Source: Bradyrhizobium sp. Tv2a-2 (GTDB lineage: Bacteria; Pseudomonadota; Alphaproteobacteria; Rhizobiales; Xanthobacteraceae). Taken from it: DNA of 64,000 nt. A program made the translations under genes and the position numbers. The notes under the pieces are model-generated. The model saw only the letters and a program-made list of their open reading frames with translations. It was not told the DNA's origin and made no database searches. Positions 1 through 64,000 of this stretch are shown here, one piece after another (the first letter of the stretch is position 1; every line of letters begins with the position of its first letter). Where the stretch lies: the NCBI RefSeq assembly GCF_000472425.1, contig NZ_AXAI01000003.1, positions 126,156 to 190,155 of the forward strand. The letters run 5' to 3'.

Positions 1-564
1 GCCGGGCGGCGGCGCCTCCGGAAACAGGCAGCGATAGGTCGGGTTGAACTCACCCTTCTCATTCCGCTCATGCGCGCGGATGGTAGTGAGCGAACCGTCG
101 AATGTGCCGAGCGCGGCCGTGATCAGCGGCTTGGCCGCCAGGAAACAGGCGTCGGAAACGAGATAGCGAGTCTCGAAATTATCCGAGCCGTCGAGCACGA
201 GATCATAACCGCCGATCAGATCCAGCGCGTTGTCGGCCTTGAGCCAGGTAGCATGCGCGGCAAAGCGGACATACGGGTTCAGCGCATGGATGCGCTCGGC
301 CGCGGTATCGACCTTGCGCCGGCCGATATCGGGCGTGGTGTGGATGATCTGGCGCTGCAGGTTGGAGAGCGAAACGACATCGTCGTCGACCACGCCTAGC
401 GCGCCGATTCCGGCCGCGGCGAGATACATCAGCGCAGGCGCGCCGAGCCCGCCGGCACCGATGACGAGGACAGAGGCCTCCTTCAGCGCGGCCTGGCCGG
501 GACCGCCGACCTCGCGCAGCACGATATGACGGGCGTAGCGTTCGAGTTCGTCCTCGCTGAACAT
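1..564 (-). CDS. moeB: MoeB/ThiF-family E1-like adenylyltransferase (partial)
   Basis: The reading frame starts at an ATG (complement of 562-564) and runs off the left edge, so about 188 N-terminal residues are visible. They show the E1/ThiF signature: a RYARHIVL opening, a nucleotide-binding loop VIGAGGLGAP, the SNLQRQ motif after VVDDDVVSL, and LVLDGSDNFETRYL. This family adenylates the C-terminal glycine of a ubiquitin-like sulfur carrier (MoaD or ThiS) for molybdopterin or thiamine synthesis. The C-terminus, which would show a rhodanese domain or zinc cysteines, lies outside the window, so MoeB, ThiF and MoeZ types cannot be separated. Confidence 0.85.
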   Translation of the reverse strand, partial: MFSEDELERYARHIVLREVGGPGQAALKEASVLVIGAGGLGAPALMYLAAAGIGALGVVDDDVVSLSNLQRQIIHTTPDIGRRKVDTAAERIHALNPYVRFAAHATWLKADNALDLIGGYDLVLDGSDNFETRYLVSDACFLAAKPLITAALGTFDGSLTTIRAHERNEKGEFNPTYRCLFPEAPPPG

Positions 565-712
565 GGTCCTGGCTACTCCTTACGCTTGGTGATCACTGCC
601 TCCCCTCATGGTGAGGATCATACAGCAGGTGCTGAACCGTGGCGCTGTTGTTGCCGACCAACGAGATGTGCTTAAGCTTGCACAACGTCAATCGGGTTTT
701 CAGGGATTTGTC

Positions 713-2068
713 ATGAGAGCGACGCTCGCTGCAATGATCTTGCTGACCTCGACTTCCCTGACGCAGGCCCAATTGACCCAGCCGACTACCGCCGCCGCCA
801 AGCCGAAGCAAATGGCGACGGTTCCGATCCGCCCGGCAGTGCAGGCGCCAGCCGATACCGCCAACGCCATGGCGCAGGCCGAGCGGCTGGCGCTGCAGTC
901 CGACCTCGCCTGGGTCGGCGAATATAATGGCGCGATCACGGGTGACGTCAGCGAGCGCATGGTCGCCGCAATCAAGGAATACCAGAAGGCCAGAGGCGGC
1001 AAGCAGACCGGCGTGCTCAATCCGCAGGAGCGCAACGTGCTGGCTGACACCGCGCGGCGGCGGCAGGAGAGTGTCGGCTGGAAGATCGTCACCGACATGG
1101 TCACCGGTGCACGGCTCGGCATCCCCGCAAAGCTCGTCCCGCAACAGGCGAGCGACGCCAACGGCAGCAAATGGACGTCGCCGACCGGCACCATCCAGAT
1201 CCTGCTGTCGCGGCGGAAGGAGGCCGGCCCCACCACCGCGAAGCTCGCGGACGAGGAGAAGAAGCAGCCGGGCCGCAATGTCGACTACACCGTGGTCAAG
1301 CCGGATTTCTTCGTGCTCTCGGGCCTGCAGGGGCTGAAGAAATTCTACATTCGCGGCACCTCCAAGGGCGACGAAGTCCGCGTCATGACTATTCTCTACG
1401 ACCAGGCGACGGAAAACACCGTCGAGCCGGTGGTGATCGCGATGTCGAGCGCGTTCAACGCATTTCCATCCGGGCCGCAGCCCGGCCCGCCACCGCGCAA
1501 GACCGTCGATTACGGCACGGGCGTCGTGGTGAGCGATGACGGCGCGATCATCGCCGATCGTGAGATCACGGAAGGCTGCATCGCCCTCACCATGGCAGGA
1601 TTCGGCCATGCCGACCGCGTTGCCGACGACAAGGAGCATGGGCTGGCGCTGTTGCGCGTTTATGGCGTGCGCGAGTTGAAGCCGCTCGCGCTTGCGGATG
1701 GCGTGGCGACGGGCGTCGAGATCACCGGCATCGCCGATCCGCAGAACCAGGGCGGCGGCAGCACCGTCTCAAGCGTCAAAGCGCGGGCCGCGGAGATTGG
1801 CGGCGATGGCGACGCCGTGCTGTCGCCCGCGCCGGCCCTCGGATTTTCCGGCGCCGCAGCGCTTGATGCGAGCAGCAAGTTCGCCGGCATCGCGCTGTTG
1901 AAGCCGGTGATTGTCGCGGGCGTCTCGACTACGGCAGCCACGTCGCAGGCGGTGCTGGTGTCATCAGGCACCGTGCGGACGTTTCTCAAGGCCAACGGCG
2001 TGACTGCGAACGGCACATCGACCGATGCCAAGGCCGCCGTGGTGCGCGTGATCTGCGTGAGGAAGTAG
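713..2068 (+). CDS. Exported protein with peptidoglycan-binding and degenerate trypsin-like domains
   Basis: The ATG at 713 is chosen because it opens a signal peptide (positive N-terminus, hydrophobic core, cleavage near TQAQ); the frame is open further upstream without signal-like sequence. The product is 451 aa. Residues about 60-115 resemble a peptidoglycan-binding type 1 domain (ALQSDLAWVGEYNGAITGDV, then VAAIKEYQKARGG). The C-terminal 180 residues look like a trypsin-fold domain (GTGVVVSDDGAIIADREI, GLALLRVYGV, GFSGAAAL). The position of the usual catalytic His reads RE, the usual Asp position reads HG, and only the GxSG-like Ser remains, so it is probably not an active protease. Periplasmic; substrate unknown. 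Confidence 0.7.
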   Translation: MRATLAAMILLTSTSLTQAQLTQPTTAAAKPKQMATVPIRPAVQAPADTANAMAQAERLALQSDLAWVGEYNGAITGDVSERMVAAIKEYQKARGGKQTGVLNPQERNVLADTARRRQESVGWKIVTDMVTGARLGIPAKLVPQQASDANGSKWTSPTGTIQILLSRRKEAGPTTAKLADEEKKQPGRNVDYTVVKPDFFVLSGLQGLKKFYIRGTSKGDEVRVMTILYDQATENTVEPVVIAMSSAFNAFPSGPQPGPPPRKTVDYGTGVVVSDDGAIIADREITEGCIALTMAGFGHADRVADDKEHGLALLRVYGVRELKPLALADGVATGVEITGIADPQNQGGGSTVSSVKARAAEIGGDGDAVLSPAPALGFSGAAALDASSKFAGIALLKPVIVAGVSTTAATSQAVLVSSGTVRTFLKANGVTANGTSTDAKAAVVRVICVRK

Positions 2069-2101
2069 CCGGATTTCTCCGCTCTGGCCTTCCATTCCGC
2101 T

Positions 2102-2201
2102 GTCATCCTCCGCGAAAGCGGAGGATCCAGTATTCCAGAGACGTCGAGAGATACGGAGGAGCCGCGGCGTACTGGATACCCGCTTTCGCGGGTATGACCA
2201 C
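2102..2201. repeat. Intergenic two-hairpin palindromic repeat
   Basis: The 188-bp gap between the pseudo-protease and ggt genes holds two GC-rich hairpins facing each other: CCTCCGC-GAAA-GCGGAGG at 2107-2124 and ACCCGC-TTTC-GCGGGT near 2178-2193. They are joined by an outer inverted match, GGATCCAGTA against TACTGGATAC. The arrangement resembles the dispersed palindromic elements common between Bradyrhizobium genes. Since both flanking genes end here, it could also act as a bidirectional terminator. Confidence 0.65.
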
Positions 2202-2256
2202 CATTTGCGTGTAGCCCCGGCTTTCCATCTCACCCCGGATGACTCGCCGCCCAACC

Positions 2257-3936
2257 TCACCTCAAGTCAAAGCGCACGCCGGAGCGTGCGAGCCCGCCGG
2301 CGATCCCGATCGGCGTGCCGTCGGCGCGCCAGCAGGCGGCGCCTTCGAGGGTGCCGTCGGCGCGGAACTGGATGGCGTTCATGCCGCCGGCAATGGTCGG
2401 CATCACCACGACCTCGTGACCTCTGTCGCGCAACGACGAGCGGACGTTTTCAGGAATGCCGCCTTCGACTTCCAGCGCATGGCCCTCGGTCCAGACCCGT
2501 GGCGCTTCCACCGCTTCCTGCAGGCTCATGCCGTGGTCGATCAGGTTGATCAGCGCCTGCATCGCGCTCGGGAAGATGCGTTTTCCGCCGGGTAATCCCA
2601 GCGCATAGACGAGCTTGCCGTCGCGCAGCGCCATCATCGGCGACATCGAGGTGGTGACGCGCTTGCCCGGCATCAGCGACAGCGCATGTCCGGGCCTGGG
2701 ATCGTACAGGTTCATGTAATTGTTCGGGATGGTGCCGAGGCCCGGGATCATGATCTTGGCGCCGAACAGATTGTTGATGGTCTGCGTGGTCGCGACCACG
2801 TTGCCGAACGAATCCGCGGCCGTCATATGCGTAGTGTGCGCGCTTTCGAGCTGCGTCACGCCCGCACCCCAGTTTTTCGCGCGGTTCAAATCGATCGCGG
2901 CACGGCGCTCGTGTGCGTAGTCCTTTGAGGTCAGCCGGCCCACGGGAACGCCGACATAGTCCGGATCGCCCGAGGCCGCGGCGCGATCGGCAAAGGCGAT
3001 CTTCAGGGCCTCCGCGACCAGATGGACGGTCTCGGCGGTGCCAAAGCCGAGCGTCGCGAGATCATAGCCTTCGAGGATGTTGAGCATCTCGGCGATATGC
3101 ACGCCGGACGCCGCGGGCGGTGGCGGTCCCAGAATCTCCCAGCCGCGATAATCGGCGCGGATCGGCGCGCGTTCCACGGTCTTGTAGGTGGTGAGGTCCT
3201 CCCTGGCGATAAAGCCGCCATGCGCTGTCATATAGTCGACCAGGATATCGCCGAGCGGCCCGCGATAGAGCGCGGCCTCGCCATGCTGCGCGATATGGCG
3301 CAGCGTCTCGGCATACTCGGCCTGCAGCACGCGCTCACCGGGCTTGAGCGGCTCGCCCTTTGGCAGATAGACCGCCGAGATCGCCTTGTCCTTGCGCATC
3401 TCGCGCGCGGATTCAGAGATGCATCCATGCAAATAGGGCGTTGCGGCATAACCGCGCGAGGCATGCTTGATCGCGGGCTGCAGTACGTCGGCAAGGCTCA
3501 TGGTGCCGAACCGCTGCAAAGTCTCGCACCAGGCTTTCAGGGAGCCCGGCACCGCGACCGCCTTCGGCCCGGTCAGGTTTTCGTCGTCGACCGTGTCGAA
3601 CACATGCGGCGCCGAGCCCGGCCTGGAGCGATAGGTGTCGGGCTTCACGGCCTTCGGCACCGTGCTCTGGCCGTCGATGAAGCGGTGGCTGCCGTCGGCG
3701 AGACGGATATGCGCCATGCCGCCGCCAATGATGCCGACCATCATCGGCTCCACCACCGTCAGCGTGAACAGGGTTGCGATCGCCGCATCGATCGCATTGC
3801 CGCCGGCGGCGAGCATTTCCGCGCCGGCGCTGGAGGCCAACGGATGGTTGCTCACCACCATGCCGCGGCTGCCGCGCGCCGGCTGCCGCTCGCATTCAAA
3901 CGCCGCCTCACTCCGATTTCGCCAGTCAGTATTCAT
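2257..3936 (-). CDS. ggt: Gamma-glutamyltransferase family protein
   Basis: The 559-aa product has the Ntn-hydrolase fold of gamma-glutamyltransferases: GMVVSNHPLASSAGAEML near the N-terminus, GGNAIDAAIAT, GGGMAHIRLADG, and the processing site HTTHMTAADSFGN, whose first TTH threonine is expected to be the nucleophile freed by self-cleavage. Members move or hydrolyse gamma-glutamyl groups of glutathione and related peptides. The start at 3936 gives an N-terminus without an obvious signal peptide, unlike periplasmic E. coli Ggt; an upstream in-frame start at 4008 adds no signal-like sequence either. An 18-bp palindrome lies 25 bp upstream. A narrower substrate, as in other members of the superfamily, is possible. 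Confidence 0.85.
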   Translation of the reverse strand: MNTDWRNRSEAAFECERQPARGSRGMVVSNHPLASSAGAEMLAAGGNAIDAAIATLFTLTVVEPMMVGIIGGGMAHIRLADGSHRFIDGQSTVPKAVKPDTYRSRPGSAPHVFDTVDDENLTGPKAVAVPGSLKAWCETLQRFGTMSLADVLQPAIKHASRGYAATPYLHGCISESAREMRKDKAISAVYLPKGEPLKPGERVLQAEYAETLRHIAQHGEAALYRGPLGDILVDYMTAHGGFIAREDLTTYKTVERAPIRADYRGWEILGPPPPAASGVHIAEMLNILEGYDLATLGFGTAETVHLVAEALKIAFADRAAASGDPDYVGVPVGRLTSKDYAHERRAAIDLNRAKNWGAGVTQLESAHTTHMTAADSFGNVVATTQTINNLFGAKIMIPGLGTIPNNYMNLYDPRPGHALSLMPGKRVTTSMSPMMALRDGKLVYALGLPGGKRIFPSAMQALINLIDHGMSLQEAVEAPRVWTEGHALEVEGGIPENVRSSLRDRGHEVVVMPTIAGGMNAIQFRADGTLEGAACWRADGTPIGIAGGLARSGVRFDLR

Positions 3937-3960
3937 ACTTACTCCAGTAGTCGAACGGAT

Positions 3961-3978
3961 TTGCCACAATTGTGGCAA
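3961..3978. promoter_or_regulatory. Perfect 18-bp palindrome between ggt and a parA-like gene
   Basis: TTGCCACAATTGTGGCAA is a perfect inverted repeat with no spacer, 25 bp upstream of the ggt start on the minus strand and about 157 bp upstream of the divergent ParA-like gene. Its size and symmetry fit an operator for a dimeric repressor acting on ggt, or on both genes. No regulator gene is adjacent, so the binding protein is unknown. Confidence 0.5.
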
Positions 3979-4134
3979 TCCGTCATTATCACAGCTGATT
4001 CGGACCACCGCGATTCCCTTGTCCTTGGGATCGGGCCGGAACGTCCTGGGCCAGAACCGCCCGGCGCCGCGAGAGGCGGTGCACGCAGTGTGGCGTATCC
4101 AAAAAATCCCGTAAACTCCTCAAGGATTTCTTCC

Positions 4135-4917
4135 ATGTTGACGATCGTATTGGCCACCCAAAAGGGCGGCAGCGGCAAGTCCACGCTTGCCATTGGCCTC
4201 GCCTTGGCAGCCAAGCAGGCCGGTCAGACTGTCCGACTCGTCGATACCGACCCGCAGGCCACGCTGATGAACTGGCAGACCCGCCGCGGCCGGGCCGAGC
4301 CCCTGGTGGAAGCCGTACATGATGCCGCCGCGATCGAGCCCCGCCTGGAGGCGCTTCGCGCCAGCGGTGTGACGGTCGCCATCATCGACACCGCCGGCGG
4401 CGTCAGCGCCGCGACGACCGCTGCGATCCGCTATGCCGATCTCTGCCTGATCCCGGCGCGGCCGAGCGCTGCGGATATCGAGGCCACGAGCTCCACGCTG
4501 AGTGTCGCGCGCGCCTGGAGGAAGCCGTTTGCCTTCGTCCTCAACCAGACGCCGATCCGCGGCGCTCGCATCACCAACGCCGCGACCACGCTCGCCGACG
4601 AAGCGGCCCTGGAGCTCGCGGACGTCCTCGCCCAGCCCTTCATCGTGATGCGCAACGATCATCAGGACGCACTGGCCGCAGGCCTTGCTGTCACTGAATA
4701 TGCGCCGGGCGGCAAATCGGCCGCGGAAATCGGCGATCTCTGGCGGTGGACCGAGGCCAAGTTGACTGGCCGCCCACTGGCAGACGAAGTCGTGGACGAG
4801 CAGACGGAATCGCCGTTCCCGATCATTTTCGTCGAGCAGCCCGTGCAAGCGGAGAAGCCGGTGATCCGCCTTGCCTCCTTGCGCGACAGCGGTCCCAACT
4901 GGGACGCCTGTTTGTAA
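4135..4917 (+). CDS. Orphan ParA-family ATPase
   Basis: The 260-aa product begins MLTIVLATQKGGSGKSTLAI, so the deviant Walker A box (KGGxGKST) of the ParA/MinD family is at the extreme N-terminus. It is followed by VRLVDTDPQATLMNW (switch I) and VAIIDTAGGVS (Walker B). Such ATPases form ATP-dependent dimers that bind DNA or membrane and position plasmids, chromosomes or large complexes. No parB-like gene is next to it, so its cargo cannot be inferred. It is transcribed away from ggt and ends at a hairpin-rich repeat. The ATG at 4135 is the only start that places the P-loop normally. Confidence 0.8.
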   Translation: MLTIVLATQKGGSGKSTLAIGLALAAKQAGQTVRLVDTDPQATLMNWQTRRGRAEPLVEAVHDAAAIEPRLEALRASGVTVAIIDTAGGVSAATTAAIRYADLCLIPARPSAADIEATSSTLSVARAWRKPFAFVLNQTPIRGARITNAATTLADEAALELADVLAQPFIVMRNDHQDALAAGLAVTEYAPGGKSAAEIGDLWRWTEAKLTGRPLADEVVDEQTESPFPIIFVEQPVQAEKPVIRLASLRDSGPNWDACL

Positions 4918-4929
4918 TTATTCTCCATC

Positions 4930-5090
4930 GCCCCGCTCTTGCGGGGCCGCGACGAGCAAAGCTCGCGCTGAGAGGGTCGGGGTGAGGGCCCGCCTCCGCG
5001 AGCCGAACCTCGCGGAGAGTCCCCTCACCGGCAACGCATCGTTTCGATGCATTGCGGACTCTCCCCGCGCGCGGGGCGAGGCGAGCCGAC
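4930..5090. repeat. Hairpin-rich intergenic element in the parA-mutM gap
   Basis: The 220 bp between the convergent parA-like gene and mutM are almost all hairpins: GCCCCGC-TCTT-GCGGGGC (4930-4947), GAGC-AAA-GCTC, CTCCGCGAG/CTCGCGGAG (about 4993-5016), GCATCG-TTT-CGATGC and CCCCGCGCGCGGGG. The outer units carry GGGGTGAGGG on one side and CCCTCACCGG on the other, in inverted orientation. That is the same plan as the repeats flanking the DUF559 gene at 28.5-29.0 kb, but with no gene inside. It probably also terminates both flanking genes. Confidence 0.6.
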
Positions 5091-5137
5091 TCGTCTGATC
5101 AGTGAATCAATCAACGCAGCCTTGATCCACGTCCAGC

Positions 5138-6043
5138 TCACTTCTGGCACTTCGGGCACCAGAAGGTCGAGCGGCCGTTTTGGGTGAAGCGGCGGACGAC
5201 GCCGCTGCAGCCTTTGGTCCGGCAGGGCTCGCCCTCGCGGTCATAGACCTGGAACGAATGCTGGAAATAGCCGAGCTCGCCAGAGGCCTGGCGGTGATCG
5301 CGCAGGGATGAGCCGCCGGCCTTGATGGCTTCGTTGAGCACCGCGTGGATCGCCTCGACCAGGTGTTTCGCATGATCGGTCGGCTCGCCCCCGGGAACGC
5401 CCTTGCGTTGTCCGGTCTTCGTTGCGAGCGTGGCCGCCAACCGGCGCGGCGAAAGATGCGCGCGAAACAGCGCCTCACAGACATAGATGTTACCGAGGCC
5501 TGCGACCACGCGCTGATCGAGCAGCGCCGCCTTCAGGCTGGTCTTCTTGTTGGCGCAGGAGCGCGCCAGCATCCTGGCGTCGAATTCATTGCCGAGCGGC
5601 TCGGGGCCGAGACCCTGCAACAGCGGCTCCTCATCCATCGCATTGCGCGCGATGATCTTCATGTAGCCGAAACGGCGCGGATCGTTGAACACGACATCGG
5701 CGCCCGAGGACATATGAAACACCACATGGTCATGCGCCTCGTCCTTGTCGCGTGGGTGGTGAAATTGGCCCGGCGTGCCCTCCTCGCCCAGCTTTCGGAT
5801 CCGGAACGAACCCGACATACCCAGATGCATCAACAGCACGTCGCCCGAGGCAAGATCGGCGAGCAGGTATTTGGCCCGTCGCCCCAGCCCGGTAATAGTC
5901 TGGCCGTTCAGGCGGGCGGAGAAGTCCTTCTGGAACGGAAACCGCAGGTCCTTGCGGCGGGCCTCCGCATGAACGATTTTGGCCCCCTCCATGATCGGCT
6001 GCAGGCCGCGCCGGACGGTCTCGACTTCAGGCAATTCAGGCAT
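5138..6043 (-). CDS. mutM: Formamidopyrimidine-DNA glycosylase
   Basis: The 301-aa product removes oxidised purines such as 8-oxoguanine from DNA and cuts the abasic site. The start at 6043 is chosen over one 9 bp upstream because the mature enzyme must begin with the catalytic proline: [14 protein letters not shown] has Pro2, Glu3 and a following basic segment as in the family. The core includes [20 protein letters not shown] (helix-two-turns-helix) and the C-terminal zinc finger CRTKGCSG followed by FWCPKCQK. It is divergent from ubiE across a short gap. All expected catalytic features are present. Confidence 0.96.
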
Positions 6044-6125
6044 TTTGGTCATTCACCTTGGCGGGGTGACGTGATAGCGCCATTGCGGCCGGCGCGCTAT
6101 GGTCCCGGCCCGTCCGCCGTCCCCT

Positions 6126-6155
6126 CGTCATTGCCTCGCTTCGCTCGCAATGACG
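6126..6155. repeat. 30-bp imperfect palindrome upstream of ubiE
   Basis: CGTCATTGC and GCAATGACG (6126-6134 and 6147-6155) form inverted arms around a short C/G-rich loop. It lies in the mutM-ubiE intergenic region, about 30 bp before the ubiE start, so it would be in the ubiE leader. Similar CGTCATTGC palindromes are frequent dispersed repeats in bacteria of this group. Confidence 0.55.
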
Positions 6156-6185
6156 ATCGAAATGCCTATCCAGGATCCTAAGAGT

Positions 6186-6947
6186 ATGAGTCAACCGGAC
6201 CCCACCACGCATTTCGGCTACCGCGACGTGCCGCTCGGCGAGAAGCAGACGCTGGTTAACGAGGTGTTTCACAGCGTCGCCTCGCGCTACGATTTGATGA
6301 ACGATCTGATGTCGATGGGCCTGCACCGGGTCTGGAAGGACATCATGATCAACATCCTGAACCCGCCGAAGGGCGATGCGCCCTTTGCCCTGCTCGACGT
6401 GGCCGGCGGCACCGGCGACATTTCCTTCCGCGCGGCCAATGCCTCCGGCGCCGGATTCCGGGCGACCGTCTGCGACATCAATGAGGACATGCTCCGTGTC
6501 GGCCGCGAACGCGCCATTGCTCGGCATCTCGACGACCGCGTCTGCTTTGTCGAAGGCAATGCGGAAGCGTTGGCCTTTCCTGACCGGCACTTCGACGGCT
6601 ACACCATCGCATTCGGCATCCGCAACGTGCCGCGAATCGATCGCGCGCTGAACGAAGCGTTCCGCGTGCTCAGACCCGGCGGCCGTTTTCTGTGCCTGGA
6701 ATTCTCCACCGTCGAGGTGCCTGGGCTCGACCGGCTCTATGATCTGTTTTCCTTCAGGGTGATCCCGCCACTCGGCCGCATGGTGACGGGTGACGCGGAT
6801 TCCTACCAATATCTCGTGGAATCCATCCGCAAATTCCCAAGGCCGCCCGCCTTCGCCGACATGATCCGCGCGGCCGGCTTCTCCCGCGTCAACTGGCAGA
6901 TCCTGTCCGGCGGCATCGTGGCACTGCATTCGGGCTGGCGTTTGTGA
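6186..6947 (+). CDS. ubiE: Ubiquinone/menaquinone biosynthesis C-methyltransferase UbiE
   Basis: The 253-aa SAM-dependent enzyme performs the C-methylation step of ubiquinone synthesis. Visible family motifs are the N-terminal [15 protein letters not shown] and [17 protein letters not shown] segment, the SAM-binding loop [14 protein letters not shown], and the C-terminal [12 protein letters not shown]. The ATG at 6186 matches where the family normally starts; the frame upstream is open but not family-like. The stop overlaps the GTG start of ubiB by 4 bp, indicating one operon for two steps of quinone synthesis. Confidence 0.95.
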
Positions 6948-8518
6948 TCTCTGCTGCAACCCACATCCTGCGGCTGAGCCGGGCCGCCTTCGTGCTGGCG
7001 CGCGAGGGCGTGTTTGGCGTCGTCGATCCCGCGCTGGTGCCGCCGCCCGGACAGCTCGCGATCAAGATCGCGGGGCTGGTCGAGCGCCGCGGCGCCAAGT
7101 CGGGACCAAGGCTGTCGCGCGCGCTGGAGCGCATGGGCCCGGCCTATCTGAAGCTCGGCCAATTCCTGGCGACGCGCCCGGACGTGGTCGGCGTCGGCCT
7201 CGCGCGCGACCTCGAAAGCCTGCAGGACCGCCTGCCGCCTTTCCCGCAGGCTGAAGCCGAGGCCGCCATCGCGACCTCGCTGGAGCAGCCTATCAACCAG
7301 GCCTTCGCAAGCCTGGGCCCGGCGGTCGCGGCCGCATCAATCGCCCAGGTACATCGCGGCGAGGTGCTGCGCGACGGCGCGCTCCATCCTGTCGCGGTCA
7401 AGGTGCTGCGCCCGAACGTCGCCACGCGCTTCCGCCGCGATCTCTCCGATTTCTTCTTCGTCGCGCACAAGGCCGAAACGCATTCTTCCGAAGCGCGGCG
7501 GCTGCGGCTGGTCGAGGTCATCAACACCATGTCGCGGTCGGTCGCTATGGAGATGGACCTGCGGCTGGAGGCGGCCGCGCTCTCCGAGATGGCCGAGAAC
7601 ACCGACAGCGACCCGGATTTCCGGGTGCCGAAGGTCGACTGGGACCGCACCACCCACAACGTGCTGACCATGGAATGGATCGACGGCATTCCGCTGTCCG
7701 ATCATGCACGGCTGGCGCAGGCGAATGTCGACCTGCCCGATCTCGGCCGCAAGGTGATCCAGAGCTTCCTGCGCCACGCGCTGCGCGACGGCTTCTTCCA
7801 TGCCGACATGCATCCGGGCAACCTGTTCCTCGACAAGGATGGCCGGCTGGTCGCGGTCGATTTCGGCATCATGGGCCGGCTCGGCGACAAGGAGCGGCGC
7901 TTCCTCGCCGAGATCCTGCTCGGCTTCATCACCCGCAACTATCGCCGCGTCGCCGAGGTGCATTTCGAGGCGGGCTATGTGCCCGCGCACCATTCGGTGG
8001 AGAATTTCGCGCAAGCCATCCGCGCCATCGGCGAGCCGATCCACAACCGTACCGCCGAAGAGATTTCCATGGCGCGGCTGCTCACGCTGCTGCTCGAGGT
8101 CACCGGCCTGTTCGACATGCGCACGCGCCCCGAGTTGATCCTGCTGCAGAAGACCATGGTCGTGGTCGAGGGCGTGGCGCGCAGCTTCAACCCCAGGCTC
8201 GATATCTGGCGGGTGGCCGAGCCCGTGGTGCGGGAATGGATCGAACGCAATCTCGGTCCTGTCGGGCGCCTGCAGGGCGCGGCCTCCGGCGCGGGCGATC
8301 TGGCGCGCGTGCTGACTGCGCTGCCAACCATGGGGCTCCGCGCGGTCGCGGTGCTGGAGCAGCTCGAGGTGTTGACCCGCGAGGGCGTGCAGTTGTCGCC
8401 GGAGACGATCGCCGCCTTGGGCCGCAGCGAGGGCAGGAAGAACCGCTGGCGCACCGTCGCGCTCTGGATCATCGCGGCGACGTTCATCGGCATCTTGATC
8501 GCGGTCACCCGACTTTGA
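6944..8518 (+). CDS. ubiB: Ubiquinone biosynthesis kinase-like protein UbiB
   Basis: This 524-aa ABC1/ADCK-type atypical kinase supports ubiquinone production. The KxGQ motif is seen as [14 protein letters not shown], the ABC1 signature as [12 protein letters not shown], the ATP lysine in VAVKVLRPN, and catalytic-loop-like residues in [13 protein letters not shown] and [10 protein letters not shown] hydrophobic C-terminal segment ([15 protein letters not shown]) suggests a membrane anchor. Translation starts at a GTG overlapping the ubiE stop (GTGA). Its own stop codon is the first half-site of a palindrome that precedes coaBC. Confidence 0.94.
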
Positions 8519-8555
8519 TTGCATTGCAATCATGCCGATGCTAGCATTGCTAGCA
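8516..8555. promoter_or_regulatory. Pair of 17-bp palindromes, FitA-type operator candidate
   Basis: Two inverted repeats of the same design lie 23 bp apart, centre to centre: TGATTGCA-T-TGCAATCA (8516-8532) and TGCTAGCA-T-TGCTAGCA (8539-8555). Both are perfect. The first overlaps the ubiB stop codon and the second ends 27 bp before the coaBC start. Half-sites of the form TGNTNNCA are what I recall for operators of FitA/VapB ribbon-helix-helix antitoxins, and the next gene begins with exactly such a domain, so autoregulation of coaBC is the simplest reading. Confidence 0.7.
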
Positions 8556-8581
8556 CCGGTCCGCTCCGGGGGAGGTCGTCC

Positions 8582-10015
8582 ATGGCCAGCCTGACCATCC
8601 GCAAGCTCGACGACGCCATCAAGTCATACCTCCGGCTGCGCTCGGCCAAGAATGGCCGCTCGGTCGAGGAAGAGGTCCGGGTCATCCTGCGGGACTATGT
8701 GGAAGGAAGCCCGGTGCCGCCGGGCACCTTTCTGGTAGGCGCTGCGCCGACCGAGCTCCCTGCGGCCGTGCCGCAAGCCGTGCGCGCGACCGGCGAAGCG
8801 CGCATCACCCTGATTATCGGCGGCGGTATTGCCGCCTACAAGGCGCTTGACCTGATCCGGCGGCTGAAGGAGCGCCGCATCCACATCCGCTGCGTGCTGA
8901 CCAAGGCGGCGCAGCAATTCGTGACGCCGCTCGCAGCCAGCGCGCTCTCGGGCGCGCGCAGCTACACCGACCTGTTCGATCCCGACAGCGAGTTCGACGC
9001 CGGCCACATTCGCCTTGCCCGCGACTGCGACCTCATCGTGGTGGCGCCGGCGACCGCTGACCTGATGGCGAAGATGGCGAACGGTCATGCCGACGACCTC
9101 GCCAGCGCCGTTCTGCTCGCAGCCAGCCGGCCGATCCTGCTCGCGCCGGCCATGAACCCGATGATGTGGTCCAACGCCGCCACCCGTCGCAATGCCGAGC
9201 AGCTTCGCCGCGACGGCATCCATTTTGTCGGCCCCAATGCCGGCGAGATGGCGGAGGCGGGCGAGGCCGGCGTCGGCCGCATGGCCGAGCCGCTGGAGAT
9301 CGCGGCCAGCGCCGAGCGCTTCCTGCGGCCGCTGCCGCCGCAACCGCTGGCCGGCAAGCGCGTGCTGATCACGGCGGGCCCGACCCAAGAGGCGATCGAT
9401 CCCGTGCGCTACATCTCCAACCGCTCATCGGGCAAGCAGGGTTTTGCGATTGCCGCAGCCGCCAAGGCCGCGGGCGCCGATGTCACGCTGATCACCGGTC
9501 CCGTCGAGCTCGACGATCCCAAGGGCGTTGCGATGGTGCATGTTGAATCGGCCCGGCAGATGCTCGAGAAGGTCGAGGCGATGCTGCCCGCCGACATCGC
9601 GATCTTCGCGGCGGCAGTGGCCGACTGGCGCGTCGCGCATGAGGGCGGCCAGAAATTGAAGAAGACCGCGGGCCAATTGCCCGCACCGTTGCAGCTGGTC
9701 GAGAACCCGGACATTCTCGCGACGATCTCCAAGCTGAACGAGAGACGGCCGGGCCTTGTCATCGGCTTCGCCGCCGAGACCGAACATCTGATCGACAACG
9801 CCAAGACCAAGCTGAAGCGGAAGGGCTGTGACTGGATCGTCGCCAACGATGTGTCGCCCGCAGCCGGCACTTTTGGCGGCGACCGCAACACCATCCATCT
9901 GCTTCGCCGCGAGGGCGGCGAGATCAGCGTCGACGATTGGCCGGTCATGACCAAGGACGAGGTCGCGGTCGCCCTGGTCGCACAAATCGTTGAAGCCTTG
10001 AGGACACTGGCATGA
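8582..10015 (+). CDS. coaBC: CoaBC with N-terminal FitA-type ribbon-helix-helix domain
   Basis: The 477-aa product joins three parts. Residues 1-40 ([20 protein letters not shown], then [16 protein letters not shown]) are a FitA-like antitoxin DNA-binding domain. Residues about 72-245 are the CoaC flavoprotein decarboxylase ([11 protein letters not shown], His142 in [14 protein letters not shown]). Residues about 258-470 are the CoaB ligase ([26 protein letters not shown]). The enzyme makes 4'-phosphopantetheine for coenzyme A. The flap that carries a Cys in E. coli CoaC (ACGD) reads [12 protein letters not shown] here, with no Cys. The start at 8582 follows a GGGGGAGG ribosome site at about 8568-8575, so the extra domain is translated. 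The gene overlaps dut by 4 bp. Confidence 0.93.
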
Positions 10016-10467
10016 GCGCAGTCAAAGTCGAAATCTTGCAACTGCCGCATGGCGCGGGCCTGACGCTGCCAGCCTACCAGACCGCCCATGCGGCGGGGCT
10101 CGATCTGCTCGCTGCGGTTCCCGAGGGCGCGCCGGTCGTGCTCGAGCCCGCCAGATACGTGATGGTGCCGACCGGTCTGTCGATCGCGCTGCCGGAAGGA
10201 TTCGAGGCGCAGGTGCGGCCGCGCTCGGGGCTCGCCGCCAAGCATGGCGTTACCGTGCTCAATGCACCCGGAACCATCGATGCGGATTATCGCGGCGAGG
10301 TCGCGGTGCTACTGGTCAACCACGGGAGCGCTCCCTTCACCATCCGCCGCGGGGAGCGCATCGCGCAAATGGTGATCGCTCCGGTGTCGCGGGCCGAGCT
10401 TGTTCCCGTTAGCGCGCTGTCGAGCACCGAACGCGGCGCCGGAGGCTTCGGCTCGACGGGGCGGTAG
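10012..10467 (+). CDS. dut: Deoxyuridine 5'-triphosphate nucleotidohydrolase
   Basis: The 151-aa trimeric dUTPase hydrolyses dUTP to dUMP, keeping uracil out of DNA. The conserved motifs appear in order: HAAGLDLLA (motif 1), [11 protein letters not shown] (2), [13 protein letters not shown] (3), [10 protein letters not shown] (4) and [11 protein letters not shown] (5, the flexible C-terminal arm). It overlaps the coaBC stop in an ATGA, the common alphaproteobacterial coaBC-dut pairing, so it is probably co-transcribed with ubiE-ubiB-coaBC. Confidence 0.96.
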
Positions 10468-10771
10468 CGCTTCGGTGCGACCGAAGAGACGTTCACATTC
10501 GCGTTGCAGCCTCTCCCCTTGTAAGGCGAGAAGGCTGGAACCCACGGCGACATCGATTCGACCGAATCGTTTGTGGCTCACATAAAACTCTGGATTCATT
10601 TTCATTAAAGTGGAGCGTTTGCGTTCCACTTTTTGCACAACAAGATTCACGTTCACGGTCTGGACTCTTACCCCTGGAGTCCTCCCGGCGATATTGTTCT
10701 TTGATTCGCGGCAAGCGCGCGTACCATTCGACCCGCGACGGTCGCGGATATTCTTTTCGGTCTTTGGGGCA
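10468..10771. other. dut-divL intergenic region with a palindrome and a terminator-like hairpin
   Basis: No gene is convincing here; the divL frame stays open upstream but is not family-like. Two structured sites are present: the palindrome CGATTCG-AC-CGAATCG (10554-10569), and a hairpin AAAGTGGA/TCCACTTT (10607-10632) followed by further T residues, which could terminate the ubi-coaBC-dut transcript. The divL promoter should lie in the remaining 140 bp, but I could not assign -35/-10 boxes. Confidence 0.5.
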
Positions 10772-13276
10772 ATGATGTCAGGCGTGATCACGGCGATGCG
10801 TCGGACGCTGCTGTCGTGCACGACGCTTGCACGCAGCGGCCTGATCGGGCTTGCCGCGGCGACCCTGCTGCCGGCAGGTCGCGCGATGGCCGCCGACTTG
10901 CCCGTGCTCAACGAGCTCGCCGGCCTGCTCGGCTTCAACCGCCAGGAAATCGCGGTGCTGACGACCGCGCTCGCGCTGCTCGGCTTCTCCGTGGTGTCTG
11001 CGATTCTCCTGATGCGCAGCCGGCTGTCGGCGGCGCGCGACGAGGCACGGCTCAGGAGCCGTATCGGGGAACTGCAGGTGCAGACCGACAGCTATCGCGC
11101 GCTGCTGTTTGCCGAGCCCCAGGTCCTGATCTCCTGGGCCGCGGGCGACAACCGCCCACAGATCTCAGGCGATATCTCGCTTCTGGTGCATCAGGACTCG
11201 CCGCAGCGCCTGCTCGCCTTCGGAACCTGGCTGCCGCCGGAACCGGCGCTGCAGATGGATCATGCGGTCGACGCGTTGCGCGAGACCGGCGAAGGCTTCC
11301 TGCTCAACCTCACCACCGTCACGGGACGCGCCATCGAGGCTACGGGACGTGCCATTGGCGGACAGGCCATTGTCCGCATTCGCGAGCTTTCGGGCCTGCG
11401 CCGTGAGCTTGCGGAAACCAATCTCCGCTTCAAGCAGCTTGCGGACGAGACCAAGATGCTGCGCGGCTTCGCCGCCACCTCCCCCTGGCCGATCTGGGCT
11501 AGGGATGCCAGGGGTCTCTCTTACGTCAACGACGCCTATGCGCGTGCGACCGACGCCGCCGATGCCGCTGATGCCATCAGCCGCAATCTCGAGCTGCTCG
11601 ACAGCGCCGGCCGCAGCGAGATGGAGCGCGCGCTGCATGGCGGCTCCGCATTCAACGCGCGCCTGGCGATCGTCACCAGCGGCGAACGCGCCTTCTATGA
11701 TGTCCGCGCGATCAATATCGGCGAGGGTAGCATCGGCATCGCCATCGATGCCAGCGAAGCGGATGCACTGCGACAGGCCCTGGTGCGGATGGCGGATGCA
11801 CATCGCCGCACACTCGACCAGCTCTCGTCGGGTGTTGCCGTGTTCGACGGCCAGCGACGGCTTGCGTTCTACAACGATTCCTATCGGCGCCTGTGGGATC
11901 TCGATACCGCCTTTCTCGACAGCCATCCCGATGACTCCAGCGTGCTCGACCGTCTGCGCGCGGCGAGAAAACTTCCCGAGCAGGCCGACTTCCGCGCCTG
12001 GAAAGCAAAACTGCAAGAAGCCTATCGCGCGGTCGAGACCGCGAAGGACACCTGGTTCCTGCCCGACGGCCGCGCGCTTTCGGTCGTCACCACGCCCAAC
12101 CCGGAGGGCGGCGTCACCTATCTGTTCGACGACGTCACCGAGAGCCTGGACCTTGCGCGCCGCTTCGACGGCCTGATCCGCGTCCAGCGCGAGACGCTGG
12201 ACAGCCTTGCCGAAGGCGTCGCCGTGTTCGGCAGCAACGGGCGGGCGCAATTGTTCAATCCGGCTTTTGCCAGGATGTGGAAGCTCTCGGCGGAATCGTT
12301 GCGCGAACAACCCCATATCGATGCCGTGGCCGGCTGGTGCCGCCCATTGTTCGACGAGCCGAGAGCCTGGCAGACGATTCGCGAAGCCATCACGGCGATC
12401 GAGAATCGCATCGACGTACCCCTGAAGCTGGATCGCAAGGACGGCAGCGTGCTCGACTGCATGCTGCGCCCGCTGCCCGATGGCGCCACCATGCTGACCT
12501 TCCAGGACATCACCGACACCGAGAATGTCGAGCGCGCGCTGCGCGAGCGCAACGAAGCGCTCGAGACCGCCGGACAGATGAAGATCGACTTCGTGCATCA
12601 CGTGTCCTACGAGCTGCGCGCCCCGCTCACCACCATCATCGGCTTTGCGCATTTCCTGAGCGACCCCTCGACGGGGCCGCTGACGCCGAAGCAGGCCGAG
12701 TATCTCGACTACGTCACCAAATCGACCAACGCGCTGCTCGCGCTGACCAACAACATTCTCGATCTCGCCACCATCGATGCCGGCGCGATGCGGCTGGAGC
12801 TTGGGTCTGTCGATGCGACCAAGGCCATCATGGCGGCGGCGGAGGGCATCCAGGACCGGCTCGCCACCGACCGCATTCACCTCAAGGTCGAGGTCGACCC
12901 CAATGTCGGCAGCTTCACCGGCGATGAGCGGCGCGTGGTGCAGGTGCTCTATAACCTGCTTGCCAACGCGGTCGGCTTCTCGCCACAGGACGGGACGGTC
13001 GTGGTCAGCGCCACCAGGACCGAGCGCAGCGTGGTGTTTTCCGTCAGCGATTCCGGCCCCGGCATCCCGCCCGAAATGAAGGACAAGGTGTTCGACTGGT
13101 TCGAGAGCCGGTCCCACGGCTCGCGGCACCGCGGCGCCGGGCTCGGGCTGTCGCTGGTGCGCTCCTTTGTCGAGCTGCATGGCGGAAAGGTGCGGGTGGA
13201 TTCGGTGGTCGGCAAGGGCACCATGGTCACTTGCGACTTCCCAACCGAACAGGCTCAGCGTAACGCTGCGGAATGA
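10772..13276 (+). CDS. divL: DivL-type cell-cycle kinase-like protein (Tyr at the phospho-acceptor site)
   Basis: The 834-aa product has an N-terminal signal or membrane segment, a second membrane helix at about 60-82, PAS-like regions near 228-330, 345-455 and 471-580, a DHp dimerisation domain and an ATP-binding domain at about 710-830. The H-box reads FVHHVSYELRAPLT: the His normally found before ELRxPL is Tyr613 (codon 12608-12610). The N box (NLLANAVGFS), G1 (SDSGPGIP) and G2 (GAGLGLSLV) look intact. This Tyr substitution defines Caulobacter DivL, which controls the CckA-CtrA cell-cycle phosphorelay. The adjacent tsaE fits that assignment. The start is the first of two ATGs after GGGG; a later ATG at 10796 is possible. 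Confidence 0.85.
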   Translation: MMSGVITAMRRTLLSCTTLARSGLIGLAAATLLPAGRAMAADLPVLNELAGLLGFNRQEIAVLTTALALLGFSVVSAILLMRSRLSAARDEARLRSRIGELQVQTDSYRALLFAEPQVLISWAAGDNRPQISGDISLLVHQDSPQRLLAFGTWLPPEPALQMDHAVDALRETGEGFLLNLTTVTGRAIEATGRAIGGQAIVRIRELSGLRRELAETNLRFKQLADETKMLRGFAATSPWPIWARDARGLSYVNDAYARATDAADAADAISRNLELLDSAGRSEMERALHGGSAFNARLAIVTSGERAFYDVRAINIGEGSIGIAIDASEADALRQALVRMADAHRRTLDQLSSGVAVFDGQRRLAFYNDSYRRLWDLDTAFLDSHPDDSSVLDRLRAARKLPEQADFRAWKAKLQEAYRAVETAKDTWFLPDGRALSVVTTPNPEGGVTYLFDDVTESLDLARRFDGLIRVQRETLDSLAEGVAVFGSNGRAQLFNPAFARMWKLSAESLREQPHIDAVAGWCRPLFDEPRAWQTIREAITAIENRIDVPLKLDRKDGSVLDCMLRPLPDGATMLTFQDITDTENVERALRERNEALETAGQMKIDFVHHVSYELRAPLTTIIGFAHFLSDPSTGPLTPKQAEYLDYVTKSTNALLALTNNILDLATIDAGAMRLELGSVDATKAIMAAAEGIQDRLATDRIHLKVEVDPNVGSFTGDERRVVQVLYNLLANAVGFSPQDGTVVVSATRTERSVVFSVSDSGPGIPPEMKDKVFDWFESRSHGSRHRGAGLGLSLVRSFVELHGGKVRVDSVVGKGTMVTCDFPTEQAQRNAAE

Positions 13277-14811
13277 CAGAATTTGCGACTTTCTCTGTAA
13301 CGCTGCCCGACGAGGCCGCGACCGCACATCTGATGGCCGATCTCGCGCTCCTGCTTGGCGCCGGCGACATCATCACCCTCACAGGTGACCTCGGCGCCGG
13401 CAAGACCACGGCGGCGCGGGCGATGATCCGCTATCTCGCCGATGACGCGGAGCTCGAGGTCCCGAGTCCGACCTTCACGCTGGTGCAGGCCTATGAGCTG
13501 CCGTCGTTCCCGCTGCTGCACGCCGACCTCTACCGGATAGCCCACACCTCCGAGCTGGAGGAGATTGGGCTACAGCCCTTTCCCGAAGGCACGGTGGTCC
13601 TGATCGAATGGCCGGAGCGCGCCGGCGATGCTTTGCCGTCCAACCGCATCGACATCGCACTCAGTCACCGCAACGAACTTGACGCAGAGGCGCGCACAGC
13701 CGAGATCGCAGGCCATGGCAAGGCGGCGGCGCAGGTCGAGCGGCTCAAATCGCTCAGGCAATTCCTTGACAAGGCCGGCTTCGGCAAGGCGACGCGGCGG
13801 CGCATGGCGGGGGATGCCTCGATCCGCTCCTATGCGCGGCTGAACAAGGACGGCGCCAGCTTCATCCTGATGAACTCGCCGCGACGGCCGGACGGCCCGC
13901 CGATCTATGACGGCAAGCCCTATAGCGCCGCTGTGCATCTCGCCGAAGACGTGAAGCCTTTTGTCGCCATCGCCGGCGGCTTGCGCGCACGCGGCCTTTC
14001 GGCGCCCGAGATTTTTCATGCCGATCTCGACAGCGGCTTTTTGATCACCGAGGATCTCGGCCAGGCCGTGTTGTTCGAGGGCGATCCGCCGCAGCCGATG
14101 CAGGACCGCTACGAGGTGGCGACCGACATGCTGGCGGCGCTGCATCGCGAGATGTTGCCGGAGACGCTGCCGATCGCGGAGCAGGCGAGCTATTCGATTC
14201 CGGTTTTTGATACCGACGCATTGCTGGTCGAGATCGGGCTGATGCCGGAATGGTACCTTCCCGATCGCGGCGCTGCGCTCGGCGATGCCGCGCGCGCGGA
14301 GTTTTTCGCGATGTGGCGCGAGCTCCTGGATACGTCCGTATCATCAACGCGAAGCTGGGTGCTGCGCGACTTCCACTCGCCCAATCTGATCTGGCTGGAG
14401 ACACGTGAAGACATCAAGCGCGTCGGCCTGATCGATTTTCAGGATGCGGTGCTGGGCTCGCCTGCCTATGATCTGGTGTCGCTGTTGCAGGACGCACGGC
14501 TCGACGTGCCGGAGATGCTCGAGCTCATGCTGTTCTCGCGCTACATCAAGGCCCGACGCGCGGCGGACGCCCAATTCGACGCCGGCGCCTTTGCGGCGAC
14601 CTATGCCATCCTGTCGGCACAGCGCAACACCCGTCTGCTCGGCACCTTCGCCCGGCTCAACCGGCGCGACGGAAAGCCGCACTATCTCCGTCACCAGCCG
14701 CGGATCTGGAGCTACCTGACGCGCTCGCTGGACCACCCGGCGCTGGCCTCCATCAAGGCCTGGTACGCCGCCCACGTTCCGCCACCAGGTTTGCCGCCGC
14801 CAAGTTTCTGA
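13273..14811 (+). CDS. tsaE: TsaE tRNA-t6A ATPase fused to AmgK-type sugar kinase
   Basis: The 512-aa product combines two enzymes. Residues about 1-150 are TsaE (Walker A GDLGAGKTTAARA, PSPTFTLVQAYE, HADLYRI), the ATPase needed for N6-threonylcarbamoyladenosine at tRNA position 37. Residues about 160-512 are an aminoglycoside-phosphotransferase-fold kinase (GDASIRSYARL, LITEDLG, catalytic LRDFHSPNLIW, metal site GLIDFQDA), resembling AmgK, which phosphorylates N-acetylmuramate and N-acetylglucosamine at the anomeric carbon. A MurU-like gene follows 570 bp downstream, supporting a peptidoglycan sugar recycling role. It overlaps the divL stop in ATGA. Confidence 0.92.
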   Translation: MTEFATFSVTLPDEAATAHLMADLALLLGAGDIITLTGDLGAGKTTAARAMIRYLADDAELEVPSPTFTLVQAYELPSFPLLHADLYRIAHTSELEEIGLQPFPEGTVVLIEWPERAGDALPSNRIDIALSHRNELDAEARTAEIAGHGKAAAQVERLKSLRQFLDKAGFGKATRRRMAGDASIRSYARLNKDGASFILMNSPRRPDGPPIYDGKPYSAAVHLAEDVKPFVAIAGGLRARGLSAPEIFHADLDSGFLITEDLGQAVLFEGDPPQPMQDRYEVATDMLAALHREMLPETLPIAEQASYSIPVFDTDALLVEIGLMPEWYLPDRGAALGDAARAEFFAMWRELLDTSVSSTRSWVLRDFHSPNLIWLETREDIKRVGLIDFQDAVLGSPAYDLVSLLQDARLDVPEMLELMLFSRYIKARRAADAQFDAGAFAATYAILSAQRNTRLLGTFARLNRRDGKPHYLRHQPRIWSYLTRSLDHPALASIKAWYAAHVPPPGLPPPSF

Positions 14812-14919
14812 TTTTACCGGGTTTCCGGCCTTTACGGCTTGTTAGCCATCAGCCCGGTAGTCTTTGCCGAGCGGTCGGCCGGGCATGGCGACCGCTCAAT
14901 TTCGAGGCCGGAGCGGACT

Positions 14920-15237
14920 ATGGCGAGTGGTGAACGGCGCAATGAGGGCCGCGTCGCATTCGAGCGCGGAATACCAGCCTTTATGATGGCGATCGACGGC
15001 ACCTGGCGGCGCAACTGCATGATGGAGGACGTCTCCGAGGCCGGCGCCAAGCTGACGGTGGAGGGTTCCGTCGAGGGGCTGCATTTGAAGGAATTTTTTC
15101 TGCTGCTGTCGTCGACCGGGCTGGCCTACCGGCGCTGCGAGCTCTCCTGGGTCAACGGCGACCAGATTGGCGTCAGCTTCATCAAGCAGGGCAACAAGGG
15201 GAAAAAGTCCGCACGGCAGACCACGGCGGAAGTGTGA
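14920..15237 (+). CDS. PilZ-domain protein
   Basis: The 105-aa product opens MASGERRNEGRVAFERGIPA, and the (R)RxxxR-like arginine run followed by CMMEDVSEAGAKL (the D/NxSxxG-type second motif) marks a PilZ domain. Such domains usually bind cyclic di-GMP and switch motility, polysaccharide or pilus functions. It is nearly all domain, so it would act through a partner. The start at 14920 has GGAG eight bases upstream; a longer frame from 14839 lacks family similarity. It sits between the two peptidoglycan-recycling genes. Cyclic di-GMP binding is inferred, not shown. Confidence 0.75.
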   Translation: MASGERRNEGRVAFERGIPAFMMAIDGTWRRNCMMEDVSEAGAKLTVEGSVEGLHLKEFFLLLSSTGLAYRRCELSWVNGDQIGVSFIKQGNKGKKSARQTTAEV

Positions 15238-15380
15238 TCCTCCAGTCTTACAACCGTCATCTCGGCCCGCTAAGGCAGCACGAATCGGGCGGCTGCGAAT
15301 CAACGTGATATGATCAGTCCTGCCAGCGAATCGCCAATCCCGAGACTCCTCGCAAGCATCGTCCCGAAAGCATCCCGAAC

Positions 15381-16103
15381 ATGCCGGTCAAGCCCACCAA
15401 AGCCATGGTCCTCGCCGCTGGTCTCGGCCTGCGCATGCGCCCGCTGACCGAGCGAATGCCGAAACCGCTGGTTCCGGTCGCGGGCCGCCCGCTGCTCGAC
15501 CATGCGCTGGACAAGCTTGCCGATGCCGACGTCACCGAGGCGGTGGTCAATGTGCATTATCTGCCCGATCAGATCATCGACCATGTCGCATCGCGAAAGC
15601 ATCCGCGCGTGATCGTCTCCGACGAGCGCGACCAGGTGCTCGGCACCGGCGGCGGCGTGGTCAAGGCGCTGCCGATGCTCGGCAACGCGCCGTTCTTCCA
15701 TGTCAATTCCGACACGCTGTGGATCGACGGCGTGCGCTCCAATCTGGCGCGGTTGGCCGAGACCTTCGACCCCGCACGCATGGACATCCTGCTGTTGATG
15801 GCGCCGACCGCGAGCAGCATCGGCTATAGCGGCTCGGGTGACTATGGCATGCTGCCGGATGGCGCCTTGCGCAAGCGCCGCGAGAACCAGGTGGTGCCGT
15901 TCGTCTATGCGGGAGCTGCGATCATCTCGCCCGCGATCTTTGCCGATGCACCGAAGGGCGCGTTCTCGCTGACCAGGATGTTCGATCGCGCCAACGAGCA
16001 GGAGCGCCTGTTTGGCCTGCGTCTCGACGGCGTCTGGATGCATGTCGGCACCCCCGACGCCATTGGCGCTGCGGAAGAAGCATTCCTGGAGAGCGTGGCC
16101 TAG
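15381..16103 (+). CDS. murU: MurU-like sugar-1-phosphate nucleotidyltransferase
   Basis: The 240-aa nucleotidyltransferase has the family signature at its start: AMVLAAGLGLRMRPLTERMP followed by PKPLVPV. Further on are the substrate loop VLGTGGGVVKALP, the metal-binding FFHVNSDTLW and the C-terminal DGVWMHVGTPDA. In the recycling pathway MurU converts N-acetylmuramate-1-phosphate and UTP to UDP-MurNAc, bypassing de novo synthesis and fosfomycin-sensitive MurA. Location after the AmgK-like fusion supports this role over a mannose-1-phosphate guanylyltransferase, which the sequence alone does not exclude. Confidence 0.82.
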   Translation: MPVKPTKAMVLAAGLGLRMRPLTERMPKPLVPVAGRPLLDHALDKLADADVTEAVVNVHYLPDQIIDHVASRKHPRVIVSDERDQVLGTGGGVVKALPMLGNAPFFHVNSDTLWIDGVRSNLARLAETFDPARMDILLLMAPTASSIGYSGSGDYGMLPDGALRKRRENQVVPFVYAGAAIISPAIFADAPKGAFSLTRMFDRANEQERLFGLRLDGVWMHVGTPDAIGAAEEAFLESVA

Positions 16104-16123
16104 GTCGGCGCTTGCAAACCTTG

Positions 16124-17953
16124 ATGAGCGCCGAGAACGAACCGACCGCCTCCACGACAAGCTCATCCGCTCAGCTTTACCAGGCCGCGCTCAACCATTT
16201 CCGTGCCGGCAGCTATCCTGACGCCGAGCTGTGCTGCCGGCGGGCGCTCGCGCACGACAGCGATCACGCCGACGCGCTTCATCTGCTCGGGATCCTCGCC
16301 CTCCATGCCGGGCACTACGACCAGGCCGTGACGTGGATCTCACATGCGATCCGGCGCGAGCCGCGGCACGATTATCTGCGGAGCCTCGGCACGACACTCT
16401 TGAAGCACGGGCGGCACGCCGACGCGCTGCAGGTGTTCGGCAAGTCGGTGCGGCTCAACCCCGACAGGGCCGAGCCATGGCGCGATCTCGGCAATGCGCT
16501 GGCCGCCGTCGGACGGCGCGCCGATGCGCTGTCAAGCTTTCGCGAGGCCGTAAGCCGGGACGCCGGCGATTGGGACGCCGCCAACAAGGCGGCGGTGCTG
16601 CTGTTCGAGGACGGGCAGCTCGAGGACGCGCTCGGCTATTTCTCGCTCTGCGACAAAATGCGGCCGGACCACGTCCCGACGCTCTATATGCGTGCACGCA
16701 CGTTGCACAATTTGAAACGATTTGCCGAAGCGCTGGCCGACAATGAGCGCCTCTCGGCGCTTGATCCTGGCAACGCCGACGTTTGCTGCAACATCGGAAA
16801 CATCCTGCGCATGCTCGGGCGCGATGCGGAGGCGCTCCCCTGGTTCGACCGCGCGCTTGCGCTCCGCCCGGATGCCGCGGCAACGCTGATGGAAAAGGCG
16901 GTCGCGCTCACGGCGCTGCATCGTTTCGACGAGGCACGCGCAGCCTTTCAGCAGGCCATCGCCATCGATCCCAACCAAGCGCAGGCCGAATGGAATCTGG
17001 CCCTGCTGCAGCTCCTGCTCGGAGATTTCGCGGCCGGTTTGCGTGGGCGCGAGGCGCGCTGGAAGATTCCAGCATTTGCCCACATCTATCCGGCTTTGTC
17101 GCAACCGATGTGGCTGGGCGAAGGCGACATCGCGGGCAAAACAATTCTGGTCTGCGCCGAGGAAGGTTTTGGCGACACGCTGCAATTCGTACGCTATGTG
17201 CCGATGCTCGCCGCGCGCGGCGCGCGCGTCGTACTGATGGTGCAGGACGCATTGTATCCGCTGCTGAAGGACATGACCGGCATCGCCCAATGCCTGCCGC
17301 GATCGGCCGCCGCCCTGCCCGCCTTCGATCTGCATTGCCCGGTCTCGAGCCTGCCGCTCGCGTTCGAAACAAGCCTCGACACCATCCCGGGCGCGACGCC
17401 CTATTTGCCCATGCCTGCCGTGAGCAGCGTGCGCGCCTGGGAGGAGCGGCTCGGCGCGCATGACAAATTGCGCGTCGGCCTTGTCTGGTCGGGCAATCCG
17501 AACCATGGCAACGACCATAACAGGTCCATTCCGCTGCAGATGCTGGCGCGCATCTGCGACGTCGACGCCACCTTCATCAGCCTGCAAAAGGACGCACGCG
17601 CGGATGACATGGCGAGCCTCGCGCAAAGCGGCATCATCGACCTCGCAGGCCACCTCACCGATTTCGCCGAGACGGCGGCGCTGATCGCCCGCCTCGACCT
17701 CGTCGTCTCGGTGGACACCAGCGTTGCCCATCTCGCCGGCGCGCTTGCCTGCCCGATATGGATCCTGCTGCCCTATACCCCGGACTATCGCTGGCTGCTC
17801 GATCGCGATGACAGCCCCTGGTATCCGAGCGTACGGCTGTTCCGCCAGGATGAGAGCCGCAACTATGCGAGTGTGGTCGAAAAGGTGCGGGATGAGTTGA
17901 GCGCGCTTTGCAGAATGGGTAGAGCTCAGCGAAACCAATTGCCCTCGTCGTAA
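16124..17953 (+). CDS. TPR protein with glycosyltransferase-like C-terminal domain
   Basis: The 609-aa product has repeated 34-residue TPR units over about residues 15-320 (for example YPDAELCCRRALAHDSDHAD, AEALPWFDRALALRPDAAAT and DEARAAFQQAIAIDPNQAQA). The C-terminal half resembles a GT9/SPINDLY-like glycosyltransferase fold: RVGLVWSGNPNHGNDHNRSI, ISLQKDARADD, and VVSVDTSVAHLAGALACPIW. There is no signal peptide. Proteins of this build are often linked to surface polysaccharide or glycoprotein modification, but the acceptor and sugar are unknown. The ATG at 16124 is preferred to an upstream TTG at 16112. Confidence 0.7.
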   Translation: MSAENEPTASTTSSSAQLYQAALNHFRAGSYPDAELCCRRALAHDSDHADALHLLGILALHAGHYDQAVTWISHAIRREPRHDYLRSLGTTLLKHGRHADALQVFGKSVRLNPDRAEPWRDLGNALAAVGRRADALSSFREAVSRDAGDWDAANKAAVLLFEDGQLEDALGYFSLCDKMRPDHVPTLYMRARTLHNLKRFAEALADNERLSALDPGNADVCCNIGNILRMLGRDAEALPWFDRALALRPDAAATLMEKAVALTALHRFDEARAAFQQAIAIDPNQAQAEWNLALLQLLLGDFAAGLRGREARWKIPAFAHIYPALSQPMWLGEGDIAGKTILVCAEEGFGDTLQFVRYVPMLAARGARVVLMVQDALYPLLKDMTGIAQCLPRSAAALPAFDLHCPVSSLPLAFETSLDTIPGATPYLPMPAVSSVRAWEERLGAHDKLRVGLVWSGNPNHGNDHNRSIPLQMLARICDVDATFISLQKDARADDMASLAQSGIIDLAGHLTDFAETAALIARLDLVVSVDTSVAHLAGALACPIWILLPYTPDYRWLLDRDDSPWYPSVRLFRQDESRNYASVVEKVRDELSALCRMGRAQRNQLPSS

Positions 17954-18083
17954 AAATGATGGGTTTCGCTGGGCTCTACCCAGCCCATGCGGGCATCCCC
18001 ATTTTCCACTGCCAACGCTTGCATGCCCATGACCGATCCACGATCCATCCGTATATTCGCCGTGACATCGAATCAGGACTTTC

Positions 18084-21000
18084 ATGCGCGTCTTCAGTGT
18101 TCCGCTTTCCGTGCCGTTCCTGCGCAGCGTCATTGCCGCGCTGATCGACGGCCGGCTGGTGCAAGGCTTTGAGGCACGGAACGATCCGGCGCGGCTAGCC
18201 GAAGCAACGCTGTACTTGCCGACCCGCCGCGCGGTGCGGGTGGCGCGCGAGGTGTTCCTCGACGAACTGCAAAGCGACGCGGCGGTGCTGCCGCGCATCG
18301 TGCCGCTCGGAGACATCGACGAGGACGAACTCGCTTTTGCCGACGAGGCTGAGGCGCTCGGCGGCGCCGCGCCGCTGGAAATTCCGCCGCGGCTAGGCGA
18401 GCTGGAGCGGCGCCTGACCCTGGCGCGCCTGGTCGCGGCCTGGGCCAAGGGCGAGGTGCTGGCGCCGCTGGTGGTCGGCGGGCCAGCGTCAACATTGTCA
18501 CTTGCCGCCGATCTGGCGCGGTTGATCGACGACATGGTGACGCGCGACGTGCCGTGGGACGCTCTCGACGATCTCGTGCCTGACAATCTCGACCCGTATT
18601 GGCAGCACTCGCTGCAGTTCCTGCAGATCGCCCGCAAGACCTGGCCGGACTATCTCGCCGAGATCGGCAAGATCGAGCCCGCGGCACGGCGCGATTTCCT
18701 GATCGCCGCGGAAGCGAAGCGGCTGAGTGCGCATCACGCGGGCCCCGTGATCGCAGCCGGTTCCACCGGCTCGATGCCGGCCACCGCGAAATTCCTCCAT
18801 GCGGTGGCGAACCTGCCCAACGGCGCGGTGGTGCTGCCGGGGCTCGACACCGATCTCGACGAGGACGCCTGGAAGAGCATCGGCGGCGTGAAGAACGCAG
18901 CTGGCGCCTTCGAGATTCATCCCGCCTCCAACCATCCACAATTCGCCATGCACGCGCTTTTGCGCCGCTTCGGCTTCGCGCGGCGCGATGTCGAGATCCT
19001 GTCGATGCCCGCGGCCAATGGCCGCGAAATGCTGCTGTCAGAGGCGATGCGTCCCTCGCACGCCACCGACCATTGGCACGAACGGCTGCAGCAGCAAGAC
19101 GTCGCCGCGCGCATCGCAGCCGGCATGCAAAATCTCGCGGTGATCGAAGCGCCCAACCCGGAAATGGAGGCACTGGCGATTGCGGTCGCCATGCGCGAGG
19201 CGCAACACCTGCAGAAATCCGCGGCGCTGGTAACGCCGGACCGCGCGCTTGCGCGGCGCGTGACGGCGGCGCTGGCACGCTGGAATCTCGACTTTGACGA
19301 TTCCGGCGGCGAGGCACTGATCGAGACCTCGACCGGCATCTTTGCCCGCCTTGTCGCCGAGGCCGTAGCGCGAGGGCTGGAGCCGCCGACCTTGCTCGCG
19401 CTGCTGAAGCATCCGCTGTGCCGGCTCGGCGGCGGGGCAGGCAGTTTCAAGTCCACGATCGAAGCGCTGGAGCTGGCCGTGCTACGCGGCACCCGGCCGC
19501 AACCCGGCACCAGCGGGCTCGCAAACGAGTTTTGCCGCTTCCATGAGGAGCTCGGCAAACTGAACCGTGGCGACCCCTCCGGGCTGCACAAGGCCGAGCA
19601 GCGGGCGCGGCTGAGCAACGATCAGCTCGATGGCATCAGCGCGCTTGTCGGACGGCTCAAGGCAGCGCTTGCGCCGTTGGAAGCGCTGGCAGCGAAAAAG
19701 CCATTTGATTTCGCCGAGCTGGCGCAGCGGCATCGCGACGTGCTGATCGAGCTGTCGCGCGACGAGCGCGGCATCGCACTTGCTTTCGAGGGACAGGACG
19801 GCCTTGCGCTCGCCGCGGCTTTCGACGATCTGCTCGCCGAACAGCGGCGCAGCGGACTGCTGCTGCAACTGCCTGATTATCCAGAGGTGTTCCAGACCGC
19901 TTTCGCCGACCGCGCCGTGCGCCGCGCCGAGAAGATCGGCGCCACCTTGCACATCTATGGTCCGCTGGAGTCCCGGCTGATGCAGGCCGATCGCTTCATC
20001 ATCGGCGGGCTGATCGAAGGCGTCTGGCCCCCGGCGCCGCGGATGGATCCGTGGCTGAGCCGGCCGATGCGCCATGAGCTTGGCCTCGATCTACCCGAGC
20101 GGCGCATCGGCCTTTCCGCCCATGACTTCGCGCAACTGCTCGGCGGCGACGAGGTGATCCTCAGTCACGCCGCGAAGGCCGGCGGCGCGCCGGCCGTCGC
20201 CTCGCGCTTCCTGCATCGGCTGCAAGCGGTTGCGGGCGATGCGCCGTGGCAGGCGGCGAAGGAGAAGGGCGAGCGCTACGTCCGCTTCGCGGAAGAGCTC
20301 GACCGGCCCGAGAAGGTCACGCCGATCGGCCAGCCCGAGCCGAGACCGCCACGCGCGACGCGGCCGCAAAAGCTCTCGGTCACCGCGATCGAGGACTGGC
20401 TGCGCGATCCCTACACCATCTACGCCAAATACATCCTCAGGCTCGAGGCGCTCGATCCCGTCGACATGCCGCTGTCGGCGGCCGACCGCGGCTCGGCGAT
20501 CCATGACGCGATCGGTGCGTTCACCAGGGAGTTCACAGAGAAGCTCCCCGACCAGGCGGCGGAAATGCTCCGGCAGATCGGCACGCGTTATTTCGCACCG
20601 CTGATGGAGCGCCCCGAGGCGCGCGCGCTGTGGTGGCCGCGCTTCCTGCGCATCGCCGGCTGGTTCGCGGAATGGGAGAGCGCGCGGCGCGACCATATCG
20701 AAGCAATCAACGCCGAGATCATGGGTGAGATCACCATTCCCCTCGACAATGGCCGTTCTTTCCGTCTCAACGCCCGCGCCGACCGCATCGAGCGCCGCCG
20801 CGACGGCACCTACGCCATTCTCGACTACAAGACCGGCCAGCCGCCGACGGGCAAGCAGGTGCGCATGGGCCTGTCGCCGCAACTGACGCTGGAAGCGGCA
20901 ATTTTGCGCGAAGGCGGCTTTCCCAACATCCCGGGCGGCGGCTCGGTCGGCGAGCTGGTCTATGTCCGTCTCTCCGGCAACAATCCGCCGGGCGAAGAAC

Positions 21001-21230
21001 GAAGCCTCGAATTGAAGATCAGGCCGGGTGACACGCCGCAGCCGCCTGATCGAGCCGCCAACTATGCGCGCGAGCAGCTCGAGGTACTCGTCCGCAAGTT
21101 CGAAAATGAAGACGAGCCGTATCGCTCGCTGAACCTGCCGATGTGGAGCAATCGCTACGGCGCATACGACGATCTCGCGCGGATCAAGGAATGGTCGGCG
21201 GCGGGCGGACTGGGGATTGAGGAATGGTGA
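18084..21230 (+). CDS. addB: Double-strand break repair protein AddB
   Basis: The 1048-aa product is the alphaproteobacterial AddB subunit of the AddAB helicase-nuclease, which processes DNA ends for RecA-dependent repair. Helicase-like features include the N-terminal YLPTRRAVRVAREVF and the conserved RFIIGGLIEGVWPPAPRMDP. The C-terminus holds a RecB-type nuclease: KLSVTAIEDWLRDPYTIYAK, GSAIHDAIGAF and the catalytic FRLNARADRIERRRDG with YAILDYKTGQPP (DxK). The N-terminus lacks a canonical Walker A, as expected for AddB. It overlaps addA by 7 bp. Assembly with the AddA subunit encoded next is expected. Confidence 0.95.
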   Translation: MRVFSVPLSVPFLRSVIAALIDGRLVQGFEARNDPARLAEATLYLPTRRAVRVAREVFLDELQSDAAVLPRIVPLGDIDEDELAFADEAEALGGAAPLEIPPRLGELERRLTLARLVAAWAKGEVLAPLVVGGPASTLSLAADLARLIDDMVTRDVPWDALDDLVPDNLDPYWQHSLQFLQIARKTWPDYLAEIGKIEPAARRDFLIAAEAKRLSAHHAGPVIAAGSTGSMPATAKFLHAVANLPNGAVVLPGLDTDLDEDAWKSIGGVKNAAGAFEIHPASNHPQFAMHALLRRFGFARRDVEILSMPAANGREMLLSEAMRPSHATDHWHERLQQQDVAARIAAGMQNLAVIEAPNPEMEALAIAVAMREAQHLQKSAALVTPDRALARRVTAALARWNLDFDDSGGEALIETSTGIFARLVAEAVARGLEPPTLLALLKHPLCRLGGGAGSFKSTIEALELAVLRGTRPQPGTSGLANEFCRFHEELGKLNRGDPSGLHKAEQRARLSNDQLDGISALVGRLKAALAPLEALAAKKPFDFAELAQRHRDVLIELSRDERGIALAFEGQDGLALAAAFDDLLAEQRRSGLLLQLPDYPEVFQTAFADRAVRRAEKIGATLHIYGPLESRLMQADRFIIGGLIEGVWPPAPRMDPWLSRPMRHELGLDLPERRIGLSAHDFAQLLGGDEVILSHAAKAGGAPAVASRFLHRLQAVAGDAPWQAAKEKGERYVRFAEELDRPEKVTPIGQPEPRPPRATRPQKLSVTAIEDWLRDPYTIYAKYILRLEALDPVDMPLSAADRGSAIHDAIGAFTREFTEKLPDQAAEMLRQIGTRYFAPLMERPEARALWWPRFLRIAGWFAEWESARRDHIEAINAEIMGEITIPLDNGRSFRLNARADRIERRRDGTYAILDYKTGQPPTGKQVRMGLSPQLTLEAAILREGGFPNIPGGGSVGELVYVRLSGNNPPGEERSLELKIRPGDTPQPPDRAANYAREQLEVLVRKFENEDEPYRSLNLPMWSNRYGAYDDLARIKEWSAAGGLGIEEW

Positions 21231-24200
21231 AGGCGCCCCGTCCTATCCCCGACGCTGTTCGCGCCGCGCAGAAGCGCGCCTCGGACCCGGACGCCTCGGC
21301 CTTCGTCTCGGCCAATGCCGGCTCGGGCAAGACCCATGTTCTTGTACAGCGGGTGATCCGGCTGCTGCTATCAGGCGCACCGCCGGAAAAGATCCTCTGC
21401 ATCACTTTCACCAAGGCTGCCGCCGCCAACATGGCCGAGCGCGTGTTCTCGACCCTCGGCCACTGGGTGACGCTGGACGATGCCTCGCTCGATGCCGCTA
21501 TCCGCGAGGCCGGCATTCCCTATCCCAACGCACGGCTGCGCGACTCTGCGCGCAAGCTGTTCGCCAGCGCGCTGGAAACGCCGGGCGGCCTGAAGGTGCA
21601 GACCATTCACGCGCTCTGCGCCCGCCTCTTGCAGCAATTTCCCTTCGAGGCCAACGTTCCCGCGCGCTTTGCCGTGCTCGACGACCGCGACCAGGCCGAG
21701 ATGATGGAGCGCGCCAATCTATCCGTCTTCCTCGAGGCGTCGCGCGATCCCTCGAGCGCGACCGGCCGCGCGCTGCTGACCGCCATGGCGAGCGCAGCCG
21801 ATGTCACCTTCAAGGACGTGGTGCGCGAAGCCTGCCTCTCCCGCGATCATTTCATGCGCTGGACCGATACGGCTGGCAGCGCGGACACAGCGGCGGCGCA
21901 AGCAGCCGCCGCGCTCGGCGTCAGCGCCGACGACGCCATTGAGGACGTCGAGCGCGAGATCCTGGACGGCTCGTTCCTGCCTCGCCGACGCTGGGAGGCG
22001 ATAGCGCAGGCCCTCGATACAGGCAGAAAGTCGGACCAAGATCAGGGAACGCGTCTGCGCGGGTCGTTGGCGTTTTCTGGCGCCGCACAAGTCGATTCAT
22101 ATCTAACTGTTTTTCTCACCGAGGAGCGAGTGCCTCGCAAGGCGGTGCTCACTCAGAGATTTTGTGACGACAACCCGAGCGTCGCACGCCTGTTCGACGC
22201 GGAAATTCAGCGCCTGTCGTCGCTGATCGAAAAGCGCCGGGCAATCACGGTGCGCGACCGCACCTCCGCCTTGCTGCATATCGCAACCGCGGCAGCCGCG
22301 CATTACCGGCGCGAGAAGGACGAGCGCGGGCTTCTGGACTACGAGGACCTGATCGACAAGACGCTCGCCATGCTCGACCGTGTCTCCGCCGGCTGGGTGC
22401 ATTACAAGCTCGACCGCGGTGTCGATCATGTTTTGATCGACGAAGCGCAGGATACCAGCCCCAAGCAATGGGACATTGTCGCCCGCCTGATCGAGGAGTT
22501 CACCTCAGGCAAAGGCGCGCGCGAGGGCCTGACCCGCACCATCTTCGCGGTCGGCGACGAGAAGCAGTCGATCTTCTCCTTCCAGGGCGCCGCACCCCGC
22601 GAGTTCGCCGAGCGCCGGCGCGATCTCAGAAAGAAATTCGAGGACGCCGGGCTGAAATTCGACCCGGTCTCTTTCACCTATTCGTTCCGCTCGGGGCCGG
22701 CGATCCTGCAATCCGTCGACCATGTATTCCGCGATCCACGGATCTACGGCAGCATCCATGCGGAAAACGCCTATCCGGTGCACGAATCGCTCGGCGATGC
22801 CGGCCCCAGCCTGATCGAGTTCTGGGATCTCGCCGAGCCTGACAAACGCAATGATATCGAGGGCTGGCGCGCGCCGTTCGACGGCGTCTCGGCGACCAGC
22901 CCGGAAGTGAAACTCTCCCGCCGCATCCAGGCCGAGATCAAGCGGCTGATCGAGAGCGGCACCCTCACGGGGCATGAGGGTGCGCGACGGTCGCTGCGCT
23001 ATGGCGACGTTCTCATCCTGGTACGCCGGCGCGGCAACGCATTCGATGCGGTGATCCAGGCGCTCAAGCACGCCAATATTCCCGTCGCCGGCGCCGACCG
23101 GCTGAAGCTGACCGAGCATATCGCGATCATTGACCTGATGAATCTCGCAGATGCACTGCTGCTGCCGCAAGACGATCTGGCGCTGGCCGTCGCGCTGAAA
23201 AGCCCACTGTTCGGGCTCGACGATGACGACCTGTTCACACTCGCCCATGAACGCAAGGGATCGCTGCGGCAGGCGCTGTCGCTTCAGGCGTCGGACAACG
23301 CCAAATTCAAGGACGTGCTCGACCGGCTCGATCAATGCGAGCGCCGCTCTGTGCAGGACACACCGTTTGCATTCTATGCCTGGCTGCTCGGCGGCGATGG
23401 CGGACGCAAGCGCTTTCTGCGACGGCTCGGCCATGAGGCCAATGATGCGCTCGACGAATTCCTTGAGCTCGCGCTGAGCTATGAGCGCAAGGCGCCAGCC
23501 TCGCTGCAGGGATTCGTGGCGTGGCTACGCGCCGCCGACACCGAGGTCAAGCGCGACATGGAAATCTCGCGCGACGAGGTTCGCGTCATGACCGTGCATG
23601 GCGCCAAAGGGTTGGAGGCTTCCGTGGTGTTCCTGGTCGACACCACCTCCTCGCCCTCGGACACACAGCGGCTGCGGCTCATTCACCTGCCCGACAGCAA
23701 AGGCGGCAAGGTCGTGGTCTGGGCCGGCCGCAAGGCGGAGGACCCCGTCATGGTCGCGCAGGCTCGCCAGGCGATGCTTGACGACACCGAGGACGAATAC
23801 CGCCGCCTGCTTTATGTCGCCATGACTCGCGCCGCCGACCGCCTTGTCGTCGGCGGCTGCATGCCCGGCAACATGAACAAGGTCCGCCTCCACTCCTGGT
23901 ATGATCTGATCGACAAGGGCCTCACCCAATCCGGCCTTGGGCAGGAAACCGTCGAGACGCCGGATGGTCCGGTCAAGCGGTTTTCGCGCACGGCCGATGG
24001 ACAGCCGGCCGCCGGCACGCCGGCGCCTGTTGTACGGAGCCCTCCGAGCGCGCTGCCGGATTGGCTGGTGACGCCGCTGCCGGGCCGGCCTTCCCTCGAC
24101 AATCTGCTGCGCCCATCGGAGGCGGGTGGCGCGAGCCGCAGCGCAGCGTCGGGGGAATCGGTGCTGGAACGGTCGCGCGCCATGCAGCGCGGCTCGCTGG

Positions 24201-24706
24201 TGCACCGGCTGCTGCAATCGCTGCCCGACATCTCCCCTATCAGGCGCCGCGACGCCGCGACCAACTATCTCGCCCGCAACGCCATCGGCTGGAGCGAGCC
24301 CGAGCGCGAGGCGCTTGGGCAAGGCGCGCTGGCCCTGATCGACGACCCGCGCTTTGCCGCTGTGTTCGCGCCCGGCAGCCGTGCCGAGGTCTCGATCGTG
24401 GGTCGGCTGGAGCTGCCCGGCCGGCCGTTGGTCTCAGGCCAGATCGACCGGCTGGTGGTCGCGGACAACGAGGTGCTGATCGTCGATTTCAAGACCAACC
24501 ACTCTCCCCCCACCGATCCTGCCCTGGCGCCTCCCACTTACGTCCGCCAACTGGCGCTTTACCGGGCCGTCCTGCGCAAGCTTTATCCCAATCGGGCAGT
24601 CCGTGCCGCGCTGCTTTGGACCGAAACGCCTGATTTCATGGAAATTTTGGCTCCCGCGCTGGACGCGGCACTGGCATCCCTGGATCGCGGGCGCCAGCCC
24701 GCTTGA
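21224..24706 (+). CDS. addA: Double-strand break repair helicase AddA
   Basis: The 1160-aa UvrD/RecB-like helicase-nuclease is the motor of AddAB. Walker A is SANAGSGKTHVLVQ (about residues 25-38), motif II HVLIDEAQDTSPKQW, motif III AVGDEKQSIFSFQGA, and later RVMTVHGAKGLEASVVFLV and YRRLLYVAMTRAADRL. The C-terminal nuclease carries GQIDRLVVADNEVLIVDFKT, where Asp and Lys are catalytic. Size and domain order match alphaproteobacterial AddA. It overlaps addB and lies 97 bp before trxA, the usual order in the group. Confidence 0.96.
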   Translation: MVKAPRPIPDAVRAAQKRASDPDASAFVSANAGSGKTHVLVQRVIRLLLSGAPPEKILCITFTKAAAANMAERVFSTLGHWVTLDDASLDAAIREAGIPYPNARLRDSARKLFASALETPGGLKVQTIHALCARLLQQFPFEANVPARFAVLDDRDQAEMMERANLSVFLEASRDPSSATGRALLTAMASAADVTFKDVVREACLSRDHFMRWTDTAGSADTAAAQAAAALGVSADDAIEDVEREILDGSFLPRRRWEAIAQALDTGRKSDQDQGTRLRGSLAFSGAAQVDSYLTVFLTEERVPRKAVLTQRFCDDNPSVARLFDAEIQRLSSLIEKRRAITVRDRTSALLHIATAAAAHYRREKDERGLLDYEDLIDKTLAMLDRVSAGWVHYKLDRGVDHVLIDEAQDTSPKQWDIVARLIEEFTSGKGAREGLTRTIFAVGDEKQSIFSFQGAAPREFAERRRDLRKKFEDAGLKFDPVSFTYSFRSGPAILQSVDHVFRDPRIYGSIHAENAYPVHESLGDAGPSLIEFWDLAEPDKRNDIEGWRAPFDGVSATSPEVKLSRRIQAEIKRLIESGTLTGHEGARRSLRYGDVLILVRRRGNAFDAVIQALKHANIPVAGADRLKLTEHIAIIDLMNLADALLLPQDDLALAVALKSPLFGLDDDDLFTLAHERKGSLRQALSLQASDNAKFKDVLDRLDQCERRSVQDTPFAFYAWLLGGDGGRKRFLRRLGHEANDALDEFLELALSYERKAPASLQGFVAWLRAADTEVKRDMEISRDEVRVMTVHGAKGLEASVVFLVDTTSSPSDTQRLRLIHLPDSKGGKVVVWAGRKAEDPVMVAQARQAMLDDTEDEYRRLLYVAMTRAADRLVVGGCMPGNMNKVRLHSWYDLIDKGLTQSGLGQETVETPDGPVKRFSRTADGQPAAGTPAPVVRSPPSALPDWLVTPLPGRPSLDNLLRPSEAGGASRSAASGESVLERSRAMQRGSLVHRLLQSLPDISPIRRRDAATNYLARNAIGWSEPEREALGQGALALIDDPRFAAVFAPGSRAEVSIVGRLELPGRPLVSGQIDRLVVADNEVLIVDFKTNHSPPTDPALAPPTYVRQLALYRAVLRKLYPNRAVRAALLWTETPDFMEILAPALDAALASLDRGRQPA

Positions 24707-24803
24707 CCCGGCAACACCCCGTTCATAGGTTTCAGCGCATGATCCCGGGCGCGATTCTCAGGTCCAGCAAAGCGCCCTCTCTCCAACTGAACGAGGTATC
24801 TCC

Positions 24804-25124
24804 ATGGCCGTTGGTAAAGTATCTGACGCCGATTTCGAAGCTGAAGTGCTCAAGGCGTCCGGCCCGGTGGTTGTCGATTTCTGGGCCGAGTGGTGCGGCC
24901 CCTGTCGCATGATCGCGCCTGCGCTCGACGAGATCGCCGGCACGATGGGTGACAAGGTCAAGATCGTGAAGCTCAATGTCGACGAGAGCCCGAAGACAGC
25001 GTCGAAATACGGCGTGATGTCGATCCCGACCCTGATGATTTTCAAGGGCGGCGAAATGGCTTCCCGCCAGGTCGGTGCCGCACCGAAGGCAAAGCTGCAG
25101 CAGTGGATTTCCGGCGCGGTGTGA
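24804..25124 (+). CDS. trxA: Thioredoxin 1
   Basis: The 106-aa protein contains the active-site WCGPC in [14 protein letters not shown] and the cis-proline in [13 protein letters not shown], both diagnostic of thioredoxin. It is the general cytoplasmic dithiol reductant for ribonucleotide reductase, PAPS reductase and peroxidases. The 97-bp gap after addA probably carries its own promoter, and a strong hairpin with a T-rich tail follows the stop, so it is likely expressed alone as well as by read-through. Confidence 0.97.
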
Positions 25125-25153
25125 TTGCCGCGTTCGGATAGTGAGTGCTTGTG

Positions 25154-25185
25154 AAACGGCCGGCCAACAGCCGGCTGTTTTGTTT
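25154..25185 (+). terminator. Rho-independent terminator of trxA
   Basis: An inverted repeat (AAACGGCCGGC pairing with GCCGGCTGTTT, one G-U pair, loop CAACA) ends in TGTTTTGTTT, 29 bp after the trxA stop. Stem strength and T-run fit an intrinsic terminator on the plus strand. Confidence 0.8.
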
Positions 25186-25206
25186 GATTGAAGCGGGAGC
25201 GATGCC

Positions 25207-25293
25207 GGTGACGCCCTGTGCCCGGATATCGGCGAGCAGAGCTTCCAGCGCGAGATGATTGCCGCGCACGTCCGCGATCACCGCAAACCGCAT
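25207..25293 (-). pseudogene. Remnant of a metallophosphoesterase gene
   Basis: On the minus strand, residues 1-29 of a short frame read MRFAVIADVRGNHLALEALL and DIRAQGV. That is the N-terminus of a YfcE-like calcineurin-type phosphoesterase, whose metal-binding start is normally (S/A)DxHGN. Here the His is Arg, and the similarity stops at once; the following codons run through the trxA terminator. I read it as the 5' stump of a gene largely deleted between trxA and folC. It is probably not functional. Confidence 0.6.
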
Positions 25294-25304
25294 CAGCCCC
25301 CTCC

Positions 25305-26648
25305 CTAGCTTGGCGGTGTGCCGTTGATCGCCAGCACGTGGCCGGCAAGGTAGAGGGAGCCCGTGATCAGGATGCGCGGGGACACCTCATAGGCGAGCCG
25401 CGCGATCCCGCACAGCGCAGCCTCAACCCCGCGGGCGATTTCCACGCGCATGCCGAGCGCGCGCGCGGCGTCGGCAAGGCGCTCCGGTGGCATCGCATTG
25501 TCCTGGTCCGGAATCGGCACTGCGATGATGTGGCGCGTAAGCCCGGCGAAATTGGTGAGAAAGGCGCTGGCGTCCTTGTTCGCCATCATGCCCGCGATCA
25601 CCACCAGCGGGCGCGAGACGCGCTCCTCGAGATCGCCCAACGCCGTGGCTGCGACCCGGCCGCCTTCCGCATTGTGGCCGCCGTCGAGCCAGATCTCGGA
25701 GCCCTGCGGCCCCAGCGCAATCAGCGCGCCCGACGACAGGCGCTGCATCCGCGCCGGCCATTCGGCATTGACGATGCCGGCTTCGTATGCGCGATGCGGT
25801 ATCTTCAAGCGATCGATCGCCCGCAGCGTTGCGATCGCAAGCCCGGCATTGTCGAACTGATGCCGCCCGAACAGTTTTGGCGCGGCAAGATCCATCAAGC
25901 CGCGCTCGTCCTGGTAGACCAGCCGGCCGTGCTCGACGCCGACATGCCATTGCTGGCCGGCCACATGCATCGGCGCCCGCATCCGCCGCGCCTCTTGTTC
26001 GATCTCGTCCATCGCCTCAGCCATCTGTTCGCCGCAGACCACCGGCACGCCGCGCTTGATGATGGCGGCCTTTTCGCCGGCGATGGAGGTCAAGGTGGGC
26101 CCAAGGAAATCCATATGGTCCATGCTGATCGGCGTCAGCACTGAGGCGAGCGGGCTGGCGACGACGTTGGTCGCATCCAAGCGGCCGCCGAGCCCGACCT
26201 CCAGCAGCACCACGTCAGCCGGATGCTGCGCGAACAGGTGAAAGGCCGCCGCCGTCTTCGCCTCGAAGAAGGTAATGGGCGCGCCGGCATTGACGGCTTC
26301 GCAATGCGCAAACGCCTCGCACAACTCCTCATCGGTGGCGAGCCGGCCGCCGCCGACCTGGCCGATCCGAAAGCTCTCGTTGATCCGCACCAGATAGGGC
26401 GAGGTGTAGGTGTGAACGCGCAGGCCGGCGGCTTCCAGGATCGCCCGCAAGTAGGCGACCGTCGAGCCTTTGCCATTGGTGCCGGCGACATGGATCACAG
26501 GCGCCAACATCGCTTCGGGATGGCCGAGCCGCGCAAGTAGACGCTCGATGCGGTCGAGGGTGAGATCGATTTTCTTCGGATGCAGCGCAGACAGCCGCGC
26601 GATCAAATCGCCGAGTGGTGCCTGCGGTGTTTCAGCAGCCGCGTTCAC
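25305..26648 (-). CDS. folC: Bifunctional folylpolyglutamate/dihydrofolate synthase
   Basis: The 447-aa Mur-ligase-type enzyme adds glutamate to dihydropteroate and folates. Motifs include the P-loop [59 protein letters not shown], and the C-terminal [14 protein letters not shown]. The start is a GTG that overlaps the accD stop (GTGA), so it is translationally coupled to accD, the common accD-folC arrangement. Confidence 0.95.
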
Positions 26649-27583
26649 GCGTCATCGGCCGGCGCCACGTCGGGCGCCGCCACGATTGTCGCCGGCTCCG
26701 GAACCAGTGGCGCCGCCCTGGGCATGCTCGGCACCGCCGGCGACTTGGTCAACACCCGCAACAGCCGCGCCAGCGTCGGCCGCAGGTCGTGGCGATGCAC
26801 GACCATATCGACCATGCCGTGGTCCTTCAGATATTCGGCGCGCTGGAAACCTTCCGGCAGCTTCTCGCGGATGGTCTGCTCGATCACGCGCGCACCGGCA
26901 AAGCCGATCAGCGCACCGGGCTCGGCGATCTGCACGTCACCCAGCATGGCATAGGAGGCGGTGACGCCGCCGGTGGTGGGATTGGTCAGTACGACGATAT
27001 AGGGCAGCCGCGCCTCGCGCAGCATCTGCACGGCGACCGTGGTGCGCGGCATCTGCATCAGCGACAGGATGCCTTCCTGCATCCGCGCGCCGCCGGAAGC
27101 CGCGAAAACGATGAAGGGCGATTTCTTCTCGACCGCAAGCTCCATGCCGCGGACGATCGCTTCGCCCGCCGCCATGCCGAGCGAGCCGCCCATGAAATCG
27201 AAATCCTGCACCGCGATCACGACGGCCGCGCCTTCCAGCTTGCCGTAGCCGATCTTCACCGCATCGTTCAGGCTGGTGCGGGCGCGCGCATCCTTGATGC
27301 GGTCGGCGTAACGCTTCTCGTCACGGAACTTGAGCGGATCGGGCGTCACCTCCGGCAGCGCCACGTCGAACCAGGTCTCGTTGTCGAACATCGATTTCAG
27401 CCGCGCCACCGCGCCCATGCGCATGTGGTAGTTCGAGCCGGGAATGACGAACTGGTTGGCCTCGACATCCTTGTAGAACACGAGCTGCCCGGAATCGGGG
27501 CATTTGATCCACAAATTCTCCGGCGTCTCGCGCCGCAGGATGTTGCGGATCTTTGGCCGGACCACATTGGTGAGCCAGTTCAT
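26645..27583 (-). CDS. accD: Acetyl-CoA carboxylase carboxyltransferase subunit beta
   Basis: The 312-aa product begins [18 protein letters not shown] and contains the carboxyltransferase core ([63 protein letters not shown]). With AccA it transfers carboxyl from biotin to acetyl-CoA in fatty acid synthesis. The N-terminal zinc-ribbon segment has only one of the four cysteines known from E. coli AccD ([15 protein letters not shown], then [10 protein letters not shown]). The tail from about residue 285 is Pro/Ala-rich and low complexity. The gene lies between trpA and folC. Confidence 0.95.
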
Positions 27584-27678
27584 GTCTTGCTCCGGTTCGC
27601 GATTCGGTGGGGATCGCCCTCGAATATATGGCCGCCGGGCTCGGGCCCGGCAAGCCGTGGTTAGGGGCAGATTGTGGC

Positions 27679-28515
27679 TTATTCTGCGGCCTGTTGGGCG
27701 CCCCGGACGCCTTGCGCCAGCGATACGGCGAGCTCGGCCACTGCATCGACGGTCCGGGCCGTGGCGCGGCCGTCGGCATCGAGACTGCCGCGCAGCGCAT
27801 CGACCAGCGCGGTGCCGACCACTGCTCCGTCGGCATGCTCGGCGATGGCGCGCGCGGCTTGCGGCGTGCGGATGCCGAAGCCGACGCAGACCGGCAGATC
27901 GGTGTGCCGCTTGATCCGCGCCACCGCGTCGCCGACCGCCCTGGAATCGGCCGCCGCCGCACCCGTGATGCCGGTGATCGAGACGTAGTAGACAAAGCCC
28001 GAGGTGTTGGCGAGCACCGCGGGCAAGCGTTTGTCGTCGGTAGTCGGCGTCGCCAGGCGAATGAAATTGAGCCCCGCCTTGAGCGCGGGCACGCAGAGCT
28101 CGGTGTCCTCCTCCGGCGGCAGGTCGACGATGATCAGGCCATCGATACCGGCGCTCTTGGCGTCGTCCAGGAACTTGTCCACCCCGTAGATGTAGATCGG
28201 GTTGTAGTAACCCATCAGCACCAGCGGCGTCGCGGCGTCGTCCTTGCGGAAGCTGCGCACCAACTCCAGCGTTTTCTTCAGCGTCATGCCGGCGTTGAGC
28301 GCACGCAGGCCCGCCGCCTGGATCGACGGGCCGTCGGCCATCGGATCGGTAAAGGGCATGCCGATCTCGATGATATCGGCGCCGGCCTTCGGCATCGCCT
28401 TGATGACCTGCAGCGACGTCTCCGGATCGGGATCGCCGGCCATCAGGAAGGTCACGAACGCCGACCGGCCCTCGCGCTTGAGCTTTGCGAACAGTGCATC
28501 GATGCGAGTCGTCAT
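27679..28515 (-). CDS. trpA: Tryptophan synthase alpha chain
   Basis: The 278-aa TIM barrel converts indole-3-glycerol phosphate to indole, channelled to TrpB. Catalytic Glu and Asp are in [20 protein letters not shown] (Glu49/Asp60 equivalents), with [38 protein letters not shown] and [10 protein letters not shown] as further family motifs. The ATG at 28515 matches the family start; the frame upstream runs into the DUF559 repeat. It is followed by accD and folC on the same strand. The 508-bp trpB-trpA gap is unusually long because the DUF559 cassette lies in it. Confidence 0.96.
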
Positions 28516-28536
28516 AATGCGGCACACGCTGTGGTA

Positions 28537-28595
28537 CACCTCTCCCCAGAGGGGAGAGGTCGGATCGCATCGCAAGATGCGAGCCGGGTGAGGGG
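28537..28595 (+). repeat. Left inverted repeat of the DUF559 cassette
   Basis: It contains the hairpin CCTCTCCCC-AGA-GGGGAGAGG, then TCGCATC-GCAA-GATGCGA, then GCCGGGTGAGGGG. The inner end supplies GAGGGG directly before the DUF559 start codon, so the repeat provides the ribosome-binding site. Confidence 0.7.
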
Positions 28596-28596
28596 A

Positions 28597-28941
28597 ATGG
28601 ACAGGTTCAAAACCAGGGCACGAATCCTTCGGGCTTCGCAAACCAACGCTGAAGCGAGGCTATGGCAGGCGCTCCGCAACCTGCGATTGGCCCATTGGAA
28701 GTTCCGGCGACAGCATTCCATCGACCGATACGTCGTGGACTTTGTAAGTCTGGCAGGAAAGCTCATCGTGGAAGTGGATGGCGTTACCCATACTGAGCCG
28801 GCGGACGTCGCGCGGGATGAGGAGCGGACGAAAGCACTCGAGGCTTTCGGCTTCCTCGTCGTTCGGGTGTCGAACACCGATGTGTATGACAATCTTGAGG
28901 GAGTTCTCGAGATGATCGCAGGCACACTTCGATTCGATTGA
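28597..28941 (+). CDS. DUF559 (Vsr-like fold) putative endonuclease
   Basis: The 114-aa product has the DUF559 layout: an Arg-rich start with [16 protein letters not shown], then [30 protein letters not shown] and the C-terminal [20 protein letters not shown]. Asp48, Glu59 and Asp61 lie where PD-(D/E)xK and very-short-patch-repair-like nucleases hold metal ligands, so nuclease activity is plausible but unproven for the family. The start at 28597 is inside a short distance of the left repeat, whose GAGGGG is the likely ribosome site. It is a plus-strand gene within the minus-strand trp operon. Confidence 0.75.
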
Positions 28942-28951
28942 GAGGAGAGAT

Positions 28952-29000
28952 CCCTCACCCGGCTGCTTCGCAGCCGACCTCTCCCCACAGGGGAGAGGTG
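28952..29000 (-). repeat. Right inverted repeat of the DUF559 cassette
   Basis: Reading the minus strand it matches the left repeat: CACCTCTCCCC-TGT-GGGGAGAGG, TCGGCTGC-GAA-GCAGCCGGG, then TGAGGG. The inner hairpin differs in sequence from the left copy but keeps the stem. It begins 10 bp after the DUF559 stop and ends 23 bp before the trpB stop. Confidence 0.7.
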
Positions 29001-29023
29001 CAGGAGAGAGCGCCGCTCGATGG

Positions 29024-30236
<1,213 letters not shown>

Positions 30237-30238
<2 letters not shown>

Positions 30239-30266
30239 CGTATCGCCAGTTATCGTATCGCCAGTT
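30237..30266. repeat. 15-bp tandem duplication at the trpF-trpB junction
   Basis: ATCGTATCGCCAGTT occurs twice head to tail (30237-30251 and 30252-30266, plus strand). On the coding strand the first copy ends trpF (stop TAA) and the second supplies the trpB ATG. In the second copy the old reading would give CGATGA, so a 4-bp ATGA overlap seems to have been split by duplication. Confidence 0.85.
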
Positions 30267-30909
30267 CTTGGGTGGCGCGCGCCGCGCGGATGAAACATTC
30301 GATCAGCTGCGGGTCTTTGACGCCGGGCGCGCGCTCGACGCTGGAGGAGACATCGACGCCACCGGCCCGGGTGACGCGCAGCGCCTCCGCGACATTGTCA
30401 GCGGTGAGCCCGCCGGAGACCATGAAGGGCCGCTTCAGGTCGAGATTTGTCAGCACGCGCCAGTCGAAGGTCGTCCCCAGCCCGCCCGGCCGCGTGGCGT
30501 GCTTGGGCGGGCGCGCATCGAACAGGATGCGGTCGGAGACCGCGGCGTAATCAAGCAGGCCGGCAAGATCGGCTGAGGTCTCGACCGGGAGCGCCTTCAT
30601 CACCTCGAGGCCGAATCTCTGCTTCAGTTCCAGAATCCGCGCCACGCTCTCGTGGCCGTGCAGCTGCAGAATGTCGGGCCTGAGCGCCGTGACAATGGCA
30701 GACAGGGCCGCGTCATCGGCATCGACCGTCAGCGCGGCCTTTTGGGCGCGGCCCGCGACGGAAGCAGCCAGCTCGCGGGCCATGTCAAATGAAACATTCC
30801 GGGGCGAGGGCGGGAAGAATACGAAACCCACCATGTCGGCGCCCGCACCAAGCGCCGCGTCGAGCGTCTCGCGCGTGGACAGGCCGCAAATCTTTACCGT
30901 CAAGGACAT
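30250..30909 (-). CDS. trpF: Phosphoribosylanthranilate isomerase
   Basis: The 219-aa TIM barrel catalyses the Amadori rearrangement of phosphoribosylanthranilate. The catalytic Cys is in [12 protein letters not shown] at the N-terminus and the general-acid Asp in RILFDARPP. Others are [25 protein letters not shown], and the phosphate-binding [10 protein letters not shown] with [16 protein letters not shown]. It is the first trp gene of the trpF-trpB-trpA set. Confidence 0.96.
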
Positions 30910-30966
30910 GGCTCGGTTCGGGTCGGCTTTTCGTGGGGCGGAAGCCGGGCTTCCGCATGCGCGCTT

Positions 30967-31353
30967 CTACAACGTCGCACCCTGCTTGTCTCGCCCGGAA
31001 GCCCCGTAAAACCCGCCATTTGCCGGGGCCGGAAGCCGCCCGGAGCCGGTGCGCATGGTGCTGGCGCGAAGGTCCGCCAGCTCGGCCCTCGCCGCCCGCG
31101 CATCGGCCTCGTGCCGGCGCGCCGCCCGCCGCCAATGTCGCTGGCCCCACCAGGTGGCAATGCCGCCCATGATGACGCCTAGCATCGCGACCACGATGAC
31201 CAGGACGAACAGCCGCACATCGGCTGAGAGAGCCGGATCGGCGGAATTGAAGGGATCGAACGAGACCGTGACGAAATGCCGGTTCGCCACCCCAAAGGCC
31301 ACGAGGATGAGGAACAGCGGAACGACGATCAGATAGGTGAGGAATTTTCGCAT
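30967..31353 (-). CDS. LapA-domain (DUF1049) membrane protein
   Basis: The 128-aa product has two membrane helices, LTYLIVVPLFLILVAFGVAN and LFVLVIVVAMLGVIMGGIAT, separated by a short loop with FVTVSFDPF, followed by a basic, Ala-rich helix that may coil. This matches the lipopolysaccharide-assembly protein A family (E. coli YciS/LapA), which works with LapB in LPS control. Location beside ihfB is the usual one. The ATG at 31353 is preferred because it leads directly into the first helix. Confidence 0.8.
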   Translation of the reverse strand: MRKFLTYLIVVPLFLILVAFGVANRHFVTVSFDPFNSADPALSADVRLFVLVIVVAMLGVIMGGIATWWGQRHWRRAARRHEADARAARAELADLRASTMRTGSGRLPAPANGGFYGASGRDKQGATL

Positions 31354-31455
31354 CAGACGCGCTCGCATGGATCGCCACCGGCGCATGCGTATCATGCGCA
31401 AGGGCCAAAAACAGCCCTTTAAGCGGCTGCCGCCCTCAATGAGGCAAGCGCGAGA

Positions 31456-31764
31456 TCAGTCGTCGGCCTCGGCAGCCCCGGGATCATCCCGGTTGAGCCG
31501 CTCGCGCATTTCCTTGCCGGTCTTGAAGAACGGCACGTTCTTCTGGTCGACGGGCACATGGGCACCGGTCCGCGGATTGCGGCCCGCACGCGCCGGGCGA
31601 TGCTTGACCGAAAAGGCGCCGAAGCCGCGCAGCTCCACCCGATCGCCGCGCGCGAGCGCTGCGACGATCTCGTCGAGAATCGCGTTCACGATGTTCTCGA
31701 TGTCCCGCTGATAGAGGTGCGGGTTGTGCTCGGCAATACGCTGGACGAGTTCGGATTTGATCAT
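31456..31764 (-). CDS. ihfB: Integration host factor subunit beta
   Basis: The 102-aa DNA-bending protein has the family N-terminus [20 protein letters not shown], the helix [12 protein letters not shown], and the DNA-arm segment [18 protein letters not shown] with [12 protein letters not shown], including the proline that intercalates in DNA. The short acidic tail ([10 protein letters not shown]) is typical of alphaproteobacteria. It pairs with IhfA, encoded elsewhere. It is placed between sppA and the LapA-like gene downstream of rpsA, as in other genomes of the class. Confidence 0.95.
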
Positions 31765-31934
31765 AAAGGAGTGGGCCCGGGGACGTCGTCTCTCATTTCT
31801 GTGAAAATACCTAGAACTGTCAAGACGCTAAATCAATTTAGCCCGGCACGAAAAGGGGTGACAAACGGCCAAAACCGGGCTGTCACAATACAAGCAGGAC
31901 GGGAATGACCCGTCACAATCGCGGCCGGAGGCCG

Positions 31935-32915
31935 TCAATTGGTTCCTCCGGGCTCCCAGAGCGCGAGCATTCCGTCGAGGCTGAGGCGATCAACTGCCTG
32001 CGCCACACCGGCCTGCTCGATCTTGTGCGCGATGCCATTCAGGCCGAGTGCGTCAAGCGTAATTGATGCCGCCGTGCGCAAGAAAGTGAGGTCGCCGAAG
32101 CGCGGCGCGAGCTTGTAATCGCGGATCGGCAGGTCTTTCTTGACGTTCTTCTGCTCGACCAGCCAGGCGACTGCAGTCTTCTCGTCGCCGAGCTCGTCGA
32201 CGAGCTTGAGATCGACGCCTTGACGGCCGGTGAAGACACGACCATCGGCCACTTTCTCGAGCTGCGCGTCGTCCATGCCGCGACGGCTCTTCACCAGATC
32301 GCGGAACCAGGCATACGAATCCTTCACCAGCGCGTCGAGCGCTGCGCGCGCTTCGGGGCTGGTCGGCTCAAAACCGTTCGGCGCGGCTTTCAGCGGCGAG
32401 GATTTCACTTCCTCGACCTTGACGCCGATGGTTTTCAGGAGCTCCGCGACATTCGGATATTGAAACAGCACGCCGATCGAGCCGACCAGCGAGCTCTGCT
32501 GTGCAACGATGTGATCGGAGGCGATCGCCGCGATGTAGCCACCGGAGGCTGCCAGGCCCTCGACCACCACGACAAGAGGCTTCTTGGCCTTCAGCCTTAC
32601 CAGCGAATCGTAGAGCTGCTCGGAGCCCGCGGTGGTGCCGCCGGGCGAATTGATGTGCACGACGACCGCCGCCGCATTCGAGCTCTCCAGCCGCTCCAGC
32701 GCCGCGACGCGCTCGCGGTCGCTGCGTATCAGGCCCTCGATGTTGACCCGCGCAATCGAGCCTGCGCGCGTGAAGGCGCTTTGCCCGCGCGGCGAAACCA
32801 GGACGCCGATCGCCGCGATTGCCGCGATCGCAACCACTGCCGCCGAGACGCGCCAGAAGGTGAGCTTGCGCCGCATCCTGCGGCGATCGACGATCACATC
32901 CGAATCAAGCGACAT
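31935..32915 (-). CDS. sppA: Signal peptide peptidase SppA
   Basis: The 326-aa short-form S49 peptidase has one N-terminal membrane helix (VSAAVVAIAAIAAIGVLV) and the protease domain: VVVHINSPGGTTAGSEQLYD, the nucleophile region VEGLAASGGYIAAIASD, GSIGVLFQYPNV, and the region around SSPLKAAP that holds the general-base Lys. It degrades cleaved signal peptides in the inner membrane. The ATG at 32915 gives a normal cytosolic tail; an upstream frame to 32987 is not family-like. Confidence 0.93.
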   Translation of the reverse strand: MSLDSDVIVDRRRMRRKLTFWRVSAAVVAIAAIAAIGVLVSPRGQSAFTRAGSIARVNIEGLIRSDRERVAALERLESSNAAAVVVHINSPGGTTAGSEQLYDSLVRLKAKKPLVVVVEGLAASGGYIAAIASDHIVAQQSSLVGSIGVLFQYPNVAELLKTIGVKVEEVKSSPLKAAPNGFEPTSPEARAALDALVKDSYAWFRDLVKSRRGMDDAQLEKVADGRVFTGRQGVDLKLVDELGDEKTAVAWLVEQKNVKKDLPIRDYKLAPRFGDLTFLRTAASITLDALGLNGIAHKIEQAGVAQAVDRLSLDGMLALWEPGGTN

Positions 32916-33082
32916 CGAAATGCTCCCAGATAAGTCGCCGCCGTTTTGCCTCGGCAGCGTCAACGACGCCTTAGCTGAATACATCAATTGCCACGCAATA
33001 TGAAGAAAACGTGACTTGGTCTTCGGTCGTAGTCGCCCCCGGCAGGTCCTTCACTGCTCCCCGGCCTGGAGAGGTCACAAAC

Positions 33083-33110
33083 AAAAAGGCCCCGGCGAAT
33101 GCCGGGGCCT
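33083..33110 (-). terminator. Rho-independent terminator of rpsA
   Basis: GGCCCCGGC-GAAT-GCCGGGGCC (33088-33109) is a perfect 9-bp stem. Read on the minus strand it is followed by TTTTTGT and lies 27 bp after the rpsA stop, a textbook intrinsic terminator. Confidence 0.9.
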
Positions 33111-33136
33111 CTGTCGCAAGCGGAACGCAAATCCGC

Positions 33137-34846
33137 TTACTTGTCCTTGTCGCGGTTCTTGAGCGCAGTGCCCAGGATGTCGCCCAGTGTGGCCCCCGAG
33201 TCGGAGGAGCCGTATTGCGCGATGGCCTCCTTCTCCTCGGCGACTTCCAGCGCCTTGATCGAGACCTGCACCTTGCGGGCCTTCTTGTCGAACTGGATCA
33301 CGCGCGCATCGACCTTCTCGCCGACCGCGAAACGGTCGGAGCGCTGGTCGTTGCGGTCACGCGCAAGCTCGGAGCGCTTGATGAAGGTCGCGAAGTCGGT
33401 ACCGACGATCTTGACCTCGATGCCGCTTTCCTTGACCTCGAGCACTTCGCAGGTCACGACCGCACCCTTCTTGACATCGCCGGGCTCCGCGAAGGGATCG
33501 CCTTCGAGCTGCTTGATGCCGAGCGAGATGCGCTCCTTTTCGACGTCCACGTCGAGCACCACAGCCTTGACGTGGTCGCCCTTCTTGAAGTTGTCGATCA
33601 CCTGCTCGCCCGGAAGCTTCCAGTCGAGATCGGACAGATGCACCATGCCGTCGACATCGCCCTCGAGGCCGAGGAACAGGCCGAACTCGGTCTTGTTCTT
33701 GACCTCGCCATCGACTGTCGAACCAACCGGGTGCGCCTCGACGAAGACTTCCCAGGGATTGCGCATGGTCTGCTTGAGGCCGAGCGAGATGCGGCGCTTG
33801 ACGGAATCGACTTCCAAGACCTGCACTTCGACTTCCTGCGAGGTCGAAACGATCTTGCCGGGGTGCATGTTCTTCTTGGTCCACGACATCTCGGAGACGT
33901 GGATCAGGCCCTCGATGCCCGGCTCCAGCTCCACGAAGGCGCCGTAGTCGGTGATGTTGGTGACGCGGCCGTGGAAGCGAGCACCCAGCGGGTATTTCGC
34001 CTCGATGCCCTGCCACGGATCGTCGAGCAGCTGCTTCATGCCGAGCGAGATGCGGTGCGTCTCGTGGTTGATCTTGATGATCTTGACCTTCACCGACTGG
34101 CCGATGCTAAGCACCTCGGTCGGATGGTTGACGCGGCGCCAGGCGATATCGGTGACGTGCAGCAGACCGTCGATGCCGCCGAGATCGACGAACGCGCCGT
34201 AATCGGTGATGTTCTTGACCACGCCGTCGATCACCTGCCCCTCTTCGAGGTTCTGCACCAGCTCCTGGCGCTGCTCGGCGCGGGTCTCTTCCAGCACGGT
34301 ACGTCGGGAGACGACGATATTGCCGCGGCGGCGGTCCATCTTGAGGATCTGGAACGGCTGCGAGTTGTTCATCAGCGGCGCAACGTCGCGGATCGGACGA
34401 ATGTCCACCTGCGAGCGCGGCAGGAAGGCCACGGCGCCGTCGAGATCGACGGTGAAGCCGCCCTTGACCTGGTTGAAGATGACGCCCATGACCTTTTCGT
34501 TGTTCTGGAACGCCTTCTCCAGCTTGCCCCAGCTCTCCTCGCGGCGCGCCTTGTCGCGCGACAGCACGGCTTCGCCGAGCGCATTCTCGATGCGGTCGAG
34601 GAACACCTCGACTTCGTCGCCGACCTTGATCTCGCTGTCACGGCCGGGGCCGGAGAATTCGCGCAGCGCGACGCGGCCCTCGGTCTTCAGGCCGACGTCG
34701 ATGACGGCCATGTCCTTTTCAATCGCAACCACCGTGCCTTTGACGACGGAGGATTCCTGCAGGTTACCGCCGGCAAAGGACTCGTCGAGCATCGCGGCGA
34801 AATCGTCGCGGGACGGGGAATAAGTATTCGCAGAAGTCGAAGCCAT
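33137..34846 (-). CDS. rpsA: 30S ribosomal protein S1
   Basis: The 569-aa protein is made of six S1/OB-fold repeats, seen as recurring GxVxxITDYGAFVEL-type units: TDYGAFVDLGGIDGLLHVTD, TDYGAFVELEPGIEGLIHVS and GLFLGLEGDVDGMVHLSDL, each ending in KVKII- or EVQVLEVD-like strands. It binds mRNA on the 30S subunit to help initiation. Gene order rpsA-cmk-aroA on one strand is standard. A long plus-strand frame over the same bases is the antisense shadow of this gene. Confidence 0.97.
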   Translation of the reverse strand: MASTSANTYSPSRDDFAAMLDESFAGGNLQESSVVKGTVVAIEKDMAVIDVGLKTEGRVALREFSGPGRDSEIKVGDEVEVFLDRIENALGEAVLSRDKARREESWGKLEKAFQNNEKVMGVIFNQVKGGFTVDLDGAVAFLPRSQVDIRPIRDVAPLMNNSQPFQILKMDRRRGNIVVSRRTVLEETRAEQRQELVQNLEEGQVIDGVVKNITDYGAFVDLGGIDGLLHVTDIAWRRVNHPTEVLSIGQSVKVKIIKINHETHRISLGMKQLLDDPWQGIEAKYPLGARFHGRVTNITDYGAFVELEPGIEGLIHVSEMSWTKKNMHPGKIVSTSQEVEVQVLEVDSVKRRISLGLKQTMRNPWEVFVEAHPVGSTVDGEVKNKTEFGLFLGLEGDVDGMVHLSDLDWKLPGEQVIDNFKKGDHVKAVVLDVDVEKERISLGIKQLEGDPFAEPGDVKKGAVVTCEVLEVKESGIEVKIVGTDFATFIKRSELARDRNDQRSDRFAVGEKVDARVIQFDKKARKVQVSIKALEVAEEKEAIAQYGSSDSGATLGDILGTALKNRDKDK

Positions 34847-35099
34847 ATGTTCTCCAATGCGGGATCTTGCCGGCCATTGCGGTTAAAGGGCGTATCGCGC
34901 GCGCAGTGATCCAAGGTCCGCAAAGCCCTCGGACGACCGTGTATCGCGCTGAAAAAAACGCGAGCAGCGGGCCGGCAGAGCCTGCACGTTCGATACGTTG
35001 ATTGTGTCCGGAGACGACGAGACTCGCGAGACCGAAAGATCTCAGGAGATCGACCTGACTAGACGCGGGAGCGGGCGTTCCTCCAGTGACGGCAGGGGC
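34847..35099. other. cmk-rpsA intergenic region
   Basis: This 253-bp gap should carry the rpsA promoter and leader. I see no gene, no strong terminator for cmk and no clear S1-binding hairpin by eye. The stretch near 35000-35060 is less GC-rich than its surroundings. Confidence 0.5.
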
Positions 35100-35738
35100 T
35101 CAAACCCGCTGCCGGCCCGCTCGGACGGCCTCGACAATGTCAATGGCGGCCCGGACGCCCGCCTCTATATCGAGATTGGTATTATCTAGCAAGTAAGCAT
35201 CGGCGGCTTGTTTTAAAGGCGCTGAAGCGCGAGTCCGGTCGCGTTCGTCGCGCTGGATGATGTCCGCGAGGATCTTCGCCTCGTCGGCCTCCTCGCCTCG
35301 CGACTTCGCCTCGAGAGCGCGGCGGTGGGCCCGGACCTTTGCATCCGCAACGACGAAGATCTTCACCTCGGCATCCGGGCAGATCACGGTTCCGATATCG
35401 CGCCCGTCGAGCACCGCCCCGGGCGGGGTGGCCGCAAACCGGCGTTGGAAGTCGAGCAGGACTTCGCGGACCCGAGGAATAGCCGAGACCACCGACGCGG
35501 CCTCGCCGGCCTTCTGGCTCTTCAGGGCCGGATTGCCGAAAGTATCGGGATCGAGTTCCATGGCTGCCCTGACCGCCAGTGCCTCGTCGCGCAGGTCCGC
35601 GCCCGCCTGGAGCAAGGCATAACCCACCGCGCGGTAGATCACGCCGGTATCGAGGTGCCTATAACCGTAGTGCTGGGCGAGCTTCCTGGCGAGCGTACCC
35701 TTGCCCGAGGCTGCCGGTCCGTCGATGGCAATGATCAT
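35100..35738 (-). CDS. cmk: Cytidylate kinase
   Basis: The 212-aa enzyme phosphorylates CMP and dCMP. The P-loop is [20 protein letters not shown] at the N-terminus, followed by [18 protein letters not shown] (CMP-binding), [20 protein letters not shown] and the lid region EILA-like [20 protein letters not shown]. Its start overlaps the aroA stop in ATGA, showing tight coupling in aroA-cmk, with rpsA 253 bp downstream. Confidence 0.96.
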
Positions 35739-37081
35739 GAAAACTCCGCCCCCAGGCCGCGCATCATGGGAATGAAGTCGGGGAAGCTGGTGGCGATGAA
35801 CGCGGTGTCGTCGATGGTGACCGGCTTGTCGGAGGCCAGCCCCATGACCAGCGCCGACATGGCGATGCGATGATCCATGTGGGTGGCGACCAGCCCGCCA
35901 CCGGGCACATGGCCCCTGCCTTCGACGATCAAGTCATCGCCTGATATCTCGACCTTGACCCCGTTGACCCGCAGCATCGCGGCCGTGGCCTCCAGCCGGT
36001 CGGACTCCTTGACCCGTAGTTCCTGCAGGCCGCGCATGATGGTGGTCCCTTCTGCGAAGGAAGCCGCGACCGCCAGCACCAGATATTCGTCGATCATCGA
36101 CGGCGCGCGCTCCGGCGGGACCTCGACCCCGCGCAGTCTTGACGCTCGCACGCGCAGTTGCGCCATGGGCTCACCGGCGTCGCCGCGCGCACCGGTTTCC
36201 TCGATCGAGGCGCCCATTTCGCGCAATGTCGCGAAAAGCCCGGTCCGCAGCGGATTGGTCATGACGTCGGAGAGGACGATGTCGGAACCCTCCACGATCA
36301 GGGCTGCGACCAAGGGAAACGCGGCAGATGAGGGATCTGCCGGCACCACCACCGCAGCGCCATGCAGCTCCGGCTGGCCGGACAGCGCGATACGCCGGCC
36401 ATGGCTGCCCTCAAGGCTCGAGACGATGTCGGCGCCAAAATGCTTGAGCATCAGCTCGGTATGGTCGCGGCTCGCCTCCTGCTCGATCACGGTAGTGACG
36501 CCGGGGGCCGCAAGCCCCGCCAGCAGCACAGCCGACTTGATCTGGGCGGAGGCCACCGGGGTGCGGTAGGTTACCGGAACCGGATCGCGCGCCCCCTGCA
36601 AGGTCAGCGGCAGCCGGCCACCCTCGCCGCTTGCGGTTACCTTGGCGCCCATCAGGGCCAGGGGATCGAGCACGCGACGCATGGGACGGCTGCGGAGCGA
36701 GGCATCCCCATCGAACACCGCGCTGATCGGACAGCCCGCGACCGCGCCCATGACCAGCCGGCAGCCGGTGCCGGAATTGCCGAAATCGAGAGGAGCGCTG
36801 GGCTGGGCGAAGCCCGAGACTCCGACACCCCACACTTTCCAGGCGAAATCGCCGGTACGCTCGACCCGCGCGCCCAGCGCCTGCATGGATTTGGCGGTGT
36901 TGAGGACGTCCTCGCCCTCCAAAAGGCCCGAAATCGAGGTCTCCCCGATTGCGAGCGCGCCCAATATCAGGGCTCGGTGCGAGATCGATTTGTCGCCGGG
37001 GACGCGCGCCTTGCCCGAAAGCGGGCCGCTGGCACGCGATTCCAGGGGCGTGGGCGAGGAGGAATGGTCGGAATGGGTCAA
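35735..37081 (-). CDS. aroA: 3-phosphoshikimate 1-carboxyvinyltransferase (EPSP synthase)
   Basis: The 448-aa enzyme makes EPSP in the shikimate pathway. Motifs: [54 protein letters not shown], and [20 protein letters not shown]. The loop is GNSGTG followed by an R rather than the NAGTAM of glyphosate-sensitive class I enzymes, so this looks like the class II type known from Agrobacterium CP4; sensitivity is not tested here. The start is read as TTG at 37081 (AGGA eight bases upstream) because the family begins near xTHSD; a GTG at 37114 is the alternative. Confidence 0.93.
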
Positions 37082-37266
37082 TTTTCGGTCCTGTGCGCGA
37101 GGCGCAGGTAACACAGCCGGCCGGCGACGTCACGCGGAGGATGCGTCGGCGCGATAGCGATGGGGAGGGGTAATGGCACCCATTTCTTACACGAAGCGCT
37201 ATTGACAGCCGGCCCTCAACTAGCCAAGTGAAGCTCCGCTTTTCCGACATTGCCAGGATTTTGCAC

Positions 37267-37680
37267 GTGGCCAAAACCGATCTTGGAACCAAACGCATTT
37301 GCCCGACCACGGGCAAGAAATTCTATGATCTGAACAAGAATCCAGTGATCTCGCCCTATACCGGCGAGGTGGTGCCGATTGCTCCGGTTGCCCCTGTACG
37401 CGCCTCCCGTAGTAGTGAGGCTGCGCGCGCCGCACCCGTCCGTGACGTTGCTCCGGAGGCCGCGGAGTCTGAAGAATTGGTCTCGCTCGAGGAGGCCGAT
37501 GCCGAAGAGAACACCGGCAAGGTCAAGGCCGTCGTCCCCGAATCGGAGGACGATATCGAGGTTGACGAGACAATCGAGGACGATGACGACGACGATTCGA
37601 CCTTCATCCCCGACGAGGAAGAGGGCGATGAGGACGTCACCGATATTATCGGCGACGTCGGCGGCGATGAGGAGACTTGA
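37267..37680 (+). CDS. FYDLN acid-domain protein (TIGR02300 type)
   Basis: The 137-aa product starts at GTG 37267 (AGGA upstream) to give V/MAKTDLGTKRICPTTGKKF, then YDLNKNPVISPYTGEVV. This is the conserved head of a family found in alphaproteobacteria and named for the FYDLN motif and acidic tail. The tail is strongly acidic (residues 80-137, with DDDDDD and EEEEGDEDVTD-like runs). CPTTGKKFYDLN could bind metal or nucleic acid, but no function is established to my knowledge. A longer frame from 37228 is open but outside the family start. Confidence 0.8.
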   Translation: MAKTDLGTKRICPTTGKKFYDLNKNPVISPYTGEVVPIAPVAPVRASRSSEAARAAPVRDVAPEAAESEELVSLEEADAEENTGKVKAVVPESEDDIEVDETIEDDDDDDSTFIPDEEEGDEDVTDIIGDVGGDEET

Positions 37681-37755
37681 GCTTATCGCCGAAGTGTGAT
37701 CAACGGTCGTTCCTGATTTCCCGGCGCGTCGCCCAGGCGCGCTGGTTCGCCTGAT

Positions 37756-37830
<75 letters not shown>

Positions 37831-37831
<1 letters not shown>

Positions 37832-37976
37832 GCCTTCGCTCGCTTCGCGAGCTACGGCTGGGCAGGCCACGCTCGCTCGCGGCGAAGAGAGCGAAGGCTG
37901 CCCCGCCGTAGCCCAAAGGGCGAAGGCGGGCTCTATCCGCAAGCTCATAATTCCCACTCGCATCGCGAGGGAGCAT
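37831..37976. repeat. Triple-hairpin tract downstream of tRNA-Ala
   Basis: Beginning at the terminal A of the tRNA CCA are three hairpins in series: a long one with arms AGCCTTCGCTC and GAGCGAAGGCT (37831-37899); a nested one CCCGCC-GTA-GCCC-AAA-GGGC-GAA-GGCGGG (37902-37930); and CTCGCATCGCGAG inside TCCC/GGGA arms (about 37952-37972). The tract runs to within 20 bp of the GIY-YIG gene. It may aid tRNA 3'-end formation or be the non-coding part of a mobile cassette. Confidence 0.65.
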
Positions 37977-37995
37977 TGGCCGGCGAACTGATCCA

Positions 37996-38232
37996 ATGAA
38001 GCACGTCTACATCCTCGAGAGCCTCGACGGAGGTCATTTCTACGTCGGTATTGCCGATGATGTGCCTGCGCGGTTGATCAAGCACAACGCCGGCGAGGTA
38101 TCTCACACCTCGAAGTACCGACCGTGGCGGATTCGGACCTACGTCGCGTTTACCGACGAAAGTCTTGCTTTCGCCTTCGAAAGGTATCTCAAGTCGGGCT
38201 CGGGACGAGCCTTCGCGAAGAAACACTTTTAG
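37996..38232 (+). CDS. Stand-alone GIY-YIG nuclease-domain protein
   Basis: The 78-aa product is a minimal GIY-YIG domain: HVYILESLDGGHFYVGIADD supplies the VYIL/FYVGI pair of strands, the following Arg in VPARLIKHNAGEV is the usual catalytic Arg region, and the Glu of AFERYLKSGSGRAF matches the metal-binding Glu of the UPF0213/YhbQ-like group. Such small proteins are repeated in many alphaproteobacterial genomes with no settled role. It is last in the tRNA-Ala/hairpin tract and convergent with ohrR, 5 bp away. Confidence 0.8.
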   Translation: MKHVYILESLDGGHFYVGIADDVPARLIKHNAGEVSHTSKYRPWRIRTYVAFTDESLAFAFERYLKSGSGRAFAKKHF

Positions 38233-38237
38233 CCCCC

Positions 38238-38696
38238 TCACTCCCTCGCCGCGGCGTTCAGCTGGTCCCGCAGCGCGACCAGGCTCTTCCTCAGGCTCGA
38301 CAGCTCCCCGATGGAGCATCCCGACGCCGACAGGATCGCAGCCGGCACCGCCCTCGCCTTCTCCCGCAGTGCGTGGCCCTGGGCGGTCAGCGCGATCAGC
38401 ACGTGGCGCTCGTCCTCGCTCGAGCGGGTCCGTCGGACCAAATGCGCCGCCTCCAGCCGCTTCAGGAGCGGCGTAAGGGTGCCGGAATCCAGGAACAGCC
38501 GTTCGCCGATTTCCCTGACCGCAACGCCGTCACGCTCCCATAATACCAGCATGACAAGATATTGCGGATAGGTCAGGCCAAGCCTATCCAGAAGCGGCTT
38601 GTAGACGCGGTTGAACGCATGCGCGGTCGAGTAGATCGCGAAACAGAGCTGATTGCTGAGCATCAGCTGGGCTTCTGCCATGAACTTCTTTGCCAT
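38238..38696 (-). CDS. ohrR: OhrR-type MarR-family organic peroxide sensor
   Basis: The 152-aa repressor has the MarR winged-helix fold ([40 protein letters not shown], and [17 protein letters not shown]). A Cys early in the first helix ([20 protein letters not shown]) sits where OhrR senses organic hydroperoxides, and a second Cys near residue 128 (ASGCSIGEL) could form the disulfide. It is divergent from ohr, with paired operator-like repeats between. The start at 38696 fits the family; the open frame upstream would extend into the operator region. Confidence 0.92.
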
Positions 38697-38755
38697 TCCT
38701 GCCTCTTCGGGACCGCGGACTGGCCCATTATGCGCCAGCGGGCCCCCTTCAATCA

Positions 38756-38824
38756 ATTGCGCACAATCTAATCACGAAAATTCGACCGACAATCATATTG
38801 CGCACAATTTAATTGCGTGCGATA
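38756..38824. promoter_or_regulatory. OhrR operator region between ohrR and ohr
   Basis: ATTGCGCACAAT occurs twice (38756-38767 and 38797-38808), 41 bp apart. The second copy is the left arm of a 29-bp imperfect inverted repeat (TATTGCGCACAATT, centre T, AATTGCGTGCGATA; 38796-38824). The AT-rich symmetrical sequence and divergent position match known OhrR boxes, so OhrR probably represses both genes and is released by organic peroxides. Confidence 0.75.
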
Positions 38825-38865
38825 GAGCCGCCATCGAAGATCGCAACCAGGAAGGGAGAACCACG

Positions 38866-39291
38866 ATGTCCGTGAATGTGCTCTACAAGACCTCCGCCAA
38901 GGCCACCGGCGGCCGCGACGGCCACGCCGCAACCCTCGACGGCGCGCTCGACGTCAAGCTCACCACCCCGAAGGAGCTCGGCGGCACGGGTGGCACCGGC
39001 AACAATCCGGAACAGCTGTTCGCCGCAGGCTACGCCGCCTGCTTCATCGGTGCCATGAAGTTCGTGGCCTCGCAGGGCGGCCCGAAGGTTCCAGCGGATG
39101 CCTCCGTCACTTCCACCGTCGGCATCGGTCCGCGCTCGGCCGGTGGCTTCGGGCTCGACATCGAACTCGCGGTCTCGTTGCCGGGCCTCGCCCGCAACGA
39201 AGCCGAAGCGCTGGTCGAGAAGGCCCATCAGGTATGCCCCTACTCCAACGCCACCCGCGGCAATGTCGACGTCCGTCTGAAGGTGGTCTGA
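38866..39291 (+). CDS. ohr: Organic hydroperoxide resistance protein Ohr
   Basis: The 141-aa OsmC/Ohr-type peroxidase reduces organic and lipid hydroperoxides with lipoyl or dithiol electron donors. The reactive Cys is in [19 protein letters not shown] and the resolving Cys in [17 protein letters not shown], both in classic Ohr context. The ATG at 38866 has GGGAG upstream and lies just after the operator pair. A weak hairpin (GGAAGGCCCTCCGGAAAG...GGCCTTTC) follows the stop. Confidence 0.96.
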
Positions 39292-39450
39292 TCGCATAAC
39301 GGAAGGCCCTCCGGAAAGTTCGGCGGGCCTTTCGTGTTGCGGAATTGCTCATGCGCGCGCGAGGGAACCGCATGGCGGTGACGCATTTGCGTAGCTGCGG
39401 TTGCGATGCTTAATGGTCGGAATCGCAACACCAACCTCGCGAACCCATTG

Positions 39451-40653
39451 ATGACCCCTCAATTTGCTCCCGGCGCTATGGCCGGACTGCGCGTGATCGA
39501 TCTCACGCGCGTGCTCGGCGGCCCCTATTGCACGCAGATCCTCGCCGATCACGGCGCCGACGTGATCAAGGTCGAGCCGCCCGCGGGCGACGAGGTGCGC
39601 GACTGGGGCCCTCCCTTCCATGAGGAGGATGCGGCCTATTTCGTCGGCATCAATCGCAACAAGCGCTCGATCGGCATGGACCTCGCTTCCGTCGGCGGCC
39701 GCGCAATCCTGATGAGGATGCTTGAGGGCGCCGACGTCCTGATCGAGAATTTCAAGCCGGGCACGCTGGAGAAATGGGGCATCGGCAGTGACGTGCTGCA
39801 GGAGAAGTTTCCCAAGCTGGTACATTGCCGCATCTGCGGCTTCGGCGCCGACGGCCCGCGCGGCGGCAATCCCGGTTATGACGCCATCATCCAGGCCATG
39901 ACCGGCATGATCGCGGCAACCGGCTCACCCGAGAGCGGCCCGATGCGGATCGGCGTGCCGCTGGTCGACATCACGACCGGCCTCTATGCTGCGATCGGCA
40001 TCCTGATGGCGCTGTCGGAGCGGCAAAAGTCGGGCAAGGGGCAATTCCTCGAGGTCACGCTGTACGAGACCGGGCTTGCCATCATGCATCCGCATACGGC
40101 GAATTATTTCATGCATGGCAAACCGCCGTCGCTCACCGGCAACGAGCATCCGAACCTCGTGCCCTATGCCATCTTCCCGACCAGGACCGACGACATCTTC
40201 ATCGGCGTCGGCAATGACGGCACCTTCAGGAAGCTCTGCAAGGAGATCGGCAAGCCCGATCTCGGCACCGACCCGCGCTTTGCCCGCAACAAGGATCGCA
40301 TCGCAAACCGCGAGGCGTTGCGCACCGAACTCGGCGCGGTGTTTTCGCTGCACGAAGCCGAGCCGCTCTGCAACCGCCTGCTCGCCGCGGGCCTGCCCGC
40401 GGGCCCCGTGCAAAAGATCGACCAGGCGCTGACCAACCCGCACACCATCTACCGCGGCGACGTGATCGAGAAGGACTGGTACAAAGGCGTGGCCTCGCCG
40501 ATCCGGCTCGACCGTACCAGGCCGAGCCTGCGCAGCCTGCCTCCGAAATTCAGCCAGCATGCCCGCGAGGTGCTCGCCGAGTTCGGCTATTCCGACGGCG
40601 ACATCGATGGGCTCGTCGAAAAGGGCGTCGTCTGCGAGGAGCGGAAGCGCTGA
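39451..40653 (+). CDS. CaiB/BaiF-family CoA transferase
   Basis: The 400-aa class III CoA transferase opens AGLRVIDLTRVLGGPYCTQI, then LADHGADVIKVEPP, FVGINRNKRSIGMDL and VLIENFKPGTLEKWG; the catalytic Asp is expected in GNPGYDAIIQAMTGMIAATG. Such enzymes move CoA between carboxylic acids, for example formyl, oxalyl, carnitine or succinyl donors, and the substrate cannot be told from sequence. The start at 39451 (MTPQFAPG) matches the family; an upstream ATG at 39406 adds 15 residues. It stands alone between ohr and the ugp operon. Confidence 0.85.
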   Translation: MTPQFAPGAMAGLRVIDLTRVLGGPYCTQILADHGADVIKVEPPAGDEVRDWGPPFHEEDAAYFVGINRNKRSIGMDLASVGGRAILMRMLEGADVLIENFKPGTLEKWGIGSDVLQEKFPKLVHCRICGFGADGPRGGNPGYDAIIQAMTGMIAATGSPESGPMRIGVPLVDITTGLYAAIGILMALSERQKSGKGQFLEVTLYETGLAIMHPHTANYFMHGKPPSLTGNEHPNLVPYAIFPTRTDDIFIGVGNDGTFRKLCKEIGKPDLGTDPRFARNKDRIANREALRTELGAVFSLHEAEPLCNRLLAAGLPAGPVQKIDQALTNPHTIYRGDVIEKDWYKGVASPIRLDRTRPSLRSLPPKFSQHAREVLAEFGYSDGDIDGLVEKGVVCEERKR

Positions 40654-40675
40654 CGGAACGAAGCAGTTAATTATG

Positions 40676-40701
40676 GTCGTCCTGGCGTTCGCCGGGACGA
40701 C
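40676..40701. repeat. Short dispersed palindrome, copy 1
   Basis: GTCGTCC and GGACGAC arms surround TGGCGTTCGCCG, followed by AACC. A related copy lies at 60920-60945. The element is in the CaiB-ugpB gap and could end the CaiB transcript. Confidence 0.6.
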
Positions 40702-40780
40702 AACCCTTCTCGCAGGCGGCCGTCCTGCTCTGCGCCCTTTTTCCTGCTTCCCTCATCCCGCTTTTCCCCCGTACCATCCC

Positions 40781-40807
40781 TTGTCATAAAGTCATTTGCG
40801 CGTCATT
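40781..40807 (+). promoter_or_regulatory. Pho-box-like GTCAT repeats upstream of ugpB
   Basis: GTCAT occurs three times, at 40783, 40791 and 40802. TTGTCATAAA matches the first half of the PhoB consensus, and the last two copies have the 11-bp repeat spacing of a Pho box. It lies 50-70 bp before the ugpB start. Phosphate control of ugp is known in E. coli, which makes this plausible; the second half-sites are imperfect. Confidence 0.45.
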
Positions 40808-40854
40808 GAGCACTGCTACCGCGCAACAAGATGGTTCAAATGGGAGGGGTTTTG

Positions 40855-42171
40855 ATGGTTTTTCGAGGGTTCAGTGCTGCCGCGGCCGGCGCCATATCGC
40901 TTGCTTTTGCCGCGTCGCCCGCATTCGCGGTGACCGAGATCCAGTGGTGGCACGCCATGACCGGCCCGAACAATGACGTGGTGGTCAAGCTCGCCAACGA
41001 CTTCAATGCCTCGCAGAGCGAGTACAAGATCGTCCCCTCTTTCAAGGGCTCTTACGCTGATACGCTCAACGCCGGCATCGCGGCCTTCCGCGCCGGCAAT
41101 GCACCCGGCATCATGCAGGTGTTCGAGGTCGGCACCGCAACCATGATGGCCGCCAAGGGCGCCGTCAAACCGGTGTTCGAACTGATGAAGGAGCAGGGCG
41201 AGAAATTCGATCCGCAGGCCTATCTGCCGGCGATCACCGGCTACTACTCGACCTCCAAGGGCGAGATGCTGTCGTTTCCGTTCAACTCCTCAAGCATGGT
41301 CATGTGGGTCAATCTCGACGCGCTGAAAGCGGCCGGCATCGCCGAGCCGCCGAAGACCTGGCCGGAGGTGTTCGCCGATGCCAAGAAGCTGCACGCCACG
41401 AGCCCGACCTGCGGCTTCTCCTCGTCCTGGGTAACCTGGGGCTTCATCGAGCAATTCTCGGCCTGGCACAACATTCCGATCGGCAGCAAGGCCAACGGCC
41501 TCGACGGTTTTGACACCGTGCTGTCCTTCAACAACCCGCTCGAGACCAAGCTGCTGGAAAACCTGATCGAGCTGCAGAAGGACAAGAGCTACGACTATTC
41601 CGGGCGCACCAACACCGGCGAAGGCCGCTTCACCTCGGGCGAATGCCCGCTCTACATGACGTCCTCGGCCTTCTATCCGAACGTCAAGGCCAACGCGAAG
41701 TTCAGCTACACCGCGGTGCCGATGCCCTATTTCCCTGACGTCAACGGCGCGCCGCAAAACTCCATCATCGGCGGCGCTTCGCTGTGGGTGATGGCCGGGC
41801 AAAAGCCGGAAGAGTACAGGGGCATTGCGAAGTTCTTCACCTTCCTCTCCGACACCGACCGCCAGGTCTATCTGCACGAGGTGTCGGGCTATCTGCCGAT
41901 CACCAAGGCGGCCTATGAGAAGACCAAGGAATCGGGCTTCTATGACAAGAACCCGATCCTGGAAGTGCCTTTGAAGGAATTGACCAACAAGACCCCGACC
42001 GAGAATTCGCGCGGGCTTCGCTTCGGCGGCATGGTGCAGATGCGCGACGTCTGGTCGGAGGAGATCGAGGCGGCGCTGGCCGGCAAGAAGTCGGCCAAGG
42101 AGGCACTGGATGCCGCCGTCTCGCGCGGCAACCAGATGCTGCGGCAGTTCGAGCGTACCGCGGCGAAATAA
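40855..42171 (+). CDS. ugpB: sn-Glycerol-3-phosphate ABC transporter, binding protein
   Basis: The 438-aa periplasmic protein has a signal peptide (MVFRGFSAAAAGAISLAFAA, cleaved after AFA) and an extracellular solute-binding family 1 fold: TEIQWWHAMTGPNNDVVVKL, YKIVPSFKGSYADTLNAGIA, and SSWVTWGFIEQFSAWHNIPI. These match UgpB, which captures glycerol-3-phosphate and glycerophosphodiesters. The start at 40855 follows GGGAGGGG; an upstream ATG at 40831 lacks such a site. It heads the ugpB-ugpA-ugpE-ugpC operon. Confidence 0.93.
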   Translation: MVFRGFSAAAAGAISLAFAASPAFAVTEIQWWHAMTGPNNDVVVKLANDFNASQSEYKIVPSFKGSYADTLNAGIAAFRAGNAPGIMQVFEVGTATMMAAKGAVKPVFELMKEQGEKFDPQAYLPAITGYYSTSKGEMLSFPFNSSSMVMWVNLDALKAAGIAEPPKTWPEVFADAKKLHATSPTCGFSSSWVTWGFIEQFSAWHNIPIGSKANGLDGFDTVLSFNNPLETKLLENLIELQKDKSYDYSGRTNTGEGRFTSGECPLYMTSSAFYPNVKANAKFSYTAVPMPYFPDVNGAPQNSIIGGASLWVMAGQKPEEYRGIAKFFTFLSDTDRQVYLHEVSGYLPITKAAYEKTKESGFYDKNPILEVPLKELTNKTPTENSRGLRFGGMVQMRDVWSEEIEAALAGKKSAKEALDAAVSRGNQMLRQFERTAAK

Positions 42172-42242
42172 TGCACGACTTGATGATGGCCGGCTTAGCC
42201 GGCCATCATCCGTAATGTATCGCGGCACGACCGGGGGGCGTG

Positions 42243-43124
42243 ATGGAAAACCGCGCGATCTTTTCAGGCAAGCTGCTGGCATTTCTCCTGGTGGCGCCGC
42301 AGCTCGCGGTCTCGCTGATCTTCTTCTATTGGCCGGCGGCGCAGGCGGTGTGGCAATCGTTCCTCGTGCAGGACGCGTTCGGGCTATCGACCGAGTTTGT
42401 CTGGTTCGAGAACTATGTCGAGCTGTTGAAGACGCCTGAATATTATCACGCGGTCGGCGTCACCTTTCTCTTCTCAACCCTTGTCGTGGTGTTCTCACTC
42501 GCGATCGGGCTTCTGCTCGCGGTGATGGCCAACCGCAACATCAGGGGCGTGCAGATCTACCGCACCTTCCTGATCATCCCCTATGCAGTGGCACCCGCGG
42601 TTGCAAGCGTGCTCTTCATCTTCATGTTCCAGCCCGGGCTCGGCATGTTCGCCCGCGCCCTGCAGCGCTGGGGCATCGACTGGAATCCCGTGCTCAATGG
42701 CACGCACGCGATGACCCTGGTCATCATCGTCGCGGTCTGGAACCAGATCAGCTACAATTTCCTGTTCTTCCTCGCAGGTCTGCAGTCGATCCCGAAAAGC
42801 GTGATCGAGGCCGCTGCAATCGACGGCGCACGGCCGATGCGCCGGTTCTGGACCATCGTGTTTCCGCTGTTGTCGCCGACTACCTTCTTCCTGATCGTGG
42901 TCAACATCACCTACGCCTTCTTCAACACGCTCGGCATCATCGACACCGCGACCGGCGGCGGCCCGAACGGGGCGACGCAGACACTGGTCTACAAGGTGTT
43001 TCAGGACGGCAAGGTGGGCTCCGATCTCGGCGGCTCGGCGGCGCAATCGGTGATTCTGATGGTCATCGTGGTGATCCTCACCGCGGTTCAATTCCGCTAT
43101 GTCGAGAAGAAGGTGCACTACTAG
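42243..43124 (+). CDS. ugpA: sn-Glycerol-3-phosphate ABC transporter permease UgpA
   Basis: The 293-aa MalF-type permease has about six membrane helices, including [20 protein letters not shown] and [20 protein letters not shown], and the EAA loop [20 protein letters not shown], which docks on the ATPase. It partners UgpE. The ATG at 42243 is used; a GTG overlaps it at 42240. It is 71 bp after ugpB and 2 bp before ugpE. Confidence 0.94.
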
Positions 43125-43126
43125 CC

Positions 43127-43975
43127 ATGGTCGAGCATCGCCGCTTCGGAAACCTGCTCCCGCACCTCGTGCTGCTGATCGGCGTACTGATCGTCGCCTT
43201 TCCGGTCTATCTCGCCATCGTCGCGTCGACCCATGACGACACGCTGATCGCCAACGGCCAGATGCCGCTCTATCCCGGCACGCACGGCCTCGAGACCTAT
43301 TGGCACACCATCGTCTCGGGCACCGGCAAGACCACGCGCCAGCCGGTCGGCGGCATGATGCTGGCGAGCCTGATCATGGCGGTCGGCATTGCCGTCGGCA
43401 AGATCGCGATCTCGATCATCTCGGCCTATGCGATCGTGTTCTTCGCCTTCCCGTTCCGGATGACGACGTTCTGGATCATCTTCATCACCTTGATGCTGCC
43501 GGTCGAGGTGCGCATCTTTCCGACCTACAAGATCACAAGCGACCTGCACATGCTGGACTCCTATTCCGGCCTGATCCTGCCGCTGATTGCGTCCGCGACC
43601 GCGACGCTATTATTCAGGCAGTTCTTCATGACCATTCCGAAGGAGCTGGTCGAGGCGTCGAAGATGGATGGCGCGGGGCCGATCCGTTTTTTCTTCGATA
43701 CACTGCTGCCGTTGTCGGTGACCAATATCGCCGCGCTGTTCGTGATCCTCTTCATCTATGGCTGGAATCAATATCTCTGGCCGCTTCTGATCACGACACG
43801 CGACGACATGCAGACCATCGTCATCGGCATCAAGAAGATCATCGACGTTCACGACGCGCTCACCGAATGGAGCGTGGCGATGGCAACCGCCGTGCTCGCG
43901 ATGTTGCCGCCGGTCGCGGTCGTAGTGTTACTGCAGCGGCTGTTCGTCAAAGGCCTGATCGAGACGGAGAAGTAG
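43127..43975 (+). CDS. ugpE: sn-Glycerol-3-phosphate ABC transporter permease UgpE
   Basis: The 282-aa MalG-type permease has six membrane helices, with [20 protein letters not shown] at the start and the EAA loop [20 protein letters not shown]. The sequence [17 protein letters not shown] is shared with UgpE proteins. It is the second channel subunit, encoded directly after UgpA, and is separated from ugpC by 5 bp. Confidence 0.94.
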
Positions 43976-43980
43976 TCCCT

Positions 43981-45069
43981 ATGGCCAACGTCGCGCTGCG
44001 CAACGTCCGCAAGGCCTATCCCAACGGGTTCGAGGCTATCAAAGGGGTCGATTTCGAAGTCGGTGACGGCCAGTTCTGCGTGCTGGTCGGCCCCTCCGGC
44101 TGCGGCAAGTCAACGCTGCTGCGAATGGTCGCGGGACTTGAGACCATCACGACAGGCGAGATCGATATCGGCGGGCGCGTGGTCAACCAGGTCGAGCCGG
44201 CCGACCGCGACATCGCCATGGTGTTCCAGAACTACGCGCTCTACCCGCATATGAGCGTCTACAACAACATGGCCTATGGCCTGCGCAATCGCGGCATGCC
44301 GAAGGACGAGATCGACACCCGCGTGCAGGAAGCCGCGCGGATACTCGAGCTTGCGGCGCTGCTCGACCGCAAGCCGGGGCAATTGTCCGGCGGCCAGCGT
44401 CAGCGCGTCGCGATGGGCCGCGCCATCGTTCGCCAGCCAAAGGTGTTCCTGTTCGACGAGCCGCTATCGAATCTCGACGCCAAGCTGCGCATCGCCATGC
44501 GGGTCGAGATCCGCAAATTGCAGCGCAGGCTGTCGACGACCTCGATCTATGTCACCCACGACCAGCTCGAGGCGATGACGCTTGCCGATATTCTCGTCGT
44601 GATGAATGGCGGGCAGGTCGAGCAGATCGGCAATCCGCTCGAGATCTACCAGAAGCCGGCAACGACCTTTGTCGCGGCCTTCATTGGCGCCCCGCCGATG
44701 AACCTGATCCCGCTGCGCGATTCGAACATCCATCTTCCCGCTTGCAAGGCCGAGGCCGGTATCCTTGGCATCCGCCCGGAAGACCTGCAGATGGTCAGCG
44801 GCGCCGTTCCAGATGGCGGAGTGGCGCTCGACCTCACGGTCGAGGCGATCGAGCGGGTCGGCGCGGAGACCTATATCTACGGCCAGCGCCCGCAGCAGCG
44901 GGGCCAGGCGGCGATCAGCGCCAGGCCCGGCGAGCTGCCACCCGGGGAAATTCTGGTGCGGATCCCGGGCCAAGAAGGGCCGGCGATCGGCGAGACAATC
45001 CGCGCCACTGCGGTGCGGGACAAGCTGCATCTGTTCTCAGCCGACGGGCGAAAGCGGATCGAAATCTAG
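43981..45069 (+). CDS. ugpC: sn-Glycerol-3-phosphate ABC transporter ATP-binding protein
   Basis: The 362-aa ATPase has Walker [18 protein letters not shown] loop [16 protein letters not shown], signature [14 protein letters not shown], Walker [17 protein letters not shown] and H loop [16 protein letters not shown]-terminal TOBE/MalK-type domain follows ([13 protein letters not shown], and [14 protein letters not shown]). It powers the UgpAE channel. The operon is complete for import; no ugpQ phosphodiesterase follows. Confidence 0.94.
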
Positions 45070-45089
45070 TATTTACCGCGCTTGGAGAT

Positions 45090-45190
45090 GGTTCCTTGAA
45101 CGCATGCGCGTTCGTGCCCATATTGCTGTCCAAGGGGTGCCGCAAGGGCCCTGAAACATCAAAGTCGCTTCCGCGAGGACTTTGTAGACT
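45090..45190 (+). promoter_or_regulatory. ROSE-type RNA thermometer in the hsp20 leader
   Basis: The last hairpin of the leader (45161-45183) pairs AAAGTC-(G)-CTT with GAGGACTTT, so the ribosome site AGGA (45176-45179) is masked by UCGCU with one unpaired G. That UYGCU/AGGA pairing with a bulged G is the hallmark of ROSE elements, first found ahead of Bradyrhizobium small heat-shock genes. Upstream hairpins (around GCATGCGCG and AAGGGGTGCCGCAAGGGCCC) fit the rest of the fold. It should open at heat-shock temperature and allow translation. Confidence 0.82.
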
Positions 45191-45616
45191 ATGACTCGTG
45201 TTCCGACGTTATCCAGTCCGTTCCTTCTGGGATTTGACGAGATCGAGCGTGTGCTCGATCGGGTCGTCAAAGGGGCCGACGGGTACCCTCCGTACAATAT
45301 CGAAAGGTGCGAGCGTACCAACGGTTCGCCCGAGCGGCTGCGCATCACGCTGGCGGTGGCGGGTTTTACCCGCGATCAACTCGATGTAACCATTGAGGAA
45401 AACCAGCTCGTGATCCGCGGTCGTCAGCAGGACGACAAAGCCCGGCAATACATCCATCGCGGCATCGCCGCGCGCCACTTCCAGCGCACCTTCGTGCTGG
45501 CGGAGGGGATGCAGGTGTTGGGTGCGGATCTGAAGAACGGGCTGTTGTCGATCGACCTCTGCCGGCCCGAGCCGGAGAGGATCGTTAAGACAATCGCTAT
45601 CAATGAACACGAATAA
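45191..45616 (+). CDS. Small heat-shock protein, Hsp20 family
   Basis: The 141-aa protein has an alpha-crystallin domain: PYNIERCERTNG, RLRITLAVAGFTRDQLDVTI, ENQLVIRGRQ, and FQRTFVLAEGMQVLGADLKN followed by GLLSIDLCRPEP, equivalent to the A-x-x-x-n-G-v-L core. It holds unfolding proteins as an ATP-independent chaperone and resembles the class A (IbpA-like) small heat-shock proteins of rhizobia. The ROSE leader just upstream indicates temperature control of translation. Confidence 0.93.
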   Translation: MTRVPTLSSPFLLGFDEIERVLDRVVKGADGYPPYNIERCERTNGSPERLRITLAVAGFTRDQLDVTIEENQLVIRGRQQDDKARQYIHRGIAARHFQRTFVLAEGMQVLGADLKNGLLSIDLCRPEPERIVKTIAINEHE

Positions 45617-45666
45617 TGGAACGAGTGGCGGACTCGACCGCTTGAGACTCTGAAGGAGTCGAGACC

Positions 45667-45927
45667 ATGACTGAAGTGAATGTTGCGTTAGACCGCGTTT
45701 CCCCGGAGGCCCTGGAACATCTCGGCGAGGGGCATATCGCCTATGTGAAGCAGATTCGCTCCGAGGACGTGCCGGACCTGTTTCCGCAGGCGCCGAAGAT
45801 CGCGCCGGGCCTGAAGCTGTTCGCGCTCCACGCCGCCGACGGCACGCCGATCATGCTGACCGACAGCCGCGAAGCCGCGATTGCGAACGCCTGGAGCAAC
45901 GAACTTCAGGCCGTCAGCGTGCACTGA
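45667..45927 (+). CDS. DUF1150-family protein
   Basis: The 86-aa protein (SPEALEHLGEGHIAYVKQIR, then FPQAPKIAPGLKLFALHAAD and IMLTDSREAAIANAW) matches the DUF1150 family, often found next to small heat-shock genes in alphaproteobacteria. It has no cysteines or membrane segment. Only 50 bp separate it from hsp20, with GAAGGAG before its start, so the two are probably one transcript. A role in heat stress is inferred from position only. Confidence 0.8.
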   Translation: MTEVNVALDRVSPEALEHLGEGHIAYVKQIRSEDVPDLFPQAPKIAPGLKLFALHAADGTPIMLTDSREAAIANAWSNELQAVSVH

Positions 45928-45951
45928 GGCGCGCACACCAGCGAATTCAAC

Positions 45952-45990
45952 AACGGCGGGCCGCTTCCGATTGGAGGTGGCTCGCCGTTT
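45952..45990 (+). terminator. Terminator after hsp20-DUF1150
   Basis: AACGGCG (45952) pairs with CGCCGTT (45983-45989) with further GGCC/GGCT pairing inside, followed by TCTATGTTCT. It lies 25 bp past the DUF1150 stop; the T-run is short, so efficiency is uncertain. Confidence 0.6.
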
Positions 45991-46096
45991 CTATGTTCTC
46001 TGATTCGGTGGGGTCGCGCTGCTGCAGCGGCGCGGATTACCTTTTTCCTCCCGGGCCAGGCAAAGGGACCTCGCAGATGATGGAGAAAAATTAGAT

Positions 46097-46558
46097 TTAC
46101 GCGGCGCTCGCCGGCGGCAGCGCCAGCACGGAATAGATCGCTTGCGCGTCGCGGGAGGCGCGGAGCTTTTTCGCGATGTCCTGGTCGCGCAAGAGACGGG
46201 CGATGCGGGCGAGCGCCTTCAGGTGGTCGGCACCGGCGCCTTCCGGCGCGAGCAGCAGGAAGATGAGATCGACCGGCTGACCGTCCATGGCCTCGAAATC
46301 GATCGGACGCTCGAGCCGGGCGAACAGGCCAAAAATCTTTTCCAGCTTCGGCAGCTTTCCGTGTGGGATCGCGACGCCATAGCCGACGGCAGTGGTGCCG
46401 AGCTTTTCGCGCTGCAGCAGAACTTCGAAGACAGCCCGCTCGTTCTGCCCGGTCAGTTCGGCGGCCTTGGCGGCAAGCTCCTGCAGAGCCTGCTTCTTGC
46501 TGTTGACCTTCAACGCCGGGAGAATCGCCTCGGGTGCGACCAGATCGGTAATCGTCAT
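46097..46558 (-). CDS. ptsN: Nitrogen-PTS EIIA component PtsN
   Basis: The 153-aa EIIA(Ntr) has the phosphorylated His in TAVGYGVAIPHGKLPKLEKI, and FEAMDGQPVDLIFLLLAPEG and HLKALARIARLLRD as family motifs. It accepts phosphate from NPr in the nitrogen-related PTS and regulates potassium transport and sigma-54-linked functions. It is the last gene of the lptCAB-rpoN-hpf-ptsN cluster, 234 bp from hpf. Confidence 0.95.
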   Translation of the reverse strand: MTITDLVAPEAILPALKVNSKKQALQELAAKAAELTGQNERAVFEVLLQREKLGTTAVGYGVAIPHGKLPKLEKIFGLFARLERPIDFEAMDGQPVDLIFLLLAPEGAGADHLKALARIARLLRDQDIAKKLRASRDAQAIYSVLALPPASAA

Positions 46559-46792
46559 GGAGCGTTCCGAGGGTGAATTGAACCGTCAGGTTGCGAAATA
46601 GGCCTTACGCGGCCCGCGTCAAGAAGGTGAGGTGGAAGGCGGGTTTGTCCCTGCCCCGGGTCCCTGATGTGGGGCGCTTCTACTCCAACGCAATGGCCAT
46701 GCCAACACCCCCGACGCGTTTCCTGCATTCTAATCCTAAAATCGGTGAACGACGGTGAGAGCCGGCAAATCACCGGATTTGGCCCCGTTTTT

Positions 46793-47380
46793 CTACGGCT
46801 TTACCGCTGGCGGGTCGACCCAGCCGACATTGCCGTCGGCACGGCGGTAAATGATGTTTACCCGGCCACTGGAGCCATGCTGGAACACGAGGCACGCGGC
46901 GCCGGTGAGATCGAGCTCCATCACCGCCTCGCTGACCGAGAGCCGTTTCAAGGCCGTGGTCGCCTCGGCGATGATCACGGGGTTGTAGCCGGTGACCTCG
47001 TCCTCGCCCTCACCCGGAGCCTCGATCACGTAGCTTGGGGCATCGAGCCCTGCGAAAGCCGCTGCTTCCGCTGCGGCCTTGCGCGCTGAGCGGTCTTTCA
47101 GTCGGCTCTTGTAGCGGCGCAGCCGCTTCTCGATCATCAGCAGCGCCTGATCGGCGCTGGCATAGGCGTCAGGGGCGTTGGAATCGGCCTCCAGCGTTAT
47201 GCCGGAATCCAGATGCAGCGCGCAGTCGGTGCGGAAGCCGAAGCCGTCCTTGCTCAGGGTGATATGGCCGGAAAAATTGCCGTCGAAATATTTCCGCAAG
47301 ACCTCCTCGGTGCGCTCGCCGATACGCCCGCGCAAGGCCTCGCCGACGCTGATGCTTTTTCCCGAAATCCGAAGAGTCAT
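46793..47380 (-). CDS. hpf: Ribosome hibernation promoting factor, long form
   Basis: The 195-aa product has the N-terminal S30AE domain (LRISGKSISVGEALRGRIGE, SKDGFGFRTDCALHLDSGIT, and DQALLMIEKRLRRYKSRLKD) and the C-terminal dimerisation domain (PVIIAEATTALKRLSVSEAV and IIYRRADGNVGWVDPP). Long HPF dimerises 70S ribosomes into inactive 100S in stationary phase. It follows rpoN, as in many proteobacteria. A GGATCC inverted repeat (47395-47415) lies in its leader. Confidence 0.95.
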   Translation of the reverse strand: MTLRISGKSISVGEALRGRIGERTEEVLRKYFDGNFSGHITLSKDGFGFRTDCALHLDSGITLEADSNAPDAYASADQALLMIEKRLRRYKSRLKDRSARKAAAEAAAFAGLDAPSYVIEAPGEGEDEVTGYNPVIIAEATTALKRLSVSEAVMELDLTGAACLVFQHGSSGRVNIIYRRADGNVGWVDPPAVKP

Positions 47381-47523
47381 GTGAGCCTCCCACCGGATCC
47401 CTGATCTGGGGATCCTCGACTGGATGATCTGGGAAAACTGACACTAACGCGATTTGATCCGGACGCAATCTGGCGCAAGCGCGCATCCGCCCCCCGGGAA
47501 ACTACGGCAATCTTGCAACAAAT

Positions 47524-49140
47524 CTACATCGGCAGGACGAGCACACTCTGCTTCTCGCGACGGCGCTGCACCGAGGAAGGAATGCGCATCGCCTCGCGGT
47601 ACTTCGCGACCGTACGGCGGGCGATATCAATGCCTGACGCGCGCAGGCGTTCCACGATCGTGTCATCGGACAGGATTGCGCTCGCATTCTCGGCATCGAT
47701 CAACTGCTTGATGTGATGGCGCACGGCTTCGGCCGAATGCGCCTCGCCGCCATCGGCCGAGGCGATCGAGGCGGTAAAGAAATATTTGAGCTCGAAGGTG
47801 CCGCGGTTGGTCGCCATGTATTTGTTGGCGGTGACGCGAGAGACCGTCGATTCGTGCATCTGGATCGCGTCCGCCACGGCCTTCAGATTGAGCGGGCGCA
47901 AATGCGCCACGCCGTGCGTGAAGAAGCCATCCTGCTGGCGCACGATCTCGGTTGCGACTTTCAGGATGGTGCGGGCGCGCTGGTCGAGCGCGCGCACGAG
48001 CCAGGTTGCGTTCTGCAGGCAATCGGTGAAGTAGGACTTGTCGCCGTCCTTTTTGATGGTCTTGGACAGCTCCGAATAATAGGTCTGGTTGACCAGCACC
48101 CGCGGCAGCGTGTCGCTGTTGAGCTCGACCTGCCAGCCGCCGTCCGGACCGGGGCGCACATAGACGTCGGGCACCATGGCCTGCAGCCGCGCGGCGCTGA
48201 ATTTCAGGCCCGGCTTCGGATCGAGCCTGCGGATTTCGCCGATCATGTCGGCGATGTCCTCGTCATCGACGCCGCACACTTTGCGCAACGCGGCGAGATC
48301 GCGCTTGGCCAGGAGATCGAGATGCTCGATCAGGGCCTGCATCGCGGGATCGTAGCGGTTGAGCTCGCGCAGCTGGATCGCCAGGCACTCGCTCAAGTTC
48401 CGCGCACAGACACCGGGCGGATCGAAGCGCTGCAGAACGCCGAGCACCTTCTCGACATCGGAAGTCGAGGCGCCGAGCCGCTCGGCGGCCTGCCCGAGAT
48501 CGGTAGGCAGGTAACCGGCCTCGTCGACAAGATTGATCAGGTATTGCCCGATCATGCGCTCGGATGGCGCGCTGAAGGCGACCGCGAGCTGCTCGGCAAG
48601 ATGGTCGGCGAGCGTCAACTCGGCGGCGACAAAGGCCTCGAGATTATATTCCTCGTCATTGGAGGCGCCGCCGCCCCATTCGGTGTAGGCGGTGGGCGCG
48701 GCGTCCTGGGCGTTGCGCGCGGCGGCCTCGGCCGGCTCCTCGGAAAACACGTTGTCGAGCCGGGTATCGAGAGTCTGTTCGATCTCGCTGCGGCTGCCGA
48801 GATCGCCGCTCAGCCAATCCTCTTGTGCCCCTTCCTGCCCCGGCTCGAAGCCGTCGGCAGACGCGCCCACGAAGTCAGATTGGCCGGAGGCAAAATCTTC
48901 CGCTCCGCTGCCATGGTCGGAATCGGACATTTCGGCGCGTTCTGGCCCCTGTTCGCCCGCAACCGGCGGCTCATGGGTCTCGGCGGCCCGCTCCAGCAAC
49001 GGATTGCGTTCGAGTTCCTCCTCGACGAAGGCCGACAGGTCGAGATTGGACAGTTGCAGCAGCTTGATGGCCTGCATCAGCTGCGGCGTCATGACCAGTG
49101 ACTGTGACTGGCGGAACTCTAATCTCTGTGTCAGTGCCAT
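47524..49140 (-). CDS. rpoN: RNA polymerase sigma-54 factor
   Basis: The 538-aa protein has the Gln-rich activator-interacting region (MALTQRLEFRQSQSLVMTPQ then LMQAIKLLQLSNLDL), an acidic region II (about 60-150), the core-binding region (FDPPGVCARNLSECLAIQL), and the DNA-binding C-terminus with the RpoN box ARRTVAKYRE. It directs nitrogen-regulated and, in rhizobia, nif and fix transcription with NtrC/NifA-type activators. The start at 49140 matches the family; a start 27 bp upstream is also open. B. japonicum has two rpoN genes; this lpt-linked one resembles the common chromosomal copy. Confidence 0.96.
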   Translation of the reverse strand: MALTQRLEFRQSQSLVMTPQLMQAIKLLQLSNLDLSAFVEEELERNPLLERAAETHEPPVAGEQGPERAEMSDSDHGSGAEDFASGQSDFVGASADGFEPGQEGAQEDWLSGDLGSRSEIEQTLDTRLDNVFSEEPAEAAARNAQDAAPTAYTEWGGGASNDEEYNLEAFVAAELTLADHLAEQLAVAFSAPSERMIGQYLINLVDEAGYLPTDLGQAAERLGASTSDVEKVLGVLQRFDPPGVCARNLSECLAIQLRELNRYDPAMQALIEHLDLLAKRDLAALRKVCGVDDEDIADMIGEIRRLDPKPGLKFSAARLQAMVPDVYVRPGPDGGWQVELNSDTLPRVLVNQTYYSELSKTIKKDGDKSYFTDCLQNATWLVRALDQRARTILKVATEIVRQQDGFFTHGVAHLRPLNLKAVADAIQMHESTVSRVTANKYMATNRGTFELKYFFTASIASADGGEAHSAEAVRHHIKQLIDAENASAILSDDTIVERLRASGIDIARRTVAKYREAMRIPSSVQRRREKQSVLVLPM

Positions 49141-49235
49141 GGAGGCAAGAACGTCCCCAAAATACAACTTGGTCCGATTCTTGCTTATCCTAGTCTGCGT
49201 TCGATGTACACGTCTTGACGCAGAGCAAAAATAGT

Positions 49236-50252
49236 CTAGAGGCGGAATTCTTCGCCAAGGTAAAGCCGGCGCACGTCGGGATCGTTGACGATCTCCTCCG
49301 GACTGCCTTCCGTCAAGATTTCTCCCGCATAAACAATATAGGCGCGGTCGGTCAGGCCGAGCGTTTCGCGCACATTGTGGTCGGTGATGAGAACGCCGAT
49401 GCCACGATTGGTGAGGTGGCGGACGAGGTCCTGGATGTCGCCGACCGCGATCGGGTCGATGCCGGCGAAGGGCTCGTCGAGCAGCATATAATTCGGGCGC
49501 GTGGCGAGCGCGCGCGCGATTTCGACACGGCGCCGCTCACCGCCGGACAGCGCGATCGACGGCGATTTGCGCAGCCGCGTGATGTTGAATTCGTCGAGCA
49601 GCGAATCGAGCTCATGCTCGCGCTTCTTCTTCGACGGCTCGACCACCTCCAGCACCGCGCGAATGTTCTGCTCCACCGTAAGGCCGCGAAAGATCGAGGC
49701 TTCCTGCGGCAGATAGCCGATGCCAAGACGCGCACGCTGGTACATCGGTAGCTGGGTCACATCATGGCCGTCGAGCTCGATGGCGCCGCGATCGGCCTTG
49801 ATCAGGCCGGTGATCATGTAGAACACGGTGGTCTTGCCGGCGCCGTTCGGGCCCAGGAGGCCGACGGCCTCGCCGCGGCGTACATAGATCGAGACCCCGC
49901 GCACCACCTGGCGGCTGCCAAAGCTCTTTTCGACACTGTGCACCGCCAGAAAGCCCGGCCGCCGCAACAACCGGACACCGGAGGCCGCAGTCGGCTTGGC
50001 CGGTTGTTTGGCTGCCGGCCGCGGGCGCGGGCGCTGGGCCTGTGTCGGTACCTCGGCGTGCTGGGGCGGGGCTGCGAGATCGAGGCTCGAAAGCTGGGCC
50101 TCTCGGGCGATCGGCGGTGCATCGCGCACGGCACTCGGTACCATCTCGCCATAGCCGTCGCCGAAGGCGGTGATGTCGCCGTGAGCGCGGGCGAACCCGG
50201 TCCGGCCGCGTTTGGCGGGGCGCCGACGGAACATGCTGAGTAAATCGACCAT
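49236..50252 (-). CDS. lptB: LPS export ABC transporter ATP-binding protein LptB (N-terminally extended)
   Basis: The 338-aa product has a normal LptB ATPase from about residue 98: [20 protein letters not shown], Walker [13 protein letters not shown], signature [17 protein letters not shown], Walker [19 protein letters not shown] and the switch His in [12 protein letters not shown]. It powers LPS transport with LptFG. The first 95 or so residues ([17 protein letters not shown] onward, Pro/Ala/Arg-rich and probably disordered) are not in E. coli LptB, which is about 240 aa. The start at 50252 is the best in the frame. Spacing to rpoN is 95 bp. Confidence 0.93.
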
Positions 50253-50585
50253 CCGCGCTTGCTTCCCACGCCTCTCAAAAGTCGTTCGGTAGCCGGCCGC
50301 CCGCGGCTTGATTCGTCCGCTCAGGATGAAGGATTGGATGACCGTTGCCCAGCGGAACACCCGACGTCATGTCTCCCGAGTTAGCTCCGCCGTCCCGAGG
50401 CGCTCGCGACGGCGAGCCTCGAAGGGCGACAGCCCGGCTCTCGCAGCGGGACCGTTTCAGCCTTCGAGGCTCGCACCTCAGGATGACGGTTTGCGACGGG
50501 TGCGCGCCTCGATCCCGAGCTAGATACAGGCTTGCGCGCCGAGCTTCAACCGCAGCCCCACTGCCTATATGGGAAGTGATTGAAC
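50253..50585. repeat. lptA-lptB intergenic region with inverted repeat
   Basis: This 333-bp gap breaks the lptCAB run. Its middle (about 50385-50490) carries GGCGAGCCTCGAAGG and CCTTCGAGGCTCGC in inverted orientation, ending in CACCTCAGGATGACGG, a form typical of dispersed rhizobial repeats. No gene is supported. lptB may have its own promoter in the part nearest its start. Confidence 0.5.
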
Positions 50586-51371
50586 TTATTTCGGTTTGTT
50601 CTGATTAAGGATGGACAGGGGCGATCCTGCGCCAGGCTTGGCGCCAGCCGGCGCCGGGCTCTGGGTTGGACCGGGCCCTGGGCCGGCTCCTTCGCAGCCA
50701 CCGCCGCCCTGGTTGATGAACAGGCCCTGCACCTTGCCGCTGTCGGATTCGACCCGCGAGACGCCGGTGGTCATGTCGACGAACAGGCGGTCGCCGCGCA
50801 ATACGTTCTTGCACTGGGTCAGCACCACGCCGCCGAGCATGGTGATCAAATTGCTCTTGGTGTCGAACACCGCGGTCTCGCCGGTCACGACCTGGTCCTT
50901 TTGGGTGACCACCACATTGCCGTGCGCCTCAAGCCGCTTGATCGAGGAGCTACCGCCGGGTCCGGGAGCTGCCGACTGCATCGGTGCGCCGGGCGGTGGC
51001 GCCGCCTTCGCGCCCTTGGCTGGCGCCGGCGCGGGCTGCTGGCCCTGCGCCTGGCCTTGGCCCTGCCCTTGCCCGCTTGACTCATAGAAGACGACCAGCG
51101 TCTTCGAGGTCATGGTGGTGTCGCCCTGCACCACCTTCACATTGCCGGAGAAGGTCGCTTCCTTCTTCTTGTCGCGCATTTCAAGCGAAGCCGCCTCGAT
51201 CTGGATCGGCTGGTCGCGGTTCTGCGAGAAGCCCTGCATTGCATTGGGCACGCCCTGCACCGAGCTCTGTGCACTCGCGCCAAAGGCTGCGCCGAACGAG
51301 ATTGCAAATGCGATAGCGGTAAGCTGTCCGCTCGGGCCACACAATCGCGGCAGGAAAGGCATGCTCATCAT
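50586..51371 (-). CDS. lptA: LPS transport periplasmic protein LptA
   Basis: The 261-aa OstA-like protein has a signal peptide (LTAIAFAISFGAAFGASAQS) and the beta-jellyroll repeats IQIEAASLEMRDKKKEATFS, GNVKVVQGDTTMTSKTLVVF, then GNVVVTQKDQVVTGETAVFD and VVLTQCKNVLRGDRLFVDM. It bridges LPS across the periplasm. A low-complexity insert of Gly/Gln pairs and Pro/Ala separates the two halves, and the tail is Pro/Gly-rich. It overlaps the lptC stop in ATGA; ATG 51368 or 51362 are alternatives. Confidence 0.88.
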   Translation of the reverse strand: MMSMPFLPRLCGPSGQLTAIAFAISFGAAFGASAQSSVQGVPNAMQGFSQNRDQPIQIEAASLEMRDKKKEATFSGNVKVVQGDTTMTSKTLVVFYESSGQGQGQGQAQGQQPAPAPAKGAKAAPPPGAPMQSAAPGPGGSSSIKRLEAHGNVVVTQKDQVVTGETAVFDTKSNLITMLGGVVLTQCKNVLRGDRLFVDMTTGVSRVESDSGKVQGLFINQGGGGCEGAGPGPGPTQSPAPAGAKPGAGSPLSILNQNKPK

Positions 51372-52129
51372 CTCAAATTGGATTTGCCGGACGCGGCGCG
51401 CGTTCGCGCCGGCGGGGCAGGCGGGGGCGGCGCGGGCGCGGCGGGCGCGGCGGGCGCGGCGTTCGCTTCCGTGGTGGCGGAATTGTCGTCGAGATGATCG
51501 AGATGCATCACGACATTGCCGTCGAAGCGAACCACTGCGCCGCCGTCGGTGATGTGCAGGCGATCGGCGCTGAGGGTGCCGTTGGTCAGCTTGACGTCGA
51601 CATGCTCCTCGGAATCCACCGTGCTCTTGCCCATGTCGACAAACGCGTGGCTCAGCCACGCCTCATAGCCGCTCGAGGTCACCAGATGGATGTCCTTGTG
51701 CAGGTCGATCGTCTGCTGCTTATTGTCGAGAAGCCCGGTGCGGGCGGTCAGCGTCACGGTCGATTGGTCCTGCATCAACACCTTGCCCCGCAGCGTGTGC
51801 AGCTCAACATGGTCGGCATCGGTCACGTCCTGGGTCGCCGTCTCGGCCCAGAGCTCATAGGGCCGCCGGTCGTCGGTCGAGTAGCCGGACAGATGCGGCG
51901 ATTCCATGGTGATCTTGGTGCCCGATACCACGAGCTTGCCCATGTCGAACTTGGGCAGCTCGATACGAAATTTATTGAAGAACGCGTAGAAGATAACGAT
52001 CGCCATTGCCAGGCCCACCGCCGCAGGCACGGCGATGCGCAGCACCCGCACCATGCGGCTGTGCCGCGCGGCGATGGCGAAGCGCGCCTCGAGGCTTGCC
52101 TGATAGGCCGGGTTCTGGACCGAGTTCAC
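51368..52129 (-). CDS. lptC: LPS export protein LptC
   Basis: The 253-aa product has one N-terminal membrane helix (VLRIAVPAAVGLAMAIVIFY) and the LptC fold: LVVSGTKITMESPHLSGYST, LRGKVLMQDQSTVTLTART, and LSADRLHITDGGAVVRFDGN. It anchors the LptA bridge at the inner membrane. The C-terminal 30 residues are Ala/Pro-rich and encoded by a short tandem repeat (GCGGGCGCG units near 51432-51460). It is immediately upstream of lptA. Confidence 0.88.
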   Translation of the reverse strand: MNSVQNPAYQASLEARFAIAARHSRMVRVLRIAVPAAVGLAMAIVIFYAFFNKFRIELPKFDMGKLVVSGTKITMESPHLSGYSTDDRRPYELWAETATQDVTDADHVELHTLRGKVLMQDQSTVTLTARTGLLDNKQQTIDLHKDIHLVTSSGYEAWLSHAFVDMGKSTVDSEEHVDVKLTNGTLSADRLHITDGGAVVRFDGNVVMHLDHLDDNSATTEANAAPAAPAAPAPPPPAPPARTRAASGKSNLR

Positions 52130-52288
52130 CGCTGCTCCTGATGGCGGGCTGGATTGCGCATTCTACCCCGCAATGGCCGACTATGCAGTCGGGAACTGGG
52201 TCGATGACTGTGTCCGAAACGGGGCGGGGAGATTAACGAATGAACCCTGACGGCGTTCTTTAGGTCGCCCCGGCCGGGAGAGGTATCC

Positions 52289-52903
52289 TCACGAGTGGGC
52301 GAAGATGTCCTCGAGCTCCCAGCCCTGGAGGTCGAGCCTTGCCCGCGTGGGCAGGAAATCGAAACAGGCTTGCGCAAGCTCAGTGCGCCCCTCGCGCGCC
52401 AGCATGACGTCGAGCCGCTCCCGCAGCGCGTGCAAATGCAGCACGTCGGAGGCCGCGTAGGCGAGCTGCGCCTCGGAAAGCTGCTGCGAACCCCAGTCGC
52501 TGGACTGCTGCTGCTTGGACAAATCGATGTTGAGCAGCTCGCGCACGAGGTCCTTCAGCCCATGGCGATCGGTATAGGTACGGGTGAGGCGGGAGGCGAT
52601 CTTGGTGCAATAGACCGGCTGCGGCATCACGCCGAAGGTGTGGTAGAGCACGGCAATGTCGAAGCGGGCGAAGTGGAAGATCTTGGTGATGTCGGGATTG
52701 CCGAGCAGCGCCGCCAGGTTCGGCGCCTCCGTGTGATCCTTCGGAATCTGCACCACATCGGCGCTGCCGTCGCCGTTCGACAGCTGCACCACGCAGAGCC
52801 GGTCGCGGTGCGGATTGAGCCCCATGGTCTCGGTGTCGATCGCCACCGATCGGGTGTAGCGGGAAAGATCAGGCAGGTCGCCGCGGTGCAGGCGTACGGT
52901 CAT
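52289..52903 (-). CDS. RNase D-like 3'-5' exonuclease
   Basis: The 204-aa protein is a DnaQ-fold exonuclease: VAIDTETMGLNPHRDRLCVV (Exo I, DxE), IFHFARFDIAVLYHTFGV (Exo II), and QLAYAASDVLHLHALRERL (Exo III YxxxD). It lacks the HRDC domains of full RNase D (about 375 aa in E. coli) and belongs to the short alphaproteobacterial group. It probably trims structured RNA, possibly tRNA or other small RNAs. It is 159 bp from lptC on the same strand. Confidence 0.88.
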   Translation of the reverse strand: MTVRLHRGDLPDLSRYTRSVAIDTETMGLNPHRDRLCVVQLSNGDGSADVVQIPKDHTEAPNLAALLGNPDITKIFHFARFDIAVLYHTFGVMPQPVYCTKIASRLTRTYTDRHGLKDLVRELLNIDLSKQQQSSDWGSQQLSEAQLAYAASDVLHLHALRERLDVMLAREGRTELAQACFDFLPTRARLDLQGWELEDIFAHS

Positions 52904-53005
52904 GTAATGTCTGGCCTCTGGTCGATTTGATTCCGGGCGCCAACCTAGCGCCGCAAGGCCGCTGAGGCGAGTCGGCCGGCCGCGATTTCGACCGGCTCGG
53001 GACCG

Positions 53006-53464
53006 TCACAGCGGCAGAATCCGGTTGAGCATCTCGATCAGCGTGCCCTGCTCGGCCTCGCTGAGCGGCGCAAGCATCCTGCGATTATAGGGTTCGCTGA
53101 TTTTGGCGGCCTCCTGGATCAGCTTATTGCCCTTCGGCGTCAGGACCAGCTCGACGGCACGGCGATCGGCCTTGGAGCGGCTGCGCTTGATGAGGCCTGC
53201 CGATTCGAGCTCGTTCAGCATCTTGATCAGGTTCGGCAGCTGCAGGCGGAGCAGGCCCGCCACGCTGCTCGGGGCTACGCCCGGATTGTCGCGGACCAGG
53301 GCAAGGATGGCATAGCTCGCGGGGCTGATGCCCATTTCCGCGAACTGCTCGTAAAAGCCCTCGAAGAATTTCAATTGCACCAGCCGGATCATGAATCCCG
53401 GCGTGTTCTGCAGCGCCCTCAAATTGAGCGGCTTTTTCGATGCTGGCTGCTGATTGGCTTTCAC
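53006..53464 (-). CDS. MarR-family transcriptional regulator
   Basis: The 152-aa product is a winged-helix MarR protein: YEQFAEMGISPASYAILALV, GVAPSSVAGLLRLQLPNLIK, LNELESAGLIKRSRSKADRR and AVELVLTPKGNKLIQEA. There is no sensor Cys, so the ligand is unknown. The start is read as GTG 53464 with GGGAG upstream; another GTG at 53521 would add 19 residues. Genes for aromatic degradation or efflux are common MarR targets, but no neighbour points to one. Confidence 0.8.
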   Translation of the reverse strand: MKANQQPASKKPLNLRALQNTPGFMIRLVQLKFFEGFYEQFAEMGISPASYAILALVRDNPGVAPSSVAGLLRLQLPNLIKMLNELESAGLIKRSRSKADRRAVELVLTPKGNKLIQEAAKISEPYNRRMLAPLSEAEQGTLIEMLNRILPL

Positions 53465-53693
53465 GTGCCCCGACTCCCGGTCTTGCCGCGCCACTCTGTC
53501 TGAATCCTGCCGAATTGACACCCTCCGAAGCGCCAGGGAGGCGGGACAGGTGCGCAGTCGCGTGGGTTCGGATCCACTAGAATTTTTGGTCGTCCGGTAG
53601 GGTATTGTGCACTGACGTCGTGTACCGATGCGGCACGCGCTACCAACACCGGGCAGGAACTTGACCAGGCTGAAGCATTCAATTCAAAGATTG

Positions 53694-53900
53694 ATGTGGC
53701 GGCTCCAATGGACTCCTGACCGCGCGGGCATTTTGCGCCTGTTGACATCCGCAATTATCGTTATCGCCGCCTTTGCGGCTGTGATGATTCACTCTCCTTC
53801 CATTCAACAGCGGAACGCCAGTGCGGGCTTTGGCCGCGAATGGGATTGCACGCCTCAGCCAAAGGGCGACCCCACCTGCATCAAGAAGATAGGGCGGTGA
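53694..53900 (+). CDS. Small single-pass membrane protein, function unknown
   Basis: The 68-aa frame has one hydrophobic segment (LLTSAIIVIAAFAAVMIHS) then a short polar tail with EWDCTPQPKGDPTCIKKIG. The two cysteines and a Pro-rich loop placed outside the membrane look conserved in type. It lies between the divergent MarR gene and cusA. The start is uncertain: ATG 53694 or 53628. Coding bias is weak in so short a frame. Confidence 0.5.
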   Translation: MWRLQWTPDRAGILRLLTSAIIVIAAFAAVMIHSPSIQQRNASAGFGREWDCTPQPKGDPTCIKKIGR

Positions 53901-53934
53901 CGGCGGTTCGGGTGCAGGGCGTGCGTGCATCGCC

Positions 53935-56900
53935 TCATTGGTTCGACTCCAAGACAAGATCACGCTTATCCGCAAGGCGCGCTTCTTCGCGCTGACATGG
54001 GGCATTGCCGACGTCCGAGGGCAGGGCAAAGCCCTTCGCGAGCCCGAAGATCGCGGGGATGACGATCAGGGTCAGCAGCGTCGACGAGATCATGCCGCCG
54101 ATCATGGGCACTGCGATGCGCTGCATGATCTCGGAGCCGGTGCCCGTGCTCCACATGATCGGCAACAGCCCGGCCATGATCGCGACGACCGTCATCATCT
54201 TGGGCCGCACGCGCTCGACTGCACCTTCCATGATGGCGTGGTGGAGGTCCTTGCGGGTGAGCGGTCGTCCCTCGATTGCCCGCTGCGCCGCCGCGCTCCG
54301 CAGCGCTTCGTTGAGATAGATCAGCATGACGACGCCTGTCTCCGCGGCGACGCCCGCGAGCGCGATGAAGCCGACGGCGACGGCGACCGAGAGATTGAAA
54401 TTGAGCCACCACATCAGCCAGAGGCCGCCGACCAGCGCGAAAGGCAGCGACAGCATCACGATCATCGTCTCCAGGACCGAGCGGAAGTTGAGGTACAGGA
54501 GCAGGAAGATGATCAACAGCGTCGCCGGCACGACGATCTTCAGACGTGCCGCGGCACGCTCGAGATATTCGTACTGCCCGCTCCAGACGACGTAGTAGCC
54601 CGGCGGAAACTGGACGCTGGCCTGCACCGCGCGCTGCGCATCGGCGACGTAGCCGCCGAGATCGCGGTCACGGATGTCGACATAGATATAGGTGGCCAAC
54701 TGTCCGTTCTCGGTGCGAATCGAGCTCGGCCCGCGCGCCGGTTCGACCTTGGCCACCTCGCCGAGCGGCACGGCGCCACCGGCGGGCATCGGCACCAGGA
54801 TGTCGCTCGCGATGGTCTTCGGATTGTCGCGCAGGTCGCGCGGATAGCGCATGTTGACCGTGAAGCGCTGCCGGCCTTCCACGGTGGTGGTCACGGTCTG
54901 ACCGCCGAGCGCGGTCGCAATCGTATCCTGCACGTCCTGAACCATGATGCCGTAGCGCGAAAGCGCCGCCCGGTCCGGCGTGATCTCCAGATAGTAGCCG
55001 CCGAGGCCGCGTTCGGCGTAGGCCGATGACGTGCCCGGGACTGCCTTCAGCACCTGCTCGATCTGTCTTGCGAGCCGGTCGATCTCGCCGAGGTCGGTGC
55101 CGATCACCTTGACGCCGACCGGCGTGCGGATGCCGGTCGAGAGCATGTCGATGCGCGCCTTGATCGGCATGGTCCAGGCATTGGACACGCCGGGGAATTG
55201 CAGCGCCTTGTCCATCTCGGCAACGAGGCTGTCGAGGGTGACGCCGGGCCGCCATTGTTCCCTCGGCTTCAGATTGACGATCGTCTCGAACATCTCGGCC
55301 GGCGCGGGATCGGTGGCCGTCTGGGCGCGGCCGGCCTTTCCGTAGACCGATGCCACCTCCGGAAACGAATGCAGGATCCGGTCCTGCATCTGCATCAGCT
55401 CGGCCGCCTTGGTGACGGAAATGCCGGGCACCGTGGTGGGCATATAGAGCAGCGTTCCTTCGTTGAGGTTCGGCATGAACTCGCTGCCGAGCTGGCGGGC
55501 CGGCCAGATCGAGACAGCTAGGGCGAGGGCGGCCAACAGGATCACGAATGTCTTGGCCTGCAGCACGCCCTTGATGACGGGCCGGTAGATCCAGATCAGG
55601 AAGCGATTGATGGGATTCCTCTGCTCTGGGATGATCCTGCCACGCACGAAGATCACCATCAGCGCCGGCACCAGCGTCACCGACAAGAGCGCTGCCGCGG
55701 CCATCGAGAACGTCTTGGTGTAGGCGAGGGGACTGAACAACCGTCCTTCCTGCGACTCCAGCGTGAAGATCGGCATGAAGGAGACGGTGATGATCAGCAG
55801 GCTGAAGAACAGCGCCGGCCCCACTTCGGACGCCGCCTCGGTCAGGATCGCGAGCCTGGATTGACCGGGCTCAGCTCTTTCGAGATGCTTGTGAGCATTC
55901 TCGATCATGACGATCGCAGCATCGACCATTGCGCCGATTGCGATCGCGATCCCGCCCAGGCTCATGATGTTGGAGCCGATGCCGAGCAGCTTCATCGCGC
56001 CAAAAGCCATGAGGACACCGACCGGCAGCATCACGATCGCCACCAGCGCACTGCGGACGTGCAACAGGAACACGATGCAGACGAGTGCGACGATCAGGCT
56101 TTCCTCGACCAGCGTGTGCCTCAGCGTATCGATCGCCGCATAGATCAGGTTCGACCGGTCGTAGACCGGCACGATCTGGACCGATTTGGGCAGGCTGGTC
56201 GCGATCTCCTTGAAGCGCCTCTTGACGTTCTCGATGACGTCAAGCGCATTCATGCCGAAGCGCTGCAGCACGATGCCGCTTGTGACCTCGCCATCGCCGT
56301 TGAGCTCGGTGATGCCGCGCCGTTCGTCCGGCCCGAGCTCGACACGTGCGACGTCGCGCAGCAGCACCGGCGTGCCGCCGTCGTTCTTGAGCACGATATT
56401 GCCGAGATCGTTGATGCTCTTCAGATAGCCCTTGCCGCGAATGACATATTCGAACTCCGACAGCTCGACCGTACGGCCGCCGACATCGGCGTTGCTGGAC
56501 CGGATCGCGTCCCGCATCCGCTGCATGGTGATGCCGAGATCGCGCATCCGCTGCGGGTCCAGAATCACGTTGTATTGCTTGACGAAGCCGCCGGCGCTGG
56601 CGACCTCGGCCACGCCCTCGGCCTTTGCCAGCGCGAATTTGAGATTCCAGTCCTGGATCGTGCGGGTGTCGGCGAGGTTCAGCTCCCTGGACACCACGGC
56701 ATATTGGTAGACCCAACCCACACCCGTCGCATCGGGGCCGATGGTCGGCGACACGCCGGCAGGCAGGCGCGACGTGGCGGAGTTGAGGAATTCGAGGACC
56801 CGCGAGCGGGCCCAGTAGATGTCGGTACCGTCCTCGAAGATGATGTAGACGAACGACACGCCGAAAAACGAGAAGCCGCGAACGACCTTGGATTTCGGCA

Positions 56901-57126
56901 CCGTCAGCATGGCAGTTGTGAGCGGATAGGTGACCTGGTCCTCCACGACCTGCGGCGCCTGGCCCGAATATTCCGTGTAGACAATCACCTGCGTGTCGGA
57001 GAGATCGGGAATGGCGTCGAGCGGCAGATGGAGCAGGGCGTAGATTCCGGCAGCGGCGGCGAAGCCGGTGCCGAACAGCACCAGCAGAAGGTTGCGTGCC
57101 GACCAGCCGATGAGACGGGCGATCAT
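53935..57126 (-). CDS. cusA: CusA/CzcA-type heavy-metal RND efflux pump
   Basis: The 1063-aa product is an inner-membrane proton-driven RND pump of the heavy-metal group, with 12 expected membrane helices. In order are PDLSDTQVIVYTEYSGQAPQ, IAIAIGAMVDAAIVMIENAH (TM4 region) and FIALAGVAAETGVVMLIYLN. Methionines in GTLLYMPTTVPG, AEMFETIVNL and ARIDMLSTGI sit where E. coli CusA has its three copper/silver-binding Met, so Cu(I)/Ag(I) is the likely substrate. The start overlaps the cusB stop (ATGA). Confidence 0.92.
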   Translation of the reverse strand: MIARLIGWSARNLLLVLFGTGFAAAAGIYALLHLPLDAIPDLSDTQVIVYTEYSGQAPQVVEDQVTYPLTTAMLTVPKSKVVRGFSFFGVSFVYIIFEDGTDIYWARSRVLEFLNSATSRLPAGVSPTIGPDATGVGWVYQYAVVSRELNLADTRTIQDWNLKFALAKAEGVAEVASAGGFVKQYNVILDPQRMRDLGITMQRMRDAIRSSNADVGGRTVELSEFEYVIRGKGYLKSINDLGNIVLKNDGGTPVLLRDVARVELGPDERRGITELNGDGEVTSGIVLQRFGMNALDVIENVKRRFKEIATSLPKSVQIVPVYDRSNLIYAAIDTLRHTLVEESLIVALVCIVFLLHVRSALVAIVMLPVGVLMAFGAMKLLGIGSNIMSLGGIAIAIGAMVDAAIVMIENAHKHLERAEPGQSRLAILTEAASEVGPALFFSLLIITVSFMPIFTLESQEGRLFSPLAYTKTFSMAAAALLSVTLVPALMVIFVRGRIIPEQRNPINRFLIWIYRPVIKGVLQAKTFVILLAALALAVSIWPARQLGSEFMPNLNEGTLLYMPTTVPGISVTKAAELMQMQDRILHSFPEVASVYGKAGRAQTATDPAPAEMFETIVNLKPREQWRPGVTLDSLVAEMDKALQFPGVSNAWTMPIKARIDMLSTGIRTPVGVKVIGTDLGEIDRLARQIEQVLKAVPGTSSAYAERGLGGYYLEITPDRAALSRYGIMVQDVQDTIATALGGQTVTTTVEGRQRFTVNMRYPRDLRDNPKTIASDILVPMPAGGAVPLGEVAKVEPARGPSSIRTENGQLATYIYVDIRDRDLGGYVADAQRAVQASVQFPPGYYVVWSGQYEYLERAAARLKIVVPATLLIIFLLLYLNFRSVLETMIVMLSLPFALVGGLWLMWWLNFNLSVAVAVGFIALAGVAAETGVVMLIYLNEALRSAAAQRAIEGRPLTRKDLHHAIMEGAVERVRPKMMTVVAIMAGLLPIMWSTGTGSEIMQRIAVPMIGGMISSTLLTLIVIPAIFGLAKGFALPSDVGNAPCQREEARLADKRDLVLESNQ

Positions 57127-58565
57127 CGGCGCCCTCCTGTGCCGGCCGCTGACGCCGGCTGTTGCGTGCTTGCGGCGTCGGCAAAACCCTGCAACGCCGC
57201 TTTCAGATTGCTCTCCGCATCGATCAGGAAATTGGCCGAGGTTACGACCGCGTCGCCTTCCGCAAGACCATCGGTAACCTCGACATAGCCACCGCCGCGG
57301 TGGCCGAGCTTGACCTCGCGCGGCTCGAAGCGACCGTCGCCCTTGTCGATCAAAACCGCCTGCCGGCTGCCGCTGTCCAGCACGGCACTTTCCGGCACGG
57401 CCAGCACCGGCTCTCCGGTGCCGGTTTCAATCTCGGCATCGAGGTACATTTCCGGCCGCAAAGCTTCATCCGGGTTGGGCACCTCGATACGGATACGCGC
57501 GGTACGGGTCTGGGCGTTGAGATGCGGATAGATCAGCGTCACGGCGCCGCTGAACGATTGGCCGGCGAGGGCGCGCGGCCGGACCGTTACCTGCGCGCCG
57601 ACCGCGACTTGCGCCAGGTCGCGCTCGGCGACATCGATGACAACCCAGACCAGGCTGTGATCGGCGATCCGAAACAAGACGTCGCCGGGGCCTGCGCGCA
57701 TGCCATTGACAGCGTTACGCTGCAGGATTTCCCCGTCCTGTGGCGCAAGCCAAGGAATCGACAGCGAGATTTCGCGCGTGCGTTCGAGCTCCTTGATAGC
57801 CGGCTCCGGCATCGCCAGGTTCTCCAGCCTCCGGCGCGCGCCCTTCAATTCCCGTCCCGCAGCGCGAGTGTCGATGGCCGAGAGATATTCAGCGGCCGCG
57901 CTGGAGAGCGCGGGGCTATACACGTTCATGAGCACCTGGCCCTTGTGAACGTGATCGCCGGTCGTGACGTCGGCCACGCTTTCGACGAAGCCTTCGAAGC
58001 GCAGCGCGACGACCGAGACGCGCCGCTCGTCCTCCTGAACGGTTCCCGGCGCGCGGATGATTGATCTGATCGGCCGACGCGTCACCGGCTCGGATTTGGC
58101 GCCGGTGCGCTGGATCTTGCCGGGCGAAAGCCTGACCGATCCATCGTCGCTCGCCTCGTCCTCATAGACCGGGATGTAATCCATCCCCATCGAGTCCTTC
58201 TTCGGCACCCGCGAGGTATCCGGCAGCCCCATCGGATTGCGGTAGTATTTGATTTTGCGGCTTGGCTCGGATGCATCCACCTGGATGCCCGGCGCCGGCG
58301 CGTCGGGCTCGTCGAAACTGACGTCGGCGCCCACCGCGACAGGCTTGTACTCGCGTCCGTCCGGCGTCTTCGCCGGGACCGGCGAATAGAACGGCTTGCC
58401 GTCAGGGTCCTGGTAGTAGATAGGCGGGCCGCTCTCGGCGGCTCTGGCTGAGGAGACCACCGGTCCGGCCATTGGCTTGCCCCGCAGAAAAGCGTCCACG
58501 AGCACGCCGGCGCCAGCCGCTGCGGCGATCGCAGCGGCTGCGCCGATGGCGGCGACGCGGTTCAT
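57123..58565 (-). CDS. cusB: CusB-type RND efflux periplasmic adaptor
   Basis: The 480-aa product has a signal or anchor helix (AAIGAAAAIAAAAGAGVLVD) and then two heavy-metal-binding-like repeats, PIYYQDPDGKPFYSPVPAKT and KYYRNPMGLPDTSRVPKKDS followed by MGMDYIPVYE; only the second keeps the Met-rich MGMDY form. The membrane-fusion core follows: FEGFVESVADVTTGDHVHKG, and the alpha-hairpin and barrel with VFRI/VNGMRAGPGDVLFRIA. It links the pump to an outer-membrane channel. No cusC gene is present here, so a distant TolC-like channel is expected. Confidence 0.9.
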   Translation of the reverse strand: MNRVAAIGAAAAIAAAAGAGVLVDAFLRGKPMAGPVVSSARAAESGPPIYYQDPDGKPFYSPVPAKTPDGREYKPVAVGADVSFDEPDAPAPGIQVDASEPSRKIKYYRNPMGLPDTSRVPKKDSMGMDYIPVYEDEASDDGSVRLSPGKIQRTGAKSEPVTRRPIRSIIRAPGTVQEDERRVSVVALRFEGFVESVADVTTGDHVHKGQVLMNVYSPALSSAAAEYLSAIDTRAAGRELKGARRRLENLAMPEPAIKELERTREISLSIPWLAPQDGEILQRNAVNGMRAGPGDVLFRIADHSLVWVVIDVAERDLAQVAVGAQVTVRPRALAGQSFSGAVTLIYPHLNAQTRTARIRIEVPNPDEALRPEMYLDAEIETGTGEPVLAVPESAVLDSGSRQAVLIDKGDGRFEPREVKLGHRGGGYVEVTDGLAEGDAVVTSANFLIDAESNLKAALQGFADAASTQQPASAAGTGGRR

Positions 58566-58969
58566 TTTCGTGCCGTGACGACGAGCTTGCTTTCGACCGT
58601 GCCGGTCTCGCCCTGCACCTTGGCGCCAAGCGACAATTGCCAGCGGCCGGCCATGCTGAAATTGGCCTTGAAGCTGTACGTCCCCGGCTCCGCGCCCGAC
58701 ATCGGCGTCACCTTCGTGACCATCTCCTGCATGCCTTCCGGGGCCATGTCCAGACGAGTCGCGAAGATCACTGCGTCAGGCACCGGCTTGCCGGTCTTCT
58801 TGTTCATAAGCCGGACGCTTACGATCTTGTCGGCGCCGGCCTGGATGGTCGGCTGCACCAATTCGAACTCATAGTCCTTGATATCGGCCAGCGCGAGCTT
58901 CGGTGCGCCGATGACGGACAGGCTGATCAGCGCCGCAGCAACGGCGCGCGCGATGGTGAAGGTCTTCAT
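58562..58969 (-). CDS. FixH/YtkA-like periplasmic protein
   Basis: The 135-aa product has a signal peptide (AVAAALISLSVIGAPKLALA) and a beta-sandwich: FELVQPTIQAGADKIVSVRL, DAVIFATRLDMAPEGMQEMV, GTYSFKANFSMAGRWQLSLG and VESKLVVTARK. FixH- and YtkA-like domains are linked to copper handling, and the DMAPEGMQEM stretch could bind a metal. It overlaps cusB by 4 bp, so it belongs to the efflux operon. Confidence 0.75.
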   Translation of the reverse strand: MKTFTIARAVAAALISLSVIGAPKLALADIKDYEFELVQPTIQAGADKIVSVRLMNKKTGKPVPDAVIFATRLDMAPEGMQEMVTKVTPMSGAEPGTYSFKANFSMAGRWQLSLGAKVQGETGTVESKLVVTARK

Positions 58970-59066
58970 TTATCTTTAATCCTCGAACGTGTCTGATGAG
59001 CCGCTTAAGGCGGCAAGCAAGCGCACGCGCATGGCGCATGCGAACGCGGTCGGCGTCGCCGACGAA

Positions 59067-59420
59067 TCAGACGCTTGTTCGAGGTGGTTGGTCGGGAGGC
59101 GGCCGGGCAAGACCGGCCAGCACCGGCTCATCAACCGGGCGCAGGGCCCGCGCTTCGGCCTCGCGAATGGGAAGGCCATCGGAAGGTCTGTTCAGCAGCA
59201 GCTTTACCATGCAGACTGCAAACAACGGACAATCCTGGCAATCAGCCGGCTTCTGCTTGTGGGGACAGCACGGCATGTCGCCGGCCACGTCCGCCATCTG
59301 CATCATGCCGTCGTCCGACATGTGATTTGCCACCGCAAGCGGCGATGACAGCGGCGCGATCACCAATCCCAGAGAGATCAGCGCGGCAAACAGGAGCTGC
59401 AGGAAGCTTGCGGCTTTCAT
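59067..59420 (-). CDS. Exported Cys/Met-rich protein of the cus operon
   Basis: The 117-aa product has a signal peptide (FLQLLFAALISLGLVIAPLS), then a Met/His/Cys-rich segment, HMSDDGMMQMADVAGDMPCC and PHKQKPADCQDCPLFAVC. Five cysteines in that stretch, with several Met and two His, suggest copper or another soft metal. The tail (about residues 80-117) is Pro/Arg-rich and not notable. It heads the minus-strand operon, 97 bp before the YtkA-like gene. I do not recognise a named family. Confidence 0.65.
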   Translation of the reverse strand: MKAASFLQLLFAALISLGLVIAPLSSPLAVANHMSDDGMMQMADVAGDMPCCPHKQKPADCQDCPLFAVCMVKLLLNRPSDGLPIREAEARALRPVDEPVLAGLARPPPDQPPRTSV

Positions 59421-59654
59421 GGCGGTGAACCTTCCCACAGGACAGGGTTCGGGGGAACCCCCAAATTTTCACTTCTTTGCCAAGACGAATGGACAACAAA
59501 ATCAGGATTTTGAAACGGCGACGGATCGGTTTCGCAGAACGGGCGCTCACCGTGATCTCGCGGACCATGCGGCGCGGATTGCCTGCGCGACGACGAAGCC
59601 AGCAACGGCTCGAGGGCCCCTTCAAGGGCAAACCGGGGCATTGGGCAAAGAGAA

Positions 59655-59741
<87 letters not shown>

Positions 59742-59790
59742 CCGGCGCGGTTACTAAGGGGCCGTCGCGCGCTTGTCAAATTGCCGATGT

Positions 59791-59860
59791 GAGCATGATC
59801 CCGGAAAAGTGGAGGCCGGTATGCCCGATCAAAACCTAAAACGCACCGCGCTTTAGGCTG
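59791..59860. repeat. Degenerate dispersed repeat upstream of the NDUFA9-like gene
   Basis: GAGCATGATCCCGGAAAAG followed later by AAAACGCACCGCGCTTTAGG matches in form a dispersed element frequent in rhizobial genomes (GCATGATC...AAAGTGG with an ACGC...GCGCTTTA arm). It is partial here. The remaining sequence between tRNA-Leu and 59942 shows no gene; the promoter of the next gene is expected in it. Confidence 0.45.
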
Positions 59861-59941
59861 TACAGAAAAGCCGGGATGGCTTATCGCGAATCCGCTAAAT
59901 AGCCGCCATACCCTCGAATTTGCCTCTCAGGACATAAAGCC

Positions 59942-60910
59942 ATGCCCTCGAATCTGGACACTCTGGTTACGGTTTTCGGCGGATCGGGTTTTGTGGGGCG
60001 AAGCGTGGTCCGGGCGCTGGCCAAGCGCGAGTACCGCATCCGGGTCGCGGTGCGGCGGCCGGAACTGGCCGGCTACCTGCAGCCGCTCGGCCGGGTCGGG
60101 CAGATTCACACTGTGCAGGCCAATGTGCGCCACCAGGGTTCGGTCGAGGCAGCGGCGCGCGACGCCCATGTGGTGGTGAACCTGGTCGGCATCCTCGCTC
60201 AAAGCGGCGCGCAGACCTTTGAAGCGGTCCAGGCGGCCGGCGCCGGCACCATCGCCAAGGCCGCGGCCGGCGCAGCCGCCCAGGTGGTGCACGTGTCGGC
60301 CATCGGGGCCGACGAGAATTCGCCTTCGGCTTACGCCCGCACCAAGGCGGAAGGCGAGAAGGCCGTGTTGGCGGCGGTGCCCACGGCCACCATCATGCGG
60401 CCCTCTGTGGTGTTCGGGCCTGAGGACCAGTTCACCAACCGCTTTGGCGCGCTGGCGCGGATTTCGCCCTTCCTGCCGCTGATCGGCGGCGGGGTGACGA
60501 AGATGCAGCCGGTCTATGTCGGCGATGTCGCAAGCGCGGTCGCGGATGCCGTCGACGGCAAGGCGAAGGCCGGTGCCACTTACGAGCTCGGCGGGCCCGA
60601 AATCCTCTCCATGCGCGAGATCATGGAGACCATCCTTGATATCACCGACCGCGAGCGCATGTTGGTCTCGCTGCCGTTCGGAATTGCCAGGTTCCAGTCC
60701 CACGTCCTGCAATTCGCGCCCGGCGCGCTGAAGCTGACGCCGGACCAGGTCGAGCTGCTGCGCAGCGACAATGTGGTGTCGCAGGCGGCGAAGGATGCCG
60801 GGCTGACGCTGGAAGGTCTCGGCATCACGCCGGATTCACTCGAAGGCGTCGCCCCGCAATATCTCTGGCGCTTCCGCCCCGCCGGGCAGTTCCAGCGCAA
60901 GAACGCATAA
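59942..60910 (+). CDS. Complex I NDUFA9-like NAD(P)-binding protein
   Basis: The 322-aa extended short-chain dehydrogenase has the Rossmann loop LVTVFGGSGFVGRSVVRALA, then VVVNLVGILAQSGAQTFEAV, VVHVSAIGADENSPSAYART and KAEGEKAVLA (YxxxK-like pair). This matches the alphaproteobacterial relatives of mitochondrial complex I subunit NDUFA9. In alphaproteobacteria they may associate with NADH dehydrogenase or act as quinone-linked reductases. It stands alone, followed by a dispersed palindrome and convergent uppP. Confidence 0.85.
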   Translation: MPSNLDTLVTVFGGSGFVGRSVVRALAKREYRIRVAVRRPELAGYLQPLGRVGQIHTVQANVRHQGSVEAAARDAHVVVNLVGILAQSGAQTFEAVQAAGAGTIAKAAAGAAAQVVHVSAIGADENSPSAYARTKAEGEKAVLAAVPTATIMRPSVVFGPEDQFTNRFGALARISPFLPLIGGGVTKMQPVYVGDVASAVADAVDGKAKAGATYELGGPEILSMREIMETILDITDRERMLVSLPFGIARFQSHVLQFAPGALKLTPDQVELLRSDNVVSQAAKDAGLTLEGLGITPDSLEGVAPQYLWRFRPAGQFQRKNA

Positions 60911-60919
60911 GGGTTCGTG

Positions 60920-60945
60920 GTCGTCCCGGCGAAGGCGGGAACGAC
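60920..60945. repeat. Short dispersed palindrome, copy 2
   Basis: GTCGT and ACGAC arms surround CCCGGCGAAGGCGGGA, followed by AACGG. It is related to the copy at 40676-40701 and lies between the convergent NDUFA9-like gene and uppP, where it could serve as a terminator. Confidence 0.6.
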
Positions 60946-60957
60946 AACGGTTTTGCC

Positions 60958-61773
60958 TCACCGCCCAAGCGCCAGCGCGACAAGCCCGAGCGTGCCGACG
61001 ATGACGCGCCACCACGCGAACAGCGCGAAGCCGTGGCGCGTGACATATTCCAGGAACGTCTTCACCACGATGATGGCGACCACGAAGGAGACGACAAAAC
61101 CGATCGCGATGATACCCAGGTGATCGGTCGTCATGTCGGCGCGGTTCTTGTAGAAATCATAAGCGAAGGCGCCGATCATGGTCGGGATCGCGAGGAAGAA
61201 CGAGAACTCGGCGGCGGCGCGCTTGTCAGCCCCCAGCAGCATGGCCGACACGATGGTCGCGCCGGAACGCGACACGCCCGGAATCATGGCGAGGCACTGC
61301 GCGATGCCGATCCACAGATACATCGGCAGAGGGAACCTGGTCGCGTCGTGCTCACGCGGCTTGTGATCGAGCTGGTCGACCCACATCAGGATGGCGCCGC
61401 CGACGATCAGCGAGAAGCAGACGACCCAGGGATTGAACAGATACTCCTTGATCAGCCTGCCCGCGGCAAGGCCCACTACCACGGCCGGCAGGAATGCGAT
61501 CAGGACGCCGAGGATGAAGCGACGGTCCCCGCGGTCCTCCGCATTGGTCAAGGCTCCCACCGCGATCTTCCAAAATTTGACGAAATAGAGTGCAACGATG
61601 GCAAGGATCGCGCCGAGCTGGATCAGGATGTCGAAGCTCTTCCAGAAATCATCCTCGCCGAGATTGAAGAAGCGACCCGCCAGCAACAGATGGCCGGTCG
61701 AGGAGACAGGCAGGAACTCGGTGACACCCTCGACGACGCCAAGAATCACCGCGCGCAGCATATCCGAGATCAT
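60958..61773 (-). CDS. uppP: Undecaprenyl-diphosphatase (bacitracin resistance type)
   Basis: The 271-aa membrane enzyme recycles the C55 lipid carrier for peptidoglycan and LPS. Catalytic motifs are GVVEGVTEFLPVSSTGHLLL (Glu-rich first motif and PVSSTGH) and AMIPGVSRSGATIVSAMLLG (PGxSRSxxT). About eight membrane helices are expected. The ATG at 61773 is preferred to a GTG at 61782. It is convergent with the NDUFA9-like gene. Confidence 0.95.
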   Translation of the reverse strand: MISDMLRAVILGVVEGVTEFLPVSSTGHLLLAGRFFNLGEDDFWKSFDILIQLGAILAIVALYFVKFWKIAVGALTNAEDRGDRRFILGVLIAFLPAVVVGLAAGRLIKEYLFNPWVVCFSLIVGGAILMWVDQLDHKPREHDATRFPLPMYLWIGIAQCLAMIPGVSRSGATIVSAMLLGADKRAAAEFSFFLAIPTMIGAFAYDFYKNRADMTTDHLGIIAIGFVVSFVVAIIVVKTFLEYVTRHGFALFAWWRVIVGTLGLVALALGR

Positions 61774-61947
61774 GCTTCTCACCCGTTGTGGAGAATTTCG
61801 GCCGGATCGGCGGGCCCTTCTCGCTCATTCGTCCCGATGCCGCAATCGCAAAAATCGCGAAAACTTCGGTTGCCACGTGCGTTTGCTTGGGTAGTTTGGC
61901 CGCTCCTAAGGAATTGTTTAAGCACCATCTGCATATTCAAAGGTTGC

Positions 61948-62640
61948 ATGTTCACCCTATTCCATCACCCCTTCTGCCCGCATTCGCGCTTTGTCCGCCT
62001 CGTGCTCGGCGAATATGGCTGCGATCTCAAGCTGGTGGAGGAGCGGGTCTGGGAACGGCGCGAGGGCTTTCTGGCCATGAACCCCGCGGCCAGCACGCCG
62101 GTCCTGTTCTCCGATGGGCAGCCGGCGATTCCCGGCGCGGCGATCATCGCCGAATATATCGACGAGACTCTCGGCGCCGAGATGGGCGACCGCAGGCTGT
62201 TGCCGACCACCATGGGCGAGCGCATCGAGGTGCGGCGGCTGATGGCCTGGTTCAACGAGAAATTCTTCGAAGAGGCATCGAATCCCCTGGTCATGGAGCG
62301 CATCTACAAGCGCTTCATGAGTGAGGAGGACGGCGGCGGCCCACCGGCGTCTGACGTGATGCGCGCGGCACGGGCCAATCTGCGCTATCATCTCGCCTAT
62401 ATCGGCTGGCTGGCGCAGCGGCGGAACTATCTGGCGGGTGAGCGGCTGACCTATGCCGATCTTGCCGCGGCGGCCCACTTGTCGGCGATGGATTATCTCG
62501 GCGACGTGCCATGGATCGAGAACGACGCAGCAAAAGCCTGGTACGCGCGGATCAAGTCGCGTCCGTCGTTCCGCCCGCTGCTCAGCGAATGGCTGGCGGG
62601 CGTGCCGGCGTCGCGGACCTATGTGGATCTGGATTTCTGA
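61948..62640 (+). CDS. Glutathione S-transferase family protein
   Basis: The 230-aa protein has an N-terminal thioredoxin fold ([20 protein letters not shown], then [29 protein letters not shown]) and an all-helical C-terminus with [20 protein letters not shown]. The CPHSR near the start is where GSTs of the beta or omega type hold a catalytic Cys or Ser. Substrate is unknown. It overlaps queG, which begins within its last 50 bases, so the two are probably co-transcribed. Confidence 0.85.
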
Positions 62641-63782
62641 GCGAGCCTGCGGCAAAGCCGATCACTGAGCTGAGGTCCGCACTTGCGGATGAGGCCCGCA
62701 AGCTCGGCTTCGACTGCATCGGAATCACCGCACCTGATGCAATCGGTGATGCGGCGCGGCATTTTTACGAATTCCTGGAAGTCGGCGCTCATGGCGACAT
62801 GGATTGGCTTGCGGCCAATCCGGAACGACGTGCCGATCCGCGCGGACTGTGGCGCGACGTGCGCTCCGTTATCATGCTCGGCGTCAATTACGGGCCGGAC
62901 GAGAACCCGCTCGCCGTGCTGGAACAACGCTCGCACGCTGCGATCTCGGTCTATGCCAAAGGCGACGACTATCACGACGTGATCAAGAAGCGACTGAAGA
63001 CGTTCGCGCGCTGGCTGGTCGCGGCAGTTCCGTCCGAGGTGAAGGTGTTCGTCGACACCGCCGCCGTGATGGAGAAGCCGCTGGCGCAAGCCGCGGGCCT
63101 TGGCTGGCAGGGCAAGCACACCAATCTTGTGTCGCGCGGCTTCGGCTCATGGCTGTTCCTCGGCGCGATCTTCACCACGCTGGAGTTTGAGTGCGACCCA
63201 GCCGAGATCGATTATTGCGGCTCCTGCAACGCGTGCCAGGATATCTGCCCGACCGCAGCATTCCCAGCGCCCTACAAGCTCGATGCGCGGCGCTGCATCT
63301 CCTATCTGACCATCGAGAGCAAGGGTGCGATCCCGCGCGAATTTCGCAAGGCCATCGGCAATCGCATCTATGGCTGCGACGATTGCCTTGCGGTTTGTCC
63401 GTGGAACAAATTCGCGCGGGAGGGGCGTGAGACGAAACTTGCCGCACGCGACGCATTGCGCGCGCCGAACCTTGCAACGCTGGCGCGGCTCGACGATGCG
63501 GCGTTTCGCACGCTGTTTACCAAATCTCCCATCAAGCGCATCGGCCGCGAGCGCTTCATTCGCAATGTGCTGATCGCGATCGGCAATTCGGACGACGCCG
63601 CGCTGGCGGGCGAGGCGAAGCACCTGCTCGGCGATGCAAGCCCGCTGGTGCGGGGCGCTGCGGTGTGGGCGCTGTCGCAATTGCTCGACGCACGCACGCT
63701 CGCGGCACTGGCCGCGGTGCGCGCCACCGAGACGGATGATGATGTGCTGACGGAATGGAGATACGCGCTTGGCCACGCTTGA
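62589..63782 (+). CDS. queG: Epoxyqueuosine reductase QueG
   Basis: The product reduces epoxyqueuosine to queuosine in tRNA, using cobalamin and two 4Fe-4S clusters. Motifs are [40 protein letters not shown], and the clusters [12 protein letters not shown] and [15 protein letters not shown], followed by a HEAT-like C-terminus. The family-like sequence starts near 62650 ([17 protein letters not shown]), with no ATG or GTG there. The nearest in-frame ATG, 62589, lies inside the GST gene and gives 397 aa; a CTG at 62637 is another option. The start is therefore unsure. Confidence 0.93.
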
Positions 63783-63815
63783 TTCGGGCGCGTAAAACCC
63801 GCCATTGTCGCGTGC

Positions 63816-64000
63816 ATGACAAACCAGCCCTTTTTCCGCCGCGATGGCGACAACTTTCTTCCCAATCCAATTTCCAACGGCCCATGGGACCCGAACTCGC
63901 TGCACGGCCGCGTCGTCATCGGACTGCTCGCCTTCGTGATCGAGCAGCGCCATGGCGGCGACAATTTCGTGCCGGCACGGCTGACAGTCGACATGTTCCG
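63816..64000 (+). CDS. Thioesterase-like (hotdog-fold) protein, partial
   Basis: The first 61 residues are visible before the window ends: MTNQPFFRRDGDNFLPNPIS, then NGPWDPNSLHGRVVIGLLAF and FVPARLTVDMFR. GPWDPxxLHG followed by a helix and PARLTVD is the pattern of the N-terminal hotdog domain of TesB-like acyl-CoA thioesterases. It lies 33 bp after queG. The rest is needed to confirm the family. Confidence 0.65.
   Translation, partial: MTNQPFFRRDGDNFLPNPISNGPWDPNSLHGRVVIGLLAFVIEQRHGGDNFVPARLTVDMF

Follow-up and report, generated by a model that had tools for sequence, protein, structure and literature searches.

The coaBC gene of Bradyrhizobium sp. Tv2a-2 encodes a CoaBC enzyme fused at its N-terminus to a ribbon-helix-helix (RHH) head of the FitA antitoxin type, and it is preceded by paired palindromes. 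As this head and this DNA switch belong to a toxin-antitoxin pair that is still whole in relatives, CoaBC is probably a regulator of its own expression. The capture is well supported by comparison among relatives, autorepression of coaBC-dut by the fused CoaBC is a strong inference and likely, and the joint reading, namely fitAB ancestry at the ubiB-coaBC junction, capture of head and operator, and autorepression by the CoaBC scaffold, can be held with considerable confidence.

Genomic context of coaBC

The stretch of DNA analysed, 64,000 nucleotides of contig NZ_AXAI01000003.1, is hereafter called the window. It comprises the following features at this locus:

6944..8518, + strand: ubiB (ABC1 kinase-like), the upstream neighbour; open reading frame, Pfam ABC1 E 1.8e-75; its stop codon coincides with the TGA that opens site 1
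8516..8532, no strand: operator site 1, TGATTGCA-T-TGCAATCA, two 8-bp boxes at a 9-bp pitch; perfect palindrome, kept upstream of fused coaBC
8519..8524, + strand: putative -35 TTGCAT inside site 1, by pattern only
8539..8555, no strand: operator site 2, TGCTAGCA-T-TGCTAGCA; perfect palindrome
8542..8547, + strand: putative -10 TAGCAT within site 2, 17 bp from the putative -35, by pattern only
8568..8575, + strand: putative Shine-Dalgarno sequence GGGGGAGG, proposed from the sequence
8582..10015, + strand: coaBC, fused FitA-like RHH, CoaC and CoaB, 477 aa; open reading frame, Pfam, TIGR00521 E 1.1e-119
8582..8701, + strand: FitA-like RHH head, residues 1-40; Pfam, AF2, fold match to FitA 2bsq, dN/dS
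8702..8797, + strand: linker, variable and flexible, residues 41-72; low pLDDT, dN/dS 0.643
8801..9301, + strand: CoaC flavoprotein domain, residues 74-240; Pfam Flavoprotein, fold match 6tgv
9347..9901, + strand: CoaB (DFP) domain, residues 256-440; Pfam DFP, fold matches 6tgv and 1u7z
10012..10467, + strand: dut; open reading frame, Pfam; 4-nt overlap with the coaBC stop (ATGA, 10012-10015)

The start codon of coaBC is the ATG at 8582, not position 8516. The product matches TIGR00521 with 400 bits (cut-off 219.7) and contains both Pfam domains (Flavoprotein and DFP); downstream of the linker it is an ordinary CoaBC.

FitA-like head of CoaBC

Residues 2-39 of CoaBC match the Pfam family FitA-like_RHH (PF22513) with 56.9 bits (cut-off 27, E 2e-15), which bears out the assignment of residues 1-40 to a FitA-type RHH domain in the first-pass annotation. 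The PDB sequences matching the head at E < 0.1 are FitA chains only (2h1o and 2bsq; E 0.008-0.009). Furthermore, an AF2 model of the head (50 residues, mean pLDDT 77.6) best matches FitA in the FitAB-DNA complex (2bsq), which takes the top three places of the fold search (TMq 0.73-0.74, rmsd 1.0) with Foldseek E-values of 0.24-0.35 for this short domain, none of the matches falling below 0.001. The pLDDT of the linker is below 50 at residues 47-67.

Pooled over 19 pairs of fused relatives, dN/dS is 0.123 in the head, 0.100 in CoaC and 0.109 in CoaB, and reaches 0.643 in the linker (residues 41-71); purifying selection on the head is the same as on the enzyme. Residues T5, R7, A22, S27, E29 and R33 are invariant across 38 aligned heads, and R7, which from FitA/RHH structures we take to be a DNA-facing residue, is invariant across 59 aligned fused proteins. 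A dN/dS close to that of the enzyme, together with these invariant residues, indicates that the head is translated and retained for a function, and this constraint rules out translation starting only past residue 60, a case that had been raised beforehand.

The function retained might be that of an antitoxin, the head still acting against a FitB encoded elsewhere, or the operator might serve another FitA protein. Several relatives with a fused CoaBC do encode a second fitAB elsewhere (L204, L206-L208), but fused proteins have no recognisable toxin-binding tail: with a profile of 69 FitA tails, the best fused linker (L187) reached E 0.0026 and one of 830 shuffled linkers scored higher, and no fused linker beat the best shuffled control for a FitAB-type C-terminal toxin-binding tail. 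Moreover, no FitA-like (PF22513) match other than this head was found in the 8.5 Mb genome of the window. An antitoxin role for the head, or another FitA user of the operator, is hence very improbable.

Operator palindromes

The two 17-bp palindromes that the first-pass annotation had pointed out are perfect except for the centre base, start 23 bp apart and are separated by a 6-bp gap, with site 1 opening on the ubiB stop codon (TGA, 8516-8518). Because the operator lies downstream of ubiB and starts on its stop codon, control of ubiB by read-through, which had also been proposed, is unlikely. Paired inverted boxes in front of an antitoxin-type reading frame are also the arrangement of FitAB/VapBC; the half-sites of the FitA operator, TGCTATCA/TGATAGCA, are of the TGnnnnCA type, like the CoaBC boxes. 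By shuffling, chance alone is expected to give a TGnnnnCA-n-TGnnnnCA box pair about 0.0017 times in an upstream region of 150 bp. A search of the 8.5 Mb genome restricted to exact and 2-mismatch forms of TGATTGCAnTGCAATCA returned a single exact copy, before coaBC, and two further sites at 2 mismatches.

A stand-alone RHH gene that is unlinked to coaBC (L210, G111:C10) has at -27 a palindrome like site 2 of the window, with another centre base.

Co-occurrence of operator and fusion in relatives

A first count took in family f1, in which 117 of the 119 genomes searched have CoaBC, and eight named further loci. Here a box pair is found within 150 bp upstream of 67/75 fused genes, of 3/6 genes accompanied by a separate RHH gene and of 0/42 genes lacking any RHH gene. 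In a wider set and within 300 bp, it precedes 77/82 fused genes, 7/14 fitAB loci, 1/2 relics, 1/2 other vapBC loci and 0/58 genes without an RHH gene, the classes having been set by hand for L112 and L115-L117 (fitAB), L113 and L114 (relic), L262 and L264 (vapBC), and L267 and L188 (fused). One of the 42 and of the 58 genes without an RHH gene, L118 (G055), starts at a contig end with little upstream sequence; it may be a fused gene split in two, with its other piece at the end of another contig. L038, which is identical to L031 over the coaBC stretch compared, is part of the 150-bp count and was left out of the tree and the 300-bp count, as were L188 and L243, in which the core is too short, and L198, which is the same locus as L186.

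The eight fused genes without a pair within 150 bp comprise four with the pair further upstream (L018, L152, L153, L175), three with one mismatch, and L024, in which it is weak. The five without a pair within 300 bp are L017, L177 and L186 (one mismatch), L024 (weak) and L249, whose best triple has two mismatches. In L018, L152, L153 and L175, inserts that look REP-like lie between operator and start codon, and the boxes are shifted to -156 to -291 yet retained. L248 and L249 (G483 and G278, family f24, genomes of 1.5-1.6 Mb), from small-genome relatives with odd amino-acid make-up, also have a fused CoaBC; L248 has an exact box pair and L249 has none.

The proposal that an antitoxin head was captured together with its operator is supported by the wider count, in which the pair separates fused genes from genes without an RHH gene and is not missing upstream of extended coaBC genes in relatives. 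When relatedness was removed, 4 well-supported independent pairs remained, of which a mean of 3.5 agree and 0 oppose (sign test median p 0.25, n being too small for power). Among the 98 loci with an RHH gene, 39 have a triple layout and 47 a two-pair layout, with a tolerance of up to 4 mismatches; the other 12 fit neither pattern. The same boxes precede intact fitAB, as in L112 with its three-box operator, and a box pair stands before 20/53 FitA-like genes elsewhere in the genomes, some of which share the letters of TGATTGCA; this suggests that it is an operator type of this antitoxin family.

These data also bear on the possibility that the head is a relic or a mere oligomerisation aid that binds no DNA, with the palindromes simply left over. 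Mycobacterial CoaBC is described as oligomerising without a head (PMC7794376), and the 58 loci mentioned above manage without one. Against this, selection on the head is close to that on the catalytic domains, in contrast to the drifting linker, R7 never varies in the fused proteins aligned, and the boxes persist in nearly all fused loci of the wider set, including the four in which inserts have displaced them far upstream. We regard a relic head as improbable, and capture of a working head with its operator as the better account.

Toxin-antitoxin pairs at the ubiB-coaBC junction

A complete antitoxin and PIN toxin (fitAB) lies between ubiB and coaBC in 15 of the 160 loci examined, a ratio that is no frequency estimate since loci outside family f1 were partly picked for RHH matches. 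Four of these loci belong to f1 (L112, L115-L117), seven to f35, three to f16 and one to f24, order-wide counts being lower bounds (at least so many) among the matches listed. The PIN toxin was confirmed by Pfam in both linked proteins tested (2 of 15). In 9 of the 11 loci checked, the toxin stop overlaps the coaBC start as ATGA or GTGA (at L260, where coaBC is frame-shifted, the overlap was assigned by reading), so that the three genes have the appearance of a single operon at these loci. L113 and L114 retain a whole antitoxin, with the toxin cut down to its first and last residues. In the window, no PIN toxin gene accompanies coaBC, whose neighbours are ubiB before and dut after it; the initial statement that no toxin gene is nearby thus holds beside coaBC in the window but not for the lineage, given the 15 fitAB loci and the two remnants.

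In the tree of linked FitB proteins, 9/15 cluster (86/82), and the topology test does not reject a single origin for all 15 (p-AU 0.187). A different, VapC-type pair was recognised at the same junction by reading the sequence of L262 and L264 (G460 and G186), the latter with two RHH genes. The ubiB-coaBC junction seems to draw in or retain toxin-antitoxin pairs.

Distribution and number of fusions

In family f1, 66 of 119 genomes have one unbroken fused match, and G020 has one in two pieces. Genus g3 of this family has four sampled genomes with the fusion and one with antitoxin and toxin remnant; among eight genomes sampled from genus g108 (family f24), the fusion is present in five, an intact fitAB in one, another vapBC in one and nothing in one. 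The CoaBC of the Bradyrhizobium laboratory strain BTAi1 (L037) is fused as well. A single clade of all fused genes is rejected on the CoaBC tree (p-AU 6e-40, quick tree), and parsimony gives 11 changes, with at least 4 on starred branches. The rejection implies either several origins of the fusion or a history of loss or transfer. Several origins would be the simplest reading, although losses and gene transfer would leave an indistinguishable pattern.

A class-wide search of 385 genomes found 63 with a FitA-like match. For fusions outside the order, an open frame of more than 397 aa occurs, among the matches listed, only in the genome of the window and in G024, and 28 loci from this search contain no CoaBC. 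Inspection of two frames of 397 aa and of three shorter frames showed no enzyme fusion, and the candidate L314 yielded no match; L085, whose match starts only at residue 7, likewise proved to be no fusion.

Putative promoter and control of coaBC-dut

A strict sigma-70 scan of the coaBC upstream region found no promoter. The looser elements recur among relatives: in two-pair loci, TTG at the site 1 position and TAnnnT at the site 2 position occur together in 18/47 and are both missing in 18/47, and in 15 of the 39 triple-layout loci TAnnnT begins 5 nt past the last box, about 0.6 being expected with equal random bases. If the putative -35 and -10 are the promoters, occupancy of the boxes would hide the promoter, and boxes at or over a likely promoter are as expected for repression. 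In 11 triple-layout loci (10 fused and one fitAB: L112, L159, L160, L162, L166, L172, L176, L178, L180, L182 and L241), TAnnnT ends 5-7 nt before the head start codon. The spacing suggests that the transcript of fitA or fused coaBC is leaderless and, as a pattern, makes a translation start further inside the protein less likely as well.

The head could bind the operator and yet mainly activate, bring CoaBC to DNA for another end (e.g. supply of dUTP or CoA close to DNA) or serve a wider regulon. Operator layouts do vary among lineages, and coaBC and dut share one operon, as such roles might lead one to expect. The position of the boxes at or over the likely promoter in the triple-layout loci speaks against activation, however, and the single exact copy of the site in the genome, within the mismatch range searched, against a wide regulon. 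Activation, recruitment or a wide regulon as the main role therefore appears unlikely, and autorepression is preferred.

The following course of events best accounts for the data. In ancestors, the ubiB-coaBC junction would have housed a fitAB pair that shared an operon with coaBC, a step to which the whole pairs, the overlapping stop and start codons and the broken toxins of relatives point. Several lineages would then have lost the toxin together with the tail by which the antitoxin binds it, the RHH head becoming the N-terminus of CoaBC with the operator kept. RHH heads of different CoaBC subunits would pair and bind the 8-bp TGnnnnCA boxes, which would cover the promoter, and CoaBC would thereby limit its own synthesis and that of the dUTPase. 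According to PMC3920265, FitB tethers FitA dimers on paired operator boxes; mycobacterial CoaBC is described as a dodecamer that is inhibited by CoA and its thioesters (PMC7794376). A CoaBC dodecamer could thus take the place of FitB as holder of the antitoxin dimers on DNA and, more speculatively, CoA thioesters, substrate or flavin state, as ligands of CoaBC, might change the presentation of the heads and tune repression. Tentatively, and with more doubt than confidence, one may go further: an essential enzyme would repeatedly have taken over a toxin-antitoxin module, replacing the toxin as downstream partner and scaffold, and become a CoA-pathway sensor in which transcription of coaBC-dut would be set by how far CoA thioesters or substrate occupy CoaBC.

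Comparison with known systems

The closest known case is PutA, described as a flavoenzyme whose N-terminal RHH domain represses its own operon and which switches with proline and flavin state (PMC5293562). By domains, the fused CoaBC likewise has an RHH domain N-terminal on a flavoenzyme, and the DNA-binding domains of PutA (2jxg, 2gpe) also match the head model, among many RHH proteins, ranked below FitA. Unlike PutA, which serves proline utilisation, CoaBC is biosynthetic, and its head, FitA-like by structural ranking, originated in a toxin-antitoxin pair. The VapBC-type FitAB of Neisseria gonorrhoeae belongs to the same RHH family and has the same fold as the CoaBC head, and relatives keep the whole pair at the ubiB-coaBC locus; the fused CoaBC differs from it in having neither toxin nor recognisable toxin-binding tail, the enzyme standing in the toxin's place. 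Shigella VapBC is reported to bind as an oligomeric complex on two sites over -10 and -35 (PMC3384007). This layout resembles site 2 and site 1 of the window in the reading proposed here, with the difference that the antitoxin is of the AbrB type and the toxin is intact. Finally, the mycobacterial CoaBC dodecamer (6TGV; PMC7794376) shares the enzyme architecture with the CoaBC of the window but has no RHH head, its structure spanning residues 2-412 with CoaC from residue 1.

A search of the open-licence literature by full text, titles and the beginnings of abstracts returned, among the papers listed, no report of an RHH or antitoxin head on CoaBC, and the terms phosphopantothen and Dfp are absent from the main text of a 2009 toxin-antitoxin survey (PMC2701414). 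The fused architecture may already be visible in family databases.

Biological significance

Why chromosomes keep toxin-antitoxin pairs, and how these lose their harm, is debated. RHH-headed autoregulating enzymes are already known; the origin of this probable member is unusually clear. Indeed, a single locus presents the steps side by side: a whole pair in an operon with an essential gene, a broken toxin, and an antitoxin head on an enzyme with the operator kept. For Bradyrhizobium and its relatives, which are soil bacteria, this provides a candidate transcriptional control of CoA synthesis that can be put to the test.
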